NCBI RefSeq assembly: GCF_000337775.1
Contig: NZ_AOLQ01000012.1
Coordinates: 1-64,000 of the forward strand
Length of the DNA: 64,000 bases
Source of the DNA: Haloarcula vallismortis ATCC 29715
GTDB taxonomy: Archaea > Halobacteriota > Halobacteria > Halobacteriales > Haloarculaceae
Reading direction: 5' to 3'
In this document: positions 1 through 64,000 of the stretch, piece after piece
Layout: every line of letters begins with the position of its first letter
Position numbering within the stretch: position 1 is the stretch's first letter
Position numbers and translations under genes: made by a program
Notes under the pieces: generated by a model
Told to the model about the DNA's origin: nothing
The model's database searches: none
Seen by the model: only the letters and a program-made list of their open reading frames with translations

Positions 1-89
1 TACCGAACGCTGTGGCCCTCCTTGGCAACCTGCCAGGCGATGTCGCCGATGAGTGCTGCGTCCAGCGAACAGAAGAGGAACTTTGCCAT
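1..89 (-). CDS. N-terminal fragment of a PurD-like (ATP-grasp) protein, cut by window edge
   Basis: The first 29 codons of a minus-strand gene run off the left edge. The start is the ATG at 89-87 and the protein opens MAKFLFCSLDAALIGD, followed by a hydrophobic, nucleotide-fold-like stretch. From memory, this opening resembles haloarchaeal proteins annotated as phosphoribosylamine-glycine ligase or its ATP-grasp relatives. Too little is present to show any catalytic residue, so the assignment rests only on the N-terminus. Confidence 0.5.
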   Translation of the reverse strand, partial: MAKFLFCSLDAALIGDIAWQVAKEGHSVR

Positions 90-268
90 GGCACGTCTGC
101 GAGCGGATGTGGCCTAAAACTTGCCCGTGGTGCCGGCCGCCGGTCATGGCTATCGTGCTAGTCGTACACGAGACTGTTATGCCAGCCTGCCGGACTCCCA
201 CTGTTTATTCGAATAAACCCGCTCCGGGAAGCCGAATCGTTTTAGTCCCCATCTGTAAATTGCCACGT

Positions 269-541
269 ATGACACGCGACGAACTCGCATCTGCGAGTGA
301 ACTGCTTGAATCGGCGGCCGAAGACACTGACAGCGACGAAGCGAGCGAGCGCCTCGCAGAACTCGCCGCGCAGCTTGACACCCTCGCGACCGACGAACAC
401 GGCCCGGACCACGGTCGACTCGCCCGCATCCAGTCGGCGCTCAACGACCTCAGCAGTGGTGACGCGGAAGACGTAACGGGGGCCATCGAAGACGCCGACG
501 ACCAGATCAACGAGTACCGGTCCGACCTCGAAGGGGTCTGA
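269..541 (+). CDS. Small acidic haloarchaeal protein, DUF7553-like
   Basis: This is a 90-residue acidic, helix-rich protein that starts MTRDELASASELLE. I chose the ATG at 269 because the longer in-frame extension upstream is Cys/Pro/Arg-rich and unlike haloarchaeal coding sequence. The pattern of an N-terminal helix, a GPDHGRL segment (about residues 50-56) and a C-terminal helix with YRSDLEGV resembles a haloarchaea-only family that I believe is DUF7553. No function is known to me, and the gene stands alone between divergent and convergent neighbours. Confidence 0.75.
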   Translation: MTRDELASASELLESAAEDTDSDEASERLAELAAQLDTLATDEHGPDHGRLARIQSALNDLSSGDAEDVTGAIEDADDQINEYRSDLEGV

Positions 542-619
542 GGCGGCGCTCCTGCGCCAGCGCGAGGCCGTCTGGTTACTTCTCGATACGCACAGACTGG
601 TCTCGAACGCGACGGGTCC

Positions 620-1447
620 CTACGATTCGGTCGCGGGTTCCTCATCGACCGGCTTGATTCGGTGTGTCGCGTCGTTGTGACTGTCCGGGGCCCGAAGGTG
701 ATACGTGACTTCGCGCGGTTCCGTATCGTCGACGTAGGGGCTCTTGCCATCAAGTGTAATACTCTCTGTTTCCCCCGGCTGCAGTTCTCCGTCAAACCGG
801 CCGGCGGGGGCGTAGGCGACGCGCGGGCCGGTTCGGTTGAGTGCGAGGACGTACCGACCCGCGGTATCGCCCGTGTTCGTGACTGTTATCTCAAGCGTCG
901 GCGTGGCTGGTTCAGTGACGCGCTCTGGTGCGTCGAGGGCAACGTCGAATGATGGCAACGGGGCTTCGAGTCTGGCTCGAACTGTCTCCGGCGGCGTCCA
1001 CTCCCCGCCGGGCCAGGATAGTCTGGCGTCGCTGGCTGCGCCGGTTTCAGGGAGGTCAAAGACAAGTGGCCCACCGGCCTCTGTGAACTGTCGGCCCCAT
1101 TCGCCATCGCGATACAGCCCGTTTCTGAACGTCTCTGGGCTGTAGGTCGACCCGTCAAATCTGAGCGAGAACGCGGCGCGGTCTGTTCCCGAACCTTCGA
1201 CAACTGCTGTCAGCACGAGAAACTGGCCGTCGGCCGGCTGGACATCGATAGAGTCGGTGCCGGGAACCACGACACCGGGCGTCACTACCGAGTCCGTGAT
1301 CGTCACCGCGGGCGGCGGCCCGGTGTCGGTTTCGCTGACGGCCGGCGACTGGACCGGCGCCACCGTTTCGGTGTCAGCAGTCTCACCCTGGCATCCCGCG
1401 CCGGTGATAGCCAGTCCACAGAGTGCCAGAACGCGACGACGGTACAT
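620..1447 (-). CDS. Predicted lipoprotein with CARDB-like beta domain
   Basis: This 275-residue protein carries a short N-terminal signal with the lipobox LAITGAGC (Cys at about residue 19), so it is probably lipid-anchored on the outer face of the membrane. The mature part begins with a Thr/Glu/Pro-rich linker. Two beta-rich segments follow; the second (about residues 165-255) has the pattern LEITVTNTGDTAGRYVLAL, typical of CARDB or BACON-like adhesion folds in haloarchaeal lipoproteins. There are no catalytic motifs. It is transcribed away from the 1713 gene, and the role is unknown. Confidence 0.8.
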   Translation of the reverse strand: MYRRRVLALCGLAITGAGCQGETADTETVAPVQSPAVSETDTGPPPAVTITDSVVTPGVVVPGTDSIDVQPADGQFLVLTAVVEGSGTDRAAFSLRFDGSTYSPETFRNGLYRDGEWGRQFTEAGGPLVFDLPETGAASDARLSWPGGEWTPPETVRARLEAPLPSFDVALDAPERVTEPATPTLEITVTNTGDTAGRYVLALNRTGPRVAYAPAGRFDGELQPGETESITLDGKSPYVDDTEPREVTYHLRAPDSHNDATHRIKPVDEEPATES

Positions 1448-1712
1448 GGCTCCGCGTTGCCTCGCATGGAATAAATGCCTTCAGAAGACTCAGATTCTGT
1501 TTTGACCGACGGTCCCTCGTTCGCCCCGGAATAGAGCAGTCTCCCTGCGCTACACACGCTGTGGTATTCGCACCCAGGCACTGTCGGACTGAATGACATG
1601 TTAATTAATGTTTGTTTCTAACCAAAAGCTTTTGACAATTCCGTTGGTTTCAGTCAAACGTATATCAGATTGGGGGATTGGGTGGCGGTCCCTTCCCTAC
1701 GTGGTGATACCA

Positions 1713-2555
1713 ATGAGTAAATCAACGAACGGCCGAACGGCCCCCAAATCGATGCGTCACAAGCAAATACTCGACGTCGCTGCCGAGAACCCTGAGGCGT
1801 CCATCGCAGAGCTTGCGGCCGAAGTACCGAGCGCGACAGCGGAACTGGTCGAGCGGGTCCTCGAAGAACACGGTGACCCAGCTGAGACCGACGAGACAGA
1901 CGCGTCTGACAAATCTGACGAATCTGATGAGTCGCCGAGTGACTCGGCAACGGAGTCACAATCGTACCCCGCCCCCGAAGACCTATCCTCGACAGAGCGA
2001 GAGACGCTCCGGTCGATTCAGCAACACCCCACCGCATCCCAGCGAGATCTCGCGGAGAAACTCGACGTGACTGCCTCGACTGTGAGCAATCGCGTCAACG
2101 GCATCGACGGCTTCGACTGGGCGAACCGCGAGGCGTTCGCAAACGCTGTGTTCAGCGAGCAGGGGAACGAGTCAGCGACACCCTCGAACGAAACCGACAC
2201 ACTGGCATCCGACAGCAAACCATCGGAGTCGACAGACGCTTCGGCCGAAGCCGACGGACGAGTGGCAGAATCCGATACTGCGCCCGAGGACGGCGGCCGC
2301 TCGGCAGCGGTGGTCGAGACAGCAGCCGGCGAGGTGAACACCACGCTGACTACGTTCCAGTCGACTGTCGAGGACCTCTCCGCACAGCTGGCCGAGCTCG
2401 AAGGACAGGTCGAAACTATCGCGGATGGCGGCGGCTCGCCGCAATCCAATCCGTTTCACGATCCCGAACTCGTCCACAAAGTCGTTCACGCGTGTCTGAA
2501 CTCCGAGAACATCTCCGAGGAAGAAGAGCTCCGGATTCTGGAGTCACTTCTCTAG
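1713..2555 (+). CDS. Helix-turn-helix protein with acidic linkers
   Basis: The 280-residue protein begins MSKSTNGRTAPKSMRHKQ at 1713, preceded by GTGGTGAT, a plausible ribosome site; the in-frame extension upstream looks non-coding. Residues 15-50 form one helix-turn-helix-like repeat (ILDVAAENPEASIAELA). A second, clearer winged-helix type segment lies at about 95-135 (HPTASQRDLAEKLDVTASTV). Long Ser/Asp/Glu-rich linkers separate these from a predicted coiled coil (about 205-245) and a C-terminal helical piece. It is probably a DNA-binding regulator with unknown targets. Its stop overlaps the convergent tfs stop by four bases. Confidence 0.75.
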   Translation: MSKSTNGRTAPKSMRHKQILDVAAENPEASIAELAAEVPSATAELVERVLEEHGDPAETDETDASDKSDESDESPSDSATESQSYPAPEDLSSTERETLRSIQQHPTASQRDLAEKLDVTASTVSNRVNGIDGFDWANREAFANAVFSEQGNESATPSNETDTLASDSKPSESTDASAEADGRVAESDTAPEDGGRSAAVVETAAGEVNTTLTTFQSTVEDLSAQLAELEGQVETIADGGGSPQSNPFHDPELVHKVVHACLNSENISEEEELRILESLL

Positions 2556-2875
2556 TTGTACTCTCGCCATCGGTGGCCACACTCCTGGCACTTGAAAAAC
2601 CGCGTCGGCGGTTCGTCGGCTGAGCCGGTCTGTTTGATCGTGTACCACGCTTTTCCGTGTCCGCATTCCTCACAGGTCACGTCGTCTGCCGTGGGCTTTC
2701 CCTCGAAGTTTGACCCCTCCTCGGTCTCTATCAGTTCGTCGCCGCTCTGCTCGTCTGTGCTGACGAACTCCGCCGCGCGGTCCTCGTCTTTCGCGACCCG
2801 CGCGCCACAGGACTGGCAGACCATCTCGTCAGCATCGGCGTGCATCATCGAACCACAGTCGTCGCAGAACTGCAT
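2552..2875 (-). CDS. tfs: Transcription factor S (archaeal TFIIS-like)
   Basis: At 107 residues this matches the usual archaeal TFS length. The N-terminal zinc ribbon has CDDCGS and CQSCGA pairs (residues 4-7 and 20-23). The C-terminal ribbon has CEECGH and CQECGH pairs, with the acidic tip SADEPPTRFF between them. In this family the Asp-Glu tip enters the RNA polymerase secondary channel and stimulates cleavage of backtracked transcripts. It sits 32 bases downstream of the 2908-3543 gene on the same strand, so it is probably the last gene of that operon. Confidence 0.93.
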   Translation of the reverse strand: MQFCDDCGSMMHADADEMVCQSCGARVAKDEDRAAEFVSTDEQSGDELIETEEGSNFEGKPTADDVTCEECGHGKAWYTIKQTGSADEPPTRFFKCQECGHRWREYN

Positions 2876-2907
2876 ACACGCCCGTCCGACACCGAGGCAA
2901 AAAGCCG

Positions 2908-3543
2908 TTACTGCTCGCCCTCGATCTCGTGTTGCTCGGCGACGACTGGACAGTCAAGCAGCCGGACCGTCTCCATGTCGAGGAACTCCATGATTTCGGT
3001 CCCCTCGTTGGTGCAGTGTGCGTTCGGCGGTGCGGAGAAGTGTTCACACTGCTCGCAGTAGCGATGTTTCGACACCTCTGCGTAACGGGTCTCCGGTGTG
3101 GTCTCGCTATCATCGTCTGCAGCGATTTCCGCCCACACTTTGTCGGCGTCGATGTGGTCGACATCGACCCGCTCGAATGCGCTCTCACCGCTCCCGAATG
3201 GGTCTTCGCTACGGTCGTCCATCCCTGAGAAAGGGTCGTCCGGGCCAGGTGACGACTCTGGAATGGGGCTGTCCGATTCAACTGCTGAATCCGAGCGGAA
3301 CTCAGCCGTATCAACAGCCGAGAGTATGTCGTTGCTATCGGTCGCGCTGGGACCTGTTTCGGCCACGTCATCGGCCGGTGTGTCGCTCGATTCGGTCTCT
3401 GTCCAGCCATCGTCGGGTGGCTGGGGTTCGTCTGTCGAGCCGTCCGCGTCGTCAGGTCCCGACCCGAGTCGCTCGAACGGGTCACCCTCGCGGTCGTCAC
3501 CGTCGTCGAGCGCTTCGAAGGGGTCTGGTTTGTCGTCACTCAT
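2908..3543 (-). CDS. Acidic disordered protein with C-terminal Cys cluster, unknown function
   Basis: The protein has 211 residues. Roughly the first 130 are Asp/Ser/Glu/Pro-rich with repeats of the type DPFE, DPFER, DPFSG and DPFGS, and are probably disordered. The last 80 form a compact domain with HRYCEQCEHF, then AHC and LDCPVV, which suggests a metal site. I chose the ATG at 3543 because it overlaps the end of the upstream gene by eight bases, indicating translational coupling; the longer start at 3561 lies deeper in that gene. The operon places it between an RHH/zinc-ribbon protein and TFS. I do not recognise a named family. Confidence 0.75.
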   Translation of the reverse strand: MSDDKPDPFEALDDGDDREGDPFERLGSGPDDADGSTDEPQPPDDGWTETESSDTPADDVAETGPSATDSNDILSAVDTAEFRSDSAVESDSPIPESSPGPDDPFSGMDDRSEDPFGSGESAFERVDVDHIDADKVWAEIAADDDSETTPETRYAEVSKHRYCEQCEHFSAPPNAHCTNEGTEIMEFLDMETVRLLDCPVVAEQHEIEGEQ

Positions 3544-4408
3544 TGGTCTCGCCTGGTTCAAGCTGTGCTGCGGCCACCAGCCGTGCCTTCGAGCGGATGA
3601 TGCCGCCCTCGGGCCGCACGTCCGACACCGTCGTGTTGCAGTGTGGACACTGAGGTTCTGTCAGGAGCCCGATCTCGACCTGCTCGTCACAGCTCGAACA
3701 CCGCGCCGTCGAGATGTTCTCCTGTGCTGCGGCGCGTTTCAGCCGGTCGACCGCCTTTTGATTCTGGTCCCGGCCACCCTGGTCGTCGCGGAGGTCACTG
3801 ACGACCCAGGCGACGCGGGTGAGCTTGTCTTCGACATCGTCGAGACGGCCGTCGATGTCGGCGATGCGCTCGTCCTGCGTTTCGAACGAGTCGGTCACGT
3901 CACCTCGAAGCGTGGCGAGTTCCGTCTCTATCTCTTCAATTTCCCGTGTGAGCGCATCGATGCGGTCGAACTCTTCGTGGCCGTGGTCGGCTGGCGCTTT
4001 CGCGTCGGCTTCCCGTTTGACCTGCACGACGCGCTCGCGGACGTCTTCGATTTTCGTCTGAAACTCTGCTTCGAGCGCCTCGAACCGATCAGCAAGCTGG
4101 CGTTCTACCGTATCGGCGATGTCCGGGATGCGAGCGTTCACCGCGCTCTCGGTGGCTGCTTCGACTGAACCGTTCAGCTTCTGGTCAACCGTCGCGGCGA
4201 CGACGGCATCCAGTTCGTCCGACGACGGCTGGATGTGGTCGCCCGTCTCGCCGTCCGAATCGACCGTCGTCATGTATGCGGCCAGCAGTTGCTCCATGAC
4301 GGCATCCCGAGACACGCCGAGCGTCTCGGCCTGCTCGGTCAGCCACTCGTCTAGATCTGCAGATAGCTCGACGTACACTCCCCCGTCATCAGTCGACTCG
4401 GAGGACAT
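3536..4408 (-). CDS. RHH-like, coiled-coil and zinc-ribbon protein
   Basis: This is a 290-residue protein. Residues 10-45 (VYVELSADLDEWLTEQAETL) look like a ribbon-helix-helix DNA-binding fold. Residues about 60-210 are heptad-rich helices, and residues 235-262 carry CSSCDE and CPHCNT, a zinc ribbon. The ATG at 4408 was chosen over a TTG seven codons upstream; a TTATCA element lies about 30 bases ahead of it. It heads the run 4408-2552 (this gene, the acidic Cys protein, TFS). The architecture suggests a DNA-binding structural or regulatory protein, but no target is visible. Confidence 0.75.
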   Translation of the reverse strand: MSSESTDDGGVYVELSADLDEWLTEQAETLGVSRDAVMEQLLAAYMTTVDSDGETGDHIQPSSDELDAVVAATVDQKLNGSVEAATESAVNARIPDIADTVERQLADRFEALEAEFQTKIEDVRERVVQVKREADAKAPADHGHEEFDRIDALTREIEEIETELATLRGDVTDSFETQDERIADIDGRLDDVEDKLTRVAWVVSDLRDDQGGRDQNQKAVDRLKRAAAQENISTARCSSCDEQVEIGLLTEPQCPHCNTTVSDVRPEGGIIRSKARLVAAAQLEPGETNE

Positions 4409-4541
4409 TACGACACCCTTAACGAACAAGACTGATAAGGGTTTACCGCCAATTTCAGATGCCGAGAGTGGAAGCAGTTCCGAAGCACCGTTCTCGTTGT
4501 TCTCTGTCGACAGCTACAGCCCGCTGTCCCGCCGGTTATCG

Positions 4542-5378
4542 CTATCGAATCTTGCGCACATCGCTGATATCGAAGCCGGCATCGCCCAGTTCTGTCTCGA
4601 ACTGCACGATATCCTCGTCCTCGATCTGTGAGAGGACGCCACGGAACTGCTGAACGACGAGGGTTCGGGCGCGGGTGGAGCCGCCGGACTCCCACGCGAA
4701 CTCCATCGTCCCGTGGGATGCGTCGACGAGCTGCCCGTATCGAACCGCCGACAGTGTCTCGGGATTGACGTGCAAGAGAAGTAGACAGCCCCACTGGTAG
4801 GCTGCTTTCTGAAGCCCCTGGACGAGCGAGCTGATGTCCGCCCAGTCGATTTCCTCACCCATGGCGCTGACGAGGTCCGATAGCGAGTCGATGATGACGA
4901 GGTTGTTCGCCGCCACCTCGTTCAGGACCATCCCGAGCGTCCCGAGCAGGTCCTCCCGCTCGTGGCGCGCCCGGAGGTCGGTAATCGACGCGGTTTCGCT
5001 GGCGTACCAGTCCCGGGGCACCGGGCTGATGTGGAAATACCGCTCCGAGAGGTCGTGGAACTCGACCGACTGGCTCCCCTTCTCGACGACGTCGTCGTCC
5101 ATCGCCAACCGCATCTCGCTGACCAGCTGTGCCTCGCTTGCGGTAAAAGAGATGTAATGCACTTCTTCCGGGGCGACGGCGTCGGCCGAGAGGTCGCCGT
5201 AGTAGAGGTCGTGTAGCTCCCCGCCGGACTGTTTGAGCCCGTTGATGAGCGCGCTCGTATGCATGAACTCCCGGGAGCCAGCCCCTGCCTCGCCGGAGAG
5301 CAGGACGACGCTCCCGGCGGGAGCCCCACCGTTGATGATGGAGTCGAGCTGGCGGATCCCGAACGGGATTCGCTTCAT
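4542..5378 (-). CDS. KaiC/RAD55-family ATPase, HTR-like
   Basis: This 278-residue RecA-superfamily protein opens IPFGIRQLDSIINGGAPAGS, the usual start of KaiC-like single-domain ATPases. The P-loop region reads LLSGEAGAGSREF, which departs from the consensus GxxGxGKT: the Lys/Thr positions are Ser-Arg. A Walker B-like NLVIIDSLSDL follows at about residues 158-168. Haloarchaea carry many such proteins, often annotated as HTR-like or RAD55-family and linked to signalling. The altered P-loop makes ATP hydrolysis uncertain. It is a single gene, divergent from nothing nearby. Confidence 0.82.
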   Translation of the reverse strand: MKRIPFGIRQLDSIINGGAPAGSVVLLSGEAGAGSREFMHTSALINGLKQSGGELHDLYYGDLSADAVAPEEVHYISFTASEAQLVSEMRLAMDDDVVEKGSQSVEFHDLSERYFHISPVPRDWYASETASITDLRARHEREDLLGTLGMVLNEVAANNLVIIDSLSDLVSAMGEEIDWADISSLVQGLQKAAYQWGCLLLLHVNPETLSAVRYGQLVDASHGTMEFAWESGGSTRARTLVVQQFRGVLSQIEDEDIVQFETELGDAGFDISDVRKIR

Positions 5379-5457
5379 ACGTCCACCTACCTACGCGGTC
5401 GCTTAAACGCTTGGCCTGTCTCGCTGTCGTCGGTGACGCGGTGATAGCGACCCCCTG

Positions 5458-6339
5458 TTACCGCCAGACGGTACGGCCGAGCCGGGTTTCTGAGAGGTCG
5501 AAGTCGAAGCGGTCCGTCCAGAGGAGGCCGGCCCCCAGCAGCGCGGCCAGGCCGACCGGCACCCAGTTCGCGTAAAAGAGGTTGATACCGCCCCACAGCA
5601 GGACGAAGCTCACGAGGTCATCGAGCATGAACGGACACTCCTCAAGCCGCTGTCGAAGTCCCGCACGGTCGAACCCCAGATCGAACAGCAGGACGGCGAC
5701 CGAGCCCGAGAGGAGCCAGCCCGCGTAGTTCTGCCAGGGAACGCCGTAGAACTGGGACACGTCGTAGGTCCAGAAGCCGATAGCCACGGCACCGGGGTCG
5801 AGCACGAGATCGACGAGCATGACCGTCGAAAGCGTCGCCAGCAGCCGAACGGCGGTCGATTCCGCACGGTTACCAAACAACAGCAGGACGAGCAGATAGG
5901 CGTTTAGCACCAGCGGGAAGAAGAACACCGGGAGCCCGAACGGTACTTCGCCCAGTAGCATCGGACCGAGGTCGACGCCGTAGCTGAACTCCCCGTAGGG
6001 CCAGCCGGTCCTGACGCCGACGAGTTCGATGCCGTAGGAATACAGCGTCAAGGCGACCAGCGCCAGCCCGGCCCGGCGGTCCACGAGCGGAAAGACGCCG
6101 GCCACAAGGGGTAATCGCATCACGAACGTGCCAAAGAGGACGAAGTAGGGATTGAACGCGAGCGGGTCTGGGAGCAGGCCCTCGGCGCTGGCAAGCAGCG
6201 TGAGCGCGCCGACGACTGGGAAGACGACGGCGATGGTAAAGCGATTCTCGGTGACAAACCGGTCAAATTGCGTGGTCGCGTCAGCCCGTGTCTCCGGCAG
6301 CGTCCACCCCGCTAACTCCAAGTCCTTGCCGTTAGCCAT
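5458..6339 (-). CDS. cruF: Bisanhydrobacterioruberin hydratase
   Basis: This 293-residue polytopic membrane protein has about seven hydrophobic segments and the family pattern of carotenoid 1',2'-hydratases (formerly DUF422), including GWPYGEFSYGVDLGPML and DPGAVAIGFWTY. In Haloarcula japonica, CruF adds water to the C50 carotenoid ends to finish bacterioruberin. Its start overlaps the end of lyeJ by eight bases, so the two are translationally coupled in the crtD-lyeJ-cruF operon. Confidence 0.93.
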   Translation of the reverse strand: MANGKDLELAGWTLPETRADATTQFDRFVTENRFTIAVVFPVVGALTLLASAEGLLPDPLAFNPYFVLFGTFVMRLPLVAGVFPLVDRRAGLALVALTLYSYGIELVGVRTGWPYGEFSYGVDLGPMLLGEVPFGLPVFFFPLVLNAYLLVLLLFGNRAESTAVRLLATLSTVMLVDLVLDPGAVAIGFWTYDVSQFYGVPWQNYAGWLLSGSVAVLLFDLGFDRAGLRQRLEECPFMLDDLVSFVLLWGGINLFYANWVPVGLAALLGAGLLWTDRFDFDLSETRLGRTVWR

Positions 6340-7216
6340 ACAGCATCACCCACAGCGCGATGAGTGTGAAAACCATGCCGACGATGGTGTTGATTGCGGG
6401 ATACCACCAGTACGCGTCGTCGATATCGACGCCGACGCCGAGAATCCCAAAGACGAGGCCGGGGTAGACGAGCAGTAGCAGGCCGAACACCCAGTGCGTG
6501 AAGTTGAAGATGAACGATGCCATGAGCCAGCACATCACGCAGTAGTAGTAGGTGTTTGACTCACCCAGAAACGTTGCCGTCGTCTGGATGCCGGCCTCGC
6601 GGTCGGGTTCGATGTCGGGAATCGCCGAGAAAGTGTGCATCCCCATTGCCCAGAGCCACGCACCGGCGACGGCGGTCGCTGGTGGGGCCACCCCCTCGAT
6701 AGCGGCGTAGCCGATGATACCGGGCAGGATATACAGGCCGTTCGAGATGGAATCAAGGAACGGCGTCGTCTTGAACCGGAGCGGCGGGGCCGAGTACTCG
6801 ACAGAGAGCGCCACCCAGGCGAGCAGGGCCACAATCCCGAGCGTCGGCAACGCGAGGACGAACAGCAACGCGAGCGCGCCGCTGACGACGACGATGGCCG
6901 TGATGGCGTTGTCCCCGCGGTAGCTGACCTCGCGGCCCTCGTCTTTCTTCGGGTTGTGCTCGTCAATGTCGGCGTCGAAGATGTCGTTGACGCCGTAAAG
7001 GAACACGTTCCCGGGGATGGTGAAGTACAGAAACAGCGCGATAGCTAGCGGGGAGAACAGCTCTCCCGGGCCGTCGGCCGCGTAGCTGACGCCGACGATG
7101 ACCGGGCCACCGAGGTACAGCCAGAACCGCGGCCGGGAGAGGCGCAACAGGTAGCCCACAAGCGTCTCCTCCGGCGGGATAACGGCGGTGATGCGGTCGG
7201 TCGGGAGTTCGGGCAT
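6332..7216 (-). CDS. lyeJ: Lycopene elongase/1,2-hydratase, UbiA family
   Basis: The 294-residue membrane prenyltransferase carries both Asp-rich motifs of the UbiA family: NDIFDADIDEHNPKKDE at about residues 76-92 and DIEPDREAG at about 195-203. These bind the Mg-diphosphate of the prenyl donor. In haloarchaea this enzyme adds C5 units to lycopene and hydrates the ends on the way to bacterioruberin. It lies three bases after crtD and overlaps cruF. The neighbours make LyeJ the preferred call over a general UbiA enzyme. Confidence 0.93.
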   Translation of the reverse strand: MPELPTDRITAVIPPEETLVGYLLRLSRPRFWLYLGGPVIVGVSYAADGPGELFSPLAIALFLYFTIPGNVFLYGVNDIFDADIDEHNPKKDEGREVSYRGDNAITAIVVVSGALALLFVLALPTLGIVALLAWVALSVEYSAPPLRFKTTPFLDSISNGLYILPGIIGYAAIEGVAPPATAVAGAWLWAMGMHTFSAIPDIEPDREAGIQTTATFLGESNTYYYCVMCWLMASFIFNFTHWVFGLLLLVYPGLVFGILGVGVDIDDAYWWYPAINTIVGMVFTLIALWVMLYG

Positions 7217-7219
7217 TAC

Positions 7220-8707
7220 TCAGGCGATATCCTCGATGAGCGCCTCCGCAGTGTGTTCGCCGCTGATGAGGCACATCGGCACGCCGATGCCGGGCGTCGT
7301 GAACGACCCCGTGAAGTAGAGGCCGTCGACGGCTGACGAGCGGTTGTTGGGCCGCAATAGGGCCGTCTGGCGGAGTGTGTGCGCCAGACCGAGAGCCGTG
7401 CCCTCCGTGGCGTTGTACCGCTCGCCGAAGTCGGAGACGGCGAACTGCTTCTCGTAGACGATACGGTCGCGAAGATCGACACCGGTGTTGTCAGCGATAT
7501 CGGCGAGCACCTTCTCGCGGTACTCTTCACGGATCTCGTCGCCGTCGTGCAGACCCGGCGCGATGGGGACCAGCACGAACAGGTTCGAGTGGCCCTCAGG
7601 GGCAACGGTGTCGTCGGTCTTCGAGGGCACACAGAGGTAGTATGCCGGGTCGTCGGGCCACGCGGGCTCGTCGAAGATATCGTCGAAGTGGGGGTCCCAA
7701 TCTGTCGGAAGGACGAGTGTGTGGTGTTTCAGGGGCTCAACGTCCCCCTCCACACCCATGTACATGAGGAAGGCAGACGGCGCGTAGGTCTTGTCGTCCC
7801 AGTAGTCGTCGTCGTACTGTCGTTCGTGGTCCGGAAGGAGTTCGCGCTCGGCGTGGCCGTAATCGGCGTTGACGACCACTTCGTCGGGGTGGGTCGTGTC
7901 GCCATGGACCGTCTCGACGAGGAATCCCTCTTTCCGCCGGGAAATCTCCGCGACCTCGGCGTCTGTCTCGTAGGTGACGCCGAGTTCCTCGCCGAGTTCG
8001 ACGAGGCTATCGACGACCGCGCCGACGCCGCCGTCAGGGTAGTAGACACCGAGGTTGAAATCGACGTGGCTCATCATATTGTACAGCGCTGGCGTCGTCC
8101 GGGGCGAGCCGCCGAGGAAAACCAGCGTGTACTGCATGATTTGCTGGAGCTTCGGGTGCTCGAAGTAGTCCTCGACGTGGCTCTGCATCGAGCCGATGAG
8201 CTGGAGCCCGACCGGCGCGGCGGTCATCACATCGAGGTCGACCCAGTCGCGAAGCTTCGAGCGGTCCTCGTAGACGAACTTGTTCATCGCCGTCTCGTAG
8301 TGGCGTTCGCTGGTCGACAGATACTCCTCGAACGCCTCGCCCGCACCGGGTTCGTACTCCTCGAACTTCCGGGCCATCTCGTCGTTGTCGCCGGTCACGT
8401 CGATCTGGTCGCCGTCCTTGAAGAAGATGCGGTAGTGCGGGTCCAGCCGCTGGAGGTCGTAGTAATCGCGCGGTTCCTTGCCGAAGTACGCGAAGAACCG
8501 CTCGAACACGTCGGGCATCAGGTACCACGACGGCCCCATGTCGAACCGGAACCCATCCACCTCCAGCCGCGAGGCGCGGCCCCCGAGTTGCTCGTTTTTC
8601 TCCAGGAGCGAGACATCCGCGCCTGCATCCGCCAGGTAGCACGCGGCGGAGAGCCCACCGATGCCGCCACCGACAACGGTCACGTCTTCACCGGACAAGT
8701 CACTCAT
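7220..8707 (-). CDS. crtD: Carotenoid 3,4-desaturase (CrtI/CrtD family)
   Basis: The 495-residue flavoprotein has an N-terminal FAD-binding motif VTVVGGGIGGLSAACYLADA (residues 9-28) followed by LLEKNEQLGGRAS, the usual start of phytoene-desaturase-family enzymes. The C-terminal end has GLYFTGSFTTPGIGVPMCL, the second FAD-contact region. In Haloarcula japonica, CrtD introduces the 3,4 double bonds during bacterioruberin synthesis. It is the first gene of the pigment operon and is divergent from the peptidase at 8842. The 134-base gap contains both promoters. Confidence 0.92.
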   Translation of the reverse strand: MSDLSGEDVTVVGGGIGGLSAACYLADAGADVSLLEKNEQLGGRASRLEVDGFRFDMGPSWYLMPDVFERFFAYFGKEPRDYYDLQRLDPHYRIFFKDGDQIDVTGDNDEMARKFEEYEPGAGEAFEEYLSTSERHYETAMNKFVYEDRSKLRDWVDLDVMTAAPVGLQLIGSMQSHVEDYFEHPKLQQIMQYTLVFLGGSPRTTPALYNMMSHVDFNLGVYYPDGGVGAVVDSLVELGEELGVTYETDAEVAEISRRKEGFLVETVHGDTTHPDEVVVNADYGHAERELLPDHERQYDDDYWDDKTYAPSAFLMYMGVEGDVEPLKHHTLVLPTDWDPHFDDIFDEPAWPDDPAYYLCVPSKTDDTVAPEGHSNLFVLVPIAPGLHDGDEIREEYREKVLADIADNTGVDLRDRIVYEKQFAVSDFGERYNATEGTALGLAHTLRQTALLRPNNRSSAVDGLYFTGSFTTPGIGVPMCLISGEHTAEALIEDIA

Positions 8708-8841
8708 TACTAGAACTGAGGGGCTGGAACGTCAATAAATGAGCGGCCAAACTGCATCGGTATGGTATTCGTGGCCATATATCGGGCCGCCGCGCGGCTC
8801 AGTGGGAGACGTATATGGGGATGCGGACCAGACCGACACGT

Positions 8842-10017
8842 ATGGAACCTGCTCTCTCAGCATTGGACGCATATCTCGACGACGCCGCTGTCGATGGCTA
8901 CCTCCTCGATGCGGATTCCGAGGTGTCAGACCAGTACTATCTCTCTGGATTCGACGCGCCGGACCCGTTCATCACGCTGTACGACGGCGACACGCATCTC
9001 CTCTTCCCGCGGAGTCTGGAGTTCGGCCGCGCAAAACGCGAATCGCGGGCCGAGACTGTCGAACGCTATGTCGACTTCGACCACCAGCAGAAAGTCGAGG
9101 ACCACGGCCCGGACGAAGCGGTCTCGCACGTCCTCGCGGATTTCCTTGCGGCCTACGACGTTGAGAGCGTGGCCGTGCCGCCGCGGTTCCCGCTCCGGAC
9201 TGCGGATGGCCTGCGGGCACGCGGCGTCGATGTGACAGCCGACACCGACGGGATTATCACGGAGATCAGGGCGACGAAAACCGAGACCGAAGTCGACCAC
9301 ATCCGGACGGCACAGCGGGCCAACGAGGCGGCGATGGAGGCGGCCGAATCGCTACTTGAAGCGTCGGAGATTGCTGCCGACGACACGCTCGAAGTTGACG
9401 GCGAGACACTGACGAGCGAGCGCGTCAAAGAAGAGATCGAGGTGACGCTGCTCAGACACGGCTGCTCGCTGGACGAGACAATCGTCGCCTGTGGTGCTGA
9501 CGCCGCGGACCCACACGACCGCGGGAGCGGGCCACTCTTCGCCCACGAGCCCATCATCATCGACATCTTCCCGCAGGACAAAGCGACGAAGTACCACGCC
9601 GACATGACGCGGACGTTCCTCAAAGGCGAACCAAGCGAGACAGTGTGCGAGTGGTACGATCTGACAGAGCGCGCGATGGAAGCCGCATTCGACGCGCTGG
9701 AACCCGGCGCGACCGGCAAAGACGTACACGACGCTGTCTGTGACGTGTACGAGGATGCCGGCGAACCGACACTGCGTGACGACGAACGGACAGAGACGGG
9801 TTTCATCCACAGTACGGGCCACGGCGTCGGGCTGGACGTCCACGAACTCCCCAGACTATCGCCCAACGGCGGCGAACTCGAGCCGGGGCACATCGTCACT
9901 ATCGAGCCCGGCCTCTACGACCCCGATGTCGGCGGCGTCAGAATCGAGGACATCGCCGTCGTCACCCCTGACGGCTATGAAAACCTGACCGAGTACGAGG
10001 TCCAGCTGGTCGTCTGA
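8842..10017 (+). CDS. M24-family aminopeptidase, Xaa-Pro dipeptidase type
   Basis: The protein has 391 residues. An N-terminal creatinase-like domain (about 1-150) precedes a pita-bread catalytic domain. Metal ligands visible are Asp in IIIDIFPQD, Asp in HADMTRTF, His in HSTGHGVGLDVHE, Glu in IVTIEPGLY and Glu in GVRIEDIAVV. I chose ATG 8842 rather than 8815 because GTATAT at about 8809-8814 is a good TATA element for a leaderless start at 8842. The substrate is probably Xaa-Pro dipeptides or peptides, but this is not proven by sequence. Confidence 0.9.
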   Translation: MEPALSALDAYLDDAAVDGYLLDADSEVSDQYYLSGFDAPDPFITLYDGDTHLLFPRSLEFGRAKRESRAETVERYVDFDHQQKVEDHGPDEAVSHVLADFLAAYDVESVAVPPRFPLRTADGLRARGVDVTADTDGIITEIRATKTETEVDHIRTAQRANEAAMEAAESLLEASEIAADDTLEVDGETLTSERVKEEIEVTLLRHGCSLDETIVACGADAADPHDRGSGPLFAHEPIIIDIFPQDKATKYHADMTRTFLKGEPSETVCEWYDLTERAMEAAFDALEPGATGKDVHDAVCDVYEDAGEPTLRDDERTETGFIHSTGHGVGLDVHELPRLSPNGGELEPGHIVTIEPGLYDPDVGGVRIEDIAVVTPDGYENLTEYEVQLVV

Positions 10018-10149
10018 GCAGGTTCAGAGCCGCTCTGGCCGCCACAGGACGAACAGGCCGCTTTGGCGTCTTCGGTCCGGGTCCACAGTGCATGGATTCG
10101 AGACGTATGTTACCGTTTGACACCATTTTCCGCAGCTCCATCATGAACA

Positions 10150-10158
10150 TTTATTATG
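10150..10158 (+). promoter_or_regulatory. TATA-like element ahead of small ORFs
   Basis: The sequence TTTATTATG lies about 30 bases before an ATG at 10185, the spacing expected for a haloarchaeal leaderless transcript. It is the main reason to consider the two small ORFs that follow as expressed. Confidence 0.45.
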
Positions 10159-10184
10159 AATGGGTCGAAAAGTGGTGATACTCA

Positions 10185-10274
10185 ATGCTTGTATCCATTG
10201 TACGCCCCGCACACACCGCCCCCACTGCACTGCCCACAAACCACAGACGCCGGCCGACACGACCCCCAGGATGA
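10185..10274 (+). CDS. Possible 29-codon leader ORF
   Basis: This is a 29-residue ORF beginning MLVSIVRPAHTAPTALP and ending RRRPTRPPG. It starts at the position predicted for a leaderless message from the TATA-like element at 10150. Its stop overlaps the start of the next ORF as ATGA, a common sign of translational coupling. The composition (Thr, Pro, Arg, His) is not typical of acidic haloarchaeal proteins, so it may be a regulatory uORF or chance. Confidence 0.35.
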   Translation: MLVSIVRPAHTAPTALPTNHRRRPTRPPG

Positions 10275-10441
10275 CAACACGAATCACGACCCCCCGAAAC
10301 GATGACTCGTACCCGACAACTACGCTGCCGTTCGACGACGCGGACGACCAGTCACGGTCCCGCCGTGCGCCGAAGATGTTCTCGCCAACCAATCACGCCA
10401 CGATGGGCCAGTTCGACACCGAGGCTACGGACCTACGGTAA
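10271..10441 (+). CDS. Possible 56-residue small protein
   Basis: The ORF begins MTTRITTPRNDDSYPTT and ends GQFDTEATDLR. Third positions are mainly G or C and the composition is rich in Asp, Thr and Pro, as in real genes here. It overlaps the preceding 29-codon ORF by four bases and lies 44 bases before the ribbon-helix-helix gene. I recognise no family. It could be a small partner of the RHH protein or an unconstrained ORF. Confidence 0.42.
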   Translation: MTTRITTPRNDDSYPTTTLPFDDADDQSRSRRAPKMFSPTNHATMGQFDTEATDLR

Positions 10442-10485
10442 GCTGGGTCACAACGCATATGCCGCCGGCACGCCTCCGTGACGAC

Positions 10486-10695
10486 ATGTCCGACTACACC
10501 ACAGTATCTATCCCGAAAGACCTCGCGGAGCGCGTCGAAGAGACCATTGAAGGGACGAGTTTCTCCAGTACGTCCGACCTCGTTCGGTTCCTGCTTCGGA
10601 GTATCGTCGTCGAGCACCAGCGGGAAGGCGAACTGACCGAAGCGCAGTTCCAGGACATCACCGACCAGCTGCGGGACCTGGGCTATCTGGAGTAA
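10486..10695 (+). CDS. Ribbon-helix-helix transcriptional regulator
   Basis: This 69-residue protein starts MSDYTTVSIPKDLAERVEET, a clear RHH (CopG/Arc) N-terminal strand and helix, followed by FSSTSDLVRFLLRSIVVEHQ for the second helix. The C-terminal tail, EAQFQDITDQLRDLGYLE, is often conserved in archaeal versions. CGCATATG at 10454-10461 fits as a TATA element for a leaderless start at 10486. RHH dimers bind operator DNA through the N-terminal strand. The target is unknown, and autoregulation is plausible. It ends eight bases before the convergent 10704 gene. Confidence 0.88.
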   Translation: MSDYTTVSIPKDLAERVEETIEGTSFSSTSDLVRFLLRSIVVEHQREGELTEAQFQDITDQLRDLGYLE

Positions 10696-10703
10696 TCGGG
10701 TCG

Positions 10704-11114
10704 CTACTGCGGATACTTCTCGGGCGGTTCGACATCGAGAACTGTAATCTCCTGTGCCTGCCCGGCTCTGTCGAAGGCTCCGAAGGCGTCGATGTCCCAC
10801 GGCGGGATACCGACGAAGATCACCTCGTGGAGGTCGTCAGTCTTGCTGACACCCATGTATCCGTCGGGGTGGGAGACGAACCGGCCCTGTGTCTGGCCGG
10901 CCGGCGTCCCGAGATCGACACCGAACACTGCCTTCACTGAAGCCCCGGCCGAAGGGAGGTAAAAGTCAGTAAATACCGGTGTCTCGTCCGGCAGGTCCGC
11001 ATCGGGAAGGTCCCCTGCAGGCGTGACGGCCAGCGAAATCGTCACGTCGTCAGGTTCGGCCTCGCTGGCGAGCCGTAGCAGCGTCTCGACGAGTCCGCGT
11101 GTGACGTAGACCAC
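10704..11114 (-). CDS. Divergent JAMM/MPN-like protein
   Basis: The 136-residue product starts at a GTG at 11114 (VVYVTRGLVETLL, first Val read as Met). A longer open frame upstream is Arg-rich and is a shadow of the 11842 gene. Residues about 80-100 read GRFVSHPDGYMGVSKTDDLH. This keeps His-x7-Ser-x2-Asp of the JAMM metalloprotease motif but has Val where the first His is expected. The protein may be a non-catalytic MPN fold or use other ligands. No partner ubiquitin-like gene is seen next to it. Confidence 0.7.
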   Translation of the reverse strand: MVYVTRGLVETLLRLASEAEPDDVTISLAVTPAGDLPDADLPDETPVFTDFYLPSAGASVKAVFGVDLGTPAGQTQGRFVSHPDGYMGVSKTDDLHEVIFVGIPPWDIDAFGAFDRAGQAQEITVLDVEPPEKYPQ

Positions 11115-11161
11115 GCCACAGCTTCGCACGGCCCGGGTAAAACGGCGTCGCTTGACCCGAT

Positions 11162-11842
11162 TCAGCCGAGCACGAGTGACTTGAGGTTCTTCGCGTACAG
11201 CCCCGGCGTCCGGCCGCGGGACCCGCGAAGTGCGTAGGCGATGGCCTCGGCGGCGTCTTCCATCACGCCTTCTCCGTGGCCAACCAGTACTCGGTCGGGA
11301 GCAAGCCGCGTGAGCTTCTTGGGCGGGAACAGGCGCAACATCGGGTGGACGCCGAGGCGTTCGTCGCCGGCAAGGAAGTAGTCCGCCGCCCCGACCGCCT
11401 CGGGGACAACTAACGTGTCGTCTTCGTCGCCGTACAGCGCGGCCTCTTGCCAGAACGTATTGTCGATGATCTTGTGGACGCCGTAGTCTGTGCCCGGCAG
11501 TTGTCGGTGAATGCGTTCGACCGGCGCGTCGATATCTTCCTCGACACCTGACATCCAGTCGGGGATGTACACTGACACGTCGTGTCGGTTTGCAACGGCG
11601 GCGCTGTCGCGTTTGTGCCGATCCAACAGGATGACGACGCCGGCTACCTCGCCGAACTCGGCAAACAGGTCGTCGATACTGTCGACGTCTATCGGGTCGA
11701 CGACGAACACACCGGCCTCCGTCTTGAGGACGTGACTCGCCCGGACCATCATTTCGTCGGGATACGGAATGTAGCTCACGCCGCGCTCCCAGCGGTTCGT
11801 CTCCAGCCATTCTGTCGCCTCGTCCTGACCTTTCATTGGCAT
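11162..11842 (-). CDS. Metallo-beta-lactamase-fold-like protein lacking canonical motif
   Basis: The protein has 226 residues from the ATG at 11842; an alternative ATG at 11836 has a GGAGG eight bases upstream. The order of strands and the segments VVILLDRHKRDSAAV (where HxHxDH is expected) and DRVLVGHGEGV (metal-binding His of a later motif) suggest an MBL fold. The first motif is RHKRD, so at least two normal zinc ligands are missing. A TTTATT element lies about 28 bases upstream of 11842. The function is unknown; similar haloarchaeal proteins are often annotated as MBL-fold hydrolases. Confidence 0.72.
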   Translation of the reverse strand: MPMKGQDEATEWLETNRWERGVSYIPYPDEMMVRASHVLKTEAGVFVVDPIDVDSIDDLFAEFGEVAGVVILLDRHKRDSAAVANRHDVSVYIPDWMSGVEEDIDAPVERIHRQLPGTDYGVHKIIDNTFWQEAALYGDEDDTLVVPEAVGAADYFLAGDERLGVHPMLRLFPPKKLTRLAPDRVLVGHGEGVMEDAAEAIAYALRGSRGRTPGLYAKNLKSLVLG

Positions 11843-11962
11843 ACGCCTCCGTACGAGCCTGACGTGAATAAATGGTCGAGAACGGGAAACACGCGTGTTG
11901 GGGTTGTTCCGCCCCCGAATAGCGTCCACAGCGGCTTTGTCGGTGGCGGTCGAAGCGCCGGT

Positions 11963-12649
11963 ATGCTCTCATCGCCAGCCTGGCTCACGCTCGAGGTGAA
12001 GTATCCAGACCGTGCGACAGCGTTCTACGAGGCCTTTCTGGAACTCGACATCGTCTCGGAGGCTCCGGATGAAGCCGTGCTTGCGGCCGGCGACACCGAG
12101 CTCAGACTCCGTGCACCGGGAACAGTGCCGCGCGGTGGGCTCCACACGCACTACGCGCTAACCATTCCCGAGCGGGAGTACGACGGCTGGTACGACCGAC
12201 TGGACGAGCGCTTCGACCTGGTCGAACACACCTTCGGGGACGCGCGGTCGCTGTACTTCTATGACCCGCAGGGGAACTGTGTGGAACTCGGCGAGCGGGC
12301 GGTCGACGGTACTGGCGTCACCGGCCTGTTCGAACTCGTCCTCGAAGTCGAGGACCTGTCCGCAGCGGTGGACTTCTACGCCACGTTGGGCTTCGAGATG
12401 GTCGACGACAGCCGCGACGACGGTCGCGTTCGGCTCTCGACCGGCGACCTCGACCTGGAGCTGTGGTCACCACGGCTCGGCATCGCCGACGCCCGCGGCG
12501 GCGTCCACGTCGACTTCGGCGTCGTCGCCGAAGACCCGAAATCGACAGCCAGAGCGGTCGCTGATGACGCGCTCGCGGTCACCTCGGTCACAGAGGGTGT
12601 CCAAATCAGGGACCGGGACGGCCACTACCTGACGCTGGTGTCCGAGTAG
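11963..12649 (+). CDS. Two-domain VOC (glyoxalase/dioxygenase superfamily) protein
   Basis: The 228-residue protein is built from two VOC beta-alpha-beta modules, about residues 1-110 (LTLEVKYPDRATAFYEAFLE) and 115-228 (LVLEVEDLSAAVDFYATLGF). Each ends with a segment of the form FYDPQGNCVELGE or IRDRDGHYLTLV, where a metal-binding Glu may sit. Tandem VOC proteins include extradiol dioxygenases and glyoxalase relatives. The substrate cannot be read from the sequence. I chose the ATG at 11963 because upstream in-frame sequence belongs to the antisense gene. Confidence 0.8.
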   Translation: MLSSPAWLTLEVKYPDRATAFYEAFLELDIVSEAPDEAVLAAGDTELRLRAPGTVPRGGLHTHYALTIPEREYDGWYDRLDERFDLVEHTFGDARSLYFYDPQGNCVELGERAVDGTGVTGLFELVLEVEDLSAAVDFYATLGFEMVDDSRDDGRVRLSTGDLDLELWSPRLGIADARGGVHVDFGVVAEDPKSTARAVADDALAVTSVTEGVQIRDRDGHYLTLVSE

Positions 12650-12792
12650 CGGCCCCGGCAGCAACACCGGCGGCGACCAGTCGTAGGTGGGTACCACCGG
12701 ACGAGGATATAATGACCTCCCTTGTACTAGTAGCCGTATAGGCCCCTCATAGGCAGGTTCTTTTCGTGTCGATAGCCACCGTCTAACTGAGG

Positions 12793-13071
12793 ATGTCCCC
12801 GACTGACTCCCGGACCGGGCGCGATGTCCCCGCGAAGGCGACGCTGTTCTGTCCGGACTGCGGGCACCAGAGCAGGTACGACGGCGACTGGATCGTCGTT
12901 GCGCGCTACCGCAGCAGGCACTACCGCTGCCCGGAGTGCCACGCCCAGATTGCGACCCGGCCGAGCCACACTGACAGTGATTCGCCCCGGTTCTTCGACA
13001 CCTACTGGCAAGCGTGGAACCACGGCATTCGTGTGTGGCACGGACTGTTACAGCGATTTCTCTCTCCCTGA
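12793..13071 (+). CDS. Small zinc-ribbon protein, DUF8106-like
   Basis: This is a 92-residue protein with CPDCGHQS (about residues 20-23) and CPECHA (about 46-49) pairs that form one zinc ribbon. A Trp-rich C-terminal tail follows (YWQAWNHGIRVWHGLLQRF). Small zinc-ribbon proteins like this are abundant in haloarchaea and mostly uncharacterised. It is a single gene with a TATA-like GATATAAT about 75 bases upstream, so a short 5' leader is possible. The DUF number is from memory. Confidence 0.75.
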   Translation: MSPTDSRTGRDVPAKATLFCPDCGHQSRYDGDWIVVARYRSRHYRCPECHAQIATRPSHTDSDSPRFFDTYWQAWNHGIRVWHGLLQRFLSP

Positions 13072-13191
13072 GCGGGCGTGCCAACTCTGACGGCGTCGGT
13101 CAGAATCGCGACGCTGCGATTGGGGCGACGGTCTCACAGAAGCGTATCGTCTGCAACAGGGCCGCTTGGTGGATACAGGCCGTTCTGCCGC

Positions 13192-13506
13192 TCAATCTAG
13201 CCGCTGGGAGTCGATGCTGACACCCGGCGGCGTCACAATCAAGAAGCCCCGGAAGTGCATCAGTTCGCCGCCGGCCTCTCGGACCGGTCGGGCGAACCCG
13301 GCAGCGAGTTCGTTCAGGTCCCCATCGACGTTGAGAACCAGCACTGCCCCGCTCTCGATGGTGTTTATCCACTGTTCGGGCGGTTCCGACCCGTCGAGGA
13401 CCCCAAGCACGACGCGGTTGCTGCCGGCCCCGTCACGGCCCTCGTCCATCTGGTCCTCCACGGCCTGCAGGTCCAGGCCCTCGAAATCACTCATAAACTC
13501 ATCCAT
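13192..13506 (-). CDS. Haloarchaeal conserved protein, DUF5779-like
   Basis: The product has 104 residues if started at 13506 (MDEFMSDFEGLDLQAVEDQM); the internal ATG at 13494 is an equally likely start. The core includes NRVVLGVLDGSEPPEQW, then AVLVLNVDGDLNELAAGFA and GGELMHFRGFLIVTPPGV. This strongly resembles a haloarchaea-only family that I recall as DUF5779. No function is known. It is divergent from leuA, with about 140 bases between the two start sites. Confidence 0.78.
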   Translation of the reverse strand: MDEFMSDFEGLDLQAVEDQMDEGRDGAGSNRVVLGVLDGSEPPEQWINTIESGAVLVLNVDGDLNELAAGFARPVREAGGELMHFRGFLIVTPPGVSIDSQRLD

Positions 13507-13612
13507 GCGCGGACGGAGCAAAAATCCTCCCCACCTGTCTGACGTGCGGCAGTCGCACCGGTGGTGGTCGTGGCCGTGTGCCATGTGCACGCGGCACCGT
13601 CTTATGAACAAG

Positions 13613-13620
13613 TATAAATA
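13613..13620 (+). promoter_or_regulatory. TATA box of leuA
   Basis: TATAAATA at 13613-13620 is a near-perfect archaeal TATA element. Transcription should begin about 24-28 bases from its centre, at roughly 13640-13645, immediately before the ATG at 13647. A GTG at 13621, which opens the long leuA frame, touches the TATA box and would lie upstream of the transcript. Confidence 0.75.
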
Positions 13621-13646
13621 GTGGAAGCATCCAGTTACGGGTGCTT

Positions 13647-13721
13647 ATGTCCAACAACGAGGGCACGTCGGAATCTCCGGCGGATCGAGTTCTTCCAGGG
13701 CACACTGGATTCCACGTCTGA
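13647..13721 (+). other. Short ORF in the leuA promoter-proximal frame
   Basis: These 24 codons begin MSNNEGTSESPADRV at the ATG the promoter predicts and end at a TGA at 13719. The first 14 codons look like a normal acidic haloarchaeal N-terminus. They lead up to ADRV, just where the other frame enters with RIEFFQGTLDS. I read this as the original N-terminus of leuA, separated by a frameshift near 13686-13695. A true leader peptide is less likely, as it has only one Leu and two Val. Confidence 0.55.
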
Positions 13722-14865
13722 GATAACAGACGCACGGATTTTCGACACCACGCTGCGCGATGGTGAGCAGTCACCACGTACGTCGTTCAACTACGAGGAC
13801 AAACGCGAGATAGCCGCGCTGCTCGACGAGATGGGAACCCACGTCATCGAGGCCGGGTTCCCTGTCAACTCCGACGCGGAGTTCGAGGCAGTGCGCGACA
13901 TCGCCGAGTCCACGCGAGTGACGACCTGCGGACTGGCGCGTGTGGTCGAGAAAGACATCGAGGCGGCCTTGGATTCTGGTGTGGACATGGTCCACACCTT
14001 CGTCTCGACGTCGGACGTACAGTTGCAGGATTCCATGCACGCGACCCGTCAGGAGGCACTCGACACCGCCGTCGACTGTGTCGAGATGATCACAGACGCG
14101 GGCGCCGAATGCATGTTCTCGCCGATGGACGCGACCCGGACCGACGAGGACTTCCTCGTCGAAGTCATCGAGGCTACGTCCGCGGCGGGTGCGGACTGGA
14201 TCAACATTCCGGACACGTGTGGGGTCGCCACGCCGCGGCGGTTCTACGACCTCATCGAGATCGTCGACGACTGCACCGACGCCTACATCGACGTGCACAC
14301 GCACGACGACTTCGGGCTGGCGTCGGCCAACGCCATCTCTGGCTTCGAGGCCGGAGCCAGCCAGGCGCAGGTGTCGGTCAACGGCATCGGCGAACGCGCC
14401 GGCAACGCGGCCTACGAAGAGGTCGTGATGGCGCTTGAGTCGCTGTATGATGTCGACACCGGAATCGACACCACCCGCATCACGGAGCTGTCGCGGATCG
14501 TCGAGGAGAAATCCGACATCGGGGTGCCGGCGAACAAGCCCGTCGTCGGGCGCAACGCCTTCTCCCACGAGAGCGGCATCCACGCCGCCGGTGTCATCGA
14601 GAACTCCGATACATTCGAGCCGGGCGTCATGACTCCAGAGATGGTCGGGGCCACGCGCGAGCTCGTACTCGGCAAGCACACCGGGGCCCACTCGGTTCGG
14701 GAGCGACTCGTCGACGCGGGCTACGACCCGACCGAGGCGGAGGTCCGAGAAGTGACCCGCCGCGTCAAGGAGTACGGCGCGGAGGAGCAGGTCACCATGT
14801 CGGTGCTTGAACGGTTCGCCGAGGAGATCGGCGTGACCGAGGAAAGCGAGGAGGTCCGGGCGTAG
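13647..14865 (+). CDS. leuA: 2-isopropylmalate/citramalate synthase family protein, apparent 5' frameshift
   Basis: This is the condensing enzyme at the start of leucine synthesis (2-oxoisovalerate plus acetyl-CoA) or of the citramalate route. The catalytic segment DTTLRDGEQSPRTSF, the metal ligands HTHDDFGLA and the GERAGNAAYEE motif are intact. Without the C-terminal regulatory domain it has about 394 residues from 13681. The promoter-matched ATG at 13647 opens a different frame that stops at 13721. The LeuA frame has no ATG, GTG or TTG between 13681 and the catalytic core. Its only upstream start, GTG 13621, precedes the predicted transcript. The N-terminus therefore looks frameshifted. 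The position next to ilvBNC-leuCD fits leuA; citramalate synthase is the alternative. Confidence 0.85.
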
Positions 14866-14960
14866 GCCGATGACCTCGCTTCCGGCCGTCACTACGAGTG
14901 AGCAGCCACCGGTGAGTATCCGGCTTCGAGTCGCTGTCCGCCAACAACTATCACAGAACG

Positions 14961-14970
14961 TTTATTATTC
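14961..14970 (+). promoter_or_regulatory. TATA-like element for the ilvB leader transcript
   Basis: TTTATTATTC lies about 29 bases before the ATG at 14994. This spacing predicts a leaderless transcript starting at about 14990, so the leader ORF would be the first thing translated on the ilv-leu message. I found no other TATA-like element between here and ilvB. Confidence 0.6.
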
Positions 14971-14993
14971 GGGACGAACTGCATTCGGGTGTG

Positions 14994-15080
14994 ATGACCG
15001 CGGCTGCTGGACATCGGGTTCGAACCCCCGCCAGCACCGCGACCGCTATTCTCGGCGTGCGTATTGTAGGGGCACTATAG
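14994..15080 (+). CDS. Candidate branched-chain amino acid leader peptide
   Basis: This ORF of 28 codons starts MTAAAGHRVRTP and ends AILGVRIVGAL before TAG. Of the last ten residues six are Ile, Leu or Val, with codons ATT, CTC, GTG, ATT, GTA and CTA. The genes downstream read mainly ATC, GTC and CTC/CTG, so several of these are rare here. The stop codon abuts the loop of a GC-rich hairpin with a T-rich tail. The layout matches bacterial ilv and leu attenuator leaders: shortage of charged Ile, Leu or Val tRNA would stall the ribosome just before the hairpin. The function is inferred from sequence only. Confidence 0.6.
   Translation: MTAAAGHRVRTPASTATAILGVRIVGAL
15000..15040 (+). other. Stable stem-loop inside the leader ORF
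   Basis: GCGGCTGCTGG (15000-15010) pairs with CCAGCACCGC (15031-15040) through ten base pairs with one bulged C. Inside it lies the perfect palindrome GGGTTCGAACCC (15016-15027). This could be the pause or protector hairpin of an attenuator. Its CCCCC run (15025-15029) could also compete for the GGGG of the terminator-like stem. The inner hairpin resembles a tRNA T-arm, but no tRNA can be folded around it. Confidence 0.55.
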
Positions 15081-15099
15081 CCCCTCTCTTTACCTTTTC
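15068..15099 (+). terminator. Terminator-like hairpin at the end of the leader ORF
   Basis: AGGGGC (15068-15073) pairs with GCCCCT (15080-15085) around the six-base loop ACTATA. A pyrimidine tract rich in T (CTCTTTACCTTTTC) follows. The leader TAG spans 15078-15080, across the loop and the first stem base, so a translating ribosome would prevent the stem from forming. T-rich tracts alone can terminate archaeal transcription, which makes this a plausible conditional terminator. Confidence 0.55.
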
Positions 15100-15108
15100 A
15101 CCCCCGGC

Positions 15109-15120
15109 CGAATCGATTCG
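15109..15120. promoter_or_regulatory. Perfect 12-base palindrome in the ilvB leader
   Basis: CGAATCGATTCG is self-complementary and lies between the terminator-like hairpin and the second leader ORF. It could be an operator for a dimeric repressor or simply a chance palindrome. No second copy was noticed in the window. Confidence 0.3.
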
Positions 15121-15145
15121 TCATACCACCACAGAGTCATCAGTC

Positions 15146-15214
15146 ATGCACGCAGCACACACATCACCGCGGTATCGACCCCGAACACGAACAGACGGAG
15201 AGATGAAACGATGA
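15146..15214 (+). CDS. 22-codon ORF overlapping the ilvB start
   Basis: The peptide MHAAHTSPRYRPRTRTDGEM-KR is read from ATG 15146 and stops at TGA 15212-15214. That stop overlaps the ilvB ATG at 15211 as ATGA. The four-base overlap is the same arrangement used by the true genes of this operon for translational coupling. It is His/Arg/Thr-rich and lacks branched-chain residues, so it is unlikely to be the sensing peptide. Its role would be to deliver ribosomes to ilvB. Confidence 0.4.
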   Translation: MHAAHTSPRYRPRTRTDGEMKR

Positions 15215-16968
15215 GCGAACGCGCATCCGTCCCCAAGGAAGAGGACGAAACGGAGCCAGAAACTGAACAGGAGCCGGTCACAACGGGCGCGCAATCTGTC
15301 ATCCGTGCGCTTGAAAACGCCGGGACAGACTACGTCTTCGGCGTTCAGGGCGGGGCCATCATGCCCGTCTACGACGCGCTGTACGACTCCGACATCAACC
15401 ACGTCACGATGGCCCACGAACAGGGGGCCTCACACGCGGCGGACGCCTACGGTATCGTCACCGGCGACCCGGGCGTCTGTTTCGCCACGTCCGGCCCCGG
15501 CGCGACGAACCTCGTGACTGGCATCGCCGACGCGAACATGGACTCGGACCCGGTCATCGCGCTGACCGGCCAGGTTCCGACGGAGTTCGTCGGCAACGAC
15601 GCGTTTCAGGAGACGGACACGGTCGGTATCACCCAGCCGATCACGAAAGAGAGCTACTTCGCCGCCGACTCCGACACCGTCGGCGACGACGTCAGCGAGG
15701 CGTTCGCGCTTGCTGACGCCGGCCGACAGGGACCAACGCTGGTGGACCTGCCGAAAGATGTGACCCAGGGCGAAACCGAGGTCGAACCCGGCGCGCCAGA
15801 GACGCCAGAGACCTACGAGGTGCCTGAGGAAGCAGACGACGAGAACGTTCAGGAAGCCGCCGAGGCGCTGGCCGAGGCCGACCGCCCGGTCATCCTCTCG
15901 GGCGGCGGCGTCATCAAGGCGAACGCATCGAGCGCGCTCCGGGAGTTCGCCAAGGAGTACGAGATCCCGGTCATCACGACGATGCCCGGCATCGGCTCCT
16001 TCCCCGAAGACCACGAACTCTCGCTTGAGTGGGCCGGGATGCACGGCACCGGGTACGCCAACATGGCGATCACCAACACCGATTGCATGCTGGCTATCGG
16101 GACGCGCTTCGACGACCGCCTGACCGGCGGCGTCGACTCCTTCGCGCCCGACGCGGAGGTCATCCACGTCGACATCGACCCCGCGGAAATCAGCAAGAAC
16201 GTCTACGCCGACTACCCGCTCATCGGCGACGCTCGGGAAGTGCTCCGACAGCTGTTCGACGCAATGCCGCGCGTGCCGGACGCCGACGAGTGGCGTGACC
16301 AGTGTCAGGTCTGGAAAGACGAGTACCCGATGGACTACGACACGCCCGACGACGAGCCGCTGAAGCCACAATACGTCGTCGAGAAATTCTCGGATGTGAC
16401 GCCGGACGACACCATCGTCTGTACCGGCGTCGGCCAGCACCAGATGTGGGCCTCCCAGTTCTGGGAGTACACTGAGCCCCGGACGTGGGTGTCCTCCCAT
16501 GGTCTGGGCACGATGGGCTACGGCGTGCCCGCCGCCATCGGTGCGAAACTGGCCGCCCCGGATCAAGAAGTTGTCTGCTTCGACGGCGACGGCTCGTTCC
16601 TGATGACCGTTCAGGGGCTCTCCGTTGCGGTCCGTGAGCAACTGGACATCACCTACGTCGTCCTGAACAACGAGGCGGTCGGGATGGTCCGCCAGTGGCA
16701 GGACGGCTTCTACGAGGGTCGCCGGATGGCCTCGGAGTACCCGTGGATCCCGCAGTTCGACAAACTCGCCGAGGCCTTCGGCGCACGCGGGTTCACGCTG
16801 GAATCCTACGAGAACGTCGAAGAGACGATACAGGAAGCACGCGACTACGACGGCCCGAGCGTCATCGACGCCCACATCGACCCCGGGGAGAACGTCTTCC
16901 CGATGGTTCCAAGCGGCGGTGACAACGGCCAGTTCGCGCTCAATGAAGACCATCTGGACATGATCTAA
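15211..16968 (+). CDS. ilvB: Acetolactate synthase large subunit
   Basis: The 585-residue ThDP enzyme makes acetolactate or acetohydroxybutyrate, the first common step to Val, Leu and Ile. After a 30-residue acidic tail, the Pyr domain carries the catalytic Glu in MAHEQGASHAADAYG. The central domain follows. The PP domain has the ThDP motif from GDGSFLMTVQGL to VVLNNEAVGMV. The FAD-region segment GTRFDDRLTGG is also present. It is the first enzyme gene of the ilvBNC-x-leuCD run. It is preceded by the candidate attenuator and followed two bases later by ilvN. Confidence 0.96.
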   Translation: MSERASVPKEEDETEPETEQEPVTTGAQSVIRALENAGTDYVFGVQGGAIMPVYDALYDSDINHVTMAHEQGASHAADAYGIVTGDPGVCFATSGPGATNLVTGIADANMDSDPVIALTGQVPTEFVGNDAFQETDTVGITQPITKESYFAADSDTVGDDVSEAFALADAGRQGPTLVDLPKDVTQGETEVEPGAPETPETYEVPEEADDENVQEAAEALAEADRPVILSGGGVIKANASSALREFAKEYEIPVITTMPGIGSFPEDHELSLEWAGMHGTGYANMAITNTDCMLAIGTRFDDRLTGGVDSFAPDAEVIHVDIDPAEISKNVYADYPLIGDAREVLRQLFDAMPRVPDADEWRDQCQVWKDEYPMDYDTPDDEPLKPQYVVEKFSDVTPDDTIVCTGVGQHQMWASQFWEYTEPRTWVSSHGLGTMGYGVPAAIGAKLAAPDQEVVCFDGDGSFLMTVQGLSVAVREQLDITYVVLNNEAVGMVRQWQDGFYEGRRMASEYPWIPQFDKLAEAFGARGFTLESYENVEETIQEARDYDGPSVIDAHIDPGENVFPMVPSGGDNGQFALNEDHLDMI

Positions 16969-16970
16969 CA

Positions 16971-17570
16971 ATGACTGGAGGAATGCCAGGCCCCGCGCCG
17001 GACGAACGGATGCGCCCGAAGGGCCGACGCAACACGCAGGGAATCCGCGTCGACCCCGAGGCCGAAGTGACTCACGAACCGCGGCAGGCGGTGCTGTCCG
17101 CGCTGGTCAAGCACCGGCCGGGCGTGCTGTCGGAGGTGTCGGCGCTGTTCAGCCGACGGCAGTTCAACATCGAGAGTCTGACTGTCGGGCCAACAGTCGA
17201 CGACGACACAGCCCGGATGACGATCCTCATCGAGGAGCCGGAACCGGGAATCGACCAGGCGAAAAAGCAACTGCGAAAGCTCGTGCCTGTCATCTCGGTC
17301 AGGGAACTCGAAGGCGAGGCCGTCCGTCGGGAGCTCGCGCTGGTGAAAGTCAGCGGCGAGAAGCCCGACGACGTCAACGCCGTCGCCGATATGTACAACG
17401 GGCAGGCCGTCGACGCGTCGACCGACTCGGTCACCGTCGAGATTACGGGCAGCAAACAGAAGATAGACGCCGCCATCGAGGCGTTCAAGCAGTTCGATGT
17501 GCAGGAGATCGTGCGAACCGGGGCCGCCGCACTGGAACGCGGCCCGAAAACACTAGAGAAAGATGTCTGA
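16971..17570 (+). CDS. ilvN: Acetolactate synthase small (regulatory) subunit
   Basis: The 199-residue protein has an N-terminal ACT domain (about residues 40-110) with [20 protein letters not shown] and [11 protein letters not shown], the valine-binding signature. A C-terminal domain begins at about [10 protein letters not shown]. It binds IlvB, raises its activity and gives feedback inhibition by valine. The first 35 residues ([18 protein letters not shown]) are an extra basic tail, common in haloarchaea. It starts two bases after ilvB and overlaps ilvC by eight. Confidence 0.95.
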
Positions 17571-18594
17571 CGAACTTACCACAACAGTCTACTACGACGA
17601 GGACGCTGACGTATCGACCATCGACGACGAGACCGTAGCCGTACTGGGCTACGGCTCGCAGGGCCACGCCCACGCGCTGAATCTTCACGAGTCCGGCGTC
17701 GACGTAATCGTCGGCCTCCGCGAGGACTCGTCCTCAGTGGCCGAGGCCGAAGACGCCGGCCTCCGCGTCGAGACGCCCGACGTGGCCGCTGGCGAAGCGG
17801 ACCGCGTCGTGATGCTCGTCCCCGACACGATTCAGCCGGCCGTCTACGAGGCCATCGAGGGCGAACTCGACGCCGGCGACACGCTCCAGTTCGCCCACGG
17901 GTTCAACATCCACTACGGCCAGATCGAGCCGCCGGAAGACGTGGACGTGACGATGGTCGCGCCCAAGTCGCCGGGCCACCTCGTGCGCCGGACCTACGAG
18001 CGCGGCGAGGGGACGCCGGGTCTCATCGCGGTGTATCAGGATGCGACCGGTAACGCCAAGCAGGAGTCGCTGGCCTACGCGAAAGGCATCGGCTGCACCC
18101 GCGCCGGGGTCATCGAGACCACCTTCCAAGAAGAGGTCGAGACGGACCTCTTCGGCGAGCAGGCCGTCCTCTGTGGCGGCGTCACCGAGATGGTCAAGGC
18201 CGGCTTCGAGACGCTGGTCGACGCCGGCTACGCGCCGGAGATGGCCTACTTCGAGTGTCTGAACGAGCTGAAGCTCATTGTCGACCTCATGTACGAGGGC
18301 GGCCACATGGAGATGTGGAACTCCGTCTCCGACACCGCCGAGTACGGCGGCCTGACCCGCGGCGAGGACGTCATCGACCGCGAAGGGATGGAGAAGATCC
18401 TCGAAGAGGTCCAGAACGGCGAGTTCGCTCGCGAGTGGATCAACGAGAATCAGGCCAACCGACCCGCCTACAAGCAGTACCGCGACGCCGAACAGAACCA
18501 CCAGATCGAAGCCGTCGGGGAGAACCTGCGCGAACTGTTCGCGTGGGGTGAAGACGCCGACGCAGAGAAGACAGAAGCTCCAGCAGATGACTAA
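17563..18594 (+). CDS. ilvC: Ketol-acid reductoisomerase, class I
   Basis: The 343-residue enzyme converts acetolactate to dihydroxyisovalerate with NADPH and Mg. The Rossmann motif is [16 protein letters not shown] (about residues 25-40). The catalytic C-terminal domain includes [14 protein letters not shown] and [16 protein letters not shown] with the metal-binding acidic residues. The length is that of class I enzymes. Its start overlaps ilvN by eight bases, and its end overlaps the small unknown gene that follows. Confidence 0.96.
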
Positions 18595-18853
18595 CGAACG
18601 CACAGATCAGACCGACGGCGAGCAGAACGAATCGCGCACGACCATGGGGAACATCGAGCACACGCACCCTCAGACGAACGGAACCTTCGGCGCTGTGTTC
18701 CGCCGCGGCCCGGTCGTGGCCGCCGATGGCGGCGAACGCGACGCCGAGGAGGAGACCGACGAGACGATGGAAGATATCGACCACGAAGCACCCGACGAGG
18801 GTGTCACCCGCGCGTACGAGCGCGGAACTGAAGGACGGGACGAGACAGTATGA
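18587..18853 (+). CDS. Small conserved protein embedded between ilvC and leuC, function unknown
   Basis: This 88-residue acidic protein starts at ATG 18587 ([18 protein letters not shown]), overlapping the end of ilvC by eight bases. Its own stop overlaps the leuC ATG by four. The middle reads [25 protein letters not shown], the only part with a hint of folded structure; the ends are Glu/Asp-rich. From memory, Haloferax volcanii has a small gene at the same place, between HVO_1506 and HVO_1504. Such tight coupling suggests a role linked to KARI or isopropylmalate isomerase, but nothing in the sequence defines it. Confidence 0.82.
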
Positions 18854-20271
18854 GCCAGGGAACGCTGTACGACAAGGTATGGGACCAGCACAAAGTCACG
18901 ACCCTGCCCAACGGCCAGGACCAGCTGTTCGTCGGGCTGCACCTCATCCACGAGGTCACCAGCCCGCAGGCCTTCGGGATGCTCAAAGAGCGCGGCCTCG
19001 ACGTCGCCCGACCTGACCTGACCCACGCGACAGTCGACCACATCGTGCCGACCGCCAATCAGGACCGGCCCTACAGCGACGACGCGGCCGAGACGATGAT
19101 GGCCGAACTCGAAGAGAACGTCCGCGACGCCGGTATTCAGTTCTCGGACCCGACGACAGGCGATCAAGGTATCGTCCACGTCATCGGCCCGGAGCAGGGC
19201 ATTACTCAGCCCGGCAAGACCATCGTCTGTGGCGACAGCCACACCTCCACCCACGGCGCCTTTGGCGCGCTCGCGTTCGGTATCGGGACCAGCCAGATTC
19301 GAGACGTGCTGGCGACCCAGACCATCGCGATGGAGAAACAGAAGGTCCGCAAGATCGAGGTCACCGGCGAACTCGACGAGGGCGTCGAGGCCAAGGACAT
19401 AATCCTCGAGATCATCCGCCGGCTCGGGACCGAGGGCGGCGTCGGCTACGTGTACGAGTACGCCGGCGAGACCATCGAGAACCTCGACATGGAAGGCCGG
19501 ATGTCAATATGTAACATGTCCATCGAGGGCGGCGCTCGCGCGGGCTACGTCAACCCCGACGAGACCACCTACGAGTGGCTCGAAGAGACGGACTACTTCC
19601 AGGAGCACCCTGAGAAGTTCGAGGAACTCAAGCCCTACTGGGAGTCCATCCGCTCGGACGACGACGCGGAGTACGACGACGTCGTCGAGATCGACGCGAG
19701 CGAACTGGACCCCGTCGTCACGTGGGGGACCACGCCCGGCCAGGGTATCGGCATCGACGACCCGATCCCGGAGCCCGAGTCGCTGGCCGACGACAAGGTC
19801 GACACCGCACGGCGCGCCCAGGAGCATATGCGCGTCGAACCCGGCGAGACGATGGAGGGGTACGACATCGATGTCGCCTTCCTCGGCTCCTGTACCAACG
19901 CTCGACTGCCTGACCTGCGCCGTGCGGCCCGTATCGTCAAGGGCCGCGAGGTCGCTGACGACGTGCGAGCGTTCGTCGTCCCCGGCAGCCAGCGGGTTCA
20001 GGAGGCCGCCAGAAAAGAAGGCCTGAAGGACATCTTCGAGGAAGCCGGCTTCGAGTGGCGCAACGCCGGCTGCTCGATGTGTCTGGGCATGAACGAGGAC
20101 CAGCTGGAGGGCGATGAAGCCTGTGCCAGCTCCTCCAATCGGAACTTCGTCGGCCGGCAGGGCAGCAAGGACGGCCGCACCGTCCTGATGAACCCACGGA
20201 TGGTGGCCGCCGCGGCGATCACCGGCGAAGTCTCTGACGTACGCGACCTGGAGGAGGTGGCAGTCGCATGA
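18850..20271 (+). CDS. leuC: 3-isopropylmalate dehydratase large subunit
   Basis: The 473-residue aconitase-family protein has the first Fe-S cysteine in [13 protein letters not shown] and the pair in [27 protein letters not shown] supplies active-site residues. With LeuD it isomerises 2-isopropylmalate to 3-isopropylmalate. It overlaps the small gene before it and leuD after it by four bases each (ATGA), so all are translated in series. Homoaconitase-type activity is possible, but the operon favours leucine synthesis. Confidence 0.95.
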
Positions 20272-20912
20272 GCGACCCTACCGAGGACATCCCGTCAGTC
20301 GACTACGTCGAGGGGTCCGGCATCCCGATTCGCGGGAACGACATCGACACTGACCAGATCATCCCCGCACGGTTCATGAAGGTCGTCACCTTCGACGGGC
20401 TGGGCGAGTTCGCCTTCTTCGACCTGCGGTTCGACGACGAGGACAACGAGAAGGACCACCCGTTCAACGAGGAGCGGTTCCAGGACGCCAACGTCATGGT
20501 GGTCAACAACAACTTCGGCTGTGGCTCCTCCCGCGAGCACGCGCCCCAGGCCCTGATGCGCTGGGGTATCGACGCCATCATCGGCGAAGGCTTCGCCGAG
20601 ATCTTCGCCGGAAACTGTCTCGCGCTCGGTATTCCGACGGTCACGGCCGACCACGAGACGATCAACGCGCTCCAACAGTGGGTCGAGGACAACCCCGACG
20701 GCGACATCGAAGTCGATGTGCGGGCGGAGACGGTCACCTACGGGGACAACGAGATCAACGTCAGCGTCGACCGCGCCCAGCGCGAGGCCCTCGTCGAGGG
20801 CAACTGGGACACGACGGCCCTGATGAAGGCAAATCGGAACGCTATCGAGGAGACAGCCTCGCAGTTGCCGTATCTGGACCAAACGCGGTCGGAACTCGAA
20901 GCGGACGATTAA
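20268..20912 (+). CDS. leuD: 3-isopropylmalate dehydratase small subunit
   Basis: The 214-residue swivel-domain subunit has [16 protein letters not shown] (about residues 22-37) and [14 protein letters not shown], the substrate-recognition loop of the family. It is the last gene of the ilv-leu run here. In Haloferax leuB follows directly, as I recall; here two other genes intervene. The final codons, encoding EADD and the stop, are repeated 112 bases downstream. Confidence 0.95.
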
Positions 20913-21048
20913 CGCGAGGTCGCGGAGCGACCTCGGTTTGCGCGAACGGCGACGCCGTGAGCGCCAGAGAACCGCTTTGCGTGTCCGAAGCATAGGCGTC
21001 CAGTTCGTAGAAGCGGACGATTAACATGCGGTCGCGAAGCGACCTCGG
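20898..21048 (+). repeat. Duplicated leuD tail with hairpins
   Basis: GAAGCGGACGATTAAC occurs at 20898-20913 (the end of leuD) and again at 21010-21025. Each copy is followed by a near-identical hairpin: GAGGTCGC-GGA-GCGACCTC at 20916-20934 and GGTCGC-GAA-GCGACC at 21030-21044. The repeat spacing is 112 bases. The hairpins may act as terminators for leuD. The duplication marks the junction where the leu genes are interrupted. Confidence 0.7.
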
Positions 21049-21116
21049 CTAGTCTGAACGGACTTCTGTCTCGGAGATGGCAAGAGCAATAGCTGTGCGG
21101 GGCGCGTCATTTTGGC

Positions 21117-21857
21117 ATGGATCAGATTCGGGAGATACACATCGCGCCGCTGGGGCACGAACGCGACCGGATTGCCGAGCCGATTCACCAGCACAACGCT
21201 GACGACGTGTACCTCCTCACAGCGACGACGGAGCCGTCGCGGTTGACGCCGTATCAGCAGGCACTTGTTGAAGAACTGGACGCTAACGGCGTCAACGTCG
21301 AACTCCACTGTGCGGAGCTACACGACCTCTATGATGTGCTGGCGGTCGTCACGACGCTGACCGCCGACCATCCCGAGGACATCGTGCGTGTCAACGTCTC
21401 CAGCGGGCCGAAGGTAGCGGCTATCGGAAGCGCAATCGCGTGTATGGCGACGGCGGCGACGGCGTATTACGTCCATCCCGAGGAACACGTTCCATCGGTT
21501 TCGGCGGAACCGCTCACTCGCGGGATGGAGCGCGCGGAAGTCTTGCCGTCGTACCCTATCGAAGCTATCTCCCGCGATCAGGTCGCCGTCCTTGACTACC
21601 TCAAGCGAACGAATACGGACACATACACCGCCAAGAAGTCGGATCTTATCGAGTTCGCGGAGGACGCCAAGCTTTCGTTTATTGCCGATGCTGACCCCGC
21701 AAACGAGAAGGCGAAGTTCGCGCTGTTGAACGCAAACATCGTCGACCCGCTGGCCGAAGACGAGTACATTACGGTCAGCAACATCGGCCGAACAAAACAG
21801 ATAGAGCTGACAGAAACCGGCGAAAATGCCCTCCACGCGTTCCGACACAGGCTCTGA
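21117..21857 (+). CDS. CARF-like HTH regulator, HFX_2341/DUF6293 family
   Basis: This protein has 246 residues. The N-terminal half (1-140) has Rossmann-like strands and the motif VRVNVSSGPKVAAIGSAIA, similar to CARF domains of Csa3-type proteins that bind cyclic oligoadenylates. The C-terminal half (about 160-246) is a winged-helix domain ending ISNIGRTKQIELTETGENAL-type sequence. I recognise it as the haloarchaeal HFX_2341 family (DUF6293). No CRISPR or cas genes are in the window, so the ligand and target are unknown. It is the first of two genes inserted between leuD and leuB. Confidence 0.8.
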   Translation: MDQIREIHIAPLGHERDRIAEPIHQHNADDVYLLTATTEPSRLTPYQQALVEELDANGVNVELHCAELHDLYDVLAVVTTLTADHPEDIVRVNVSSGPKVAAIGSAIACMATAATAYYVHPEEHVPSVSAEPLTRGMERAEVLPSYPIEAISRDQVAVLDYLKRTNTDTYTAKKSDLIEFAEDAKLSFIADADPANEKAKFALLNANIVDPLAEDEYITVSNIGRTKQIELTETGENALHAFRHRL

Positions 21858-21964
21858 ACTGGATCGCAGTTTTTGCGATTCAGTAGCTCATGACACCGAT
21901 AAAACAGAACCAAACGTTTTGGTGGTTTCAAACGTTACTCGAATGCACTTGGGCAACGCCTCAC

Positions 21965-22726
21965 ATGGATCACTTCTCGATAGACAGTGTCACTGTACTC
22001 CACGCCGACGACGAACCCGGTTTCGGCGAGATCGTCGCGGAGTTTCTGGAACGGGAGGACGCCGCGTTCTCGGTGAGGACAGCAACGAGCGTCGACGACG
22101 CGCTGACAGTACTTCGGAACGAGTCAATCGAGTGTGTCGTCAGCGACTACGAGATGCCCGACAGAGACGGGCTGGAGCTACTGGAGCTGGTACGGGACGA
22201 CTACCCGGACCTGCCGTTTATTCTGTTCACCGGGAAGGGATCAGAGGAGATTGCGAGTCAGGCGATATCTGCTGGCGTCACCGACTACCTCCAGAAGGGG
22301 GGCGGGACGGAGCAGTACACGGTGCTGGCAAACCGAATCCGGAACGCGGTCCGGAGCACTCGGGCCGAAACCGCGGTCCAGCGCACGGAGGACCGGTACC
22401 ACAACCTCGTCGACACTGCGCCGATTCCGATCCTCCTCTTCGACCGTAACTGGGAGGCTCTGTACGCCAATGAGGCAGCCGTGGCGTTTCTCGATGCAGA
22501 TTCATTCGCCGAAATCGCGGGCATGAAGGCAAGTGACTTTCTCCACCCCGACGAGCGGGACGCGGCCAGAGAGCGGTTCCAACAGCTGATCCGTAACGAT
22601 GCCTCCGTTCCTGAAAAAGAGTACCGCGTGATAACCGTCACAGACGAAATAAAGGAAGCGACGATTGCTACCGCACCCGGCTACTACCGCGGCGAGAAGG
22701 TCGCGCAGGCGATGGTGTACCGATAG
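21965..22726 (+). CDS. Response regulator receiver plus PAS protein without kinase domain
   Basis: The 253-residue protein begins MDHFSIDSVTVLHADDEPGF. The receiver domain (about 8-130) has the phospho-acceptor Asp in CVVSDYEMPDRDG, Thr in ILFTGKGS and Lys in DYLQKGGG. A PAS domain follows (about 150-253; HNLVDTAPIPILLFDRN). Haloarchaeal proteins of this type often continue into a histidine kinase, but this one stops after the PAS. It may be a short sensor or a truncated one. I chose the ATG at 21965; an in-frame start at 21890 gives an unlikely Trp-rich N-terminus. Confidence 0.82.
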   Translation: MDHFSIDSVTVLHADDEPGFGEIVAEFLEREDAAFSVRTATSVDDALTVLRNESIECVVSDYEMPDRDGLELLELVRDDYPDLPFILFTGKGSEEIASQAISAGVTDYLQKGGGTEQYTVLANRIRNAVRSTRAETAVQRTEDRYHNLVDTAPIPILLFDRNWEALYANEAAVAFLDADSFAEIAGMKASDFLHPDERDAARERFQQLIRNDASVPEKEYRVITVTDEIKEATIATAPGYYRGEKVAQAMVYR

Positions 22727-22787
22727 CTTGCGGCTGATTTCTCACACAGCATCTATCGACTGCTTCTGCCGGTCAGTGTTGGCCGAC

Positions 22788-22823
22788 AGTATAGATAGTA
22801 TTGATAGTATAGATAGTATCAAG
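22788..22823. repeat. Four tandem 9-base units in the leuB upstream gap
   Basis: The units are AGTATAGAT, AGTATTGAT, AGTATAGAT and AGTATCAAG, in an AT-rich island within GC-rich DNA. They lie 280 bases before leuB in the gap 22727-23102. They could be operator iterons, an upstream promoter array or simple slippage repeats. The rest of this gap shows no credible ORF. Confidence 0.55.
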
Positions 22824-22861
22824 ATAGAGCCTACATACTCACCCCCACTACGAATAGTCGC

Positions 22862-22934
22862 GCACGGGTCGCCAGCAACCATCCCCGGTTCGCTTCGGCC
22901 CTCCACACTCACGTCGTCCGCTGGTCGCCCGTGC
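22862..22934. repeat. Imperfect long inverted repeat upstream of leuB
   Basis: GCACGGG-TCG-CCAGC (22862-22876) faces GCTGG-TCG-CCCGTGC (22920-22934). Twelve of fifteen positions pair, with an internal TCG/TCG mismatch and a 43-base loop. If transcribed, it would form a stable stem in a leuB leader. No leader peptide with Leu codons was found beside it. Confidence 0.4.
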
Positions 22935-23102
22935 CACTCCCCTGAGCGTGTCTATTTCGCCTCCGAACGCAGGTCTCCGTGATTTCGACCCGAGGGAGCG
23001 GCCTGCCACTCACATCTGGAGCGCCGCTGATGTGACAAATCGCTGTGAGCCTGAGACGCTGGAACCGAACCACTTTCACCAGCCGGCTACGTGCCTCCCG
23101 CT

Positions 23103-24086
23103 ATGACTCACGAGATAGCCGTTATTCCCGGCGACGGAATCGGACAGGAGGTCACACCCGCTGCGGTCGAAGTACTGGAGGCCATCGACGCTGTCGACTT
23201 CGACTTCATCGAGGGCGAGGCCGGCGACGCGGTGAAGGCGGAAACGGGCGAAGCGCTCCCGGAGGAGACGCGCGAACTGGCGGCTGACGCCGACGCGACG
23301 CTGTTCGGTGCGGCCGGCGAGACGGCGGCCGAGGTTATCCTCCCGCTTCGGCAGGTCGTTGGCTCGTTCGCCAACGTCCGCCCGGCTCGCTCGTATCCGG
23401 GACTTGACGCTGTCCAGCCCGACACCGATATCGTGTTCATCCGAGAGAATACCGAGGGCGTCTACAAGGGTATCGAGAGCGAAATCTCCGAGGGCGTCAC
23501 GACCTGTACGCGAGTCATCACGGAAGACGCCTCCGAGAAGATCGCCGAATACGGGTTCAGCTATGCGAAGCAGAACGGCTACGACGACGTGACTATCGCC
23601 CACAAGGCCAACGTCATGCGCACTACCGACGGCCTGTTCCTCGGTGCGGCATCGGCGGTCGGCGACGACCGAGGGGCGTCCTATGACACCGCGCTCATGG
23701 ACGCGCTGGCGATGCATCTCGTGATGAACCCACAGGACTACGGTGTCGTCATCTGTCCAAACCTCGCCGGCGACATGCTCTCGGACCTCGCCGCGGGCCT
23801 CGTTGGCGGCCTCGGACTACTCCCCTCGGCCAACATCGGCGAGGACAACGCGCTGTTCGAGCCGGTCCATGGCTCCGCGCCGGACATCGCCGGCGAGGGA
23901 ATCGCCAACCCCTCGGCGATGATTCTCTCCGCCGCGATGCTACTGGACCACCTCGGCTACGACGAACAGGGCGACGCCGTCCGAACGGCTGTCGAGACGG
24001 TACTGGATTCCGGCCCCCGAACGCCGGATCTGGGCGGTGACGCGTCCACTGATGCCGTGACCGCCGCGGTTATCGACGAACTGTAA
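23103..24086 (+). CDS. leuB: 3-isopropylmalate dehydrogenase
   Basis: The 327-residue NAD-dependent beta-decarboxylating dehydrogenase starts [20 protein letters not shown]. It carries [17 protein letters not shown], the Arg/substrate region, and [21 protein letters not shown] with the metal-binding Asp residues. It oxidises 3-isopropylmalate to the precursor of 2-oxoisocaproate. Relatives use isocitrate or homoisocitrate; the neighbouring leuCD supports LeuB. I prefer ATG 23103 over 23091. It is separated from leuD by two regulator genes and a 376-base gap, so it probably has its own promoter. Confidence 0.93.
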
Positions 24087-24174
24087 GCAGTTTTCTCGCG
24101 TTCTATCTGGGCAGAAACAAGCACGGCCCAATAGAAAGAGGTAAAACCGAAGCGAAACAATCACAGCCGAAAGA

Positions 24175-24936
24175 ATGCTCCCGGCCGAGCGAAAGCGCAC
24201 TATCGTCCAGTTGGTGACAGAGCGAGACGGCTGTTCAGTGTCGGAGCTGGCCGCGGAACTGGAGTTTTCGAAGGCGACGATACGCCGTGATCTTCGGGAC
24301 CTCGAGTCACAGGGCCGAATCGAGCGGTCCCACGGCGGCGCAGTCCCGGCATCCTCCGCCGGGACCGAGCGACCGTACGGCCAGCGTGAGGTCGACCACT
24401 ACGCGGAGAAACAGGCTATCGGCGAGCGAGCCGCACAAGAGGTCCACGAGGGGCACGTGGTCTGTTTCGATGCGGGCTCGACGACGATGGAGGTCGCTCG
24501 CGCGATTCCGGACACCGACTACGTCGCGGCGACGAATATGCCACAGCTCGCCACTGAAGTGGCCGAACGGGACGTCGACGCCAAACTAACCGGTGGGAGC
24601 CTCCGACCGCGGACCCGGGCGCTTGTCGGCCCGATGGCCGAGCGAGCTATCGGACACATGAACTTCGACCTGCTGTTTCTGGGGACGAACGCCCTCGACA
24701 GCGCCGCCGGGCTGTCGACGCCCAACGAGGACGAAGCAGCCGTCAAGGAACTGATGGTCGAGCGCGCCCGCCGAGTCGTGCTGGTCGCCGATGCGTCGAA
24801 GTTCGGCGACCGGAGCTTCGTCAGTTTCGCCGATCTGGACCAGGTCGACTTGCTCGTCACCGACGCCAGCCCGTCGGGGGCGCTCGCTACCGCACTCGCG
24901 GACGCCGACGTGACCGTCGAGGAGGTCAGCACGTGA
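24175..24936 (+). CDS. glpR: DeoR-family sugar metabolism repressor
   Basis: The 253-residue regulator has an N-terminal DeoR helix-turn-helix (residues 15-50; LAAELEFSKATIRRDLRDL and RIERSHGGAV). A sugar-phosphate-binding domain of the ISOCOT fold follows, with DAGSTTMEVARAI and LVADASKFG. In Haloferax volcanii GlpR, encoded beside pfkB, represses fructose and glucose genes. Here it overlaps the 1-phosphofructokinase gene by four bases, so the same link is expected. The effector is probably a fructose phosphate, by family analogy. Confidence 0.92.
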   Translation: MLPAERKRTIVQLVTERDGCSVSELAAELEFSKATIRRDLRDLESQGRIERSHGGAVPASSAGTERPYGQREVDHYAEKQAIGERAAQEVHEGHVVCFDAGSTTMEVARAIPDTDYVAATNMPQLATEVAERDVDAKLTGGSLRPRTRALVGPMAERAIGHMNFDLLFLGTNALDSAAGLSTPNEDEAAVKELMVERARRVVLVADASKFGDRSFVSFADLDQVDLLVTDASPSGALATALADADVTVEEVST

Positions 24937-25841
24937 TTGTCACCGTCACTTACAACCCCGCAGTCGACCAGACAGTCCAGTTCGAGCAGCAGATTGCCCC
25001 CGACCGGGTCATGCGGGCCGACAGCGCGCAGTTCGACGCGGGTGGGAAGGGCATCAACGCCGCGCAACTGCTCACCGCGATGGACCGACCCTGCGTCGCG
25101 ACGGGACTGCTGGGCGGGTTCACCGGCTCGTTTATCCGGGACACGCTACAGGACGACGGCGTCGAGACGGCCTTTGTCGACGTGAACGGGACGACCCGGC
25201 TCAACACGACCGCTATCGCGGCCGCGGAGGAGTACAAACTGAACCAGGCCGGGTCACCCGTCGACGAGTCGGTCGTCGACTCGCTGCTCGAACGGGTGCG
25301 AGCGCAGTCTCCCGACCGCGTGCTCGTCGGTGGGAGCCTGCCGCCGGGACTATCGGCCGAGGCCATCGACCGCATCGCGGCCGGCGGCGACTGGGAGACC
25401 ATCGTCGACACCGGTGGCGATGTGCTCCGGGAACTCGACGCCCAGTACGGCCTCTGCAAGCCGAACCGCACCGAACTTGGCGACGCGACTGGGGCCGACG
25501 TCTCCACCGTCGAGGGGTGTGCGGACGCGGCAGAGGCGTTCCGGGAGCGCGGCTTCGACCGCGTGTTAGCCTCTCTTGGCGCAGACGGTGCGATCCTCGT
25601 CGGCGACGCCGGCCGACTGTACGCCGAAGCGCTCGACATCGACGTGGTAGACACCGTCGGAGCCGGCGACGCGCTCCTCTCTGGCGTGCTGAGCGCCTGG
25701 GAAACCGGCGCGGACGACGAGACGGCGCTCCGAACGGGTGTGGCCGTCTCCTCGCAGGTGGTCCAGCGGGCCGGGACCGCGGTTCCCGACCTGAACGACA
25801 TCGACTCGCTCCGGGACGGCGTGACGGTGAGGCGGCTGTAA
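24933..25841 (+). CDS. pfkB: 1-phosphofructokinase, PfkB family
   Basis: The 302-residue ribokinase-fold enzyme starts with GTG at 24933, overlapping glpR. MIVTVTYNPAVDQTVQFE is the classical FruK/LacC start. The substrate-site motif is GGKGINAAQLLTAM, and the ATP/anion-hole motif with catalytic Asp is DTVGAGDALLSGVLSAW. It phosphorylates fructose 1-phosphate to fructose 1,6-bisphosphate, which the aldolase at 27018 cleaves. 6-phosphofructokinase or tagatose-6-phosphate kinase activity cannot be excluded from sequence. Confidence 0.9.
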   Translation: MIVTVTYNPAVDQTVQFEQQIAPDRVMRADSAQFDAGGKGINAAQLLTAMDRPCVATGLLGGFTGSFIRDTLQDDGVETAFVDVNGTTRLNTTAIAAAEEYKLNQAGSPVDESVVDSLLERVRAQSPDRVLVGGSLPPGLSAEAIDRIAAGGDWETIVDTGGDVLRELDAQYGLCKPNRTELGDATGADVSTVEGCADAAEAFRERGFDRVLASLGADGAILVGDAGRLYAEALDIDVVDTVGAGDALLSGVLSAWETGADDETALRTGVAVSSQVVQRAGTAVPDLNDIDSLRDGVTVRRL

Positions 25842-25887
25842 CAACCGGAAACTCCAGAAACAGAAGCCCCGAGGTAGCTCGGGCCGC

Positions 25888-27015
25888 TCAGAACTTTTCG
25901 AGGTAGTCGTCGACGAACGCGCGAACGTCAGCCAGCGACGGCTGGTCCGCGGTTCGGACGAAGTAGCCGGCGACGGCGTTGCCGACGACGACGGCGGCCG
26001 CCGGCGGGAGGCCGGCGATGAGCGCGAGCCCCAGGCCGGCGTTGAAATGGTCGCCGGAACTGGTGGTCAGTTCGGGGTCCGAAACGGCTGGAACGGCGAC
26101 GCTTTTGGTGTCGTCCGCGTTGACGACGACAGAGCGTTCGACACCGTGGCCGACGAACCAGGTTGGCTCCAGTGCCTCGAACACCGCCTCGGCGTCCTCG
26201 GTGAACGACCGCTCACCCTCGCCAGCGTAGGCGTCCGCGAGCACACCCGTTTCGGCCCGGTTCGAGGAGACCACCACATCAGTCACCTCGTTTAATCGGC
26301 CGATTGCTTCTCGGCCGGCACGCAGACGGTCGGCGTCGAGCTTGCGCACGTCGCCGGGGTCGACGAGGACGGTTTCGGGCGGGTCGTCGATGTCGCCCCA
26401 CAGGTCTCGGAGCCCGTCGAAGATGGTTGGCAAGTCTGGCGTCTCGGACCAGTAGCCGGTTCCCAGCAGGCTCGCGCTGTCGAGTTTTTCGGCCAATTGC
26501 TCGTGGCCGAAGGCCACGTCGAGTTCGGCCCAGTCGAGCCCCATCGTGTCGCCGATTTCAGTCAGCATCAGCTTCCCGTCATCGAACTCGACGGCGTCGG
26601 TGACGCCGGGTTCGCCCAGCGAATTGAGGTCGTAGTCGCCGAACTCCGTCTCGAAGGGGTCGTGGACCGGCTCGCCGTACATCCCGATCATCACGGGGTC
26701 GAACGACCAGGCACCGAAGGCCCGCGCGAGGTGGCTGGTGTGGCCGCCGGTCCGGTTGCCCTGCTGGAGCCACTCGAAGGAGAGGGAGCTTTCAGCGGCG
26801 ACGGAGCGGTCGATGCGGTCGCCAAAGCCTTCCAGCGTGGCGAGGCGTTCGTGGCTCTCCGGGTCGATGCGGTCCGCGACGACCTCCCGGACGCGGTCGA
26901 GGTAGCCGTCGAAGCCGAACACGACCCGGCCGGTGTCGATAGCGTCGGGAAGCGCGTCGCTGGGTGGCAACGCCTCGTCCGCCGCGGCGACGGCTCGGCG
27001 CGTCTCCTCGTCCAT
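25888..27015 (-). CDS. PfkB-family sugar kinase, candidate ketohexokinase
   Basis: The 375-residue kinase is longer than usual for the family. It has VVFGFDGYLDRVREV near the N-terminus, NRTGGHTSHLARAFG at the substrate lid, and SSGDHFNAGLGLALIAG as the GxGD-like catalytic motif. It lies two bases downstream of the aldolase gene and faces 1-phosphofructokinase. Haloarcula species are known biochemically to use ketohexokinase (fructose to fructose 1-phosphate), so this gene is a good candidate. The assignment comes from context; ribokinase or another sugar kinase is possible. Confidence 0.75.
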   Translation of the reverse strand: MDEETRRAVAAADEALPPSDALPDAIDTGRVVFGFDGYLDRVREVVADRIDPESHERLATLEGFGDRIDRSVAAESSLSFEWLQQGNRTGGHTSHLARAFGAWSFDPVMIGMYGEPVHDPFETEFGDYDLNSLGEPGVTDAVEFDDGKLMLTEIGDTMGLDWAELDVAFGHEQLAEKLDSASLLGTGYWSETPDLPTIFDGLRDLWGDIDDPPETVLVDPGDVRKLDADRLRAGREAIGRLNEVTDVVVSSNRAETGVLADAYAGEGERSFTEDAEAVFEALEPTWFVGHGVERSVVVNADDTKSVAVPAVSDPELTTSSGDHFNAGLGLALIAGLPPAAAVVVGNAVAGYFVRTADQPSLADVRAFVDDYLEKF

Positions 27016-27017
27016 GC

Positions 27018-27800
27018 CTACAGCACGTCGTCGGCTGTCGCGTCCTCGAAGATGACGCCTTCAAGCTTGTCGAGGATGTCGTAAGGGTCATCGCGCTGCC
27101 AGACGTTGCGGCCGACGGCGAGGCCGGAAACGCCCACGTCCATGCAGTCCTCGACGAGTTCGAGGAAGTCGCGGTCGGAAGTCTTCGAACCGCCCGAAAG
27201 CAGGACGCGGTTGTCAGCGGCCGAGCGGACAGCATGGGCCATCGCCTCCTTGTCGCGGGGGTACTTGACCTTCGTGAAGTCAGCGCCCAGTTCGAGACCG
27301 ATGCGGGCCGCGTAGGCGATGGTCGAGGGACTCCGGTGCTCCTTGATAGCCTGGCCGCGCGGGTACGACCACATCGCGATCGGCAGGTCGTGGTCGCGGG
27401 CGTTCTCCTGCACCGGGCGGAAGTCCTCGAACATGTCGGTCTCGCGGTTGACGCCCGGATAGATGGTGTAGCCGATGGCGTCAGCACCGAGTTCGGCGGC
27501 GTAGTCGACCGACCAGTTCTGGGGCGAGTACGGGTCACCCATCCAGAGGTCCGAGCCGCCGTTGAGCTTCGCCAGCAGGTTCACGTCGTCCTCGTAGCTC
27601 GGGTAGTACGTCTCGGCGAGACCCTTGCCGACGGCCAGGGCCGTCACGGCGTCGTGGGTTGCCATCTCGAACACCTCTCGCGGGTCGAGGCGCTCCTCGA
27701 CGCCGCTGAACTGCTTGGGACCGTGTTCCAGCCCGTGGTCGTGTGCCAGCACGAGCGTCTTGTCGTTCCGTACAAGCGGTGAGTCACCCAGTGGTCGCAT
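27018..27800 (-). CDS. fba: Class I fructose-bisphosphate aldolase, archaeal type
   Basis: The 260-residue TIM-barrel protein of the DeoC/LacD/FbaB group opens with TLVLAHDHGLEHGP. The Schiff-base lysine lies in GADFTKVKYPRD (about residues 175-186), and the phosphate site in VLLSGGSKTSDRDF and GVSGLAVGRNVW. It cleaves fructose 1,6-bisphosphate or works in reverse for gluconeogenesis. It is transcribed with the sugar kinase and faces glpR-pfkB. A relative, 2-amino-3,7-dideoxy-heptulosonate synthase, lacks the sugar-kinase context, so aldolase is preferred. Confidence 0.9.
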   Translation of the reverse strand: MRPLGDSPLVRNDKTLVLAHDHGLEHGPKQFSGVEERLDPREVFEMATHDAVTALAVGKGLAETYYPSYEDDVNLLAKLNGGSDLWMGDPYSPQNWSVDYAAELGADAIGYTIYPGVNRETDMFEDFRPVQENARDHDLPIAMWSYPRGQAIKEHRSPSTIAYAARIGLELGADFTKVKYPRDKEAMAHAVRSAADNRVLLSGGSKTSDRDFLELVEDCMDVGVSGLAVGRNVWQRDDPYDILDKLEGVIFEDATADDVL

Positions 27801-27919
27801 GTGTCGTGTTTCTACCGAGAACGACCATTAACAGTTTTCGGTTCTGATTTGTTACTACTGTTCGCGTTCGTTTTTGATCGAGGGCGGGAATTAAGTGTGT
27901 TCCAGTGAAAGGTTCGGGC

Positions 27920-28063
27920 ATGCCATCCGTGGACTTGGACGCCGAGACGGTGGAGCGCCTTGACGACCTCCGCGTCGAGGACGAGTCGTACGACGAAATC
28001 GTAACGGAACTCATCAACATCTACGAGGCCGAAGAGCTAACACTGTTCCACAGCGGCGATTAA
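27920..28063 (+). CDS. 47-residue DUF7557-like small protein
   Basis: The protein reads MPSVDLDAETVERLDDLRVE and ends EEAE-type LTLFHSGD. The strand-helix-helix pattern is like an RHH or VapB-type antitoxin N-terminal domain. It belongs to a group of about 50-residue haloarchaeal proteins, DUF7557 by memory, sometimes annotated as antitoxin-like. No toxin gene is adjacent. Its stop overlaps the convergent 28060 gene by four bases. Confidence 0.7.
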   Translation: MPSVDLDAETVERLDDLRVEDESYDEIVTELINIYEAEELTLFHSGD

Positions 28064-28509
28064 CCCTGTGCCTGCTCGCAGACGGACTGCCAGCGCCCGT
28101 TCGACTCTAGTTTCTCCTGAAGTTGCTCAGCGTACGCCTGTGCGAGCCGTGCTGCCTCTTCCTCCTGTTGCTTGTTACCGCCGCTCGACCCACCGAGTCC
28201 AAGCGCGTCCTTAACGCCAGAGAGGAGGCCACCGCCCGAGCTCCCGGACTGGTCGCCCCCCGGACCGCCCATCGGCCCCTGATTGGCGACTCGTTCCATC
28301 TCCGGCATGACGCTGGAGAGCTTTGAGGTATCGGCGACGATGCGTGCCGCGTCGGGGTCGCCCGGGTTCTCGATTTCGAACTCGACGGCGGTCATCACCA
28401 GCCCCCACTGCTGGCTGGAGAACGACGACGCTTTGACCTGTTCGTTGAACCGCTGGTCGACCGCCATCCGTTCGCCGGCGATGCGGTCGGTCCAGTTTGA
28501 ATCGCTCAT
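28060..28509 (-). CDS. Haloarchaeal conserved protein, DUF5799-like
   Basis: The product has 149 residues from ATG 28509 (MSDSNWTDRIAGERMAVDQR). The N-terminal region (1-80), with NEQVKASSFSSQQWGLVMTA and ARIVADTSKLSSVMPEME, matches a haloarchaea-only family that I recall as DUF5799. A Gly/Ser-rich linker (90-115) leads to a helical C-terminus with EEEAARLAQAYAEQLQEKLE. The function is unknown. The longer open frame upstream is not supported. Confidence 0.78.
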   Translation of the reverse strand: MSDSNWTDRIAGERMAVDQRFNEQVKASSFSSQQWGLVMTAVEFEIENPGDPDAARIVADTSKLSSVMPEMERVANQGPMGGPGGDQSGSSGGGLLSGVKDALGLGGSSGGNKQQEEEAARLAQAYAEQLQEKLESNGRWQSVCEQAQG

Positions 28510-28683
28510 GAACTGGTGTTTGCGGGCCGTCGGTATGAGCGTTTCCCGCTCCGTGCGGTGTCCTACGGTAAACAGCCCCGTTTCTGGGCCGGCTGTCACG
28601 TCTCTGACTGACCCCCGCCCCGTCATATTGTCTTCAAAACGCTTCCAATATGTTAAGTTGGCTCACGATATACTTGCATCTCA

Positions 28684-29967
28684 ATGACTACTGAGTTTGG
28701 GACAGGGCAGGCGACCGGGGAGTCTGGCGACGCCGCAGCGATGGATGCCATACGGGACGCCATGACTGCCATCTCGGCCAGCGAACCGGACTTTTGTCAG
28801 ATTTTCTGTTCCCCGACATACGATTACGAGGCGGTGTTATGGGGTGCTCGAAGCGTTGTCGGGTCGGACACCGAGATCGTAGGCTGTTCGTCCTCCGGTG
28901 AGTTCACCGAATCCGGTTCTGGGAACGGAACTGTCACAGTCGGCGTCGTTTCGTCGGACTCGATACGGTTCTTTTCCAGCCTCTCGACGGAGCTCAGCGC
29001 CGATCCTGAGCGCTGTCTGTTCGAAGCCGTGCATGACCTCCCCGCAAGCGAGGACCCTGCTGTCGATGGGTATCCGCACCGGACGGTCATCAACCTCCAC
29101 GACGGCATGGCCGGTATCGGGAACAAGGTCACCCGACTCACCGAGCAGTACCTCGATGACGAGGAGACACCGGTCGTCGGCGGATCTGCGGGTGATGACC
29201 TCCAGTTACAGCAGACCCACGTCTTCCGGAACGACCGCGTCGAGACGGACGCTGTTGTCCTTGCGCTCATCGCCTCAGAGGATCCGCTTCCGGTGACAGT
29301 CAACCACGGCCACGAACCGATCTCCGAGGCGATGACGGTGACCCGAGCGGAGGGCAGCACCGTGTACGAACTCGACGGCAGACCTGCCTTCGAGGCCTGG
29401 CGGGACGCGATTCGAGAAGATGCGATGGAGACATACGATATCGATGTCGACGAGCTGGAAGCGGGGTCCGAGGACCTCGTCATGTTGCTCGGCCGTTACG
29501 AACTCGGTATCGAATCGGAACCGGATGCCGATGCAGACGGACTGGCCTCTCGGATTAAGACGTTCATCGAGAGCAAACTCATCTCGACGACGGGGTACAA
29601 CATCCGATGGCCGGGCCATACGACCGACACCGATGGGCCGCTGGACTTCGCCGTCGCTGTGTCCGAGGGGACGGAGGTACGGGTGACACATAGCAACAAA
29701 TCCGACCAGGTGTATGCAGTCCGGAACGCCGCGACCAACGCCGCAAATGAACTCCGCGGCGGCAACGTCGCAGGCGGGTTCGTGTACGACTGTGCCTGTC
29801 GTGCGATGATTCTCGGCGATGACTTCGACGATGCCGTCGACACAATTCACAGCGCTATCGACGCGCCCTTCGCCGGCTTCGAAACCTACGGTGAAGTCTG
29901 TTCGGCCGACGAGGATTACACGGGCTATCATAACACGTCTTCAGTCATCCTGCTGTTCCCGGAGTAA
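28684..29967 (+). CDS. FIST-domain sensory protein
   Basis: The 427-residue soluble protein has a FIST N domain (about 30-215; EIVGCSSSGEFTESG and VVGGSAGDDLQLQQTHVF) and a FIST C domain (about 225-400; GGFVYDCACRAMILGDDF and FAGFETYGEVCS). FIST domains are predicted ligand sensors, probably for amino acids, often linked to signal transduction. No kinase or receiver domain is fused here, so it may work with a separate partner. It is a single gene with an AT-rich promoter region. Confidence 0.88.
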   Translation: MTTEFGTGQATGESGDAAAMDAIRDAMTAISASEPDFCQIFCSPTYDYEAVLWGARSVVGSDTEIVGCSSSGEFTESGSGNGTVTVGVVSSDSIRFFSSLSTELSADPERCLFEAVHDLPASEDPAVDGYPHRTVINLHDGMAGIGNKVTRLTEQYLDDEETPVVGGSAGDDLQLQQTHVFRNDRVETDAVVLALIASEDPLPVTVNHGHEPISEAMTVTRAEGSTVYELDGRPAFEAWRDAIREDAMETYDIDVDELEAGSEDLVMLLGRYELGIESEPDADADGLASRIKTFIESKLISTTGYNIRWPGHTTDTDGPLDFAVAVSEGTEVRVTHSNKSDQVYAVRNAATNAANELRGGNVAGGFVYDCACRAMILGDDFDDAVDTIHSAIDAPFAGFETYGEVCSADEDYTGYHNTSSVILLFPE

Positions 29968-30018
29968 CGACTACAAGTCCGCTACCGGCGAAAAATAACG
30001 CGTTCTCCGCTCTGCCGC

Positions 30019-30414
30019 TCAGACCCCGGACTCGATGGTGATCTCCGCGTGTAGCTCGTCCTGCAGTGCCGAGTGGACGTGGCAAATGTCTTCTGCGAGT
30101 TCGACGATGTCCTGCTCTTCGTCGGCAAGCGATTCCTCGACCTCGACGTGGAAGTCGATAGCCTCCAGGTCGTCGTCCTCGTCAAGATCTGCGGCGACAT
30201 CGACATCGATAGTCCCGATATCTTCGTGACCGTACTTGTCGGCAGCAACGCGTAGCGCCGGGATGTAACAGGAAGCGTAGTCGGCGGCCAGAACCTCGTT
30301 CGGTGACGGGCCGTTCTCGCTCAGCGCGTCGACGATAAGCTCCCACTCGCCGTTGATAATGCTCTCTACTGTGTACCCTTCCTCGCACGTGCTCTCGACT
30401 TCGATATCTGACAT
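30019..30414 (-). CDS. OsmC-family thiol peroxidase-like protein
   Basis: The 131-residue protein has the two family cysteines, in AADYASCYIPALRV (about residue 49) and AEDICHVHSALQ (about residue 112). In active OsmC/Ohr proteins these reduce organic peroxides. The fold order and length fit single-domain OsmC. The second Cys lies in ICHVH rather than the more common CPVS-type motif, so activity is likely but unproven. It is a single gene with a short upstream gap. Confidence 0.87.
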   Translation of the reverse strand: MSDIEVESTCEEGYTVESIINGEWELIVDALSENGPSPNEVLAADYASCYIPALRVAADKYGHEDIGTIDVDVAADLDEDDDLEAIDFHVEVEESLADEEQDIVELAEDICHVHSALQDELHAEITIESGV

Positions 30415-30519
30415 AGCAATATTGTGGACACAGCCCTCCCTCTAAACGTTTCCTGCATGGCGTTTCGACCCGCGAACACTGCCGAAAGGTAATACACCTC
30501 CAGTCCCTACAAATGGCCA

Positions 30520-30891
30520 ATGGAACACCTTGCACCGTCGAACGTGCCGGTGTACGCTACACGGGAACACCAGCGCGAGATCTGGGAGCGCTGTCGGGAC
30601 CGGGGCCACCCGGTCCTCGCCGTCCGGGACGCGACACGGGGGTTCATCGTCCGGTACGACCTCCAGCACCTGTCCTACGAACTCTCGGACGCTACCGTTC
30701 AGGAGCTTCGGGACCGCGTCCGGTCCCGCCGACCGTATCCGACGACGACAGATCCGATCTCGGAGACCGAGGGCGTCGGCGGCGAGGCCGGCCCGGTGTC
30801 CGGCGAACTCCACGCGGACACCGAACAGGCCGCCAGAGAGCTGGCCTCACACATCTCAGGGTTCGTGCTGGACCGGTCGAACTGGCGGTAG
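30520..30891 (+). CDS. Conserved haloarchaeal protein, unknown function
   Basis: This 123-residue protein opens MEHLAPSNVPVYATREHQRE. A mixed alpha/beta core (GHPVLAVRDATRGFIVRYDL) is followed by a Thr/Gly/Glu-rich linker and a C-terminal helix (AARELASHISGFVLDRSNWR). No catalytic or metal motif is visible. It lies 52 bases before the UbiA gene on the same strand, but a GGGATTTTTCCC palindrome between them suggests a separate promoter. I do not recognise a family. Confidence 0.68.
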   Translation: MEHLAPSNVPVYATREHQREIWERCRDRGHPVLAVRDATRGFIVRYDLQHLSYELSDATVQELRDRVRSRRPYPTTTDPISETEGVGGEAGPVSGELHADTEQAARELASHISGFVLDRSNWR

Positions 30892-30943
30892 TACCGAATC
30901 AACACGGCTGGGGATTTTTCCCACAGCCACACCTTGGGTCCGT

Positions 30944-31798
30944 ATGGCAGTCGCCCGACACGGGACCGGTCCGTTCGCAACCGTGAGTGCCCTGGCCTCG
31001 CAGGTGCACCCGGTGTTCATGCTGCCGCCGCTTGCGACCTCGCTGTTTGGCGGGTTGCTCTCCGGTGGGTTCTGGCCGCCGCTGGCAGCGCTCCACGCGG
31101 GTGCGATGTTCTTCGCCGTCTACACGGCCCACGTCAAGGACGGCTACGTCGACTTCCACGTCCGCGGCGAGGACGACGACCATCCCCTCACTGGCTCGGG
31201 CTGTCGCATGGCGCTGGTCGGCGCTGGCGTCGGCTTCGCGCTCTGTACAGCAGCCATCTGGTTGCTTGCCGGTCCCAGCGCGGCGCTGCTGACGCTGCCG
31301 ACCTGGGTTATCGGCTACACGCACGCGCCACAACTTGATATGAACCCCGTTGGCGCGACGATGGGCTACCCGACGGGTATCGCGCTGGCGCTTCTGGGTG
31401 GCTACTACGCACAGGTGACGACGCTGACGCCGCGTGCTGTCGGTCTCGCGGCCGTGTTTCTCCTGTTGCTGACCGGTATCAAAATCATCGACGACGAGCA
31501 GGACTACGACTACGACCGGTCGATACAGAAACGCACCGTCGCTGTCGTACTTGGTCATCAACGCGCTCGGCGGCTCGCACTCGGCCTGTTCGGAGCGGGC
31601 CTTCTCGGAATCGTCGGGCTGTCCGTGGCATTACCCGGAGTCCCGCCGAGCGCTGCGGCGGCCGCGGTAGTTTTCGGGACGGTCGCGGCTATCGCCCAGC
31701 GAGGCGACCCTGAAACTGCGACGATGCTGCTGATTCGCGGCTCGTATCTTCTGCTGGCCGTCCTCGTTACCGCTGTTTGGTTCCGGCCGCTGGCGTGA
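30944..31798 (+). CDS. UbiA-family prenyltransferase
   Basis: The 284-residue integral membrane protein has about eight hydrophobic segments. The first Asp-rich motif is AHVKDGYVDFHVRGEDDDHP (about residues 62-81), the second IKIIDDEQDYDYDRS (about 183-197). It differs from LyeJ in its unusual GEDDD motif, seen in other haloarchaeal UbiA paralogues. Lipid or quinone prenylation is the likely general reaction; the acceptor cannot be named. I chose the ATG at 30944; the in-frame extension overlaps the previous gene and is Arg/Thr-rich. Confidence 0.82.
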   Translation: MAVARHGTGPFATVSALASQVHPVFMLPPLATSLFGGLLSGGFWPPLAALHAGAMFFAVYTAHVKDGYVDFHVRGEDDDHPLTGSGCRMALVGAGVGFALCTAAIWLLAGPSAALLTLPTWVIGYTHAPQLDMNPVGATMGYPTGIALALLGGYYAQVTTLTPRAVGLAAVFLLLLTGIKIIDDEQDYDYDRSIQKRTVAVVLGHQRARRLALGLFGAGLLGIVGLSVALPGVPPSAAAAAVVFGTVAAIAQRGDPETATMLLIRGSYLLLAVLVTAVWFRPLA

Positions 31799-31870
31799 CT
31801 GTGGCCGTCCTATCGGTTGCTCGTCCGCCGGCTGCCTGAAACTGCCACCGTCGGACCCACTCGTTGTCGG

Positions 31871-32530
31871 TCAGCCCGAAATGTGGGTGAGGACATGGGT
31901 CGCTGAGACGACCAGTGATATCGTCACTATCGAGGCTGCCATGACACCGGCCACGACCGGTGAGAGGTCTCCAGTGAGGCCACCGACTGCGAGCAGTACA
32001 GCGGCAACGACCGTACAGGCAAGCAGTGCCAGATGGACGAACAGCCACGGGCCGACACGGTGCAGTGACCCGAGCAGCGTCTCGACTCCCGACGGTTGTG
32101 CCGGCCGAACTCGCTCGCCGGGCCGGTAGTACTCCGTGGCAGTCCCGTAACCCGTGCTGCCGCCGCGAGTCTGTGTGGGCCGCTGTGTCGCTTTTGCTGT
32201 TGCCCCGCTCGCAGTTTCCGTGTCGGTCCGCTGGTCGACGTACTGCTGTGCGATGTCGCTGACACCGCCTGTGGCTGTGCCGCCGTCCGCGCTGCCGTCG
32301 ACGTACTCGCTGACATACGCGTCGTGGCCGAGCCGGTCGTAGCGCTCTCGCTCGACCTCGTCGGTGAGTACGTCCTTTGCCTGTGTGAGTCGCTTGAACC
32401 GCTCTTCGGCGTCAGGGTCGTCACTCACGTCCGGGTGGTGGGTCTTCGTCTGCTCCCGGTAGGCGCGGACTATCGTCTCTTCAGTGGCATCCGGGGCCAC
32501 CCCCAGAATACCGTAGAACGTCGCTTCCAT
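31871..32530 (-). CDS. J-domain protein with C-terminal membrane segments
   Basis: The 219-residue protein starts MEATFYGILGVAPDATEETI. The J domain (1-65) includes the essential HPD in TKTHHPDVSDDPDAEERF, so it could stimulate an Hsp70 (DnaK). A Thr/Gly-rich linker (85-145) leads to two hydrophobic helices (about 160-215), giving a membrane-anchored form rather than a classical DnaJ; zinc-finger and substrate domains are absent. It is a single gene convergent with UbiA. Confidence 0.85.
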   Translation of the reverse strand: MEATFYGILGVAPDATEETIVRAYREQTKTHHPDVSDDPDAEERFKRLTQAKDVLTDEVERERYDRLGHDAYVSEYVDGSADGGTATGGVSDIAQQYVDQRTDTETASGATAKATQRPTQTRGGSTGYGTATEYYRPGERVRPAQPSGVETLLGSLHRVGPWLFVHLALLACTVVAAVLLAVGGLTGDLSPVVAGVMAASIVTISLVVSATHVLTHISG

Positions 32531-32659
32531 ACACACCCCTGTGTGTTCGTCCGGTCGAACTGGACATATAATAAAGTAGTCACTCTCTCACGCTTCGATA
32601 TTGTCCATCACCGTCGCCGAGTCGCCGGACTGAAACTGCCCGGGCACTACGGTTCGAGT

Positions 32660-33208
32660 ATGGACATAGACAGCGAGGAGTGGGCGGCGCGACTCCGGGA
32701 GAACCGGGCCGAGAAAGACCGCTTCTTCGCGGAACACCGCCAATCTCCGATTCCACCGGAAGACCGCGACGACTTCGACGGACTCAGCTATTTCGAACCG
32801 GACCCCGAGTACCGGGTCGAGGCGACGGTCACTGTTCACGAGACGCCGGAGTCGGTCGATCTGGAGACGAGCGACGACCGAACGGTGCGCTATCTCCACG
32901 TCGCGTCGCTCTCGTTCGACCTCGACGGCGAGTCCCGCGAACTGCACGCGTTCCGACAGGCTGCCGACGAGTCACGGACGCTCTTTGTCCCGTTCCGGGA
33001 CAAGACGACCGGCCAGCAGAGCTACGACGGCGGCCGATACATGGAACTGGAGCCCGACCGCGACCTGAGCGACGGCGACGAGATTACACTGGATTTCAAT
33101 CTCGCCTACTCGCCGTTCTGTGCCTACAGCGACACGTTCTCCTGTCCGTTGCCGCCGGAGTCGAACTGGCTCGATGCCACAGTAACGGCCGGGGAACGGA
33201 TCGACTGA
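32660..33208 (+). CDS. DUF1684-family protein
   Basis: The 182-residue protein starts MDIDSEEWAARLRENRAEKD. It carries the DUF1684 hallmarks: FFAEHRQSPIPPEDRDDFDGL, FVPFRDKTTGQQSYDGGRY and the terminal DFNLAYSPFCAYSDTFSCPL. The family is widespread and uncharacterised; the conserved PFCAY and GRY motifs suggest a binding pocket. I chose the ATG at 32660, because upstream in-frame sequence overlaps the antisense J-domain gene. Confidence 0.88.
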   Translation: MDIDSEEWAARLRENRAEKDRFFAEHRQSPIPPEDRDDFDGLSYFEPDPEYRVEATVTVHETPESVDLETSDDRTVRYLHVASLSFDLDGESRELHAFRQAADESRTLFVPFRDKTTGQQSYDGGRYMELEPDRDLSDGDEITLDFNLAYSPFCAYSDTFSCPLPPESNWLDATVTAGERID

Positions 33209-33270
33209 ACGCGGGTCGCCCCACCGGTACCAAACGAATTGTTTACACATAGCCACGACCAAAGCAGTAT

Positions 33271-34125
33271 ATGGCAACGGCGACCCGCGACCGTCCGGTT
33301 CTGCAGGCCTTCCAGTACGGGTTTACGCTTTTCTCGGCGCTCTCGCTGGGGGTGATAGGACTCGGGTTCGGTTCGATCCTGCTCCTCACCATCGCGTTTT
33401 CGCTGTCACTCGGCGCAGGGGTACAGATAACACAAGTACAGACGCTGGTTCTTGGGTTGATAACGGTTCAGGGAATCGGCTGCCCGGTCATCGCGTACAC
33501 ATATATCAAGCTCAGGCCGGTAATCAGGGCGAAGCTCCGCGAGGTGTTCTCTTACTCTGCGGACAGCGGCGAGTTTGCTATCGGCATTTCGGTGCCGAGC
33601 CTCCGTGAGGCCGGCATCGTCGTGCTGGGCTACGCCAGCGCAATGGGCGGGCTCGTGGTGGTGGCTGCCATCATTACGACGCTCGTTTCGCTGTTCGGGA
33701 TAGAAACGGCAACCAATCAGGCGGCTGAGATCGGGATGGAAAACCCTGATGTCCTCCTTCTGTTAATTCCCGCTTCTTTTCTCCTCATCGGCCCGGGCGA
33801 GGAACTGCTGTTCCGCGGTGTCGTTCAGGGCCGTATTCGGGACTACTTCGGCCCAATCTCGGGCGTCACTATCGCGAGCGTCATGTTTGCTGGCATTCAC
33901 TACCCCGCCCTCAGTGGCGGGTCGGTCACGGGGAAACTCGTCGCGGTGAGTGCCCTCCTCATTCCGTCGCTCATCCTCGGTGCAACCTACGAGTACACGG
34001 ACAACATTGTCGTCCCGTCACTCATCCACGGCGCGTACAATGCCACACTGTTTACTGGCCTATACGTCACCGTGAAATTCAGCAGTGAGCTTTCGTCCGC
34101 CGCGGGCACCCTCACTCTGGGGTGA
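33271..34125 (+). CDS. CPBP-family intramembrane metalloprotease
   Basis: The 284-residue protein has seven to eight membrane helices. It carries the CAAX-protease/bacteriocin-processing motifs GPGEELLFRGVVQG (Glu-Glu and Arg), FAGIHYPAL and LIHGAYNA, which supply the metal ligands within the membrane. Substrates are unknown; in archaea these may process or protect against small peptides. It is a single gene after DUF1684, with about 60 bases between. Confidence 0.88.
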   Translation: MATATRDRPVLQAFQYGFTLFSALSLGVIGLGFGSILLLTIAFSLSLGAGVQITQVQTLVLGLITVQGIGCPVIAYTYIKLRPVIRAKLREVFSYSADSGEFAIGISVPSLREAGIVVLGYASAMGGLVVVAAIITTLVSLFGIETATNQAAEIGMENPDVLLLLIPASFLLIGPGEELLFRGVVQGRIRDYFGPISGVTIASVMFAGIHYPALSGGSVTGKLVAVSALLIPSLILGATYEYTDNIVVPSLIHGAYNATLFTGLYVTVKFSSELSSAAGTLTLG

Positions 34126-34196
34126 CGCCGTTCTCGACCCAGATTCTGCACAGAACACTCGCATCAGTCTGGCAGTCTTTCACCGACGGCCCATCC

Positions 34197-35195
34197 CTAT
34201 CTTGTGGTCAGACCCGAGGCCCCCGCCGACTCGTCCGGCACTAGCCACTCAGGAACGACCCGCGTGAGAACGACCATCCCGGACAGCTCGACGAGCGTCT
34301 GCGTGACGACGACGGCCGGCGCGAGCGCATACCCGGACGGCAGAGCGAGCGCCAGCGGGAGCATCACGAGCGAGTTCCGCGTAACGGATGTGAACACGAG
34401 CGCCCGGCTCGTGCCGCGTTCCATCCCGAGGAAGCCGGCGACAGCCCGCCCGAGCACCGGCATAATGAGGAGGAACGCCACGTACACCGGTACGACTGCA
34501 GCGATCTGGTCGATAGAGTCCCGCACACGCGGGAGTTGCGAGGCGATAACGACGAACAGCGTCGCGCCCATCATCGGCACTGGGAGCCAGCCCATCGCCT
34601 GCTGAAACTGCTCACCCCGCCGGGACCGGCCCGCCCAGAGTTCGGTCCCCCACGCCAGCGTCAGCGGCAAGGCGATGATGACGACGAACGCTTCGAGGAA
34701 CGGCCCGGCCTCGATGAACTCGGCGACTTGCTGGCCCATGAACAGCCAGAGATACAACGGGAGCAAGAGCAACTGGACGAGCATCAGTGCCGGCGTCGCG
34801 GCTGTGATCTGTTCGGCGTCGCCGTCGGCGAGTTCGGTGAACGTAATCACGTAGTCGATACACGGCGTCAGAAGCACCATGAAAACACCGACGAGAATCG
34901 CCGGCTCCCGTGGCAGGAACCGCGTGAGCCCGAACACGACCACCGGAACAGCCAGGAAGTTCATCCCCAGCGCGGCCAGCATGAACTGCCTGTTCCGGAA
35001 CGCCTGTCGGATACGGACGAACGGAATCTCCAGGAACGTGACGTACAGCAACACTGCCAACACAGGGTTGATGAGCGCCTCCAGCGTGGTGCCCGCACTC
35101 GGCCGTTCGAGACCGACTCCGACCGCAAGGAGGACGGCGACAGCGTACAGGCTGACCTGATTGTACTGAACCCACTCCTTAGAGAGCCGGGTCAT
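34197..35195 (-). CDS. ACR3/bile-acid-sodium-symporter superfamily transporter
   Basis: The 332-residue protein has about ten membrane helices. TPCIDYVITFTELADGDAEQ (Cys in the fourth helix region) and ALVFTSVTRNSLVMLPLALA match ACR3-type arsenite exporters. These use the Cys and a Glu for arsenite efflux. No arsR or arsM gene is adjacent, so the substrate could also be another metalloid or organic anion. The promoter lies in the following 369-base gap. Confidence 0.83.
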   Translation of the reverse strand: MTRLSKEWVQYNQVSLYAVAVLLAVGVGLERPSAGTTLEALINPVLAVLLYVTFLEIPFVRIRQAFRNRQFMLAALGMNFLAVPVVVFGLTRFLPREPAILVGVFMVLLTPCIDYVITFTELADGDAEQITAATPALMLVQLLLLPLYLWLFMGQQVAEFIEAGPFLEAFVVIIALPLTLAWGTELWAGRSRRGEQFQQAMGWLPVPMMGATLFVVIASQLPRVRDSIDQIAAVVPVYVAFLLIMPVLGRAVAGFLGMERGTSRALVFTSVTRNSLVMLPLALALPSGYALAPAVVVTQTLVELSGMVVLTRVVPEWLVPDESAGASGLTTR

Positions 35196-35564
35196 TGTAT
35201 TTTGGTGTGTACACGGCTGTTCAAGCGGCAGCTGATTGCTGCCACCCCAACCAGTACCGACGACGAACGATGACGCTCCATCTTGTATACAGTCGCCGTG
35301 TGATGCAACGTACTTAGCTGTCGCTCACCGAAGTGCAAATATCGCCCGGAACACTAACGTCCGGCATCATCCTCGGCGGTGTGCCATGTTAGCCGGCAAA
35401 CCCTCGTGCCGGGCGGGTCGTCGAATGACGACCAGATGCGGTGTGAACCGCGGTCATGTCGCGTGCCCGGGTTCTCCGGGTCGTCATCGTCCCGGTGACG
35501 GGTCTCAGCCGGGGATTGAAGGCACGCGTCTGTAGTTCGTCGGTCGCACACCTAAGGGTGACGT
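35196..35564. other. 369-base gap with no convincing gene
   Basis: This stretch holds the upstream region of the ACR3-type gene and the region downstream of the 35565 oxidoreductase. Short open frames in all directions are Arg-rich and lack haloarchaeal composition. A small TTGTATACA-like palindromic element lies near 35283. I see no tRNA, terminator or recognisable repeat. Confidence 0.5.
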
Positions 35565-36923
35565 TCAGACGGCGTAGTCGTCCTCACGCAGTTGAACGTA
35601 CTTGCCGTTGCGGTAGGAGAACTTCCCTCGCTTGTAACTGAAGACCATCTTGAGCCCGTTGAGGCCGCCCCGGAGCGCCGCGTCGGCCTTGATACCGCGG
35701 GCGTCCATCAGGTCGTTAGCGGTCTTGAAGGCCCGGTCCCAGTCGTCGGGTCGCCAATCCCGAACCATGTCCGCGAAGGTGGCGTTCCGGAGAATTTCGT
35801 CGCCGATGGCATCGTGCCAGGCGTCGTTGTAGCGTTCGAGGCGGTCGGTCGCGGCGAGGCGGCCGGCGATCTTCCCGGTGCGAACGGCGACGTGGTCGCC
35901 GCCCTCGTGGAATGCTGATGTGGTCCCCATCGCGCCGCCAACCACAGCGATGCCGGCACCGACTGGGGACTCGATTGGGCGCGTCGAAGAGATGGGATAC
36001 GTCTCCGTACCCTTCGATTTCCCGCGGTCTTCGACAAGCGGGAAGTCGTCGAGGTCGTATGCCTGAAACTCACGTTCGAGCAGTCGCTCGATATACTGCC
36101 GGCCTTGTGGGATGCTATCGTCGTTCGCTCTGAGCAGGTCCCACTCGCCGCGGTCGTAGGCGTCGATGTCCAGTCCGATGGGCATCGTCAGCCCGATGCG
36201 AGCGACCGGGGCGTCGTTCGGGAAAATCCACGGATACGCCGTGTGGCCGGGCATGATGCCCCACCAGAACTCGATGAACTCCGGTGTGAACAGCTCCTCC
36301 GGCATCCGGCGGTGCTCTTGATAGGCGATGTGGTTGACCTTGTTCGACGGCATGATATCGCCCATCGTTTGCCCGCCCGGGAGGAACTGGTCGAGCGTCC
36401 CGCCGGTGACGGTTCGCTGGGGGCCATCGGCGAGGATTACGTACTCGGCGGCGATATCTTCGCCGTTGGCCAACCGAACGGTGTGTCGCGGCGAGCTCTT
36501 TAGGTCGGTCTCGACGCCGGTGACGCTGACGCCGACGCGGTAGTCCGCGCCAGCTTCTGTCGCCCGTTCACGAAGCCAGTCGTCGAACCGCGCGCGGTGG
36601 AACGTGATACCGAAGCCGTCGGCGCTTGAACTGATGCCGGTTTCTGTGAGCGTCATCTCCGTCGAGGGCCCGTAGAACTTCGCCCCGTCAAGTTCGCTCA
36701 GCACCACGTCTTCGGGGAATTCCGACCGGGGAATGCCCATGATGTCGAACCAGTAATCGAGCAGTCCGGCGGCGTCCGTCGAATCCGGTCCCGTCCCCTC
36801 GCGGTCGGCTCTGGGGACCCCCTTTTCGAGGAGGACGGCGTCGGCCCCGTGGTCGGCTGCAGCCTCGGCCGCCGACGAGCCGGCCGGGCCACCACCCACA
36901 ATGGCGACGTCTACGTGTTCCAT
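35565..36923 (-). CDS. Geranylgeranyl-reductase-family flavoprotein
   Basis: The 452-residue FAD-dependent oxidoreductase has the N-terminal dinucleotide motif VDVAIVGGGPAGSSAAEAAA (residues 4-23), YVILADGPQRTV in the middle and VGAGIAVVGGAMGTTSAFHE with the second FAD contact. This is the pattern of digeranylgeranylglycerophospholipid reductases, which saturate archaeal lipid or quinone side chains. Several paralogues exist in haloarchaea, so the substrate is uncertain. It is a single gene. Confidence 0.85.
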   Translation of the reverse strand: MEHVDVAIVGGGPAGSSAAEAAADHGADAVLLEKGVPRADREGTGPDSTDAAGLLDYWFDIMGIPRSEFPEDVVLSELDGAKFYGPSTEMTLTETGISSSADGFGITFHRARFDDWLRERATEAGADYRVGVSVTGVETDLKSSPRHTVRLANGEDIAAEYVILADGPQRTVTGGTLDQFLPGGQTMGDIMPSNKVNHIAYQEHRRMPEELFTPEFIEFWWGIMPGHTAYPWIFPNDAPVARIGLTMPIGLDIDAYDRGEWDLLRANDDSIPQGRQYIERLLEREFQAYDLDDFPLVEDRGKSKGTETYPISSTRPIESPVGAGIAVVGGAMGTTSAFHEGGDHVAVRTGKIAGRLAATDRLERYNDAWHDAIGDEILRNATFADMVRDWRPDDWDRAFKTANDLMDARGIKADAALRGGLNGLKMVFSYKRGKFSYRNGKYVQLREDDYAV

Positions 36924-37018
36924 ACCCGCTACGGTGTCCCGCGCCCGCTAAAACCTATTGTCTTGCATCGAAACTACGGTGAGACGCTTTCACCGGACCG
37001 AACTTGGAACCCTGCGCG

Positions 37019-37540
37019 CTACGGTTTGGACACCGCGTCGGCGAGTGTCACGCCGTGTTGGTCCAGCCGTTCGACGGCCCGCTGGTACGCCTCACTCTCC
37101 GCGAGCGCTGTGGCCCGCACAGCGTCAGAAACCGTCGCACAGCGATCGGCGAGCGCCAGAAGATCTCGGCGTCGCGCCTCGTACTTACACCGGGTCCGAA
37201 CGGTCGAAAGGACCGACAACAGGGTGTCCTGGTCAGCGGGTTTTCTGAGATACGAATCCACGGGGATATCCAGAATATCCACGTCCGGCTTGACGCTACT
37301 AATCATGACGACCGCAGGGGTAGCTGCCCGCTGTCGGAGTTTTTCAGCGACCGCTTCGCCGCCCAGATTCGGCATCTGCCGGTCCAGCAGCACCGCATCG
37401 ATTGAGTCGTCGATCCGCTGTAATCCCGCACGGCCGTCCCCAGCCTCTATAATTTCGCATTCCTCCGGAAGCCAGAGTTTGTAGAGCTGTCTATAGTCCT
37501 TATCGTCATCAATCACCGCAACGCTCGTCGGTCTCCCCAT
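37019..37540 (-). CDS. Response regulator with HalX-like C-terminal domain
   Basis: The 173-residue protein has a receiver domain (about 5-115) with acidic DDDKDY, phospho-acceptor Asp in AVLLDRQMPNLGG, Ser in VVMISSVKP and Lys in SYLRKPAD. Its C-terminal helical domain (about 120-173) resembles HalX, a haloarchaeal output of unknown action that follows receivers. No kinase gene is adjacent. It is divergent from the D-2-hydroxyacid dehydrogenase across an AT-rich, palindrome-containing gap. Confidence 0.85.
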   Translation of the reverse strand: MGRPTSVAVIDDDKDYRQLYKLWLPEECEIIEAGDGRAGLQRIDDSIDAVLLDRQMPNLGGEAVAEKLRQRAATPAVVMISSVKPDVDILDIPVDSYLRKPADQDTLLSVLSTVRTRCKYEARRRDLLALADRCATVSDAVRATALAESEAYQRAVERLDQHGVTLADAVSKP

Positions 37541-37595
37541 TCCTTCGAAATGCTACGCTGGTCATCCTACAAATATGCTAAGATATCGGGATACT

Positions 37596-37657
37596 ATTAG
37601 TACAAATTTTACTAATCTAGACTGGTAATTCCGGCGTTCTCTAAGTACTGAAGTACT
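37596..37657. promoter_or_regulatory. Inverted repeat and AGTACT pair in a divergent promoter region
   Basis: ATTAGTA (37596-37602) and TACTAAT (37610-37616) form a perfect seven-base inverted repeat with a seven-base spacer. Two AGTACT palindromes follow at 37644 and 37652, eight bases apart. All lie in an AT-rich gap between the divergent response-regulator and dehydrogenase genes. They could be operators shared by both genes. Confidence 0.5.
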
Positions 37658-37756
37658 AACAATTACTCCGGCGTGCGATTAACGGACTGCCGGCACCGTT
37701 TTGGGGTCCCCGCGTGGAACAGCCGGTATGGCTGTCCACGCTACAGGAGGGGTTCA

Positions 37757-38710
37757 ATGGCCGATATCGTCGTGATGCGTTACGGCGTTCATGGAATGCC
37801 GGTCGACCAGTACGCGGCAGCGCTCCGGGAGCGACTGCCGGAGTGGAACATCGCCGTCGCGGAGACGCCCGAAGCCGAGCGGGACTTGATCGCGGACGCG
37901 ACAGTCCTGACCGGCAACGATGTCTCGCCGGAACTGGTCGATGCTGCCGACTCGCTGCAGTTGTTTGCAGGGACATACGCTGGATACGACCACCTCCCGC
38001 TCTCGGAACTGGCCGACCGCGACATCGCGCTCACGACGGCCTCCGGCGTCCACGGCCCGAACGTCGCCGAGAACGTCGTCGGCTCGTGGCTCGCCTTCGC
38101 TCGGGGCTTTTTCACCGCCCGCCGCCACCAGCGCGAGGGCGTCTGGCAGTCGTTCCACACCGACGACTTCGCCGGCAGCCGCGTCTGTGTCGTTGGGCTG
38201 GGAGAAATCGGCGAGGCCATCGTCGACCGCGTTCAGGGGTTCGACGTGGAGACCGTCGGAGTCCGCTACTCGCCGGAGAAGGGCGGTCCGACCGACGAGG
38301 TGTACGGCTTCGATGAAATCCACGAGGCGGTCACCGACACGGAGTACATCGGTCTCGCCTGCCCGCTCACCGACGCGACACGCCATCTCATCGATGCCGA
38401 GGTGTTCGAGACGATGCCTCCCAGCGCGGTGCTCACCAACGTCGCCCGCGGCCCGGTCGTCGATACCGACGCGCTGGTCAGTGCGCTCCAGCGCAACCAC
38501 ATCTCCGGCGCGGCGCTCGACGTGACCGACCCCGAACCGCTGCCCGGCGACCACCCGCTGTGGGACTTCGAGAACGTCCTCATAACGCCCCACAACGCCG
38601 GCCACACGCCGAGCTACTACGAGCGACTGGCCGATATCGTGGCGGAAAACGTCCGGCAGGCTGAGCGGACCGGCGAGTGGGACGGGCTCAGAAACCAGAT
38701 TGAGCTGTGA
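37757..38710 (+). CDS. D-2-hydroxyacid dehydrogenase
   Basis: The 317-residue NAD(P)-dependent enzyme has the Rossmann motif VCVVGLGEIGEAIVD (about residues 142-156), the catalytic Arg in NVARGPVVDTDALV, Glu in DVTDPEPLPGDHPL and His in VLITPHNAGHTPSYY. It reduces 2-oxoacids to D-2-hydroxyacids; the close homologue in Haloferax mediterranei is DdhA. AGGAGG sits ten bases before the ATG at 37757, an unusually strong ribosome site here, so this message has a 5' leader. The substrate is not predictable. Confidence 0.92.
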   Translation: MADIVVMRYGVHGMPVDQYAAALRERLPEWNIAVAETPEAERDLIADATVLTGNDVSPELVDAADSLQLFAGTYAGYDHLPLSELADRDIALTTASGVHGPNVAENVVGSWLAFARGFFTARRHQREGVWQSFHTDDFAGSRVCVVGLGEIGEAIVDRVQGFDVETVGVRYSPEKGGPTDEVYGFDEIHEAVTDTEYIGLACPLTDATRHLIDAEVFETMPPSAVLTNVARGPVVDTDALVSALQRNHISGAALDVTDPEPLPGDHPLWDFENVLITPHNAGHTPSYYERLADIVAENVRQAERTGEWDGLRNQIEL

Positions 38711-38741
38711 GCGCTATCGCTGAAGTGAGAGCCGACAGCCC

Positions 38742-39779
38742 TTACAGATAGCCGCGCTTGTCCAGCAGTTCGCCGTTCAGCACGCTCGCACCGGCGGCAC
38801 CACGCATGGTGTTGTGTGCGAGGCAATTGAACTGGACGCCGTCGGTCGTCTCGCGGAACCCACCGACTGCGACGCCCATGCCGTCTTCGACGTTGCGGTC
38901 GAGGCGGGGCTGCGGGCGGTCCGGTTCCTCGAACACTGTGATGAGCTTTTCGGGCGAAGACGGCAGGTCGATACCCGTAACCGACTCCATCGCGGCCTCG
39001 GCGTCGGCCGTGGAGATGTCTTCGGCCGTGTCGGCCCAGACGTTTTCGAGGTGGCCGTCGAGCGTCGGGATGCGGTTACAGGAGGCGGCCACGTCCATCT
39101 CGTTGAGGTGGACCTCCGCGCCGTCGAAGGAACCGAGCAGTTTGCGCGATTCACTCTCCATCTTCTGTTCTTCGCCGCCGATGTGCGGGATGGCGTTGTC
39201 GATTATCTCCATCGACGAGACGCCGGAGTAGCCCGCGCCGGAGACGGCCTGCAGCGTCGAGACGCGCACGTCGGTCAGGTCGAACTCGCGGTCGAGCGCA
39301 GCAAGCGGCGGCACCATCGTAATCGTCGAGCAGTTCGGGTTCTTCAACAGCGCACCGTCCCAGCCGCGCTCGTCGCGCTGGACCTCAAGCAGGTCGACGT
39401 GGTCGGCGTTGACCTCGGGGATGATGAGCGGCACGTCCTCGTCCATCCGGGCGTTCGAGGAGTTCGAAGAGACTGTGTAGCCGGCCTCACAGAACTCCGG
39501 TTCGACTTCTGCGCCGACGCTGGACGGGAGCGAGGAGAAGATGAGATCGACGTCGTCGGGCACCGACTCCGGATCGGTGGCACGCACTTCCAGTCCGGCC
39601 ACGTCCTCGGGAATCGGGGAGTTGACGCGCCACTTGGCGGCGTCCTTGTATGTCTCGCCGGCGCTGGCGTCGCTGGCTGTCAGTGCTGCGATTTCGAACT
39701 CGGGGTGGGGGTCGAGCAGTTGGATGAGCCGTTGCCCGACAGCGCCCGTCGCACCGAGTACACCTACGCGTACAGTCAT
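38742..39779 (-). CDS. asd: Aspartate-semialdehyde dehydrogenase
   Basis: The 345-residue enzyme has the NADP motif VGVLGATGAVGQRLIQLL at the N-terminus and the catalytic Cys in LLKNPNCSTITMVPPL. The substrate-binding Glu/His region includes MEIIDNAIPHIGGEEQKM. The sequence is of the archaeal/fungal type. It converts aspartyl phosphate to the semialdehyde for Thr, Met, Ile and Lys synthesis. I start at ATG 39779; a start four codons earlier is less likely. Confidence 0.94.
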   Translation of the reverse strand: MTVRVGVLGATGAVGQRLIQLLDPHPEFEIAALTASDASAGETYKDAAKWRVNSPIPEDVAGLEVRATDPESVPDDVDLIFSSLPSSVGAEVEPEFCEAGYTVSSNSSNARMDEDVPLIIPEVNADHVDLLEVQRDERGWDGALLKNPNCSTITMVPPLAALDREFDLTDVRVSTLQAVSGAGYSGVSSMEIIDNAIPHIGGEEQKMESESRKLLGSFDGAEVHLNEMDVAASCNRIPTLDGHLENVWADTAEDISTADAEAAMESVTGIDLPSSPEKLITVFEEPDRPQPRLDRNVEDGMGVAVGGFRETTDGVQFNCLAHNTMRGAAGASVLNGELLDKRGYL

Positions 39780-39847
39780 CGGTTGACACACGGCTATGGG
39801 TGGTCAAAACAGTTTGGATACGAAGCGGTTCCGCCGTCCGCGTCGGC

Positions 39848-40282
39848 TCACTCCGCTTCGGTGTCCTCGAACACCCACTCGATGACGCGGGCCTCGACGA
39901 GGTCCCGCTCCTCGACGTAGGGGTCGTCGCGGTTCGCAAGCGCTTCCTCCGCTTCGGACAGCATTTCGGCTTCGATCTCCGTATGGTCCGGCTCGTCTCG
40001 GATGTCGTTCAGCAGCGCCTCGAAGTCCTCGCGGAGGTCGAAGGAGGCGCGGGCGGCATTACACCGGGACAGCGGGCTCATCCCGGTCTCTAACACGAGG
40101 TCACGGACCGTCTCCCAATCGGAGTCACAGAAGTAGATGGACACCTCGCCGACGATGTCCTGCCAGGCAATCGGGTCTGCGTGTTTAAGCAGCGGGACCG
40201 CCCGCGGCGGCAGGTCGAGACGGGTCTCTGTGTCGGGATTCCCGCACAGACAGCATGCCTTCTCCGTCTTCCCCGTGTACAT
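39848..40282 (-). CDS. Conserved haloarchaeal Cys-motif protein, unknown function
   Basis: This is a 144-residue protein. ACCLCGNPDTETRL near the N-terminus and further Cys residues at about 52 (YFCDSDW) and 75 (SRCNAAR) may bind zinc. The rest is helical and acidic, with EAEMLSEAEEALANRDD. It lies between asd and the Dna2-like helicase gene, both on this strand, with gaps of about 60 bases. I do not recognise a named family, and no catalytic motif is visible. Confidence 0.68.
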   Translation of the reverse strand: MYTGKTEKACCLCGNPDTETRLDLPPRAVPLLKHADPIAWQDIVGEVSIYFCDSDWETVRDLVLETGMSPLSRCNAARASFDLREDFEALLNDIRDEPDHTEIEAEMLSEAEEALANRDDPYVEERDLVEARVIEWVFEDTEAE

Positions 40283-40340
40283 ATGCGACAGTTGGGTCGG
40301 ACGTATTTGGACCCATCGCAGTCGGACAGTCGCTCGCCGG

Positions 40341-42569
40341 CTACACTGGAATGAACTCGGGGTCCACGTCGTTCAGACGGTCGGTGTTCGCGACGAACTG
40401 GTAGAAGTCGCTGTAGAGGTCCGTGCACTTCCCGTCGGCGTCGTACCGGAGCGTGTGCCAGTCGGCGACGACGGCGCAGTAGCGCTTCGCCCGCGTGAGT
40501 GCGACGTTTAATCGACGGGGACCATCGACCGGCCGCCCGAGGAATCCGACGTGTCCGTCGGCGTTACTCCGGACGAGCGAGAGGATGATGGCCGTCCGCT
40601 CACCGCCCTGAAATGAGTCGATGGTGTCAACAGTCACCCGTTCTCCGGCGTCGATTCGGTCTGCGAGCAGTTCCCGGATGTGTGACGCCTGCGCGCTGTA
40701 CGGTGTGATAACGCCAATCTCCTCGGCGGGCACGTCCGCCAGCAGGTCCCGAACGAGATGCGCGACGAGGCGGGCTTCGGTGGGATTGGTTCTGGAATGC
40801 CCGACCGTTTCGACCCGGCCGCCGACGTTGTACCCCTCTATCGCCGGTCGGTCGGGAAGCGGGTCGACGGCCCGCCCGTTCCGCAGCGTCCGGTCGTAGA
40901 ACCGCCGATTCGGAAAGTACGCGATGTCCCGGTGCATCCGGTACTGGGTCTGTAGCTGCAGGCCGACATCCTCGTAGACGCCGCCGTCGGCGTAGAGATG
41001 TTCGAACAGCGAGTGGCCGTAGCTCGACGCTGGCGGCTCGTCGCTCGCGCTGTAGGGCGGGAGCTGTCGGTGATCGCCCGCGAGGACGGCGCGGTCGGCC
41101 CGGACCAGCGGAATACACGACGCTGCGCAGGTGGACTGCGTCGCTTCGTCGAGTACCACCAGGTCGAACTCCCGGGCGAGCGTGGCGGCGCTGTTGTTCG
41201 TTACCGCCACCACGTCGGCCCGGCCCGGCACGTCGCCGTAGGCACGCCGCACAACGTCGTTTGCTGACTGGCTCGCATTCACACGGTCGAGCGTGTAGTC
41301 GCCGTCGCCGTGCTGGCCGTAGGCGTGCAGTGACTGCGGGTCGGCCACGTCCCTCGTTGACGACCCTGCCACGAGGTTGTCGACGGCCTGATTCGAGTCC
41401 GCACACACAAGCACATCCTCACCAGCCTGTGCGGCCCGTCGGACGATTTCGACCAGCGTCCGCGTCTTTCCGGTCCCCGGCGGGCCGTGAATACAGAACA
41501 GGTCGTCGGCCAGCAGTGCATGCTCGACAGCCAGCTGCTGCTCCTGATTCAGTTCCTCGTCGAACTGGTCGCTCCGGGCGGCCGCCCCGTTCGAGAAGGT
41601 TATTGACCGGTCGCCAGCGAGTACGTCCCGAAAGCGGTGGTCGGTCAGTGACTCAATCGCCGCCCGTTCGCGGTCGAACGGAACGGGATTGAGCAGCGCC
41701 GTGAGCCCGTAGGTGGCAGCACCGTCGGTGAGTGCGCTTTCGAGTGCCGTCGCCCCGTCGACCTCGGCCCAGTCCACCGCGAGCCACACCGACCGCCCGC
41801 GGATGCGCTCGACCGTCGCCGCGACCGGGAACGGGCCGTCTCCGCGCCCGCTCGCCACATCGGCGTGAATCAGCACCTCGTTCCCCTCGTGGATGCCGAA
41901 CACGGATTCAACGACAAACGCCCAGTCATCGTCCCGTCCGGCGGCGACGTCAGCGGGTGGGTCGACGCGAAACCGATACGCTCCGTCATCTCGGCCGCGC
42001 GCGTGGAGTTCGGGGACTGCATCGCCACCGGCCCCGTACACCTCGTCAGGTGAGCGCCGCTCGGCTCGCTCTCGGTTTTGCTGGCGAGTCGCCGCACGTT
42101 CGCGCTCGACGTGAGAACGCAGGCCGTCGATCAGGTCTGCCGACGGAATCGGATTCCGGGGCGGTTCGCTGTCGTCTATCGGCGAGTCGTACGAGGGTGG
42201 GTACGTCTCCGGGACGTAGTCCGAATGCCAGAAGCGGAGGCGGTCGGCCAGCCCCGTGGCTCCGAAGGCGTCCACGTCGACGAAGTCCCGCTCGCCGTCG
42301 CGCTCGAAGACGAATATCTGTCCGTGTAGCGAGTGGTCGGTGAAGGCGACGTACTCCCCCGTCGGTCGGGCCGAGTCGGGTTCGTGTAGCGGGATACAGA
42401 CCCAGTCTTCTTCGGGATGGGCGAGTTTGTCGTGGTGAGCCGCGAACTCGGCGACGGGCCGCGCGGGGACGACATCGCCGCGGTCGTCGAGAGCGTCGTC
42501 GGTGACGGCACACAACGACGCGTCGTCGAGGTCGAACGACCCGATGACGTGGTCGAACAGGAGGGACAT
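40341..42569 (-). CDS. Superfamily 1 helicase, Dna2/Upf1-like
   Basis: The 742-residue protein shows all SF1B motifs: I GPPGTGKTRTLVEIV (about 366-380), II VVLDEATQSTC, III LAGDHRQLPPYS, IV LQTQYRMHRDI, V DTIDSFQGGERTA and VI NVALTRAKRYCAV. The first 350 residues lack a nuclease motif that I can identify, so it is a helicase or translocase without an obvious nuclease. Such archaeal proteins are linked to DNA replication, repair or RNA processing. It is a single gene, divergent from tyrS. Confidence 0.9.
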   Translation of the reverse strand: MSLLFDHVIGSFDLDDASLCAVTDDALDDRGDVVPARPVAEFAAHHDKLAHPEEDWVCIPLHEPDSARPTGEYVAFTDHSLHGQIFVFERDGERDFVDVDAFGATGLADRLRFWHSDYVPETYPPSYDSPIDDSEPPRNPIPSADLIDGLRSHVERERAATRQQNRERAERRSPDEVYGAGGDAVPELHARGRDDGAYRFRVDPPADVAAGRDDDWAFVVESVFGIHEGNEVLIHADVASGRGDGPFPVAATVERIRGRSVWLAVDWAEVDGATALESALTDGAATYGLTALLNPVPFDRERAAIESLTDHRFRDVLAGDRSITFSNGAAARSDQFDEELNQEQQLAVEHALLADDLFCIHGPPGTGKTRTLVEIVRRAAQAGEDVLVCADSNQAVDNLVAGSSTRDVADPQSLHAYGQHGDGDYTLDRVNASQSANDVVRRAYGDVPGRADVVAVTNNSAATLAREFDLVVLDEATQSTCAASCIPLVRADRAVLAGDHRQLPPYSASDEPPASSYGHSLFEHLYADGGVYEDVGLQLQTQYRMHRDIAYFPNRRFYDRTLRNGRAVDPLPDRPAIEGYNVGGRVETVGHSRTNPTEARLVAHLVRDLLADVPAEEIGVITPYSAQASHIRELLADRIDAGERVTVDTIDSFQGGERTAIILSLVRSNADGHVGFLGRPVDGPRRLNVALTRAKRYCAVVADWHTLRYDADGKCTDLYSDFYQFVANTDRLNDVDPEFIPV

Positions 42570-42673
42570 TTACCCCCGACTGTGCCCTGCTCTCATAAAA
42601 CAGTACGGCCAACTTCGACAGCCCGTCACACCGGACAGGAACGTTTTAATCGCCGGACCGGCCACACTGCGGT

Positions 42674-43714
42674 ATGGATACCGCCGAGCGACTCGATCTG
42701 GTGACGCGACACACCACAGAGGTCGTCACCGAGGACGAACTGCGGACGCTGTTCGAAGAGAGCGACCCGTCGGCGTACATCGGCTACGCGCCGACCGGCG
42801 AGATGCACATCGGTCACTTCACGACGATGCGGAAGCTCGCAGACTTCCTGCGGGCCGGCGTCGACGTGACGGTCCTCATCGCGGACCTGCACGCCCATCT
42901 CGACGACAACAAATCGCCTTTCGACCTGCTTGATGCCCGCTCGGCCTACTACGAGACGGCCATCGAGGGCATGATTGAAGCGGCCGGTGCCGACCCCGAA
43001 GACGTTGAGTTCGTCCGCGGGACAGACTTCCAGCTCGACGAGGACTACACACTGGAGATGTACCGGATGGCCGCCGAGACGACCATCTCACGCACGCAGC
43101 GCGCGGCCAGCGAGGTCGTCCGCGAGTCCGACAGCCCGAACCTCGGCGGGCTCATCTACCCGCTGATGCAGACGCTCGACGTGAAGGCGCTAGACGCCGA
43201 CATCGCCTACGGCGGCGTCGACCAGCGCGGCATCTACATGCTCTCCCGCGAAATTCTCCCCGACCACGGTGGCGAGTCGCCGATCTGTTTGTTCGCGCCG
43301 CTCCTCTCTGGCCTCTCGGGCGGCAAGATGAGCGCCTCCGACGAAGCGTCGAAGGTGAACCTCACCGACAGCCCCGACGAGGTCGACGAGAAAATCAATC
43401 AGGCGTACTGTCCGGCCGGCGAAGTCGAGGAGAACGGCGTGCTGGAATACCTCGAACACCTCGTCTTCCCGGTTCTGGACGTTCGCGGCGAATCGTTCGT
43501 CGTCGAGCGCCCCGAAGAATACGGCGGCGACCTGACCTACGAGAGCTACGACGAGGTCGAATCGGACTTCGTCAGCGGCGAACTCCACCCCGCCGATCTG
43601 AAGCCATCGGCCGCAAGCGCCATCTCAGCTGTTATCGACCCGGTTCGGGAGCGACTGGCCGACGAGGACGAACTCCTCGCCGAAGCATACCCCGAAAAGT
43701 ACGGCGCGGAGTGA
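42674..43714 (+). CDS. tyrS: Tyrosyl-tRNA synthetase
   Basis: The 346-residue class I synthetase has the HIGH motif in GEMHIGHFTTMRKL (about residues 37-50). The tyrosine-binding region includes YPLMQTLDVKALDADIAYGG, and the KMSKS loop appears as SGGKMSASDEASK. The length and lack of an S4 domain are those of the archaeal/eukaryotic type. GTTTTAATC about 30 bases before the ATG predicts a leaderless message. The methyltransferase follows 12 bases downstream. Confidence 0.96.
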   Translation: MDTAERLDLVTRHTTEVVTEDELRTLFEESDPSAYIGYAPTGEMHIGHFTTMRKLADFLRAGVDVTVLIADLHAHLDDNKSPFDLLDARSAYYETAIEGMIEAAGADPEDVEFVRGTDFQLDEDYTLEMYRMAAETTISRTQRAASEVVRESDSPNLGGLIYPLMQTLDVKALDADIAYGGVDQRGIYMLSREILPDHGGESPICLFAPLLSGLSGGKMSASDEASKVNLTDSPDEVDEKINQAYCPAGEVEENGVLEYLEHLVFPVLDVRGESFVVERPEEYGGDLTYESYDEVESDFVSGELHPADLKPSAASAISAVIDPVRERLADEDELLAEAYPEKYGAE

Positions 43715-43726
43715 CGCGGTCGACCG

Positions 43727-44416
43727 ATGCCATCCTCAGATCCGAGCGTCGACAGTGACGAGCCGGCCCGCTCGCGGGCCGCCGTCCGCCGGACATACGA
43801 GGACATCGGCGATCACTTCTCGAAGACCCGCGAGTACGCCTGGCCGGAGGTCGAGTCGTTCGTCGACGAGTCTGGCAGTGCCGAAACGGCGCTCGATGTC
43901 GGCTGTGGCAACGGCCGCCACGCGGAACTGCTCGCGGATGTCGCCAGCCGTGTCGTCGGCCTCGACGCCAGCCGCGCGCTCCTGCAAGCTGCGACCGACC
44001 GCGTCGGCGACCGCGTTGCGCTGCTGCAGGGCGACGCCACCCGGCTCCCGCTCGCTGCCGGGACAGTCGACCTCGCCGTGTACGTCGCGACGCTCCATCA
44101 CCTCCCGTCTCGGTCTGCCCGCCGCGCCAGTCTGAACGAACTGGCGCGCGTCCTCGCGCCGGACGCTCGGGCGCTCGTCAGCGCGTGGAGCACGGCTCAC
44201 GACCGCTTCGATGCCGACACCGACGCGGACGCGGGATTCGACACAACCGTCGACTGGACGCTCCCCGGCGGCGAGACCGTTCCGCGGTTCTATCACATCT
44301 ACGCGCCGGCCGAATTCGAGCGTGATGTCGCCGACAGCGACCTCCGACTCGTCTCGGTGGAGCTGTCAAGCGGCAACTGTTACGGGGTTGTCGAGCCAGA
44401 AGGGAAACGCACTTAA
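43727..44416 (+). CDS. Class I SAM-dependent methyltransferase, Trm9-like
   Basis: The 229-residue protein has motif I ETALDVGCGNGRHAELLA (about residues 48-65), motif II VVGLDASRALLQ and the post-motif LAVYVATLHHLPSRSAR. The LHHLPS pattern and proximity to tyrS suggest a tRNA-modifying Trm9/ALKBH8-type enzyme that methylates wobble uridine derivatives. The substrate is inferred, and a small-molecule methyltransferase remains possible. It is probably co-transcribed with tyrS. Confidence 0.82.
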   Translation: MPSSDPSVDSDEPARSRAAVRRTYEDIGDHFSKTREYAWPEVESFVDESGSAETALDVGCGNGRHAELLADVASRVVGLDASRALLQAATDRVGDRVALLQGDATRLPLAAGTVDLAVYVATLHHLPSRSARRASLNELARVLAPDARALVSAWSTAHDRFDADTDADAGFDTTVDWTLPGGETVPRFYHIYAPAEFERDVADSDLRLVSVELSSGNCYGVVEPEGKRT

Positions 44417-44474
44417 TTGCCTTCCATCTATGAAGGGATACGTTCGCGCTCCGTTGGTTGATGCCGCGGAACGA

Positions 44475-44598
44475 GCGGCGGTGGTGAGCAAATCCGACGG
44501 ATTTGCGAGGCACGCCGCGCGCGAACGAAGTGAGCGTGCGGCGGTGGCGAGCGATTCCAACAGAATCGCGAGCCTCGTCGCGAGGAAGCGAAGCAACA
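44475..44598 (+). repeat. Short palindromic elements and tRNA-start-like repeats before tRNA-Gly
   Basis: GCGGCGGTGG, the first ten bases of the tRNA, also occurs near 44476 and 44539. After each copy comes GTGA or GCGA and a small hairpin: GCAAATCC-GAC-GGATTTGC (44488-44506) and GCGATTC-CAACA-GAATCGC (44551-44569), then GCGAG. The array ends at the true tRNA. It looks like repeated partial duplication of the tRNA 5' end with inserted palindromes. Confidence 0.6.
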
Positions 44599-44599
44599 A

Positions 44600-44670
44600 G
44601 CGGCGGTGGTCTAGTGGTAGGACCTGAGCCTTCCAAGCTCATGGCCCGGGTTCAAATCCCGGTCGCCGCA
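44600..44670 (+). tRNA. tRNA-Gly (anticodon TCC)
   Basis: The 71-base cloverleaf has acceptor GCGGCGG pairing with TCGCCGC and discriminator A. The D-arm is GGTCTAGTGGTAGGACC-like, and the anticodon stem TGAGC/GCTCA has loop CTTCCAA (TCC). The T-arm is CCGGG-TTCAAAT-CCCGG. CCA is not encoded. A TTTGCTGC/GCAGCAAA inverted repeat just downstream (44672-44701) may be a terminator. Confidence 0.95.
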
Positions 44671-44783
44671 TTTTGCTGCGAGTCTATCCACGAGCAGCAA
44701 ATGCTTCATTGAGGGATTTGAACTGCGGAAATCCGAGCGATAGCGAGGATTTGCAGTCGAGTTCAAATCCCGGTCGCCGCATT
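44650..44783 (+). repeat. 23-base direct repeat of the tRNA-Gly 3' end, att-like
   Basis: GTTCAAATCCCGGTCGCCGC plus ATT occurs at 44650-44672 (T-loop to end of the tRNA) and identically at 44761-44783. Such tRNA-end repeats are left by integrases that use the tRNA gene as attB. No integrase lies between the copies; the 88 bases hold only two hairpins, including AAATCC...GGATTT. This suggests a scar or a very reduced remnant. Confidence 0.65.
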
Positions 44784-44878
44784 CGACAGTCCACAAAACC
44801 AACGAGCTGATGCGCTGTGCCGGCGTCTGAGTGTCGCCGCGTCCGTTCTCTGCTCGGCTGAGGGGCCACCTGATGCCG

Positions 44879-45193
44879 TTACTCCGGTTCGACGGCGGTC
44901 TGGTCGAACTCCTCCCAGTCGTCGCCCATCCACTCTTGCAGGCGATCAGTAACGCCGGCGAAGTCCTCACCATCCTCGAACGACTCGACGACAACCCAGC
45001 CGTCGCCGTTGCGGTCGTAGCCGAGGCTGTAGCCACGGTCCCCGTTGATGATGACGACGAACGCGGCCACCACGTCAAGGTCGGGGAAGAACCCGACCGG
45101 GGCAAATCCGTAGTCGTCGTGCTGTGCTTCGAGGGCAGAGATTTCGCTCGTCGAGAGCGGCCTGTCCGGTAGCGAGTCCGTCAGTTCCGTCAT
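44879..45193 (-). CDS. Small acidic conserved protein, unknown function
   Basis: The 104-residue product starts at ATG 45193 (MTELTDSLPDRPLSTSEISA). The core includes APVGFFPDLDVVAAFVVIIN and GWVVVESFEDGEDFAGV, a beta-rich fold; the C-terminus is helical (TDRLQEWMGDDWEEFDQTA). There are no catalytic residues that I can identify. The upstream open frame is poor in acidic residues and is not included. It is a single gene next to the att-like repeat. Confidence 0.65.
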   Translation of the reverse strand: MTELTDSLPDRPLSTSEISALEAQHDDYGFAPVGFFPDLDVVAAFVVIINGDRGYSLGYDRNGDGWVVVESFEDGEDFAGVTDRLQEWMGDDWEEFDQTAVEPE

Positions 45194-45571
45194 TACCTCG
45201 CAGTCATGTGGAGAGGACTGAAAACGTTTCGAGCGAACCGAACGCAACGTATGTGCCAGATAGCATTTCGGCCAACATTGAAGTATTTCCATGACTGTTG
45301 TTAACATGGAGCTTCCGACGCTCCCGGCGGGAACGACCGTCGTACCATCCGGGATTGGCATCGGCGGACGACCACTCACCGGTGGAGACTGGCCACTCCA
45401 CCGGCTACGCATCGCTTCGAAACCAACAGCGCACGGAGCACCTGACACCCCACCCCACCACTTTCCCTGCTCCCGCTTTTCGAGGTGCTTTCGACGCATC
45501 GAACCATGCCCTGACCTGATACGGTCGGCGAGGGCCGGTGGGGTTTTCTGCCAGTACGCGTAGCGTCGAGT
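45194..45571. other. 378-base gap with a perfect 9-base-pair hairpin
   Basis: The gap separates the divergent 45193 and polymerase genes. At its centre CCGGTGGAG (45379-45387) and CTCCACCGG (45396-45404) form a perfect hairpin with an eight-base loop. An ORF of 90 codons across it has unlikely His/Pro/Arg composition. A small RNA or a terminator is possible. CCATG...CATGG near 45291 is a second, looser inverted repeat. Confidence 0.45.
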
Positions 45572-46921
45572 ATGGACGCTGCGGGGCTACTTGGGACCAG
45601 CAGACCCGAGCAGATAGTCGCGCACGTCGACATGGACTGTTTCTACGCCGCCTGCGAACAGCGGCGTGAGCCGGCACTTCGCGGGGAACCGCTCGTCGTG
45701 GGGATGGGATACGAGAACGGCGCGACTCACGGGGCCGTCGCGACAGCGAGCTACGAAGCCCGACAGTACGGTGTCGAATCAGCGATGGCCATCTCCGAGG
45801 CACTGGAACGCCTTCCACGGAAGGTTGCGGCTGTTGCGGACCCGGACCTTGATGTCACAGACGCCGGCTTCTACCGCCCGGTCGATATGGACTTCTACGA
45901 GTCTGTCGCCGCGGATGTCCGGGAAATCCTCCATACGGAAGCGGATATCGTCCGCGAGGTGAGCATCGACGAAGCGTATCTGGACGTGACCGAGCAGGTC
46001 TCGTGGGCGACTGTCGAGTCGTGGGCACAGGACCTGAAAGACACAATCGAATCAGAGGTCGGCGTGGTCGCGAGTGTTGGCATTGCTCCGACGATGAGTG
46101 CCGCGAAGGTGGCCAGCGACCGTGACAAGCCGGATGGGCTGGTCGTCGTCGAACCGGGAACTGTCCGAGAGTTCTTCGCTGACCTCCCGGTCGAGGATGT
46201 CCACGGTGTCGGTCCGGTCACCGCCAGCGAACTCGCTGCACTCGATATCGAAACTGCGGGGGACCTTGCGGCTGCCGACCCAGAACTGCTAGCCGAACGC
46301 TTCGGAGAGCGTGGCCGCGAGATACGCCGCTACGCCCGCGGCGAGGACGAGCGGTCGGTGACACCGAAAGGCGACCCAAAGAGCCTCTCGCGGGAGTCCG
46401 CGTTCACCGAAGCGACGGCCGAGATGGAGGCAAAGTGTCGGCAGGTCCGCACGCTCGCCGACGCTGTCGCTGACCGCGCACAACGAAAGGGCGCTCGCTA
46501 CCAGACTATCGGTATCAAGGTCGTGACGCCGCCGTTCGACGTGAACACGCGGGCCCGGTCGCTCCCGGGTCCAGTCGAGGAACCCGATCTGGTCCGGCGA
46601 GTCGCGCTGGACCTGCTCGGTGAGTTCGACGACGACCCGGTTCGGAAAGTCGGGGTCCGCGTCTCGAATCTGGACTTCTCTGCCGGCGAACAGGCCAATC
46701 TAGATGGGTTCGGCAGTGACGCCGGAACCGAGGAGGCGGTTGATAGTGTCGACAATACCAACAGCACAGAGCAAAACGACGGGGGTCAGGTCGGACTCGG
46801 AACGTTCGCCGAGAGCGACGGGGGCAGCGAGGCCGCCAGAGATGCGGCGAACGAGGAGACAGAGAGCGGTGAGAAACACATCTCGCTCCCGCCCAGCCAG
46901 ACCACGCTCGCAGACTTCTGA
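45572..46921 (+). CDS. dinB: Y-family DNA polymerase (Pol IV)
   Basis: The 449-residue translesion polymerase has the catalytic motifs VAHVDMDCFYAACEQ (about residues 15-29) and EVSIDEAYLDVTE (about 130-142). Helix-hairpin-helix motifs follow (VEDVHGVGPVTASELA), then the little-finger domain. The C-terminal 80 residues are a Ser/Asp/Glu-rich linker ending in SQTTLADF, a PCNA-interacting PIP box. It abuts the convergent 46922 gene with no spacer. Confidence 0.93.
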   Translation: MDAAGLLGTSRPEQIVAHVDMDCFYAACEQRREPALRGEPLVVGMGYENGATHGAVATASYEARQYGVESAMAISEALERLPRKVAAVADPDLDVTDAGFYRPVDMDFYESVAADVREILHTEADIVREVSIDEAYLDVTEQVSWATVESWAQDLKDTIESEVGVVASVGIAPTMSAAKVASDRDKPDGLVVVEPGTVREFFADLPVEDVHGVGPVTASELAALDIETAGDLAAADPELLAERFGERGREIRRYARGEDERSVTPKGDPKSLSRESAFTEATAEMEAKCRQVRTLADAVADRAQRKGARYQTIGIKVVTPPFDVNTRARSLPGPVEEPDLVRRVALDLLGEFDDDPVRKVGVRVSNLDFSAGEQANLDGFGSDAGTEEAVDSVDNTNSTEQNDGGQVGLGTFAESDGGSEAARDAANEETESGEKHISLPPSQTTLADF

Positions 46922-47269
46922 TCAGGCCACACCGTGTTCCAGATTTTCCAGCAGTTTCCCGACGAACAGGCCCGCTCGCGGTGAGATGGTGTCATCTGCC
47001 GGGACTTCCGTCGGATGCGCGGCCAGCGTCTCGACGAACCGCTGGCTGTGGGTCATCGCGTGTAACATGTCGACCACGTCGACCACCAGTCCCTCGTCGC
47101 TGGTGTCCATGCCGGCGTAGCGTTCCTTTTCGGCCTCGGAGTAAGTGATAGTCCAGGCTGGGCCGCCAGCGGCCGCGACGATGTCATCCAGCGGCGCCAC
47201 CTCCAGCGGGCCGTCGTCACTCCCGACGTACACCGTTCCGCCCTCGACGAACGTCTCGTATCTGTCCAT
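46922..47269 (-). CDS. Conserved haloarchaeal protein, unknown function
   Basis: The 115-residue protein starts at ATG 47269 (MDRYETFVEGGTVYVGSDDG). It has an N-terminal beta-rich part with PLEVAPLDDIVAAAGG and a helical C-terminus (VVDMLHAMTHSQRFVETLAA and GLFVGKLLENLEHGVA). There are no recognised motifs. Its last base adjoins the dinB stop. The longer open frame upstream runs into the promoter region of the HerA-like gene and is not supported. Confidence 0.65.
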   Translation of the reverse strand: MDRYETFVEGGTVYVGSDDGPLEVAPLDDIVAAAGGPAWTITYSEAEKERYAGMDTSDEGLVVDVVDMLHAMTHSQRFVETLAAHPTEVPADDTISPRAGLFVGKLLENLEHGVA

Positions 47270-47412
47270 GGACAGCCCCCGCCGAACGACTGTGACAAGG
47301 TGTGCTACCACAATAGCCGTTGCCCCGCGGTCGTGGCCCGACCTGTTCCACAGTTGACGGTCGTCTGACGGAGAGTTATGGGGCCTGCCCGTCTCCATCC
47401 TGACAGAAACGC

Positions 47413-49299
47413 ATGGCAGAGACCGAACAGATAACGGTCGCGACAACGAGCGCGGGGCCGGGTGGGACCGGGGAACCGGGAGAGACTGTCAATCTCCCGG
47501 TGGTGGAACTGCTGACCGGCCGGGGGTTCATCACCGGTAAGAGCGGATCCGGCAAATCAAACACGGCGAGTGTCATCGCCGAGAAACTACTGGACAACGG
47601 GTTCGGCCTGCTTATCGTCGATATCGACGGCGAGTACTACGGTCTGAAAGAGGAGTACGAGATCCTCCATGTCGGCGGCGACGAGGAGTGTGACATCCAG
47701 GTCACCGAAGACCACGCCGGCAAAATCGCCTCGCTGGCGCTGGAACAGAACGTCCCCATCATCCTCGATATCTCGTCGTTCCTTGACGAGGAGGAAGCCG
47801 AGACGCTGCTGACCGAAGTCGCCAAGCAACTGTTCGCCAAGGCGAAAAAGCAGAAACAGCCCTTCCTGATGCTCGTCGAGGAGTGCCACGAGTGGATGCC
47901 TGAGAAGGGATCGATGGGCGAGGTCGGGAAGATGCTCATCAAAATCGGGAAGCGCGGCCGAAAACACGGGCTTGGCATCGTCGGCATCAGTCAGCGCCCC
48001 GCCGACGTAAAGAAGGACTACATCACCCAGTGTGACTGGCTGGTCTGGCACCGCCTGACCTGGAACAACGATACGAAGGTTGTCGGACGCATCCTCGACA
48101 ACAAGTATGCCGACGCCGTCGAGGACTTAGACGACGGCGAGGCGTTCATGATGAACGACTGGGCCGAGCAGGTCAGCCGGGTCCAGTTCCATCGCAAGCA
48201 GACGTTCGACGCCGGCGCGACACCCGGCCTTGATGACTTTGAGCGCCCGGAACTCAAGTCCGTCAGCGACGACCTCGTCTCCGAACTGGAGACCATCAGC
48301 GACGAACAGCAGGAGACGGAGGACCGAATCAAGGAACTCCGCGAAGAGCTGGATCAAAAGAACTCCCGCATCGCCGAGCTGGAGGCGGAACTGCAGGACG
48401 CCCGGGACCTCTCGCGGATGGCCGAGCAGTTCACCGAAGCGATGCTGGATCAGGCCGAGGACTACAACCCCGGCCGGACGGCACAGGAGGAGATGCGCCG
48501 CCAGCGCGAGCGGTTCGCCGATCAGTCTACGTCGGACGGCGACGCAGCCGCCGATAGTGGGACGGACGCCGACGGACCCCGCGACGAGCACCCCTCGGAA
48601 CCGGACGAGACTGCTGATGCCACGTCCGGCGGCGGGTTCGGTGACGCGTTCAGTGCCTTCGCCGAAGACGGGGCCGCGATGAACGGCGGCAGCGCCAGTG
48701 GCGGCGCAGACGCGACTGGTCACAGCGCGGACGCCGAACCCGTGTCGAATGGCCACGCTGAGAACGCTGCTGTGGCGACAGACGGAGACAGTGCAGATAG
48801 CGGTGCGGTGGCCGTGCCAGCGAACGACCACACCGAACCAGACAGTGGTGACAGCGCTACTGAGGCCGACGACGAGGACTTGAGAGCGGCTATCGCTGAG
48901 GCCGTCGAAGCAGAGCAGTCGGACGAGGCGACTGGGTCCGCTGAAGACGAGACGCCGTCCGATGCCGATGGTCCCGCCGTCTACGGCGACCTGTACGCCG
49001 ACATCGAGGAACTGGACCGAAAGACCCGCCGGATGCTCGCGTACTACCGCGAGCAGGGCCCCGGAACGCCGCTGAACGCCCACTTCTCGGCGGGCGGCTC
49101 CGGCGACCGGACGGCGGCCTACGCGCGAAACAGGGAACTCCGGCTCCGCGAACTGGTCGAACACGTCGGCCGTGGGAAGTACGACACGCGGCTGGCGGAG
49201 CTGGTCCGAGAGAAGAGCGACCGCCGGCTCGACGAAGATGAGGTCGAGTCGGTCGTCACCCGACTCGAATCGGCGTTTCTGGACGGGAACGGCGACTGA
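47413..49299 (+). CDS. HerA/FtsK-like ATPase with disordered linker
   Basis: This protein has 628 residues. The ATPase core (1-290) has Walker A ITGKSGSGKSNTASVIAE (about residues 40-57), Walker B FLMLVEECHEWMPE and the arginine-finger region IGKRGRKHGLGIVGISQRPA, as in HerA/DUF87 proteins. A coiled coil (300-350) and a long Ser/Asp/Ala/Gly linker (370-510) lead to a C-terminal domain with YADIEELDRKTRRMLAYYRE. HerA proteins move DNA with the NurA nuclease; no nurA is adjacent. A haloarchaeal HerA-like function in DNA processing is inferred. Confidence 0.85.
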   Translation: MAETEQITVATTSAGPGGTGEPGETVNLPVVELLTGRGFITGKSGSGKSNTASVIAEKLLDNGFGLLIVDIDGEYYGLKEEYEILHVGGDEECDIQVTEDHAGKIASLALEQNVPIILDISSFLDEEEAETLLTEVAKQLFAKAKKQKQPFLMLVEECHEWMPEKGSMGEVGKMLIKIGKRGRKHGLGIVGISQRPADVKKDYITQCDWLVWHRLTWNNDTKVVGRILDNKYADAVEDLDDGEAFMMNDWAEQVSRVQFHRKQTFDAGATPGLDDFERPELKSVSDDLVSELETISDEQQETEDRIKELREELDQKNSRIAELEAELQDARDLSRMAEQFTEAMLDQAEDYNPGRTAQEEMRRQRERFADQSTSDGDAAADSGTDADGPRDEHPSEPDETADATSGGGFGDAFSAFAEDGAAMNGGSASGGADATGHSADAEPVSNGHAENAAVATDGDSADSGAVAVPANDHTEPDSGDSATEADDEDLRAAIAEAVEAEQSDEATGSAEDETPSDADGPAVYGDLYADIEELDRKTRRMLAYYREQGPGTPLNAHFSAGGSGDRTAAYARNRELRLRELVEHVGRGKYDTRLAELVREKSDRRLDEDEVESVVTRLESAFLDGNGD

Positions 49300-49326
49300 A
49301 AAGCCAGTACTGCGATACCGGCGATT

Positions 49327-49974
49327 TTACAGCAGCGGTTCGACGAGGTCTTCGAGCGCCGCACGCGGGTCGTCGGCCTTCGCGACGCCGCTTGCCAGCA
49401 GCACGCCGGTCGCGCCGAGATCGCTCGCCGAGACGAGGTCTTCGCCCGTCGAGATGCCGGCGCCACAGAGCACGTCCACGTCGCCGTTGACGCGAGCGGC
49501 GGCGTCGACTGCGCCGGTCACGATGTCCGGGTCGGCCTTGCTGACTGGTGTCCCGGTCCCGATGAGTTCCGGCGGCTCGACGGCGACGCCGTCGGGGTCG
49601 AGTGCGGCGGCCGCGCCGATCTGTGCGGGGTTGTTCGCACAGACGATGGTTTCGAGGTCGGCGCGGTCGGCGGCATCCAGCGCGCCGTCGATGTCAGCGA
49701 GCTTGAGGCGGTTTTCGGAGTGGTTCAAAAGCGTGCCGACGGCACCGGCGTCGGCGGCAGCCTCGGCGAGTGTGCTGCCGGTGTGGCTGCCGTGCTCGAC
49801 GGCGCTGACGTGCTGGGCCCACGTCTCGACGCCAGTCTCTGCTACAGCACCGATCTGTGCGGCCTGTGGCGCGACGGCGACGCGAACGCCGGAATCGTCG
49901 CTGACGTCAGCGGCGGCGGTCGCTACCTCGACTGGGTCACACGGGTACGCCTTCAGATTGACAAGGACGAACAT
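49327..49974 (-). CDS. tpiA: Triosephosphate isomerase, archaeal short type
   Basis: The 215-residue TIM barrel lacks several bacterial loops, as is normal in archaea. Active-site residues are Asn-Lys in LVNLKAYPC (residues 5-13), His in TWAQHVSAV, and Glu in [13 protein letters not shown], with the phosphate loop in [10 protein letters not shown]. It interconverts dihydroxyacetone phosphate and glyceraldehyde 3-phosphate. I chose the ATG at 49974; the extension to 50037 is not typical of the family. Confidence 0.95.
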
Positions 49975-50072
49975 ACGAAACGCACCGGCTGCTGTGGGGA
50001 AATAGATTGCGAAGCCGCCGTTTGGCGTCCCTCCCACTGTGCCTTCGTTTCTTCCCGGACCACCGCTCAGGG

Positions 50073-50678
50073 ATGACAGTTATTACGATTCAGCCGAGAC
50101 AAGAAACGAGACAAGCCGTGACAGCAGGGGATGCCGACACACCGACCGTTCTGATAGTCGAGGACGAACAACATCTGGCTGACCTGTACACCGATTACCT
50201 GTCCGACCAGTATCACGTGCAGACGGCCTACAGCGGCGAAGAAGGCCTGGAACTGCTGTCGCCCGATGTCGACGTCGTGCTGCTCGACCGCCGGATGCCG
50301 GTCGTCTCCGGCAACGAAGTGCTTGCACAGATCGAAGAGAAAGGCCTTCGATGCCGCGTCGCGATGGTCACCGCCATCGACCCCGACTTCGACATCATCG
50401 AGATGCGCGTCGACGACTACCTCGTCAAGCCTGTCACCCGGGACGACCTGCAGGAGGTCGTCGACCGACTGTACAAAATCCGGGAGTACAACGATCGACT
50501 CCGGACACTCACGTCGAAAAAGCTCAAGCGAAACGTCCTCCGCGTGGAGAAGACCGACCGTGAACTGCAGGACAGCGACCGGTATCAGGCACTGCAGGAC
50601 GAGATCGAGCGAATCTCGTCGAACGTCGAGTCACTCGCAGACGAACTCGACGTCGAGAAAGACGACCTTCAGCTGTGA
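50073..50678 (+). CDS. Response regulator with HalX domain
   Basis: The 201-residue protein has a receiver (about 22-135) with acidic pair EDEQHL, phospho-acceptor Asp in [13 protein letters not shown], Thr in [10 protein letters not shown] and Lys in [12 protein letters not shown] HalX C-terminal domain (about 140-201) follows, with [18 protein letters not shown]. It resembles the protein at 37019-37540. The cognate kinase is not in the window. The first 20 residues are an extra tail. It is convergent with the MBF1-like gene, one base apart. Confidence 0.9.
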
Positions 50679-50679
50679 C

Positions 50680-51210
50680 CTAGTCCTTTCGTTTCACGAC
50701 GTCGCCGAGCGTATACTCGCCGTCGCTGCTGCCGCCGGACCACTCCGTCTCGTCGGCGCTGCCGCCGGCGCTCAGGGAAATTTCGAGCGCGCTTTCGAGT
50801 TTCTTCTGGACGTCGTCGCTAGGTAGAGAGTTCCCCTGTTCGAGCTTCCGAATCAGGCTCGCCTTCTCGTTGAGTTGCTTTGCGAGTTCCTCCTGGCTGA
50901 GGCCCTGTGACTCTCGGCCTTTACGGATCCGGTCGTCGTAATCCTGTGCGATCTCGTCCATCTCGTCGAACATATCTCGGCGGCGGCCACCGGACCCGCC
51001 ACCACCCGAAGAACTCGACGAGGAGGACGAACTCGACGACGATGACGAGGAGGACGACGTCGAGTATTTCGTCGACGTGGACGACGTCTCCTCCGTTTTG
51101 ACCTCCGTGCCGAAATCGGTACACTCGTCACAGACGTCGAGTTCGGCTCCCTCGATTTTGACGCGGTTCGGAGACGAAACCTCCGTTCCGCACATCTCGC
51201 ACTGAACCAT
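50680..51210 (-). CDS. MBF1-type HTH protein with poly-Ser linker
   Basis: The 176-residue protein has an N-terminal zinc ribbon (QCEMCGTEV and CDECTDFG), a linker with about 18 consecutive serines then Gly (residues 50-75), and an HTH_3/Cro domain (about 88-145; ESQGLSQEELAKQLNEKASL). This matches archaeal multiprotein bridging factor 1, which ties gene-specific regulators to the basal machinery. The long Ser run is unusual. The start at ATG 51210 excludes an Arg-rich extension. Confidence 0.9.
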   Translation of the reverse strand: MVQCEMCGTEVSSPNRVKIEGAELDVCDECTDFGTEVKTEETSSTSTKYSTSSSSSSSSSSSSSSSSSGGGGSGGRRRDMFDEMDEIAQDYDDRIRKGRESQGLSQEELAKQLNEKASLIRKLEQGNSLPSDDVQKKLESALEISLSAGGSADETEWSGGSSDGEYTLGDVVKRKD

Positions 51211-51251
51211 ACCGACGGCTTGGACGGGGCGCGGTATAAATGGTGCGCTGG

Positions 51252-51860
51252 CTACTCCAGTGCGGCCATTGCGTGATAGAACCGTTGTCCGGCGGTGACG
51301 TGGCCGACAACGGCGAACACGACCAGTAGCCAGCCGACCAGCGTCAGGCCGACCAGTGAGGTCTGGACGAACGCCGCAACGCCAGTGACGACGCCGACCA
51401 GCGCCAGCCGGTCGGCGCGACCGAGCAGGCCACCGTACACGCGGTCGAGGCCGACCGCCTGTGCCTGTGTCCCGAGGTAGGAAGTCATCAGGACGCCGGT
51501 GACGGCGGCGATGCCCAGTTCCCACTTGCCGACGCCAGCAGCGAGGCCAACGATGATTCCGATATCAGCGTAGCGGTCGAGGACGTGATCTAGCAGGTCG
51601 CCACCAGAGGACGCGACGTTCAGTTCCCGTGCGAGCGCGCCGTCCACGAGGTCGAGCCAGCCGTTCAGAAAAACGAGAACGGCCCCGCCGAGATACAGCA
51701 GGGGGTCCCGTGTCGCGACGGCGTACACCCCGCCCGCTCCGAGCGCCAAAATGAAGGCGAGCACGCTGACGCCGTTGGGCGAGAGGCCGGCCACCTTGGC
51801 GGCGCTGACGAACGGGCCGAGCGCGCGGTCAGCCAGCGGACGGAACTTGTCGAGTGTCAT
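51252..51860 (-). CDS. CDP-alcohol phosphatidyltransferase
   Basis: The 202-residue membrane protein has about six helices. The family signature DGxxAR...G...D...D is present in WLDLVDGALARELNVASS and GGDLLDHVLDRYAD (about residues 65-98). It transfers an alcohol phosphate to CDP-archaeol, making a polar lipid; archaetidylinositol-phosphate synthase is the likely type. Its ATG overlaps the end of the kinase gene by four bases, giving a translationally coupled operon with hisC. Confidence 0.87.
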   Translation of the reverse strand: MTLDKFRPLADRALGPFVSAAKVAGLSPNGVSVLAFILALGAGGVYAVATRDPLLYLGGAVLVFLNGWLDLVDGALARELNVASSGGDLLDHVLDRYADIGIIVGLAAGVGKWELGIAAVTGVLMTSYLGTQAQAVGLDRVYGGLLGRADRLALVGVVTGVAAFVQTSLVGLTLVGWLLVVFAVVGHVTAGQRFYHAMAALE

Positions 51861-52363
51861 AGCCAGTCGATATAGGAGACAGTCCCCGCACTCGGCTCGC
51901 GCTCCCCGTCGACGACAGCCTGTATTTCACTCGCCACCTCGTCGGGGTCCCGGTCCGTCGTCTCGATCTCGTACACCGACTCCATGCCCTGCTCCTCGAC
52001 AGCTTCCCCGAGGATGACATCGAGTGCTTCCGATTCCGCGTTCTCGTAGGCTTTCGAATCGTCGTCACCACGCTCCCGAAGCCGCTCAACGACGGTCTCG
52101 GGGTGGGCTCGCAGCACGATCACGCGGTCGGCCTCGAAGTGATGCGCGAGGTGGGATTCGAACAGCACGTCGTCGCGGCCATCGAGCCACTCGGACAGTT
52201 TGTCGAGGTCAGCGACGAGGCTCCCGCGGTCTTCGTCGATACCCATCGAGAACCCCTCGTCCGTGATAATGTCATTGAGATGAAAAACGTCGAGGGAAGT
52301 GTCGAGACGCTCCGTCGCCGTGGTCTTGCCCGTCCCCGGCGTCCCGGTAACGGCGACTCTCAC
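51857..52363 (-). CDS. Adenylate-kinase-like NTPase, Fap7 type
   Basis: The 168-residue P-loop protein starts at GTG 52363 (VRVAVTGTPGTGKTTATERL), overlapping the hisC stop by four bases. The P-loop GTPGTGKTT is followed by FESHLAHHFEADRVIVLR, an Asp/His pattern seen in Fap7/hCINAP atypical adenylate kinases, which in eukaryotes help mature the small ribosomal subunit. A general nucleoside-monophosphate kinase is the alternative. Its end overlaps the phosphatidyltransferase start. Confidence 0.85.
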   Translation of the reverse strand: MRVAVTGTPGTGKTTATERLDTSLDVFHLNDIITDEGFSMGIDEDRGSLVADLDKLSEWLDGRDDVLFESHLAHHFEADRVIVLRAHPETVVERLRERGDDDSKAYENAESEALDVILGEAVEEQGMESVYEIETTDRDPDEVASEIQAVVDGEREPSAGTVSYIDWL

Positions 52364-53442
52364 GGCTCGACCACCTCGATGACCTCGTTCAGTACCGAGA
52401 CGGCGCGTTCCGTATCTTCGCGTGTCCCGCAGGTGATACGGATGCACTCAGGCAGTCCGAACGACGAGCAGTCCCGGATGATGACGCCCCGCTCCTGGGC
52501 AGCGTCCGCGACAGCCGCCGCGTCGCCGACTTCTGCGAGAATGAAGTTCCCTGCGCTCTCCCACGTTGGCGCGTCAAGTTCGTCGGAGATGTACTCACGG
52601 GCCCACGCGGCTGTTTCGACGGAGCGCTCGACGTGCTCATCGTCGTCAAGCGCCGCCAGTCCGGCCCGGCAGGCGAGTTCACTGGCCGAAAACGGCGTGT
52701 TGATGCGGGCGTAGGCGTCGGCCCAGTCCTCGGGGACGACCGCATAGCCGAGTCGAATTCCCGCGAGCCCGTAGGCCTTCGAGAACGTTCGCAGGAGCGC
52801 AATGTCGTCACGGTCATCAAGCAACGGCCGCTTGCTCGGTTTTTTAGTGAACTCGCCGTAGGCCTCGTCGACGACGACGAGCGTCTGCTCGTCAGTCTCC
52901 TCGGCGACGGTTCGGACGGCTTCGGTCGTGAACTCCGCCCCCGTCGGGTTGTGCGGACTGGTGAGGTAGACGATTCGCTCACCGTCGTAGTCTTTCAGGA
53001 CGGTGTCGGCGGTCTGGGCGAAGTCGTCGGCCTTCGAGAACGTGTACTCGTTGACCTCGCCGTGGTGATAGCGGGCGCTCATCGCGTAGTACGCGAAGCC
53101 CGGCGACGGGACGAGCACGTCCTGTCCGGGGTCGAGCATCGCCCGAGCGAGGCAATCGAGCGCGCCGTCGCCGCCGTTGCTCAGCCACACCTGTTCGGGC
53201 GTGATATCCCACATATCCGCCAGTTCGTCGACGAGGTCCGCGTGGGAGGCCTTCGGATAGGAGTGCATCCGTTCAGCCGACCCGCGAATCGCTTCGACGG
53301 CGTCCGGGCTCGGCCCGAACATGTTCTCGTTTGACGCCAGCTTCACCATGTCGTCCGGGTCGAGACCGAGTTCCCGGGCGACCTCCTCGATACCGCGACC
53401 TGCCCGATAGACAGTGTGAGCGGAGAGGTCCCGTGGTTCCAT
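52360..53442 (-). CDS. hisC: Histidinol-phosphate aminotransferase
   Basis: The 360-residue fold-type I PLP enzyme has KLASNENMFGPSPDAVEA at the N-terminus, YLTSPHNPTGAEFT in the middle and the PLP lysine in LLRTFSKAYGLAGIRLGYAV. It makes histidinol phosphate; close relatives act on aromatic amino acids. It is the first gene of an operon with an adenylate-kinase-like gene and a CDP-alcohol phosphatidyltransferase. A GCTTAAGC element about 30 bases before the ATG is the probable promoter. Confidence 0.93.
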   Translation of the reverse strand: MEPRDLSAHTVYRAGRGIEEVARELGLDPDDMVKLASNENMFGPSPDAVEAIRGSAERMHSYPKASHADLVDELADMWDITPEQVWLSNGGDGALDCLARAMLDPGQDVLVPSPGFAYYAMSARYHHGEVNEYTFSKADDFAQTADTVLKDYDGERIVYLTSPHNPTGAEFTTEAVRTVAEETDEQTLVVVDEAYGEFTKKPSKRPLLDDRDDIALLRTFSKAYGLAGIRLGYAVVPEDWADAYARINTPFSASELACRAGLAALDDDEHVERSVETAAWAREYISDELDAPTWESAGNFILAEVGDAAAVADAAQERGVIIRDCSSFGLPECIRITCGTREDTERAVSVLNEVIEVVEP

Positions 53443-53700
53443 GGCTGTGCAAAACGGACGGGGCGGCTTAAGCGTGCTCACATCGGGCGTGGCCGTGGCT
53501 CCGCCAGTCAGGTTCGCAGAGAAATCCGCTGGCGGCCTCCCGTGGGAAACCCGTCGATGACGGGTACGGCACGGAATAGCACGCTCCCCACCGAGTCCGT
53601 GTCAGTCAGTGGTAATGAGCGTTACGGTGAATCACCGCCCAGTCGCGGACAGCTATAGCCACCGAAAACGGTAACACACCATAGGTCCTGTTAGCGTGCA

Positions 53701-54399
53701 ATGCCGCTTCTCATCGATATTCGGAAACTCACGCTCATTACGCGACTCATTCAGGACGGGGCCGAGCAGGTCGCCGACTCGCTGGCGACGCTGGCCGGCG
53801 TCGACGCCGCCGTCGAAATCAAGAGCCTCTCGTTTGTCCAGCCGGAGGACATCGCCACTGAGATGGGTGGCGGAAACATCTACAGCGCCCGCGTCCGCCT
53901 GACAGAGCCGCCATACGGCGTCTTCCTGATGACCTTCGAGACGGAAACGGCCGCCGAAATCGCGGAGCTGATGACCGGGTCCAGTGTCGACGACGGGTTC
54001 ACACAGCTCCACGAGTCCGCGCTCCAGGAGATGTGTAACATCCTCACCTCGGGTTTCATCGACGGCATCGCGAACACGCTGAACGCGACAATCAACATGG
54101 GGACGCCGACGGTCGTACAGGACGATGCGACCGAAATCGCAGATAAGGCCCTCTCGCACGTCCGCCGGGACTCGCTGACCATCGTGCTCGATTCGCTTGT
54201 CGACATCAAAGAGAGCGATGTCGCATTCTCGCTCCGTATCTTCCTCATCCCCGACCCCGGTTCGTTCGTCCATCTCATCGACCAACTGGACTACGACACG
54301 GACCGCGAGACGCACATCTCCGCCGACACCGACGCGGTCAAAGAACTCGATATGTCGGGTGACGCGGACGCCCTCGACGCCTTCGACTCCTCGGAGTGA
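53701..54399 (+). CDS. cheC: CheC-family chemotaxis protein
   Basis: The 232-residue protein is of CheC type. The phosphatase signature (S/D)xxxExxN appears once as LHESALQEMCNILTSG (about residues 102-117). The fold continues with ADKALSHVRRDSLTIVLDSL. CheC dephosphorylates CheY and works with CheD. No other chemotaxis gene is in the window. The Asp/Ser tail (about 200-232) is an addition. The ATG at 53701 follows a compact promoter region. Confidence 0.85.
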   Translation: MPLLIDIRKLTLITRLIQDGAEQVADSLATLAGVDAAVEIKSLSFVQPEDIATEMGGGNIYSARVRLTEPPYGVFLMTFETETAAEIAELMTGSSVDDGFTQLHESALQEMCNILTSGFIDGIANTLNATINMGTPTVVQDDATEIADKALSHVRRDSLTIVLDSLVDIKESDVAFSLRIFLIPDPGSFVHLIDQLDYDTDRETHISADTDAVKELDMSGDADALDAFDSSE

Positions 54400-54447
54400 C
54401 AACACCGAACCCACGACGTTGAAGAGGGTCGCGGCCAACCGCCGCAT

Positions 54448-54900
54448 ATGAGTGTCGTAAACGCGGCTATCTTCGGGGTCCACCTGATATTCGCCGCGCT
54501 GTGGGCTGGAACGGTGTTGTTCATGACCTATGCTGTCCTCCCGACAGCGATGAACGGCGACTCCTCGCCGGGGCCACTGTCGGCGATTACTGGGAAACTT
54601 CAGACGGTATCGCGTGCGAGCGCGACGCTCCTGTTTCTGACGGGCGGGCATCTGGCGGCGACCCGCTACACCGCCGAGTCGCTGACCGGAACCGGCCGCG
54701 GCCACCTAGTCATCACGATGATCGTCCTGTGGTTCATTCTGGCCGGCCTCGTCGAGGTCGCGGCGTCGAAGCTCAGCGACGGCTTCGACCAGCAGAAAGT
54801 GCGCGAACCGGCCCGGAACGCACGCCCGTTCCTGCTGGGCGCGTCTCTCGTGTCGATTCTGCTCTTGCTTGACGCCGGCGCGATTCTCGGCCTGTACTGA
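54448..54900 (+). CDS. Four-helix membrane protein, CopD-like
   Basis: The 150-residue protein has four hydrophobic helices (about 5-35, 55-72, 88-110 and 125-147). The start VVNAAIFGVHLIFAALWAGT and LFLTGGHLAATRY resemble CopD/YozB-type heme or copper-linked membrane proteins. Conserved His residues at about 11 and 66 could bind metal. The function is not known. It is transcribed with a short gap after cheC, but the two are probably not functionally linked. Confidence 0.72.
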   Translation: MSVVNAAIFGVHLIFAALWAGTVLFMTYAVLPTAMNGDSSPGPLSAITGKLQTVSRASATLLFLTGGHLAATRYTAESLTGTGRGHLVITMIVLWFILAGLVEVAASKLSDGFDQQKVREPARNARPFLLGASLVSILLLLDAGAILGLY

Positions 54901-54983
54901 AGATTGACCGAGCGGTTTTCTGAATCTCTCCTCACGAACCTGTATCAGCAGATACAAATCACTATCCGGCGTACCGAAATCCA

Positions 54984-55562
54984 ATGTGGCCGTGGGGACA
55001 CCTCGCCGTCGCCTACCTCGTGTATGTCGTCTACACCCGAATCGGCCCGGCCCGTCGCCAGACTGCAGGGACGCTGACCGCTCTTGCGGTCGGGTCGCAG
55101 TTCCCGGACCTGATAGACAAACCGCTGGCCTGGACGTTCGGCATCCTGCCGTCCGGGCGGTCCCTCGCCCATTCGCTGCTCACGCTTCTCTTGCTTGCCG
55201 TGGTCTTGCACCGTGTCGCCGCGTGGTATCGTAGAACGGACCTCTCGATTGCGTTCACACTCGGTGCATTCGTACACACCCTGACTGACATGAGCCCGAC
55301 GGCGGTGGCCGGATTACTCGGCGGTGACCTGACACAGTTCCAGTGGCTGCGCTTTCTGGTCTGGCCGCTCCAGCCACCGCCGCCGTACGCCAACGATACC
55401 TCCTTCGTCAAGCAGTTCGCGTCGCTCTCTTTCGAGCCGTACGTCCTGTTTCAGTTCGGACTGTTCGGTCTCGCCGTCGCTGTGTGGCTCGCCCATGGCG
55501 CGCCCGGGCTCCGGTCGGTCACCCGCCGGAGCAAGGCAGTGTTCACTGAATTTGCCGATTAA
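54984..55562 (+). CDS. YdjM/DUF457-type membrane metal-dependent hydrolase
   Basis: The 192-residue protein has five or so hydrophobic helices. WPWGHLAVAYLVY, GSQFPDLIDKPLAW, GRSLAHSLLTLLLL and GAFVHTLTDMSP carry the conserved His and Asp residues of the DUF457/YdjM inner-membrane hydrolase family. The substrate is unknown. The stop overlaps the convergent GMC gene by four bases. Confidence 0.82.
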   Translation: MWPWGHLAVAYLVYVVYTRIGPARRQTAGTLTALAVGSQFPDLIDKPLAWTFGILPSGRSLAHSLLTLLLLAVVLHRVAAWYRRTDLSIAFTLGAFVHTLTDMSPTAVAGLLGGDLTQFQWLRFLVWPLQPPPPYANDTSFVKQFASLSFEPYVLFQFGLFGLAVAVWLAHGAPGLRSVTRRSKAVFTEFAD

Positions 55563-57190
55563 AGCCGCTCCGCGACGTGGTCCGCACATTTCAGTGCGAG
55601 TGCGGCGATAGTCAGCGTCGGGTTCATGGACCCAGCGGTGACGAACACCGACGATGACGCAATTGAGAGGTTCGCCACGTCGTGAGTCTGCAACTGTGGG
55701 TTGACCACGCTCTCCTGTGGGTCAGTTCCCATCCGTGTCGTGCCCATGTGATGGTACGCCGGCCCGGTGTCTCCCGGGCCGACGGTCCACGAGATGTCGA
55801 CGCCTAGCTCCGACAGGACGGCATGTTGTATCTCGTTCGCGCGAGCCAGCGACCGTTCCAGCCGGTCGCCCCACGACCACTGAATATCTGGAACTGGATT
55901 GCCGTGGTCGTCCGTCGTCGACGTGTCCAGCGTCACCCGGTTTTCCTTCCGCGGCGGCTGGCCGACCAGTCCGCCCATCGCGATGCTGTTGCCGTACCTC
56001 TCACGGAGGCTCGACAGCAACGTATCACCCCATTCTTCGCCAGAAAGCGCGAGTTCGACCGGCGACGGACCGGCGTAGTTCAGAAACTCCAGTTTCAGCG
56101 GCGACAGCGCCTCGTCGGTCGCCTCGACCACTGTTTCGCCGTCTGCGACGCGCTCGACCGGCTGGCCGGGGTCGTCGTAGAACTGGTGACATTCGCTCGT
56201 GAGAAAGCCGACGTGGTTCTGACGCGTTTCTCGGTCGAGCGTGCCGCCTGCGCCCGCGAACAGGTGGTCCATGAAGTAGTGCCCGACGAGTCCAGAACTG
56301 TTTGCGATCCCGTCCGGGTGTTCGTCAGCCGCTGACAGCAGCAGGAGCCGTGGCGTCTCGACGCCGCCCGCCGCAATGACGAACTCGCGGGCCCTCTGGC
56401 GATGTTCGGTCCCGTCCGGCGTCGCGTAGACGGCCGCCTCGACGCGTCCGTCAGCGTCGGTTTCGAGGCGCTGGACCGGCACGCGGTCGATGACTCTGGC
56501 ACCCGCTGCCTCGGCGTCCTCGATGTGGACACTGGCGTCGTATTTCGCCCCGGAGGGACAGACCGGCTGGCAGGTCCCGTAGCCGACGCATGGTCCACGG
56601 CCGTCGTATGGCTCGGAATTCCGTGCGTTGGGGACAGAGTGCATCGTGATGCCCAGTTCTTCGCAGGCTTCAGCGAACAGCGAGTCGCTGTACGACGGCG
56701 GGAACCCGGGCAAGGGGTACGCGCCGTCACGTGGCGGTGCGAAGGGGTTGTCCGCGTCACCGGCGACCCCAAACGCCCGCTCGGCGTCAGCGTAGTACGG
56801 TCGCAGGTCGTCGTAGCTGACCGGCCACGCCGGATCGTCGGTGTCGTGGCTCCCGTCGAAATCTGTGGGGTGTAGCCGCATCACCATCCCCTGCCAGTGC
56901 AGCGTCGACCCGCCGACGCCTTTCACTCGCGAGGTATTCAGCGGGTAGTACCGGTCGCCGCTCGCACTGAACGCGTCGCGGTCGCCACCCATCTCCCAGA
57001 CTGAGCCGTGATCGCCTGGCCGAATCGCCTCTTCCATCTGTTGCTCTCGCTTCGACCTGTCGAATCGCGGTCCGGCCTCCAGCACGACCACTTTCTGGCC
57101 GTCGCTAGCGAGCCGGCTCGCGATGAGTGCACCTGCCGGCCCGGCCCCGACGACACAGACATCCGCCCGCTCGGACGGCTCCCGGTCCAT
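55559..57190 (-). CDS. GMC-family oxidoreductase
   Basis: The 543-residue flavoprotein has the FAD motif VCVVGAGPAGALIASRLASD (residues 11-30), GGSTLHWQGMVMRL for the flavin site, and the C-terminal THRMGT-like HHMGTTRMGTDPQ with FVTAGSMNPTLTIAALAL. It resembles gluconate/sorbose dehydrogenase type enzymes rather than secreted fungal oxidases. A Cys-rich VGYGTCQPVCPSGAKYDA occurs at about 205-222. No signal peptide is seen, and the electron acceptor is unknown. Confidence 0.88.
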   Translation of the reverse strand: MDREPSERADVCVVGAGPAGALIASRLASDGQKVVVLEAGPRFDRSKREQQMEEAIRPGDHGSVWEMGGDRDAFSASGDRYYPLNTSRVKGVGGSTLHWQGMVMRLHPTDFDGSHDTDDPAWPVSYDDLRPYYADAERAFGVAGDADNPFAPPRDGAYPLPGFPPSYSDSLFAEACEELGITMHSVPNARNSEPYDGRGPCVGYGTCQPVCPSGAKYDASVHIEDAEAAGARVIDRVPVQRLETDADGRVEAAVYATPDGTEHRQRAREFVIAAGGVETPRLLLLSAADEHPDGIANSSGLVGHYFMDHLFAGAGGTLDRETRQNHVGFLTSECHQFYDDPGQPVERVADGETVVEATDEALSPLKLEFLNYAGPSPVELALSGEEWGDTLLSSLRERYGNSIAMGGLVGQPPRKENRVTLDTSTTDDHGNPVPDIQWSWGDRLERSLARANEIQHAVLSELGVDISWTVGPGDTGPAYHHMGTTRMGTDPQESVVNPQLQTHDVANLSIASSSVFVTAGSMNPTLTIAALALKCADHVAERL

Positions 57191-57281
57191 TTCAGCAGGA
57201 GTTAGGCAAGCCTAAACTTATACGTTGGCATCTCAGGCGTCGTGTGTTCGGTCGCTGTTCGCTGCGTCCGCTCCTCGCAGA

Positions 57282-57439
57282 GCGGGCGTGGCGGGAGTGA
57301 GCGAAACCGGGGGATTCGAACCGGACCGAGACTCGCTCTGCTCGTCTCGTAGGGTTCGAATCTCCGGACCGTTCTCACGCCTCACTGTCGCTCGCCGGAA
57401 AACGGGCGTGGCGGGAGTGAGCAAACGCGGAGCGTTTGC
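57282..57439. repeat. tRNA-Arg-end repeats and a palindromic element
   Basis: CGGGCGTGGCGGGA, the complement of the tRNA-Arg 3' end, occurs near 57283 and 57403 and again in the tRNA at 57492. The first two copies continue identically (GTGAGC) and lie 120 bases apart. After the second copy comes the hairpin GCAAACGC-GGA-GCGTTTGC (57421-57439), flanked by GTGA and GAG. It has the same form as the elements beside tRNA-Gly. Two T-loop-like segments (GGATTCGAACC and GGGTTCGAATC) lie between the copies. Confidence 0.6.
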
Positions 57440-57491
57440 GAGCTACGCCACGGCCGCAAGTGTGTTTCGAGCGGACACGAGAACCACGAAG

Positions 57492-57565
57492 CGGGCGTGG
57501 CGGGATTCGAACCCGCGTTCTAGGGGTTAGGAACCCCTCGCCCTGGTCCACTAGGCCACACGCCC
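57492..57565 (-). tRNA. tRNA-Arg (anticodon CCT)
   Basis: The 74-base cloverleaf has acceptor GGGCGTG pairing with CACGCCC and discriminator G. The anticodon stem AGGGG/CCCCT has loop TTCCTAA (CCT). The T-arm is GCGGG-TTCGAAT-CCCGC. No intron is seen and CCA is not encoded. Confidence 0.95.
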
Positions 57566-57642
57566 CATCGGGTGGTCGATTGAGCGGCGAAAAATCCTTT
57601 CGTTATCACTAGAGCCCGCTAAGAACGGAGAAGTGGTCGAGA

Positions 57643-57915
57643 TTACGTCTCGGTTTCAGTCGCCGTCTCGGTCGATTCGGCCGAGTCCACGGTGGACGCG
57701 TCGGCCCCTTCTGCAGCGCCGCCATCACGCATTTCCTCGAGTTCCTGCTCGACTTCTTCTCGCCCCTTCTGGAACTCGCCCATGGCTTCGCCAGTCGACC
57801 GCGCTAGTTTTGGAATCTTGTTCGCGCCGAACAGCAGGACGGCGATGAGGAGGATGACCATCATCTCCGTCGTCCCGGGCATCCCCGGGAACAGTACTCC
57901 GGATGTCCCTAACAT
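57643..57915 (-). CDS. tatA: Twin-arginine translocase subunit TatA
   Basis: The 90-residue protein has one membrane helix (about 12-32, MVILLIAVLLFGANKIPKLA) with the conserved FG hinge, an amphipathic helix (33-62; GEAMGEFQKGREEVEQELEE) and a Thr/Glu-rich tail. TatA forms the pore of the Tat export path, the main secretion route in haloarchaea. TTATAATA about 24 bases before the ATG gives a leaderless start. Confidence 0.92.
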   Translation of the reverse strand: MLGTSGVLFPGMPGTTEMMVILLIAVLLFGANKIPKLARSTGEAMGEFQKGREEVEQELEEMRDGGAAEGADASTVDSAESTETATETET

Positions 57916-58440
57916 TGTGTCCGAAGGTTACGTGGTTGCTATTATAACCTTTTTGCTCAGGACGGCAAACTGGCCTATTTGCCGCTGTCGGGGCCGGCTC
58001 TCCGACACTATTTGACGGAGGCCGGAGGCGGACCGATGATGCAAACCGAACCGTAGCCGCTTGGCCTGTCGAAACGGCCTTGCCGGGAACCGGCGAGGCC
58101 TGACACAGGAGCGGGCAATGGGGTGGCTCGGAAGCGCTAACAGGAGGCACTCGGTCGCTTGGTTCTCGGTGTCGCCAACTCAGGTTGGCAGGTCAACAGA
58201 GAGACCGCAACGTGTCCACGGGACGGGCCCAATAGCTGGGGCTGTGCATGTGACAGAACGTCCGTGGTCGTGTCCGACATGCAGGGTCTGCCTGCGTGCG
58301 GGTTCGTACCCGCAGTACTGGCTACACGGGTCTGTCAATCTATTATATGCTCGTTGAACTACTGTTCACCAGCCACAGTGTCGGAGAGATGCACTTTCTG
58401 CCCGGACATATAACTACTGTCGGGCGCTCAAAGATACCAG
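57916..58440. ncRNA. Candidate structured noncoding RNA region
   Basis: This 525-base stretch has no credible protein gene but several strong hairpins: GGCCTTGCCGG-GAA-CCGGCGAGGCC (58076-58100), CCAAC-TCAG-GTTGG (58175-58188), GCAGG-GTCTG-CCTGC (58281-58295) and TGCGGG-TTCGTA-CCCGCA (58297-58314). TATTATAT at 58341-58348 reads as a TATA element on either strand. The size would suit a stable RNA of 250-350 bases. I could not match conserved RNase P or SRP RNA motifs, so the class is unknown. Confidence 0.35.
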
Positions 58441-58686
58441 ATGCCGGCCGATAGCCACACGATGGAAGTCAGAAGCGGAGAAGAGGTAACGATTCGACCG
58501 ATCAAACCCGTCGGAGAGGACGTCGTTCGGGTCGACATTGAGGCCGATGGGGTGTGGCGACTCGATATTACGCGCGAGGGCGAGATTGCGGATGTCGTCA
58601 CGACTCGTGATGCCGACGGGACGCTCGCGGACCGCGAGCTACCGGAATGGATCGACGAGGTCACGGCAAAGTTCGCACAGTTCTGA
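58441..58686 (+). CDS. Small conserved haloarchaeal protein, unknown function
   Basis: The 81-residue acidic protein starts MPADSHTMEVRSGEEVTIRP (ATG 58441; an internal ATG at 58462 is possible). It is beta-rich in the middle (VRVDIEADGVWRLDITREGE) with a C-terminal helix (LPEWIDEVTAKFAQF). There are no catalytic motifs. It lies 55 bases before the peroxiredoxin gene, which has its own TATA-like element. Confidence 0.7.
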   Translation: MPADSHTMEVRSGEEVTIRPIKPVGEDVVRVDIEADGVWRLDITREGEIADVVTTRDADGTLADRELPEWIDEVTAKFAQF

Positions 58687-58741
58687 CTGCGATCGGATCA
58701 GGTCAAAAAGGGTTTTACTTAGTTAGATCAAGGTCAGTAGT

Positions 58742-59209
58742 ATGGTCTCAGTTGGAGACGTTGCGCCTGATTTCACGGCACCGATCGCAAACGGCGACGT
58801 TGACGAGATAACGCTGTCCGAGGCGCTCGACGACGGGCCTGTTGTGCTCGCGTTCTTTCCCGGAGCGTTCACCAGCGTGTGCAGTCACGAGATGAACTCG
58901 TTTCAGGACCGACTCGGCGAACTCACTGAAGCGGGGACGACGCTGTACGGTGTCAGCATCGATACACCGTTCTCACAGAACGCGTTCCGGGACGAACTGG
59001 GACTCGAATTCGATCTCGTCAGTGACTCCGGGCGGGAGATCGTCGATGCTTACGACATTTCGATGGACTTTGAGTCCCTCGGCGTTCCGAACGTAGCCAA
59101 GCGGGCCGTCTTCGTTATCGACGAGAACCAGGAAGTCACGTACGCCTGGGTCAGTGACGACCCCGGCGTCGAACCGGACTACGACGAAGTTATCGACGCC
59201 GCCACCTGA
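58742..59209 (+). CDS. Peroxiredoxin (AhpC/TSA family)
   Basis: The 155-residue thioredoxin-fold protein has the peroxidatic cysteine at residue 47 in FFPGAFTSVCSHEM, in the motif PxxxTxxC. No second Cys is present, so it is a 1-Cys type needing an external thiol. It reduces peroxides. TTTTACTTAG about 28 bases upstream of the ATG at 58742 predicts a leaderless message. Confidence 0.93.
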   Translation: MVSVGDVAPDFTAPIANGDVDEITLSEALDDGPVVLAFFPGAFTSVCSHEMNSFQDRLGELTEAGTTLYGVSIDTPFSQNAFRDELGLEFDLVSDSGREIVDAYDISMDFESLGVPNVAKRAVFVIDENQEVTYAWVSDDPGVEPDYDEVIDAAT

Positions 59210-59255
59210 TCGCGCCGGTGGGGGATTTTTCGCGGTGGGTCGTCTGGGATGTGGT

Positions 59256-60068
59256 ATGAGCGTTGACAGAGACGATACCGAAGGCCGAATTTACGACCCT
59301 GAGGCGGACCACGCGTTCCCGGACGGGCGGCTGAACGCGGTTCTCGACACCATTACGACCAACGAGGAGATCCAAGCGTATCTTGAAGCGCAGAACATCA
59401 ACCCTGTCGCGCGCAAGCGGTACAACGACCACGGCGCGAAACACATCGGCATCGTCCGCAACCGAGCGCTGTGTCTGTATGACCTCCTCAAACAGGGCGG
59501 CGTCGAGTTCAACGGCGCGGCCGACCACGGCCTCGATGAGGCCGACGAGGCTGTCATCATCGCACTTGCAACGACGCTGCACGACATCGGACACGTCGTC
59601 CACCGCGATTCACATCCGTATTATTCGATTCCGCTTGCGGCTGACATCCTTGATGACATCCTCCCGGAGTTCTACGATGTCCGTCAGGCGGTACAGATAA
59701 AGGGAGAGGTGCTCCACGCGATTCTCTGCCATCATACCGAGGAAAACCCGTTGACGCTGGAAGCCGGCGTTGTTCGTGTCGCCGACGCGCTGGATATGGA
59801 GCGTGGCCGTTCGCGGATTCCCTACAAGCGCGGCGGTCGTGGTATCGACACGGTCTCCAGCCAAGCTATCGAGACGGTGACGCTGAGCTTAGGCGACGAC
59901 TACCCCGTCCTCGTCGAAATCGCGATGAACAACGCGGCTGGCGTCTATCAGGTCGACAATCTCCTGAAAGCCAAGCTCAAAGATTCCGGTCTGGAGGAAC
60001 ACGTCCGTATCGTTGCGCTCAACACCCGAGAAGACGGGAACCAGATCGTCGAACGAATCGAACTCTGA
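59256..60068 (+). CDS. HD-domain phosphohydrolase
   Basis: The 270-residue protein has an HD domain (about 55-190): KHIGIVRNRAL, then TTLHDIGHVVHRDSH with the His-Asp metal pair, and LCHHTEENPLTL. The C-terminal domain (about 200-270) has NAAGVYQVDNLLKAKL. The HD superfamily cleaves phosphate esters of nucleotides; the substrate is not known. ATG 59256 was chosen over an earlier in-frame start inside the peroxiredoxin gene. Confidence 0.87.
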   Translation: MSVDRDDTEGRIYDPEADHAFPDGRLNAVLDTITTNEEIQAYLEAQNINPVARKRYNDHGAKHIGIVRNRALCLYDLLKQGGVEFNGAADHGLDEADEAVIIALATTLHDIGHVVHRDSHPYYSIPLAADILDDILPEFYDVRQAVQIKGEVLHAILCHHTEENPLTLEAGVVRVADALDMERGRSRIPYKRGGRGIDTVSSQAIETVTLSLGDDYPVLVEIAMNNAAGVYQVDNLLKAKLKDSGLEEHVRIVALNTREDGNQIVERIEL

Positions 60069-60109
60069 ACCGGAGCGACACAACGGTTTTGTACCGTGCT
60101 TCCCTAGCT

Positions 60110-60529
60110 ATGCGCATGAGTCTCACACCCATGGATGAGCCACGGGGTGTCCGGAGCAATCCGGATGACGGCGACGTGCCGTCGCCCTCGCTTCTGGACC
60201 AGGTCAGGTACCGCGTGCGCTCAGCCATTGAGACTACTTCGGTTGGGGAGCGATGTTTTGAGTGGCTTGATAGACGTGGTCGAGACAAACCACAGTCAAA
60301 GATTCACACCGATGGGTTCGCCGATGATGTCGTTGCGCCGCCGGAGTGCCCGTCGATAAGCAATCTGCCGACGCGGTCACGACCATTTACGTACCCGACG
60401 CGGAACCACGCGGAGAGCAACACCGTCGATCTTGTCGCGATTGAGTCCAGCGGCCAACTAACAATGACCCACCCGGATAGCGCTGAGGCAAAAATCTCGT
60501 CTGACGTGTGGGAACCTGTTGAGCAGTAA
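60110..60529 (+). CDS. Hypothetical protein, unknown function
   Basis: This product has about 139 residues from ATG 60110 (MRMSLTPMDEPRGVRSNPDD); ATG 60116 is also possible. It contains RYRVRSAIETTSVGERCFEW and a C-terminal part with TVDLVAIESSGQLTMTHPDS. The composition is closer to coding than the alternatives, but no motif is recognised. It is probably a haloarchaeal accessory protein. Confidence 0.55.
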   Translation: MRMSLTPMDEPRGVRSNPDDGDVPSPSLLDQVRYRVRSAIETTSVGERCFEWLDRRGRDKPQSKIHTDGFADDVVAPPECPSISNLPTRSRPFTYPTRNHAESNTVDLVAIESSGQLTMTHPDSAEAKISSDVWEPVEQ

Positions 60530-60639
60530 GTGCGTCTGCCGGCCTGTTCTTCCGTCGATAGATGAACCGTCGACGAGAGCCGCCCGTCCGGTAGCGTTTG
60601 GAGAAAGAGAAAACAGCGGGCGTGAAAGTGGCCGTCCAG

Positions 60640-60780
60640 TCAGAAGTCGTACTGTGCGATGTTGCTGGAGCCACAGACCGGACAGGTCGTCCCATCCGTT
60701 TCGAGGGTCGTTCCACAGCGCCGACACTCCAGATGTGACGGCTGTCCAGTCCCTACGACCCGGCGTAATCGCTCCATCAT
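60640..60780 (-). CDS. Tiny zinc-ribbon protein
   Basis: The 46-residue protein starts MMERLRRVVGTGQPSHLECR. CRRCGTTL and CPVCGSSN form one zinc ribbon (residues about 19-22 and 33-36). Such microproteins are common in haloarchaea and mostly unstudied. The extension upstream of 60780 is not supported. It is convergent with the 60110 gene. Confidence 0.7.
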   Translation of the reverse strand: MMERLRRVVGTGQPSHLECRRCGTTLETDGTTCPVCGSSNIAQYDF

Positions 60781-60925
60781 ATTGCCAGACAGGACATCAG
60801 GACACATATAATCAGTCAATCCACGGCGAAAGTGAAAACCGCAAGACATGGGGTCGATGCTGGTGGCCCGTCAGCCAAGCGTCAGACGCCGCTGTCAGAC
60901 CGCAGAGCCTGTACAGCCACCCCTG

Positions 60926-61054
60926 TTACACCCGGGCTTGCCCGCGTCGGTCCCGCCTGCCGAACGCGTACAGAAGCGCCAGAAACAGGCCGACTCCGGC
61001 CAGCCAGATAACAACAAGCCAGAGCACCAGCAACTGGACCCCACTCCCGTGCAT
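60926..61054 (-). CDS. 42-residue single-helix membrane protein
   Basis: The start at ATG 61054 (MHGSGVQLLVLWLVVIWLAG) gives a single hydrophobic helix of about 25 residues followed by a basic tail (GRRDRRGQARV). This suits a small membrane peptide oriented with its C-terminus inside. CTAATTAAG about 30 bases upstream is a plausible TATA element. The function is unknown. Confidence 0.55.
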   Translation of the reverse strand: MHGSGVQLLVLWLVVIWLAGVGLFLALLYAFGRRDRRGQARV

Positions 61055-61286
61055 GAACTGTACGCAACAGTGTCGGTACTTAATTAGTAGCACTGTATCG
61101 GGAACGGGCACAGTGTCACACAACAGATTATGCCGTGGATAACGATGCAACCGGCGTCGGTCGCTTCCCCTACTAACCGACCCGATGCGGACGAGCACTG
61201 CCCTCCTGTCGACTGAGTGGTTCCAGGCCCCCGTCTGTCAGGGACACGCCCAGACGTTTTTGTTCACGCCGACGTAGCCACGTCTG

Positions 61287-62531
61287 ATGACGGGAACAGC
61301 CGCGGCCGAGCCCACTGTGACGACGTTTACGTCGACCGTCGACAGTATCGATTCGACCGCCGTCGTGCTAACGGAGACGTACTTCTACGCCGAAGGCGGT
61401 GGCCAGCCAGCGGACCGGGGCACTCTCGGCGGCGTTGAGGTCATCGACGTCCAGCACCGAAACGGCGATATCGTTCACGAGCTGGCCGAACCGCCGTCTT
61501 TCGACACGGGGGAGACAGTCGAGGGCCAGATTGACACAGCGTTTCGGACGTACTGCATGCGTGCCCACACGGCCAGTCACGTTCTCTATGGCGCTGGCCG
61601 TCGACTCCTTTCTGACCTCGGCTACGGCGGGTTCGACATCAGCGCGACGCTCCCGGACGCTGCCGGTGACGGCGACTTCGGACCGGCTATCACCGGGAAG
61701 GTGCGGGTGGACTTCGACACGACGACCGAAATCGACGACGAGACACTCACTGAACTCGAGCGGCTGACCAACCGCGCCGTCTGGGAATCATACGACGTGA
61801 GCTGGGACGAAATTCCGCGTGACGAGGCACTGGACCGCGACGATATCGCGTTCAACACGAAGACTGAGGAAGGAATAAAGGGCGAGACGGTCAGGGTCGT
61901 CACCATCGAAGACTGGGACGTGGCAGCCTGTGGTGGAACACACGTCGGGAACACGCGGGAAATCGGGCCGGTGACGGTACTCAGTCGGTCCAACCCCGGC
62001 GAAGGACTCACCCGCGTCGAGTTCGCTGTCGGCCCGCGAGCGATCCGCCAGCGGGCGACCGAGCACGAGCGGGCGATGACTGCCGCGCAGTCACTGGATA
62101 CGAATGTCGCCGAACTCCCGGCCGCTGTCGACGGACTCCAATCGGAGCACAACGACCTCCGGGAAACGGTGTCGAGCCTGCGAGAGCGCCTCGTCGATTC
62201 CCGTCTCGATGACCTTCGCGACGACGCTATCGAAGCGGACGGGCGGACGTGGCTCGTCGGGACTGTTACGGGCCTCGATGCGAACGGGCTGGCCGACCGA
62301 GCGGAGCGGACCGTCGGCGATGATACCGACGTGGCCGCACTGGTGGATGCTGACGGCCAGTATCTGGGGGTCGCAACGAACGGCGGCGTCGACGCCAGCG
62401 AGGTGGTCGAGCGGGTGACCACAGAGTTTGGTGGCGGTGGGGGCGGGCGGCCGACGGTCGCGCAGGGCGGGGGACTCAGTGCTGACGGGGCTGATATCGT
62501 TACGTTCCTCCGAAACGTGCCAGAGGCGTAA
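61287..62531 (+). CDS. Alanyl-tRNA editing protein, AlaX-L type
   Basis: The 414-residue protein resembles the C-terminal editing and DHHA1 parts of alanyl-tRNA synthetase. The zinc site uses HTASH (residues 94-98) and DVAACGGTHVGNT. A helical linker (270-320) and a DHHA1-like domain (about 325-414; FGGGGGGRPTVAQGG) follow. AlaX proteins remove Ser or Gly from mischarged tRNA-Ala. The absence of a synthetase core shows it is a free-standing editor. Confidence 0.92.
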   Translation: MTGTAAAEPTVTTFTSTVDSIDSTAVVLTETYFYAEGGGQPADRGTLGGVEVIDVQHRNGDIVHELAEPPSFDTGETVEGQIDTAFRTYCMRAHTASHVLYGAGRRLLSDLGYGGFDISATLPDAAGDGDFGPAITGKVRVDFDTTTEIDDETLTELERLTNRAVWESYDVSWDEIPRDEALDRDDIAFNTKTEEGIKGETVRVVTIEDWDVAACGGTHVGNTREIGPVTVLSRSNPGEGLTRVEFAVGPRAIRQRATEHERAMTAAQSLDTNVAELPAAVDGLQSEHNDLRETVSSLRERLVDSRLDDLRDDAIEADGRTWLVGTVTGLDANGLADRAERTVGDDTDVAALVDADGQYLGVATNGGVDASEVVERVTTEFGGGGGGRPTVAQGGGLSADGADIVTFLRNVPEA

Positions 62532-62547
62532 GCCGTGGCGGCTGACC

Positions 62548-63471
62548 TCAATCGCTACGGTTCGGCGACCCGCTGAATCGCGCGACCTCGCTTCGCAGCG
62601 CGTCTCGTTTCAACAGCGCGAACCCGACGAGAATACAGGTGAATCCGACACCCGTGTAGACCGTCGGTGTCTCACCGAGGAACAGCAGCCCAGTGGCGGC
62701 GGCGACGACCGGCGCGGCGTAGGAGACGAGGTTAATCTCGATGGGACCCAGTCGCTCCAGCAGATCGAAGTAGATGAGAAAGCCCAGCGCGCTGGCGATG
62801 ACAACCAGATACAGCAGGGCCACCACGGCATCGGCAGTCCACTGCACGTCGGCGAGTGATTCGGAGGCTCCGAGGCTGACACCGTGCATAAGCACTGCAC
62901 CGAGCAGCATCGACCACGCCTCCATCGTCTCGATCTCCAGATCGTCGTCGAACCGGCGGGTCAGGACGCTCCCGAGGGCGAACGACGCGGCCGCAAGAAA
63001 CACTAGGAACAGCGACACGGTTCGGGGGTCGAGTAGGTTGCTCGGGTCGGGGTTGCTGAGAACGCCGACGCCGACGAACCCGACGAGGAGGCCGATGATA
63101 CCCAGCGTCGTGAGCCGTTCGTCCGGGAGGAACGCACGCGCGAACCCGGTCGTGAGAATTGGCGAGAGGCTGACAACGATAGCGGCGGCGGCACTGGTGG
63201 TCCCCTGCTCGCCGACGAACAGGAAGATGTGGTACGCGGCGATCATGAGCGAGCCGCTGATTCCCACGACGATCCAGTCGGTCCGGCCCGTCGGGACCCA
63301 CTGGTCGGTAGCGTACACCGCGTAGCCGAGCATCAACACCCCGGCGAGGTCGTAGCGGAACGCTGCAAACAGGATCGGCGGGAAGTACTCCAGTCCGGCT
63401 TTGATGGCAGTGAAGGCACTGCCCCAGGCGATTGCCAGCGCGACGAAGAGGATGGCGTTGCGGAACCGCAT
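62548..63471 (-). CDS. DMT-superfamily EamA transporter
   Basis: The 307-residue membrane protein has ten helices in two EamA repeats (about 5-140 and 155-295). FVALAIAWGSAFTAIKAGL begins repeat 1; the C-terminal repeat includes APVVAAATGLLFLGETPTV. Members export or import metabolites, often amino acids or drugs. The substrate is not predictable. It starts eight bases after the surE stop and is probably co-transcribed. Confidence 0.92.
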   Translation of the reverse strand: MRFRNAILFVALAIAWGSAFTAIKAGLEYFPPILFAAFRYDLAGVLMLGYAVYATDQWVPTGRTDWIVVGISGSLMIAAYHIFLFVGEQGTTSAAAAIVVSLSPILTTGFARAFLPDERLTTLGIIGLLVGFVGVGVLSNPDPSNLLDPRTVSLFLVFLAAASFALGSVLTRRFDDDLEIETMEAWSMLLGAVLMHGVSLGASESLADVQWTADAVVALLYLVVIASALGFLIYFDLLERLGPIEINLVSYAAPVVAAATGLLFLGETPTVYTGVGFTCILVGFALLKRDALRSEVARFSGSPNRSD

Positions 63472-63478
63472 CGCCCGC

Positions 63479-64000
63479 TCAGTCGGCTGCCTCGCCGCTG
63501 TCTCTCGGTTCGTAGGTCTCTGCGATGGCGTCGAGAGCCTCGTGGTGTTCCGTCGTGTGTGGTGCGGTCAGTGGCGAGACACTGACTTTTCCGTCGACGA
63601 CGGCGCGACGGTCCGTCCCCTCGGGGTCGGGGATGTCGCCGTCGGCCATGTGCTCCCAGATGCGGTCGTGGAGGGTCACGGCGTCGCCATCCTGAACAGC
63701 GTCCATCTCGTAGAGGTGAGACGGTCGCGTGACCGTCATCTGTGCGTCACCCCATTCGGCGACGGGGGCGTTGATGTTCAGGTAGTCGCACTGTTCGAAC
63801 ACGCCGGCATCGGCGGCGTGGTCGGCAAGGTAGGTCGTTGCCTTCGCCGCCTCGCGGTAGCTCTCCCCGTTAGCTTCGATATCGGAGAAGGCAGCGTCTT
63901 CGCGGACCGGGATATACATCGAGACGGCCATCGCCGGTACGTCGAAGAAGGTGGCCTCGACGGCGGCGCTGACTGTCCCCGAGCGGCCGAGGACGTACGC
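63479..64000 (-). CDS. surE: 5'-nucleotidase SurE, C-terminal part (5' end beyond the window)
   Basis: The last 173 codons of a minus-strand gene are present; the start lies beyond 64000. GRSGTVSAAVEATFFDVPAM followed by AVSMYIPV matches the SurE core, and the rest (LNINAPVAEWGDAQMTVTR) fits the family. SurE hydrolyses nucleoside monophosphates with a divalent metal. The metal-binding N-terminal DDG motif would lie outside the window, so activity cannot be assessed here. Confidence 0.87.
   Translation of the reverse strand, partial: AYVLGRSGTVSAAVEATFFDVPAMAVSMYIPVREDAAFSDIEANGESYREAAKATTYLADHAADAGVFEQCDYLNINAPVAEWGDAQMTVTRPSHLYEMDAVQDGDAVTLHDRIWEHMADGDIPDPEGTDRRAVVDGKVSVSPLTAPHTTEHHEALDAIAETYEPRDSGEAAD

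Follow-up and report, generated by a model that had tools for sequence, protein, structure and literature searches.

The repeated 3' end of the tRNA-Gly(TCC) gene of Haloarcula vallismortis is interpreted here as the distal edge of a unit that belongs to a class-wide family of gene-less palindromic cassettes, whose units most likely arise by site-specific recombination; this reading as a whole has a probability of about 0.5. Behind haloarchaeal tRNA genes, such units occur either alone or in arrays. Each consists of the tRNA 3' block, a hairpin (H1), an inverted T-arm (I), a polar hairpin cassette (H2), and a direct copy of the tRNA 3' block (D'), in that order. Their anatomy, association with tRNAs, average edges, sharing of cassettes, polarity and spacer geometry, as well as one probable loss, were obtained by computation. 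The repeat at tRNA-Gly is not unique, nor does it represent the scar of a single lost element; 261 of the 293 genomes of the order contain the pattern, which touches essential genes.

In the window, which is the whole stretch of 64,000 nucleotides analyzed, tRNA-Gly(TCC) occupies positions 44600-44670 of the plus strand, as do all the parts of its unit. The perfect 23-nt copy of the tRNA 3' end reported in the initial annotation was confirmed by exact-match search: the 23-mer at 44650-44672 recurs at 44761-44783, 111 nt away from start to start, with no third occurrence on the plus strand of the window and with identity stopping at both sides. A chance repeat was rejected, since by simple arithmetic a 23-nt match so close has a negligible expectation (about 111 x 4^-23). 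The first copy of the 21-nt block, from the T-loop to the last tRNA base, is at 44650-44670, and D' is the same block followed by TT. The 90 nt between the tRNA and this copy had been described as almost nothing, which proved incorrect, as the interval contains H1 directly 3' of the tRNA (44671-44701), the inverted T-arm GGGATTTGAACT (44713-44724), and H2 (44725-44759). The inverted T-arm pairs with AGTTCAAATCCC (44760-44771) in the T-arm of D', around the inner stem AAATCC/GGATTT of H2. Compared with shuffled sequences, the RNA fold of the whole interval had a z of -4.5 and that of the palindrome alone a z of -6.3. No integrase is encoded in these 90 nt.

The region upstream of the same tRNA, at 44470-44599, contains repeats of the tRNA-Gly 5' end with hairpins, an arrangement that insertion at the T-loop does not explain. 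Two 5'-end copies (44470-44485 and 44533-44548, plus strand) lie in these repeats, which are 62-63 nt long. Direct 5'-end copies were found upstream in 22 of 133 entries, against 1.47 expected; 18 of the 22 were at Gly(TCC), with the H. vallismortis locus counted twice. They came from 16 genomes of the genus, H. vallismortis included, and from one distant genus (locus L134).

The second tRNA in the window, tRNA-Arg(CCT) (57491-57565, minus strand), has a downstream unit of the same kind on that strand, with a T-arm palindrome forming the I-H2-D' core at 57313-57362. Two copies of the 3' end of this tRNA, at 57403-57418 and 57283-57298, have the shorter ACTCCC type of edge. Neither this unit nor the 5'-end copies upstream of tRNA-Gly were mentioned in the initial annotation. 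The assembly contains 67 tRNAs, 25 of them in one cluster on contig C4. When the last 16 nt of each tRNA were searched for within 300 nt on either side (≤2 mismatches), 11 of the 42 non-cluster tRNAs had a copy of their own tail downstream and none had one upstream, with 0.15 expected from the ends of other tRNAs; the remaining 31 had no tail copy within 300 nt downstream. Likewise, none of the 25 clustered tRNAs had a 3' copy in the 300 nt downstream. The pattern GATTYGAA-N26-56-TTCRAATC had four sites in the genome, each directly downstream of a tRNA by coordinates, and none when run as a backward control. The cluster itself (C4:254165-257733) packs its 25 genes into about 3.6 kb and resembles a viral or plasmid tRNA array. 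It had partial matches in 141 phage records, covering 3% of the query among those listed.

The tRNA-Gly locus was recovered in 30 of the 32 genomes of the genus Haloarcula, H. vallismortis included; the two genomes with no match are 58% and 71% complete. At least one extra copy of the 21-nt 3' block (≤3 mismatches) was present at 15 of the 30 loci, mostly spaced by 106-114 nt, and by 130 nt in G013 and G021. Two consecutive copies were found in G001, G002, G012, and G021. Genome G007 had no unit at tRNA-Gly, and its downstream sequence begins with the sequence that trails the last copy in its relatives. In a tree of the 14 genomes that had both marker genes in short loci (G003, with 186 nt before its tRNA, was absent), G007 was the sister of G001 with support of 0.99. 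Because G001 carries two units, G007 is most simply explained as having lost its units cleanly at the repeat, a secondary loss, and is unlikely to represent an ancestral empty site. In five loci of the genus with two measurable copies, the near copy was closer in sequence to the tRNA than the far copy (mismatches near/far: G001 0/1, G012 1/3, G004 0/7, G021 0/1, G002 0/4), a pattern that gene conversion could also give. Contrary to an order in which the near copy is the freshest, L362 has three identical copies, and alleles alternate at Ser(TGA) of genome G069.

These comparisons bear on the origin proposed in the initial annotation. Its view of the repeat as att-like was correct as to the edges, which run from the T-loop to the tRNA 3' end as expected of a tRNA att block, but a scar or remnant of one large element does not fit a copy present at half of the genus loci and the occurrence of related units at numerous tRNAs throughout the order. 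The same arrangement in distant relatives had been named there as what would show a stable structure unrelated to integration. The arrangement is indeed found in relatives, yet it stays compatible with recombination because the number of units varies between relatives and cassettes are common to several tRNAs.

Larger integrated DNA, which the initial annotation had suggested looking for at this locus in other haloarchaea, was present in two members of the genus. In G019, a PF00589 integrase begins 112 nt downstream of tRNA-Gly; another contig holds about 54 nt of the 3' part of tRNA-Gly followed by a copy 130 nt on; the integrase and this tRNA part probably belong to one element. In G003, tRNA-Gly and a 48-nt tRNA part, itself followed by a unit, are about 1.24 kb apart; the intervening DNA is low in GC and yielded no integrase. 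Larger DNA can therefore integrate at the tRNA so that the small unit ends up on its distal side. PF00589 matches occurred in all 15 genomes examined, which were picked for high or zero palindrome counts and included H. vallismortis. Their numbers did not follow the palindrome counts, and integrase load was rejected as a driver: G069, with 22 palindromes, has 5 matches, while G004 has no palindromes and 17. G013 is another genus member without the strict palindrome, with 16 PF00589 matches.

Across the order, the stricter pattern GGATTYGAA-N28-56-TTCRAATCC was found in 80 of 87 genera, and its backward control gave no match in any of the 293 genomes. In a draw of 120 genomes from the phylum, the palindrome was present in 17 of the 19 belonging to the same order and in 1 of the 101 others. 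Twenty-nine of 30 sampled order-wide loci were 35-330 nt downstream of a tRNA, with many isotypes represented; the other, L125, was taken as a chance match. Similarly, 26 of 30 palindrome loci in G285 and G069 were downstream of a tRNA. Two of the four with no tRNA detected were L388, which is a three-copy array, and L390, which has no tail copy and reads as a chance match in coding sequence. At the other two, L396 (G285) and L414 (G069), T-arm units lie just past a truncated 13-nt tRNA end, and no full tRNA was found in the 18-19 kb around each. A PF00589 match about 0.5 kb from L414 points to elements that use short att sites at the 3' end.

Pattern scans of viral and genome contigs returned at least 120 and at least 119 stretches, respectively, 80 being listed from each. 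Among those listed, all matches in named haloarchaea with a tRNA within 400 nt were downstream of that tRNA. Bacterial matches near a tRNA, among the matches listed, were mostly inside the tRNA, mainly tRNA-Ser, and hence trivial, and many bacterial loci had no tRNA within 400 nt. A Sphingobium match 225 nt behind tRNA-Thr (L320) was set aside since it has no tail copy. Downstream of tRNA-Pro(CGG) in Butyricicoccus pullicaecorum (L294), there are two tandem units of 142 nt, each with a hairpin that looks by eye like a terminator, a perfect inverted T-arm and a copy of the tRNA tail. Similar T-arm units with tail copies lie downstream of tRNA-Leu(TAA) in a Candidatus Woesearchaeota genome of the DPANN (L334).

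Copies were collected for 132 tRNAs, bacterial and viral ones included, and 92 were kept that were haloarchaeal with the first copy within 200 nt. After duplicates and unusable rows were dropped, 90 copies were available for the analysis of edges, 77 units for the inverted T-arm, 62 cassettes for polarity, and 67 and 77 units for the wobble test. A wider locus set was used to compare I with D' (87 loci) and for covariation and spacer geometry. Many of the loci are related, so the shuffle tests overstate independence.

In the 90 copies, agreement with the copy's own tRNA was 0.87-1.00 at all positions of the block, T-loop G through final tRNA base. The 14 positions preceding the block and the 15 following it were near the background of other tRNAs, apart from small excesses at a few of them, such as three positions before (0.51 vs. 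0.33) and four after (0.48 vs. 0.32). The search required ≤5 mismatches in the first 20 nt, so that identity within the block is conditioned by it, whereas the absence of identity beyond the block is not. These common edges are an average, and a second, rarer class of copies that starts later, at ACTCCC, was missed by the search. Simple tandem duplication followed by decay was rejected, because the sequences after the tRNA and after the copy are near background on average in the 90 copies. At L117, L129, L138, and L421, H1 is also duplicated, as plain tandem duplication would give.

The inverted T-arm was likewise specific to its tRNA (n = 77). Its core matched the tRNA of its own locus at 7.73 positions, compared with 7.33 for reassigned tRNAs, and the T-stem flank at 2.88 compared with 2.37; none of 5,000 shuffles reached either value. 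On the cassette side the match was, if anything, below reassignment (1.61 vs. 1.82), which indicates that the inverted copy, too, ends at the T-loop start. At the T-loop purine, the inverted T-arm agreed with the tRNA and not with D' in all four loci where the two differ. This result is weak because stem and acceptor positions with a tRNA-D' difference were mixed: I matched D' at 12, the tRNA at 7, and neither at 9.

The cassettes are polar. Fifty-four of 62 were purine-rich on the sense strand of the tRNA, 5 were pyrimidine-rich and 3 were tied, and a purine minihairpin motif occurred 32 times in the sense orientation and never in the antisense orientation. An inner stem (≥4 bp, ≤8 nt from both cores) was present in 67 of 89 representatives. 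In 48 of the 67, the distance between core and stem was n nt on the left and n+1 nt on the right, 5/6 being the commonest combination, compared with 9-10% in shuffles; after strict clustering, the n/n+1 spacing was found in 25 of 33. Covariation was assessed with 88 representatives instead of 89, as the order of clustering differed. In a family of 27, paired positions covaried, with 3.11 of 4 complementary compared with 1.78 in shuffles. Among mismatches, G.A (88) was far above C.T (22). The search patterns allow 26-56 nt between the cores, the unit in the window is about 110 nt long, and no gene cassette was found.

Cassettes are shared between different tRNAs of one genome. In G069, a 2.1-Mb genome in which a further search counted 25 palindromes, Arg(CCG) and Lys(TTT) carry the same 28-nt cassette without a difference. 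This cassette is also present at Leu(TAG), Arg(TCT), and Leu(TAA), within two mismatches of the Leu(TAG) copy. Pro(TGG) and Ser(TGA) likewise have one identical cassette of 40 nt. What follows the T-loop core is the exact or nearly exact tail of the unit's own tRNA for Ser, Arg(CCG), Lys, and Leu(TAA); at Pro and Leu(TAG) the tail has decayed in part, and at Arg(TCT) it is a divergent allele. The Ser(TGA) array has five units, in the order C-B-A-B-A outward from the tRNA, and its tail alleles alternate.

Average edges shared at the T-loop, tRNA-specific sequence outside, exchangeable sequence inside and a polar hairpin fit site-specific insertion at the T-loop. Crossover would occur at the T-loop start (G|TTCRAAT), for which the proposed receptor in the window is the G|TTC at 44650/44651. 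An incoming cassette would bring a fresh sequence from the T-loop to the 3' end, keeping the tRNA whole, and the old 3' end would be displaced downstream as D'. H2 cassettes would move between different tRNAs, recombination between copies would delete units, and arrays may grow adjacent to the tRNA. A tyrosine recombinase would perform the insertion, perhaps with a folded single strand as its substrate, and host XerA would be our guess for the enzyme. A tie to such a recombinase is opposed by the finding that palindrome-rich genomes can be poor in PF00589. Neither an excised circle nor an insertion at the level of a population was observed. In full, the proposal is of an integron-like but gene-less system with tRNA T-loops as receptors, in which a tyrosine recombinase of the host adds, exchanges and deletes cassettes, replacing tRNA 3' ends, and T-arm palindromes with a conserved unpaired spacer serve as folded single-strand sites; taken as a whole it is tentative and rather unlikely.

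The main rival to T-loop insertion is template switching during replication, in which the nascent strand would fold back at hairpins of highly transcribed tRNA genes and copy tRNA ends inverted and then direct, with no dedicated enzyme, the same process keeping the hairpin arms matched. It is a possible but rather unlikely explanation. The downstream order of direct copy, hairpin, inverted copy, hairpin and direct copy is what it would give, and the direct copies and hairpins upstream of tRNA-Gly, as well as the similar units at tRNA-Pro in Butyricicoccus and in the Woesearchaeon, are in its favor. One paper reports that template switching creates and maintains hairpins, with reverse-complement repeats and matched stems like those of the units (PMC8794818), and another reports quasi-palindrome mutations in yeast DNA under high transcription (PMC3820800). 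However, template switching does not predict average edges that are sharp and common to many tRNA types, the fixed polarity or the n/n+1 spacers; nor does it predict H2 cassettes that are not derived from tRNA and turn up behind several tRNAs within a genome. Its edges would be set by local microhomology and differ between loci; the 90 copies share common edges on average, but late-starting copies exist that this search missed. Inverted copies of the 5' end upstream of tRNAs, moreover, were not above expectation (3 vs. 1.60).

It is doubtful that the units are instead an RNA element under selection in the tRNA trailer, acting in termination, 3' processing or decoy folding, that was duplicated and kept for the folding of the sense RNA. 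The polarity, the covariation of the stems and the terminator-like H1 of L294 are consistent with such an element, and the sense strand does fold better than the antisense strand (z of -2.62 compared with -2.16, with the lower value on the sense strand in 60 of 92). RNA-selected pairing usually leaves an excess of G.U over A.C, and the lack of one counts against it (51 G.T vs. 40 A.C in H2, not significant; 29 vs. 26 in H1). The tRNA tail downstream has no obvious RNA role, and 31 tRNAs of H. vallismortis have no copy within 300 nt downstream, as is also true of tRNA-Gly in G007. Very unlikely is the erosion of ordinary integrase-borne elements, independently at many tRNAs. Although the edges are att-like and larger DNA is integrated at the same tRNA in G003 and G019, erosion would not yield one and the same architecture, about 110 nt long, in the majority of the order's genera. 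In addition, the larger insertions lie upstream of the units, bounded by the tRNA parts of roughly 48 and 54 nt; similarly, a truncated 13-nt tRNA end immediately precedes two units in G069 and G285.

Short tRNA repeats in haloarchaea are not by themselves evidence of lost proviruses. If the recombination reading is true, the units would be a route for the exchange of tRNA 3' ends and would provide a model testable in Haloferax volcanii. Searches of open-licence papers returned no description of the unit architecture. The nearest report concerns Haloferax gibbonsii LR2-5, which has 11 partial tRNAs, several directly adjacent to a full copy; the available sections mention these remnants without an architecture, a cassette or a class-wide pattern (PMC7921747). 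As described in two papers, tRNA-targeted elements regenerate the tRNA and displace a 3' fragment (PMC4383910, PMC8371274), and the units are like them in their identity block from the T-loop to the 3' end, the restored tRNA and the displaced copy. They differ in being about 110 nt long with no internal integrase, in carrying an inverted T-arm and a hairpin cassette, and in forming tandem arrays at many tRNAs per genome. Unlike MITEs, they are confined to the 3' side of tRNAs rather than dispersed in the genome. CRISPR repeat-spacer arrays, and casposon insertions at tRNA ends, also consist of short tandem repeats split by inserts and anchored at one end, but the inserts of the units are related palindromes common to several loci, not unique and diverse spacers.

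The closest likeness is to integron arrays. The attC sites of integrons are described in two papers as imperfect palindromes whose sequence is little conserved but which share a conserved unpaired spacer and a strand polarity (PMC8946536, PMC3518468). The cassettes described here are likewise attC-like palindromes with an unpaired spacer and strand polarity, and the units further resemble integron arrays in their fixed receptor, their tandem arrangement and the G|TT edge. In contrast, their cores are GTTCRAA/TTYGAAC, with C at position 4, instead of the GTTRRRY/RYYYAAC of integrons, they contain no genes, their receptor is a tRNA T-loop, and their arrays are spread over many tRNAs. Because of these differences in cores, genes and receptor, the units are not classed as integrons. 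The best reading of the comparison is that they may function like an integron array without being a member of the integrons, and, if they do arise by recombination, they would represent a second kind of folded-site cassette system outside the classical integrons.
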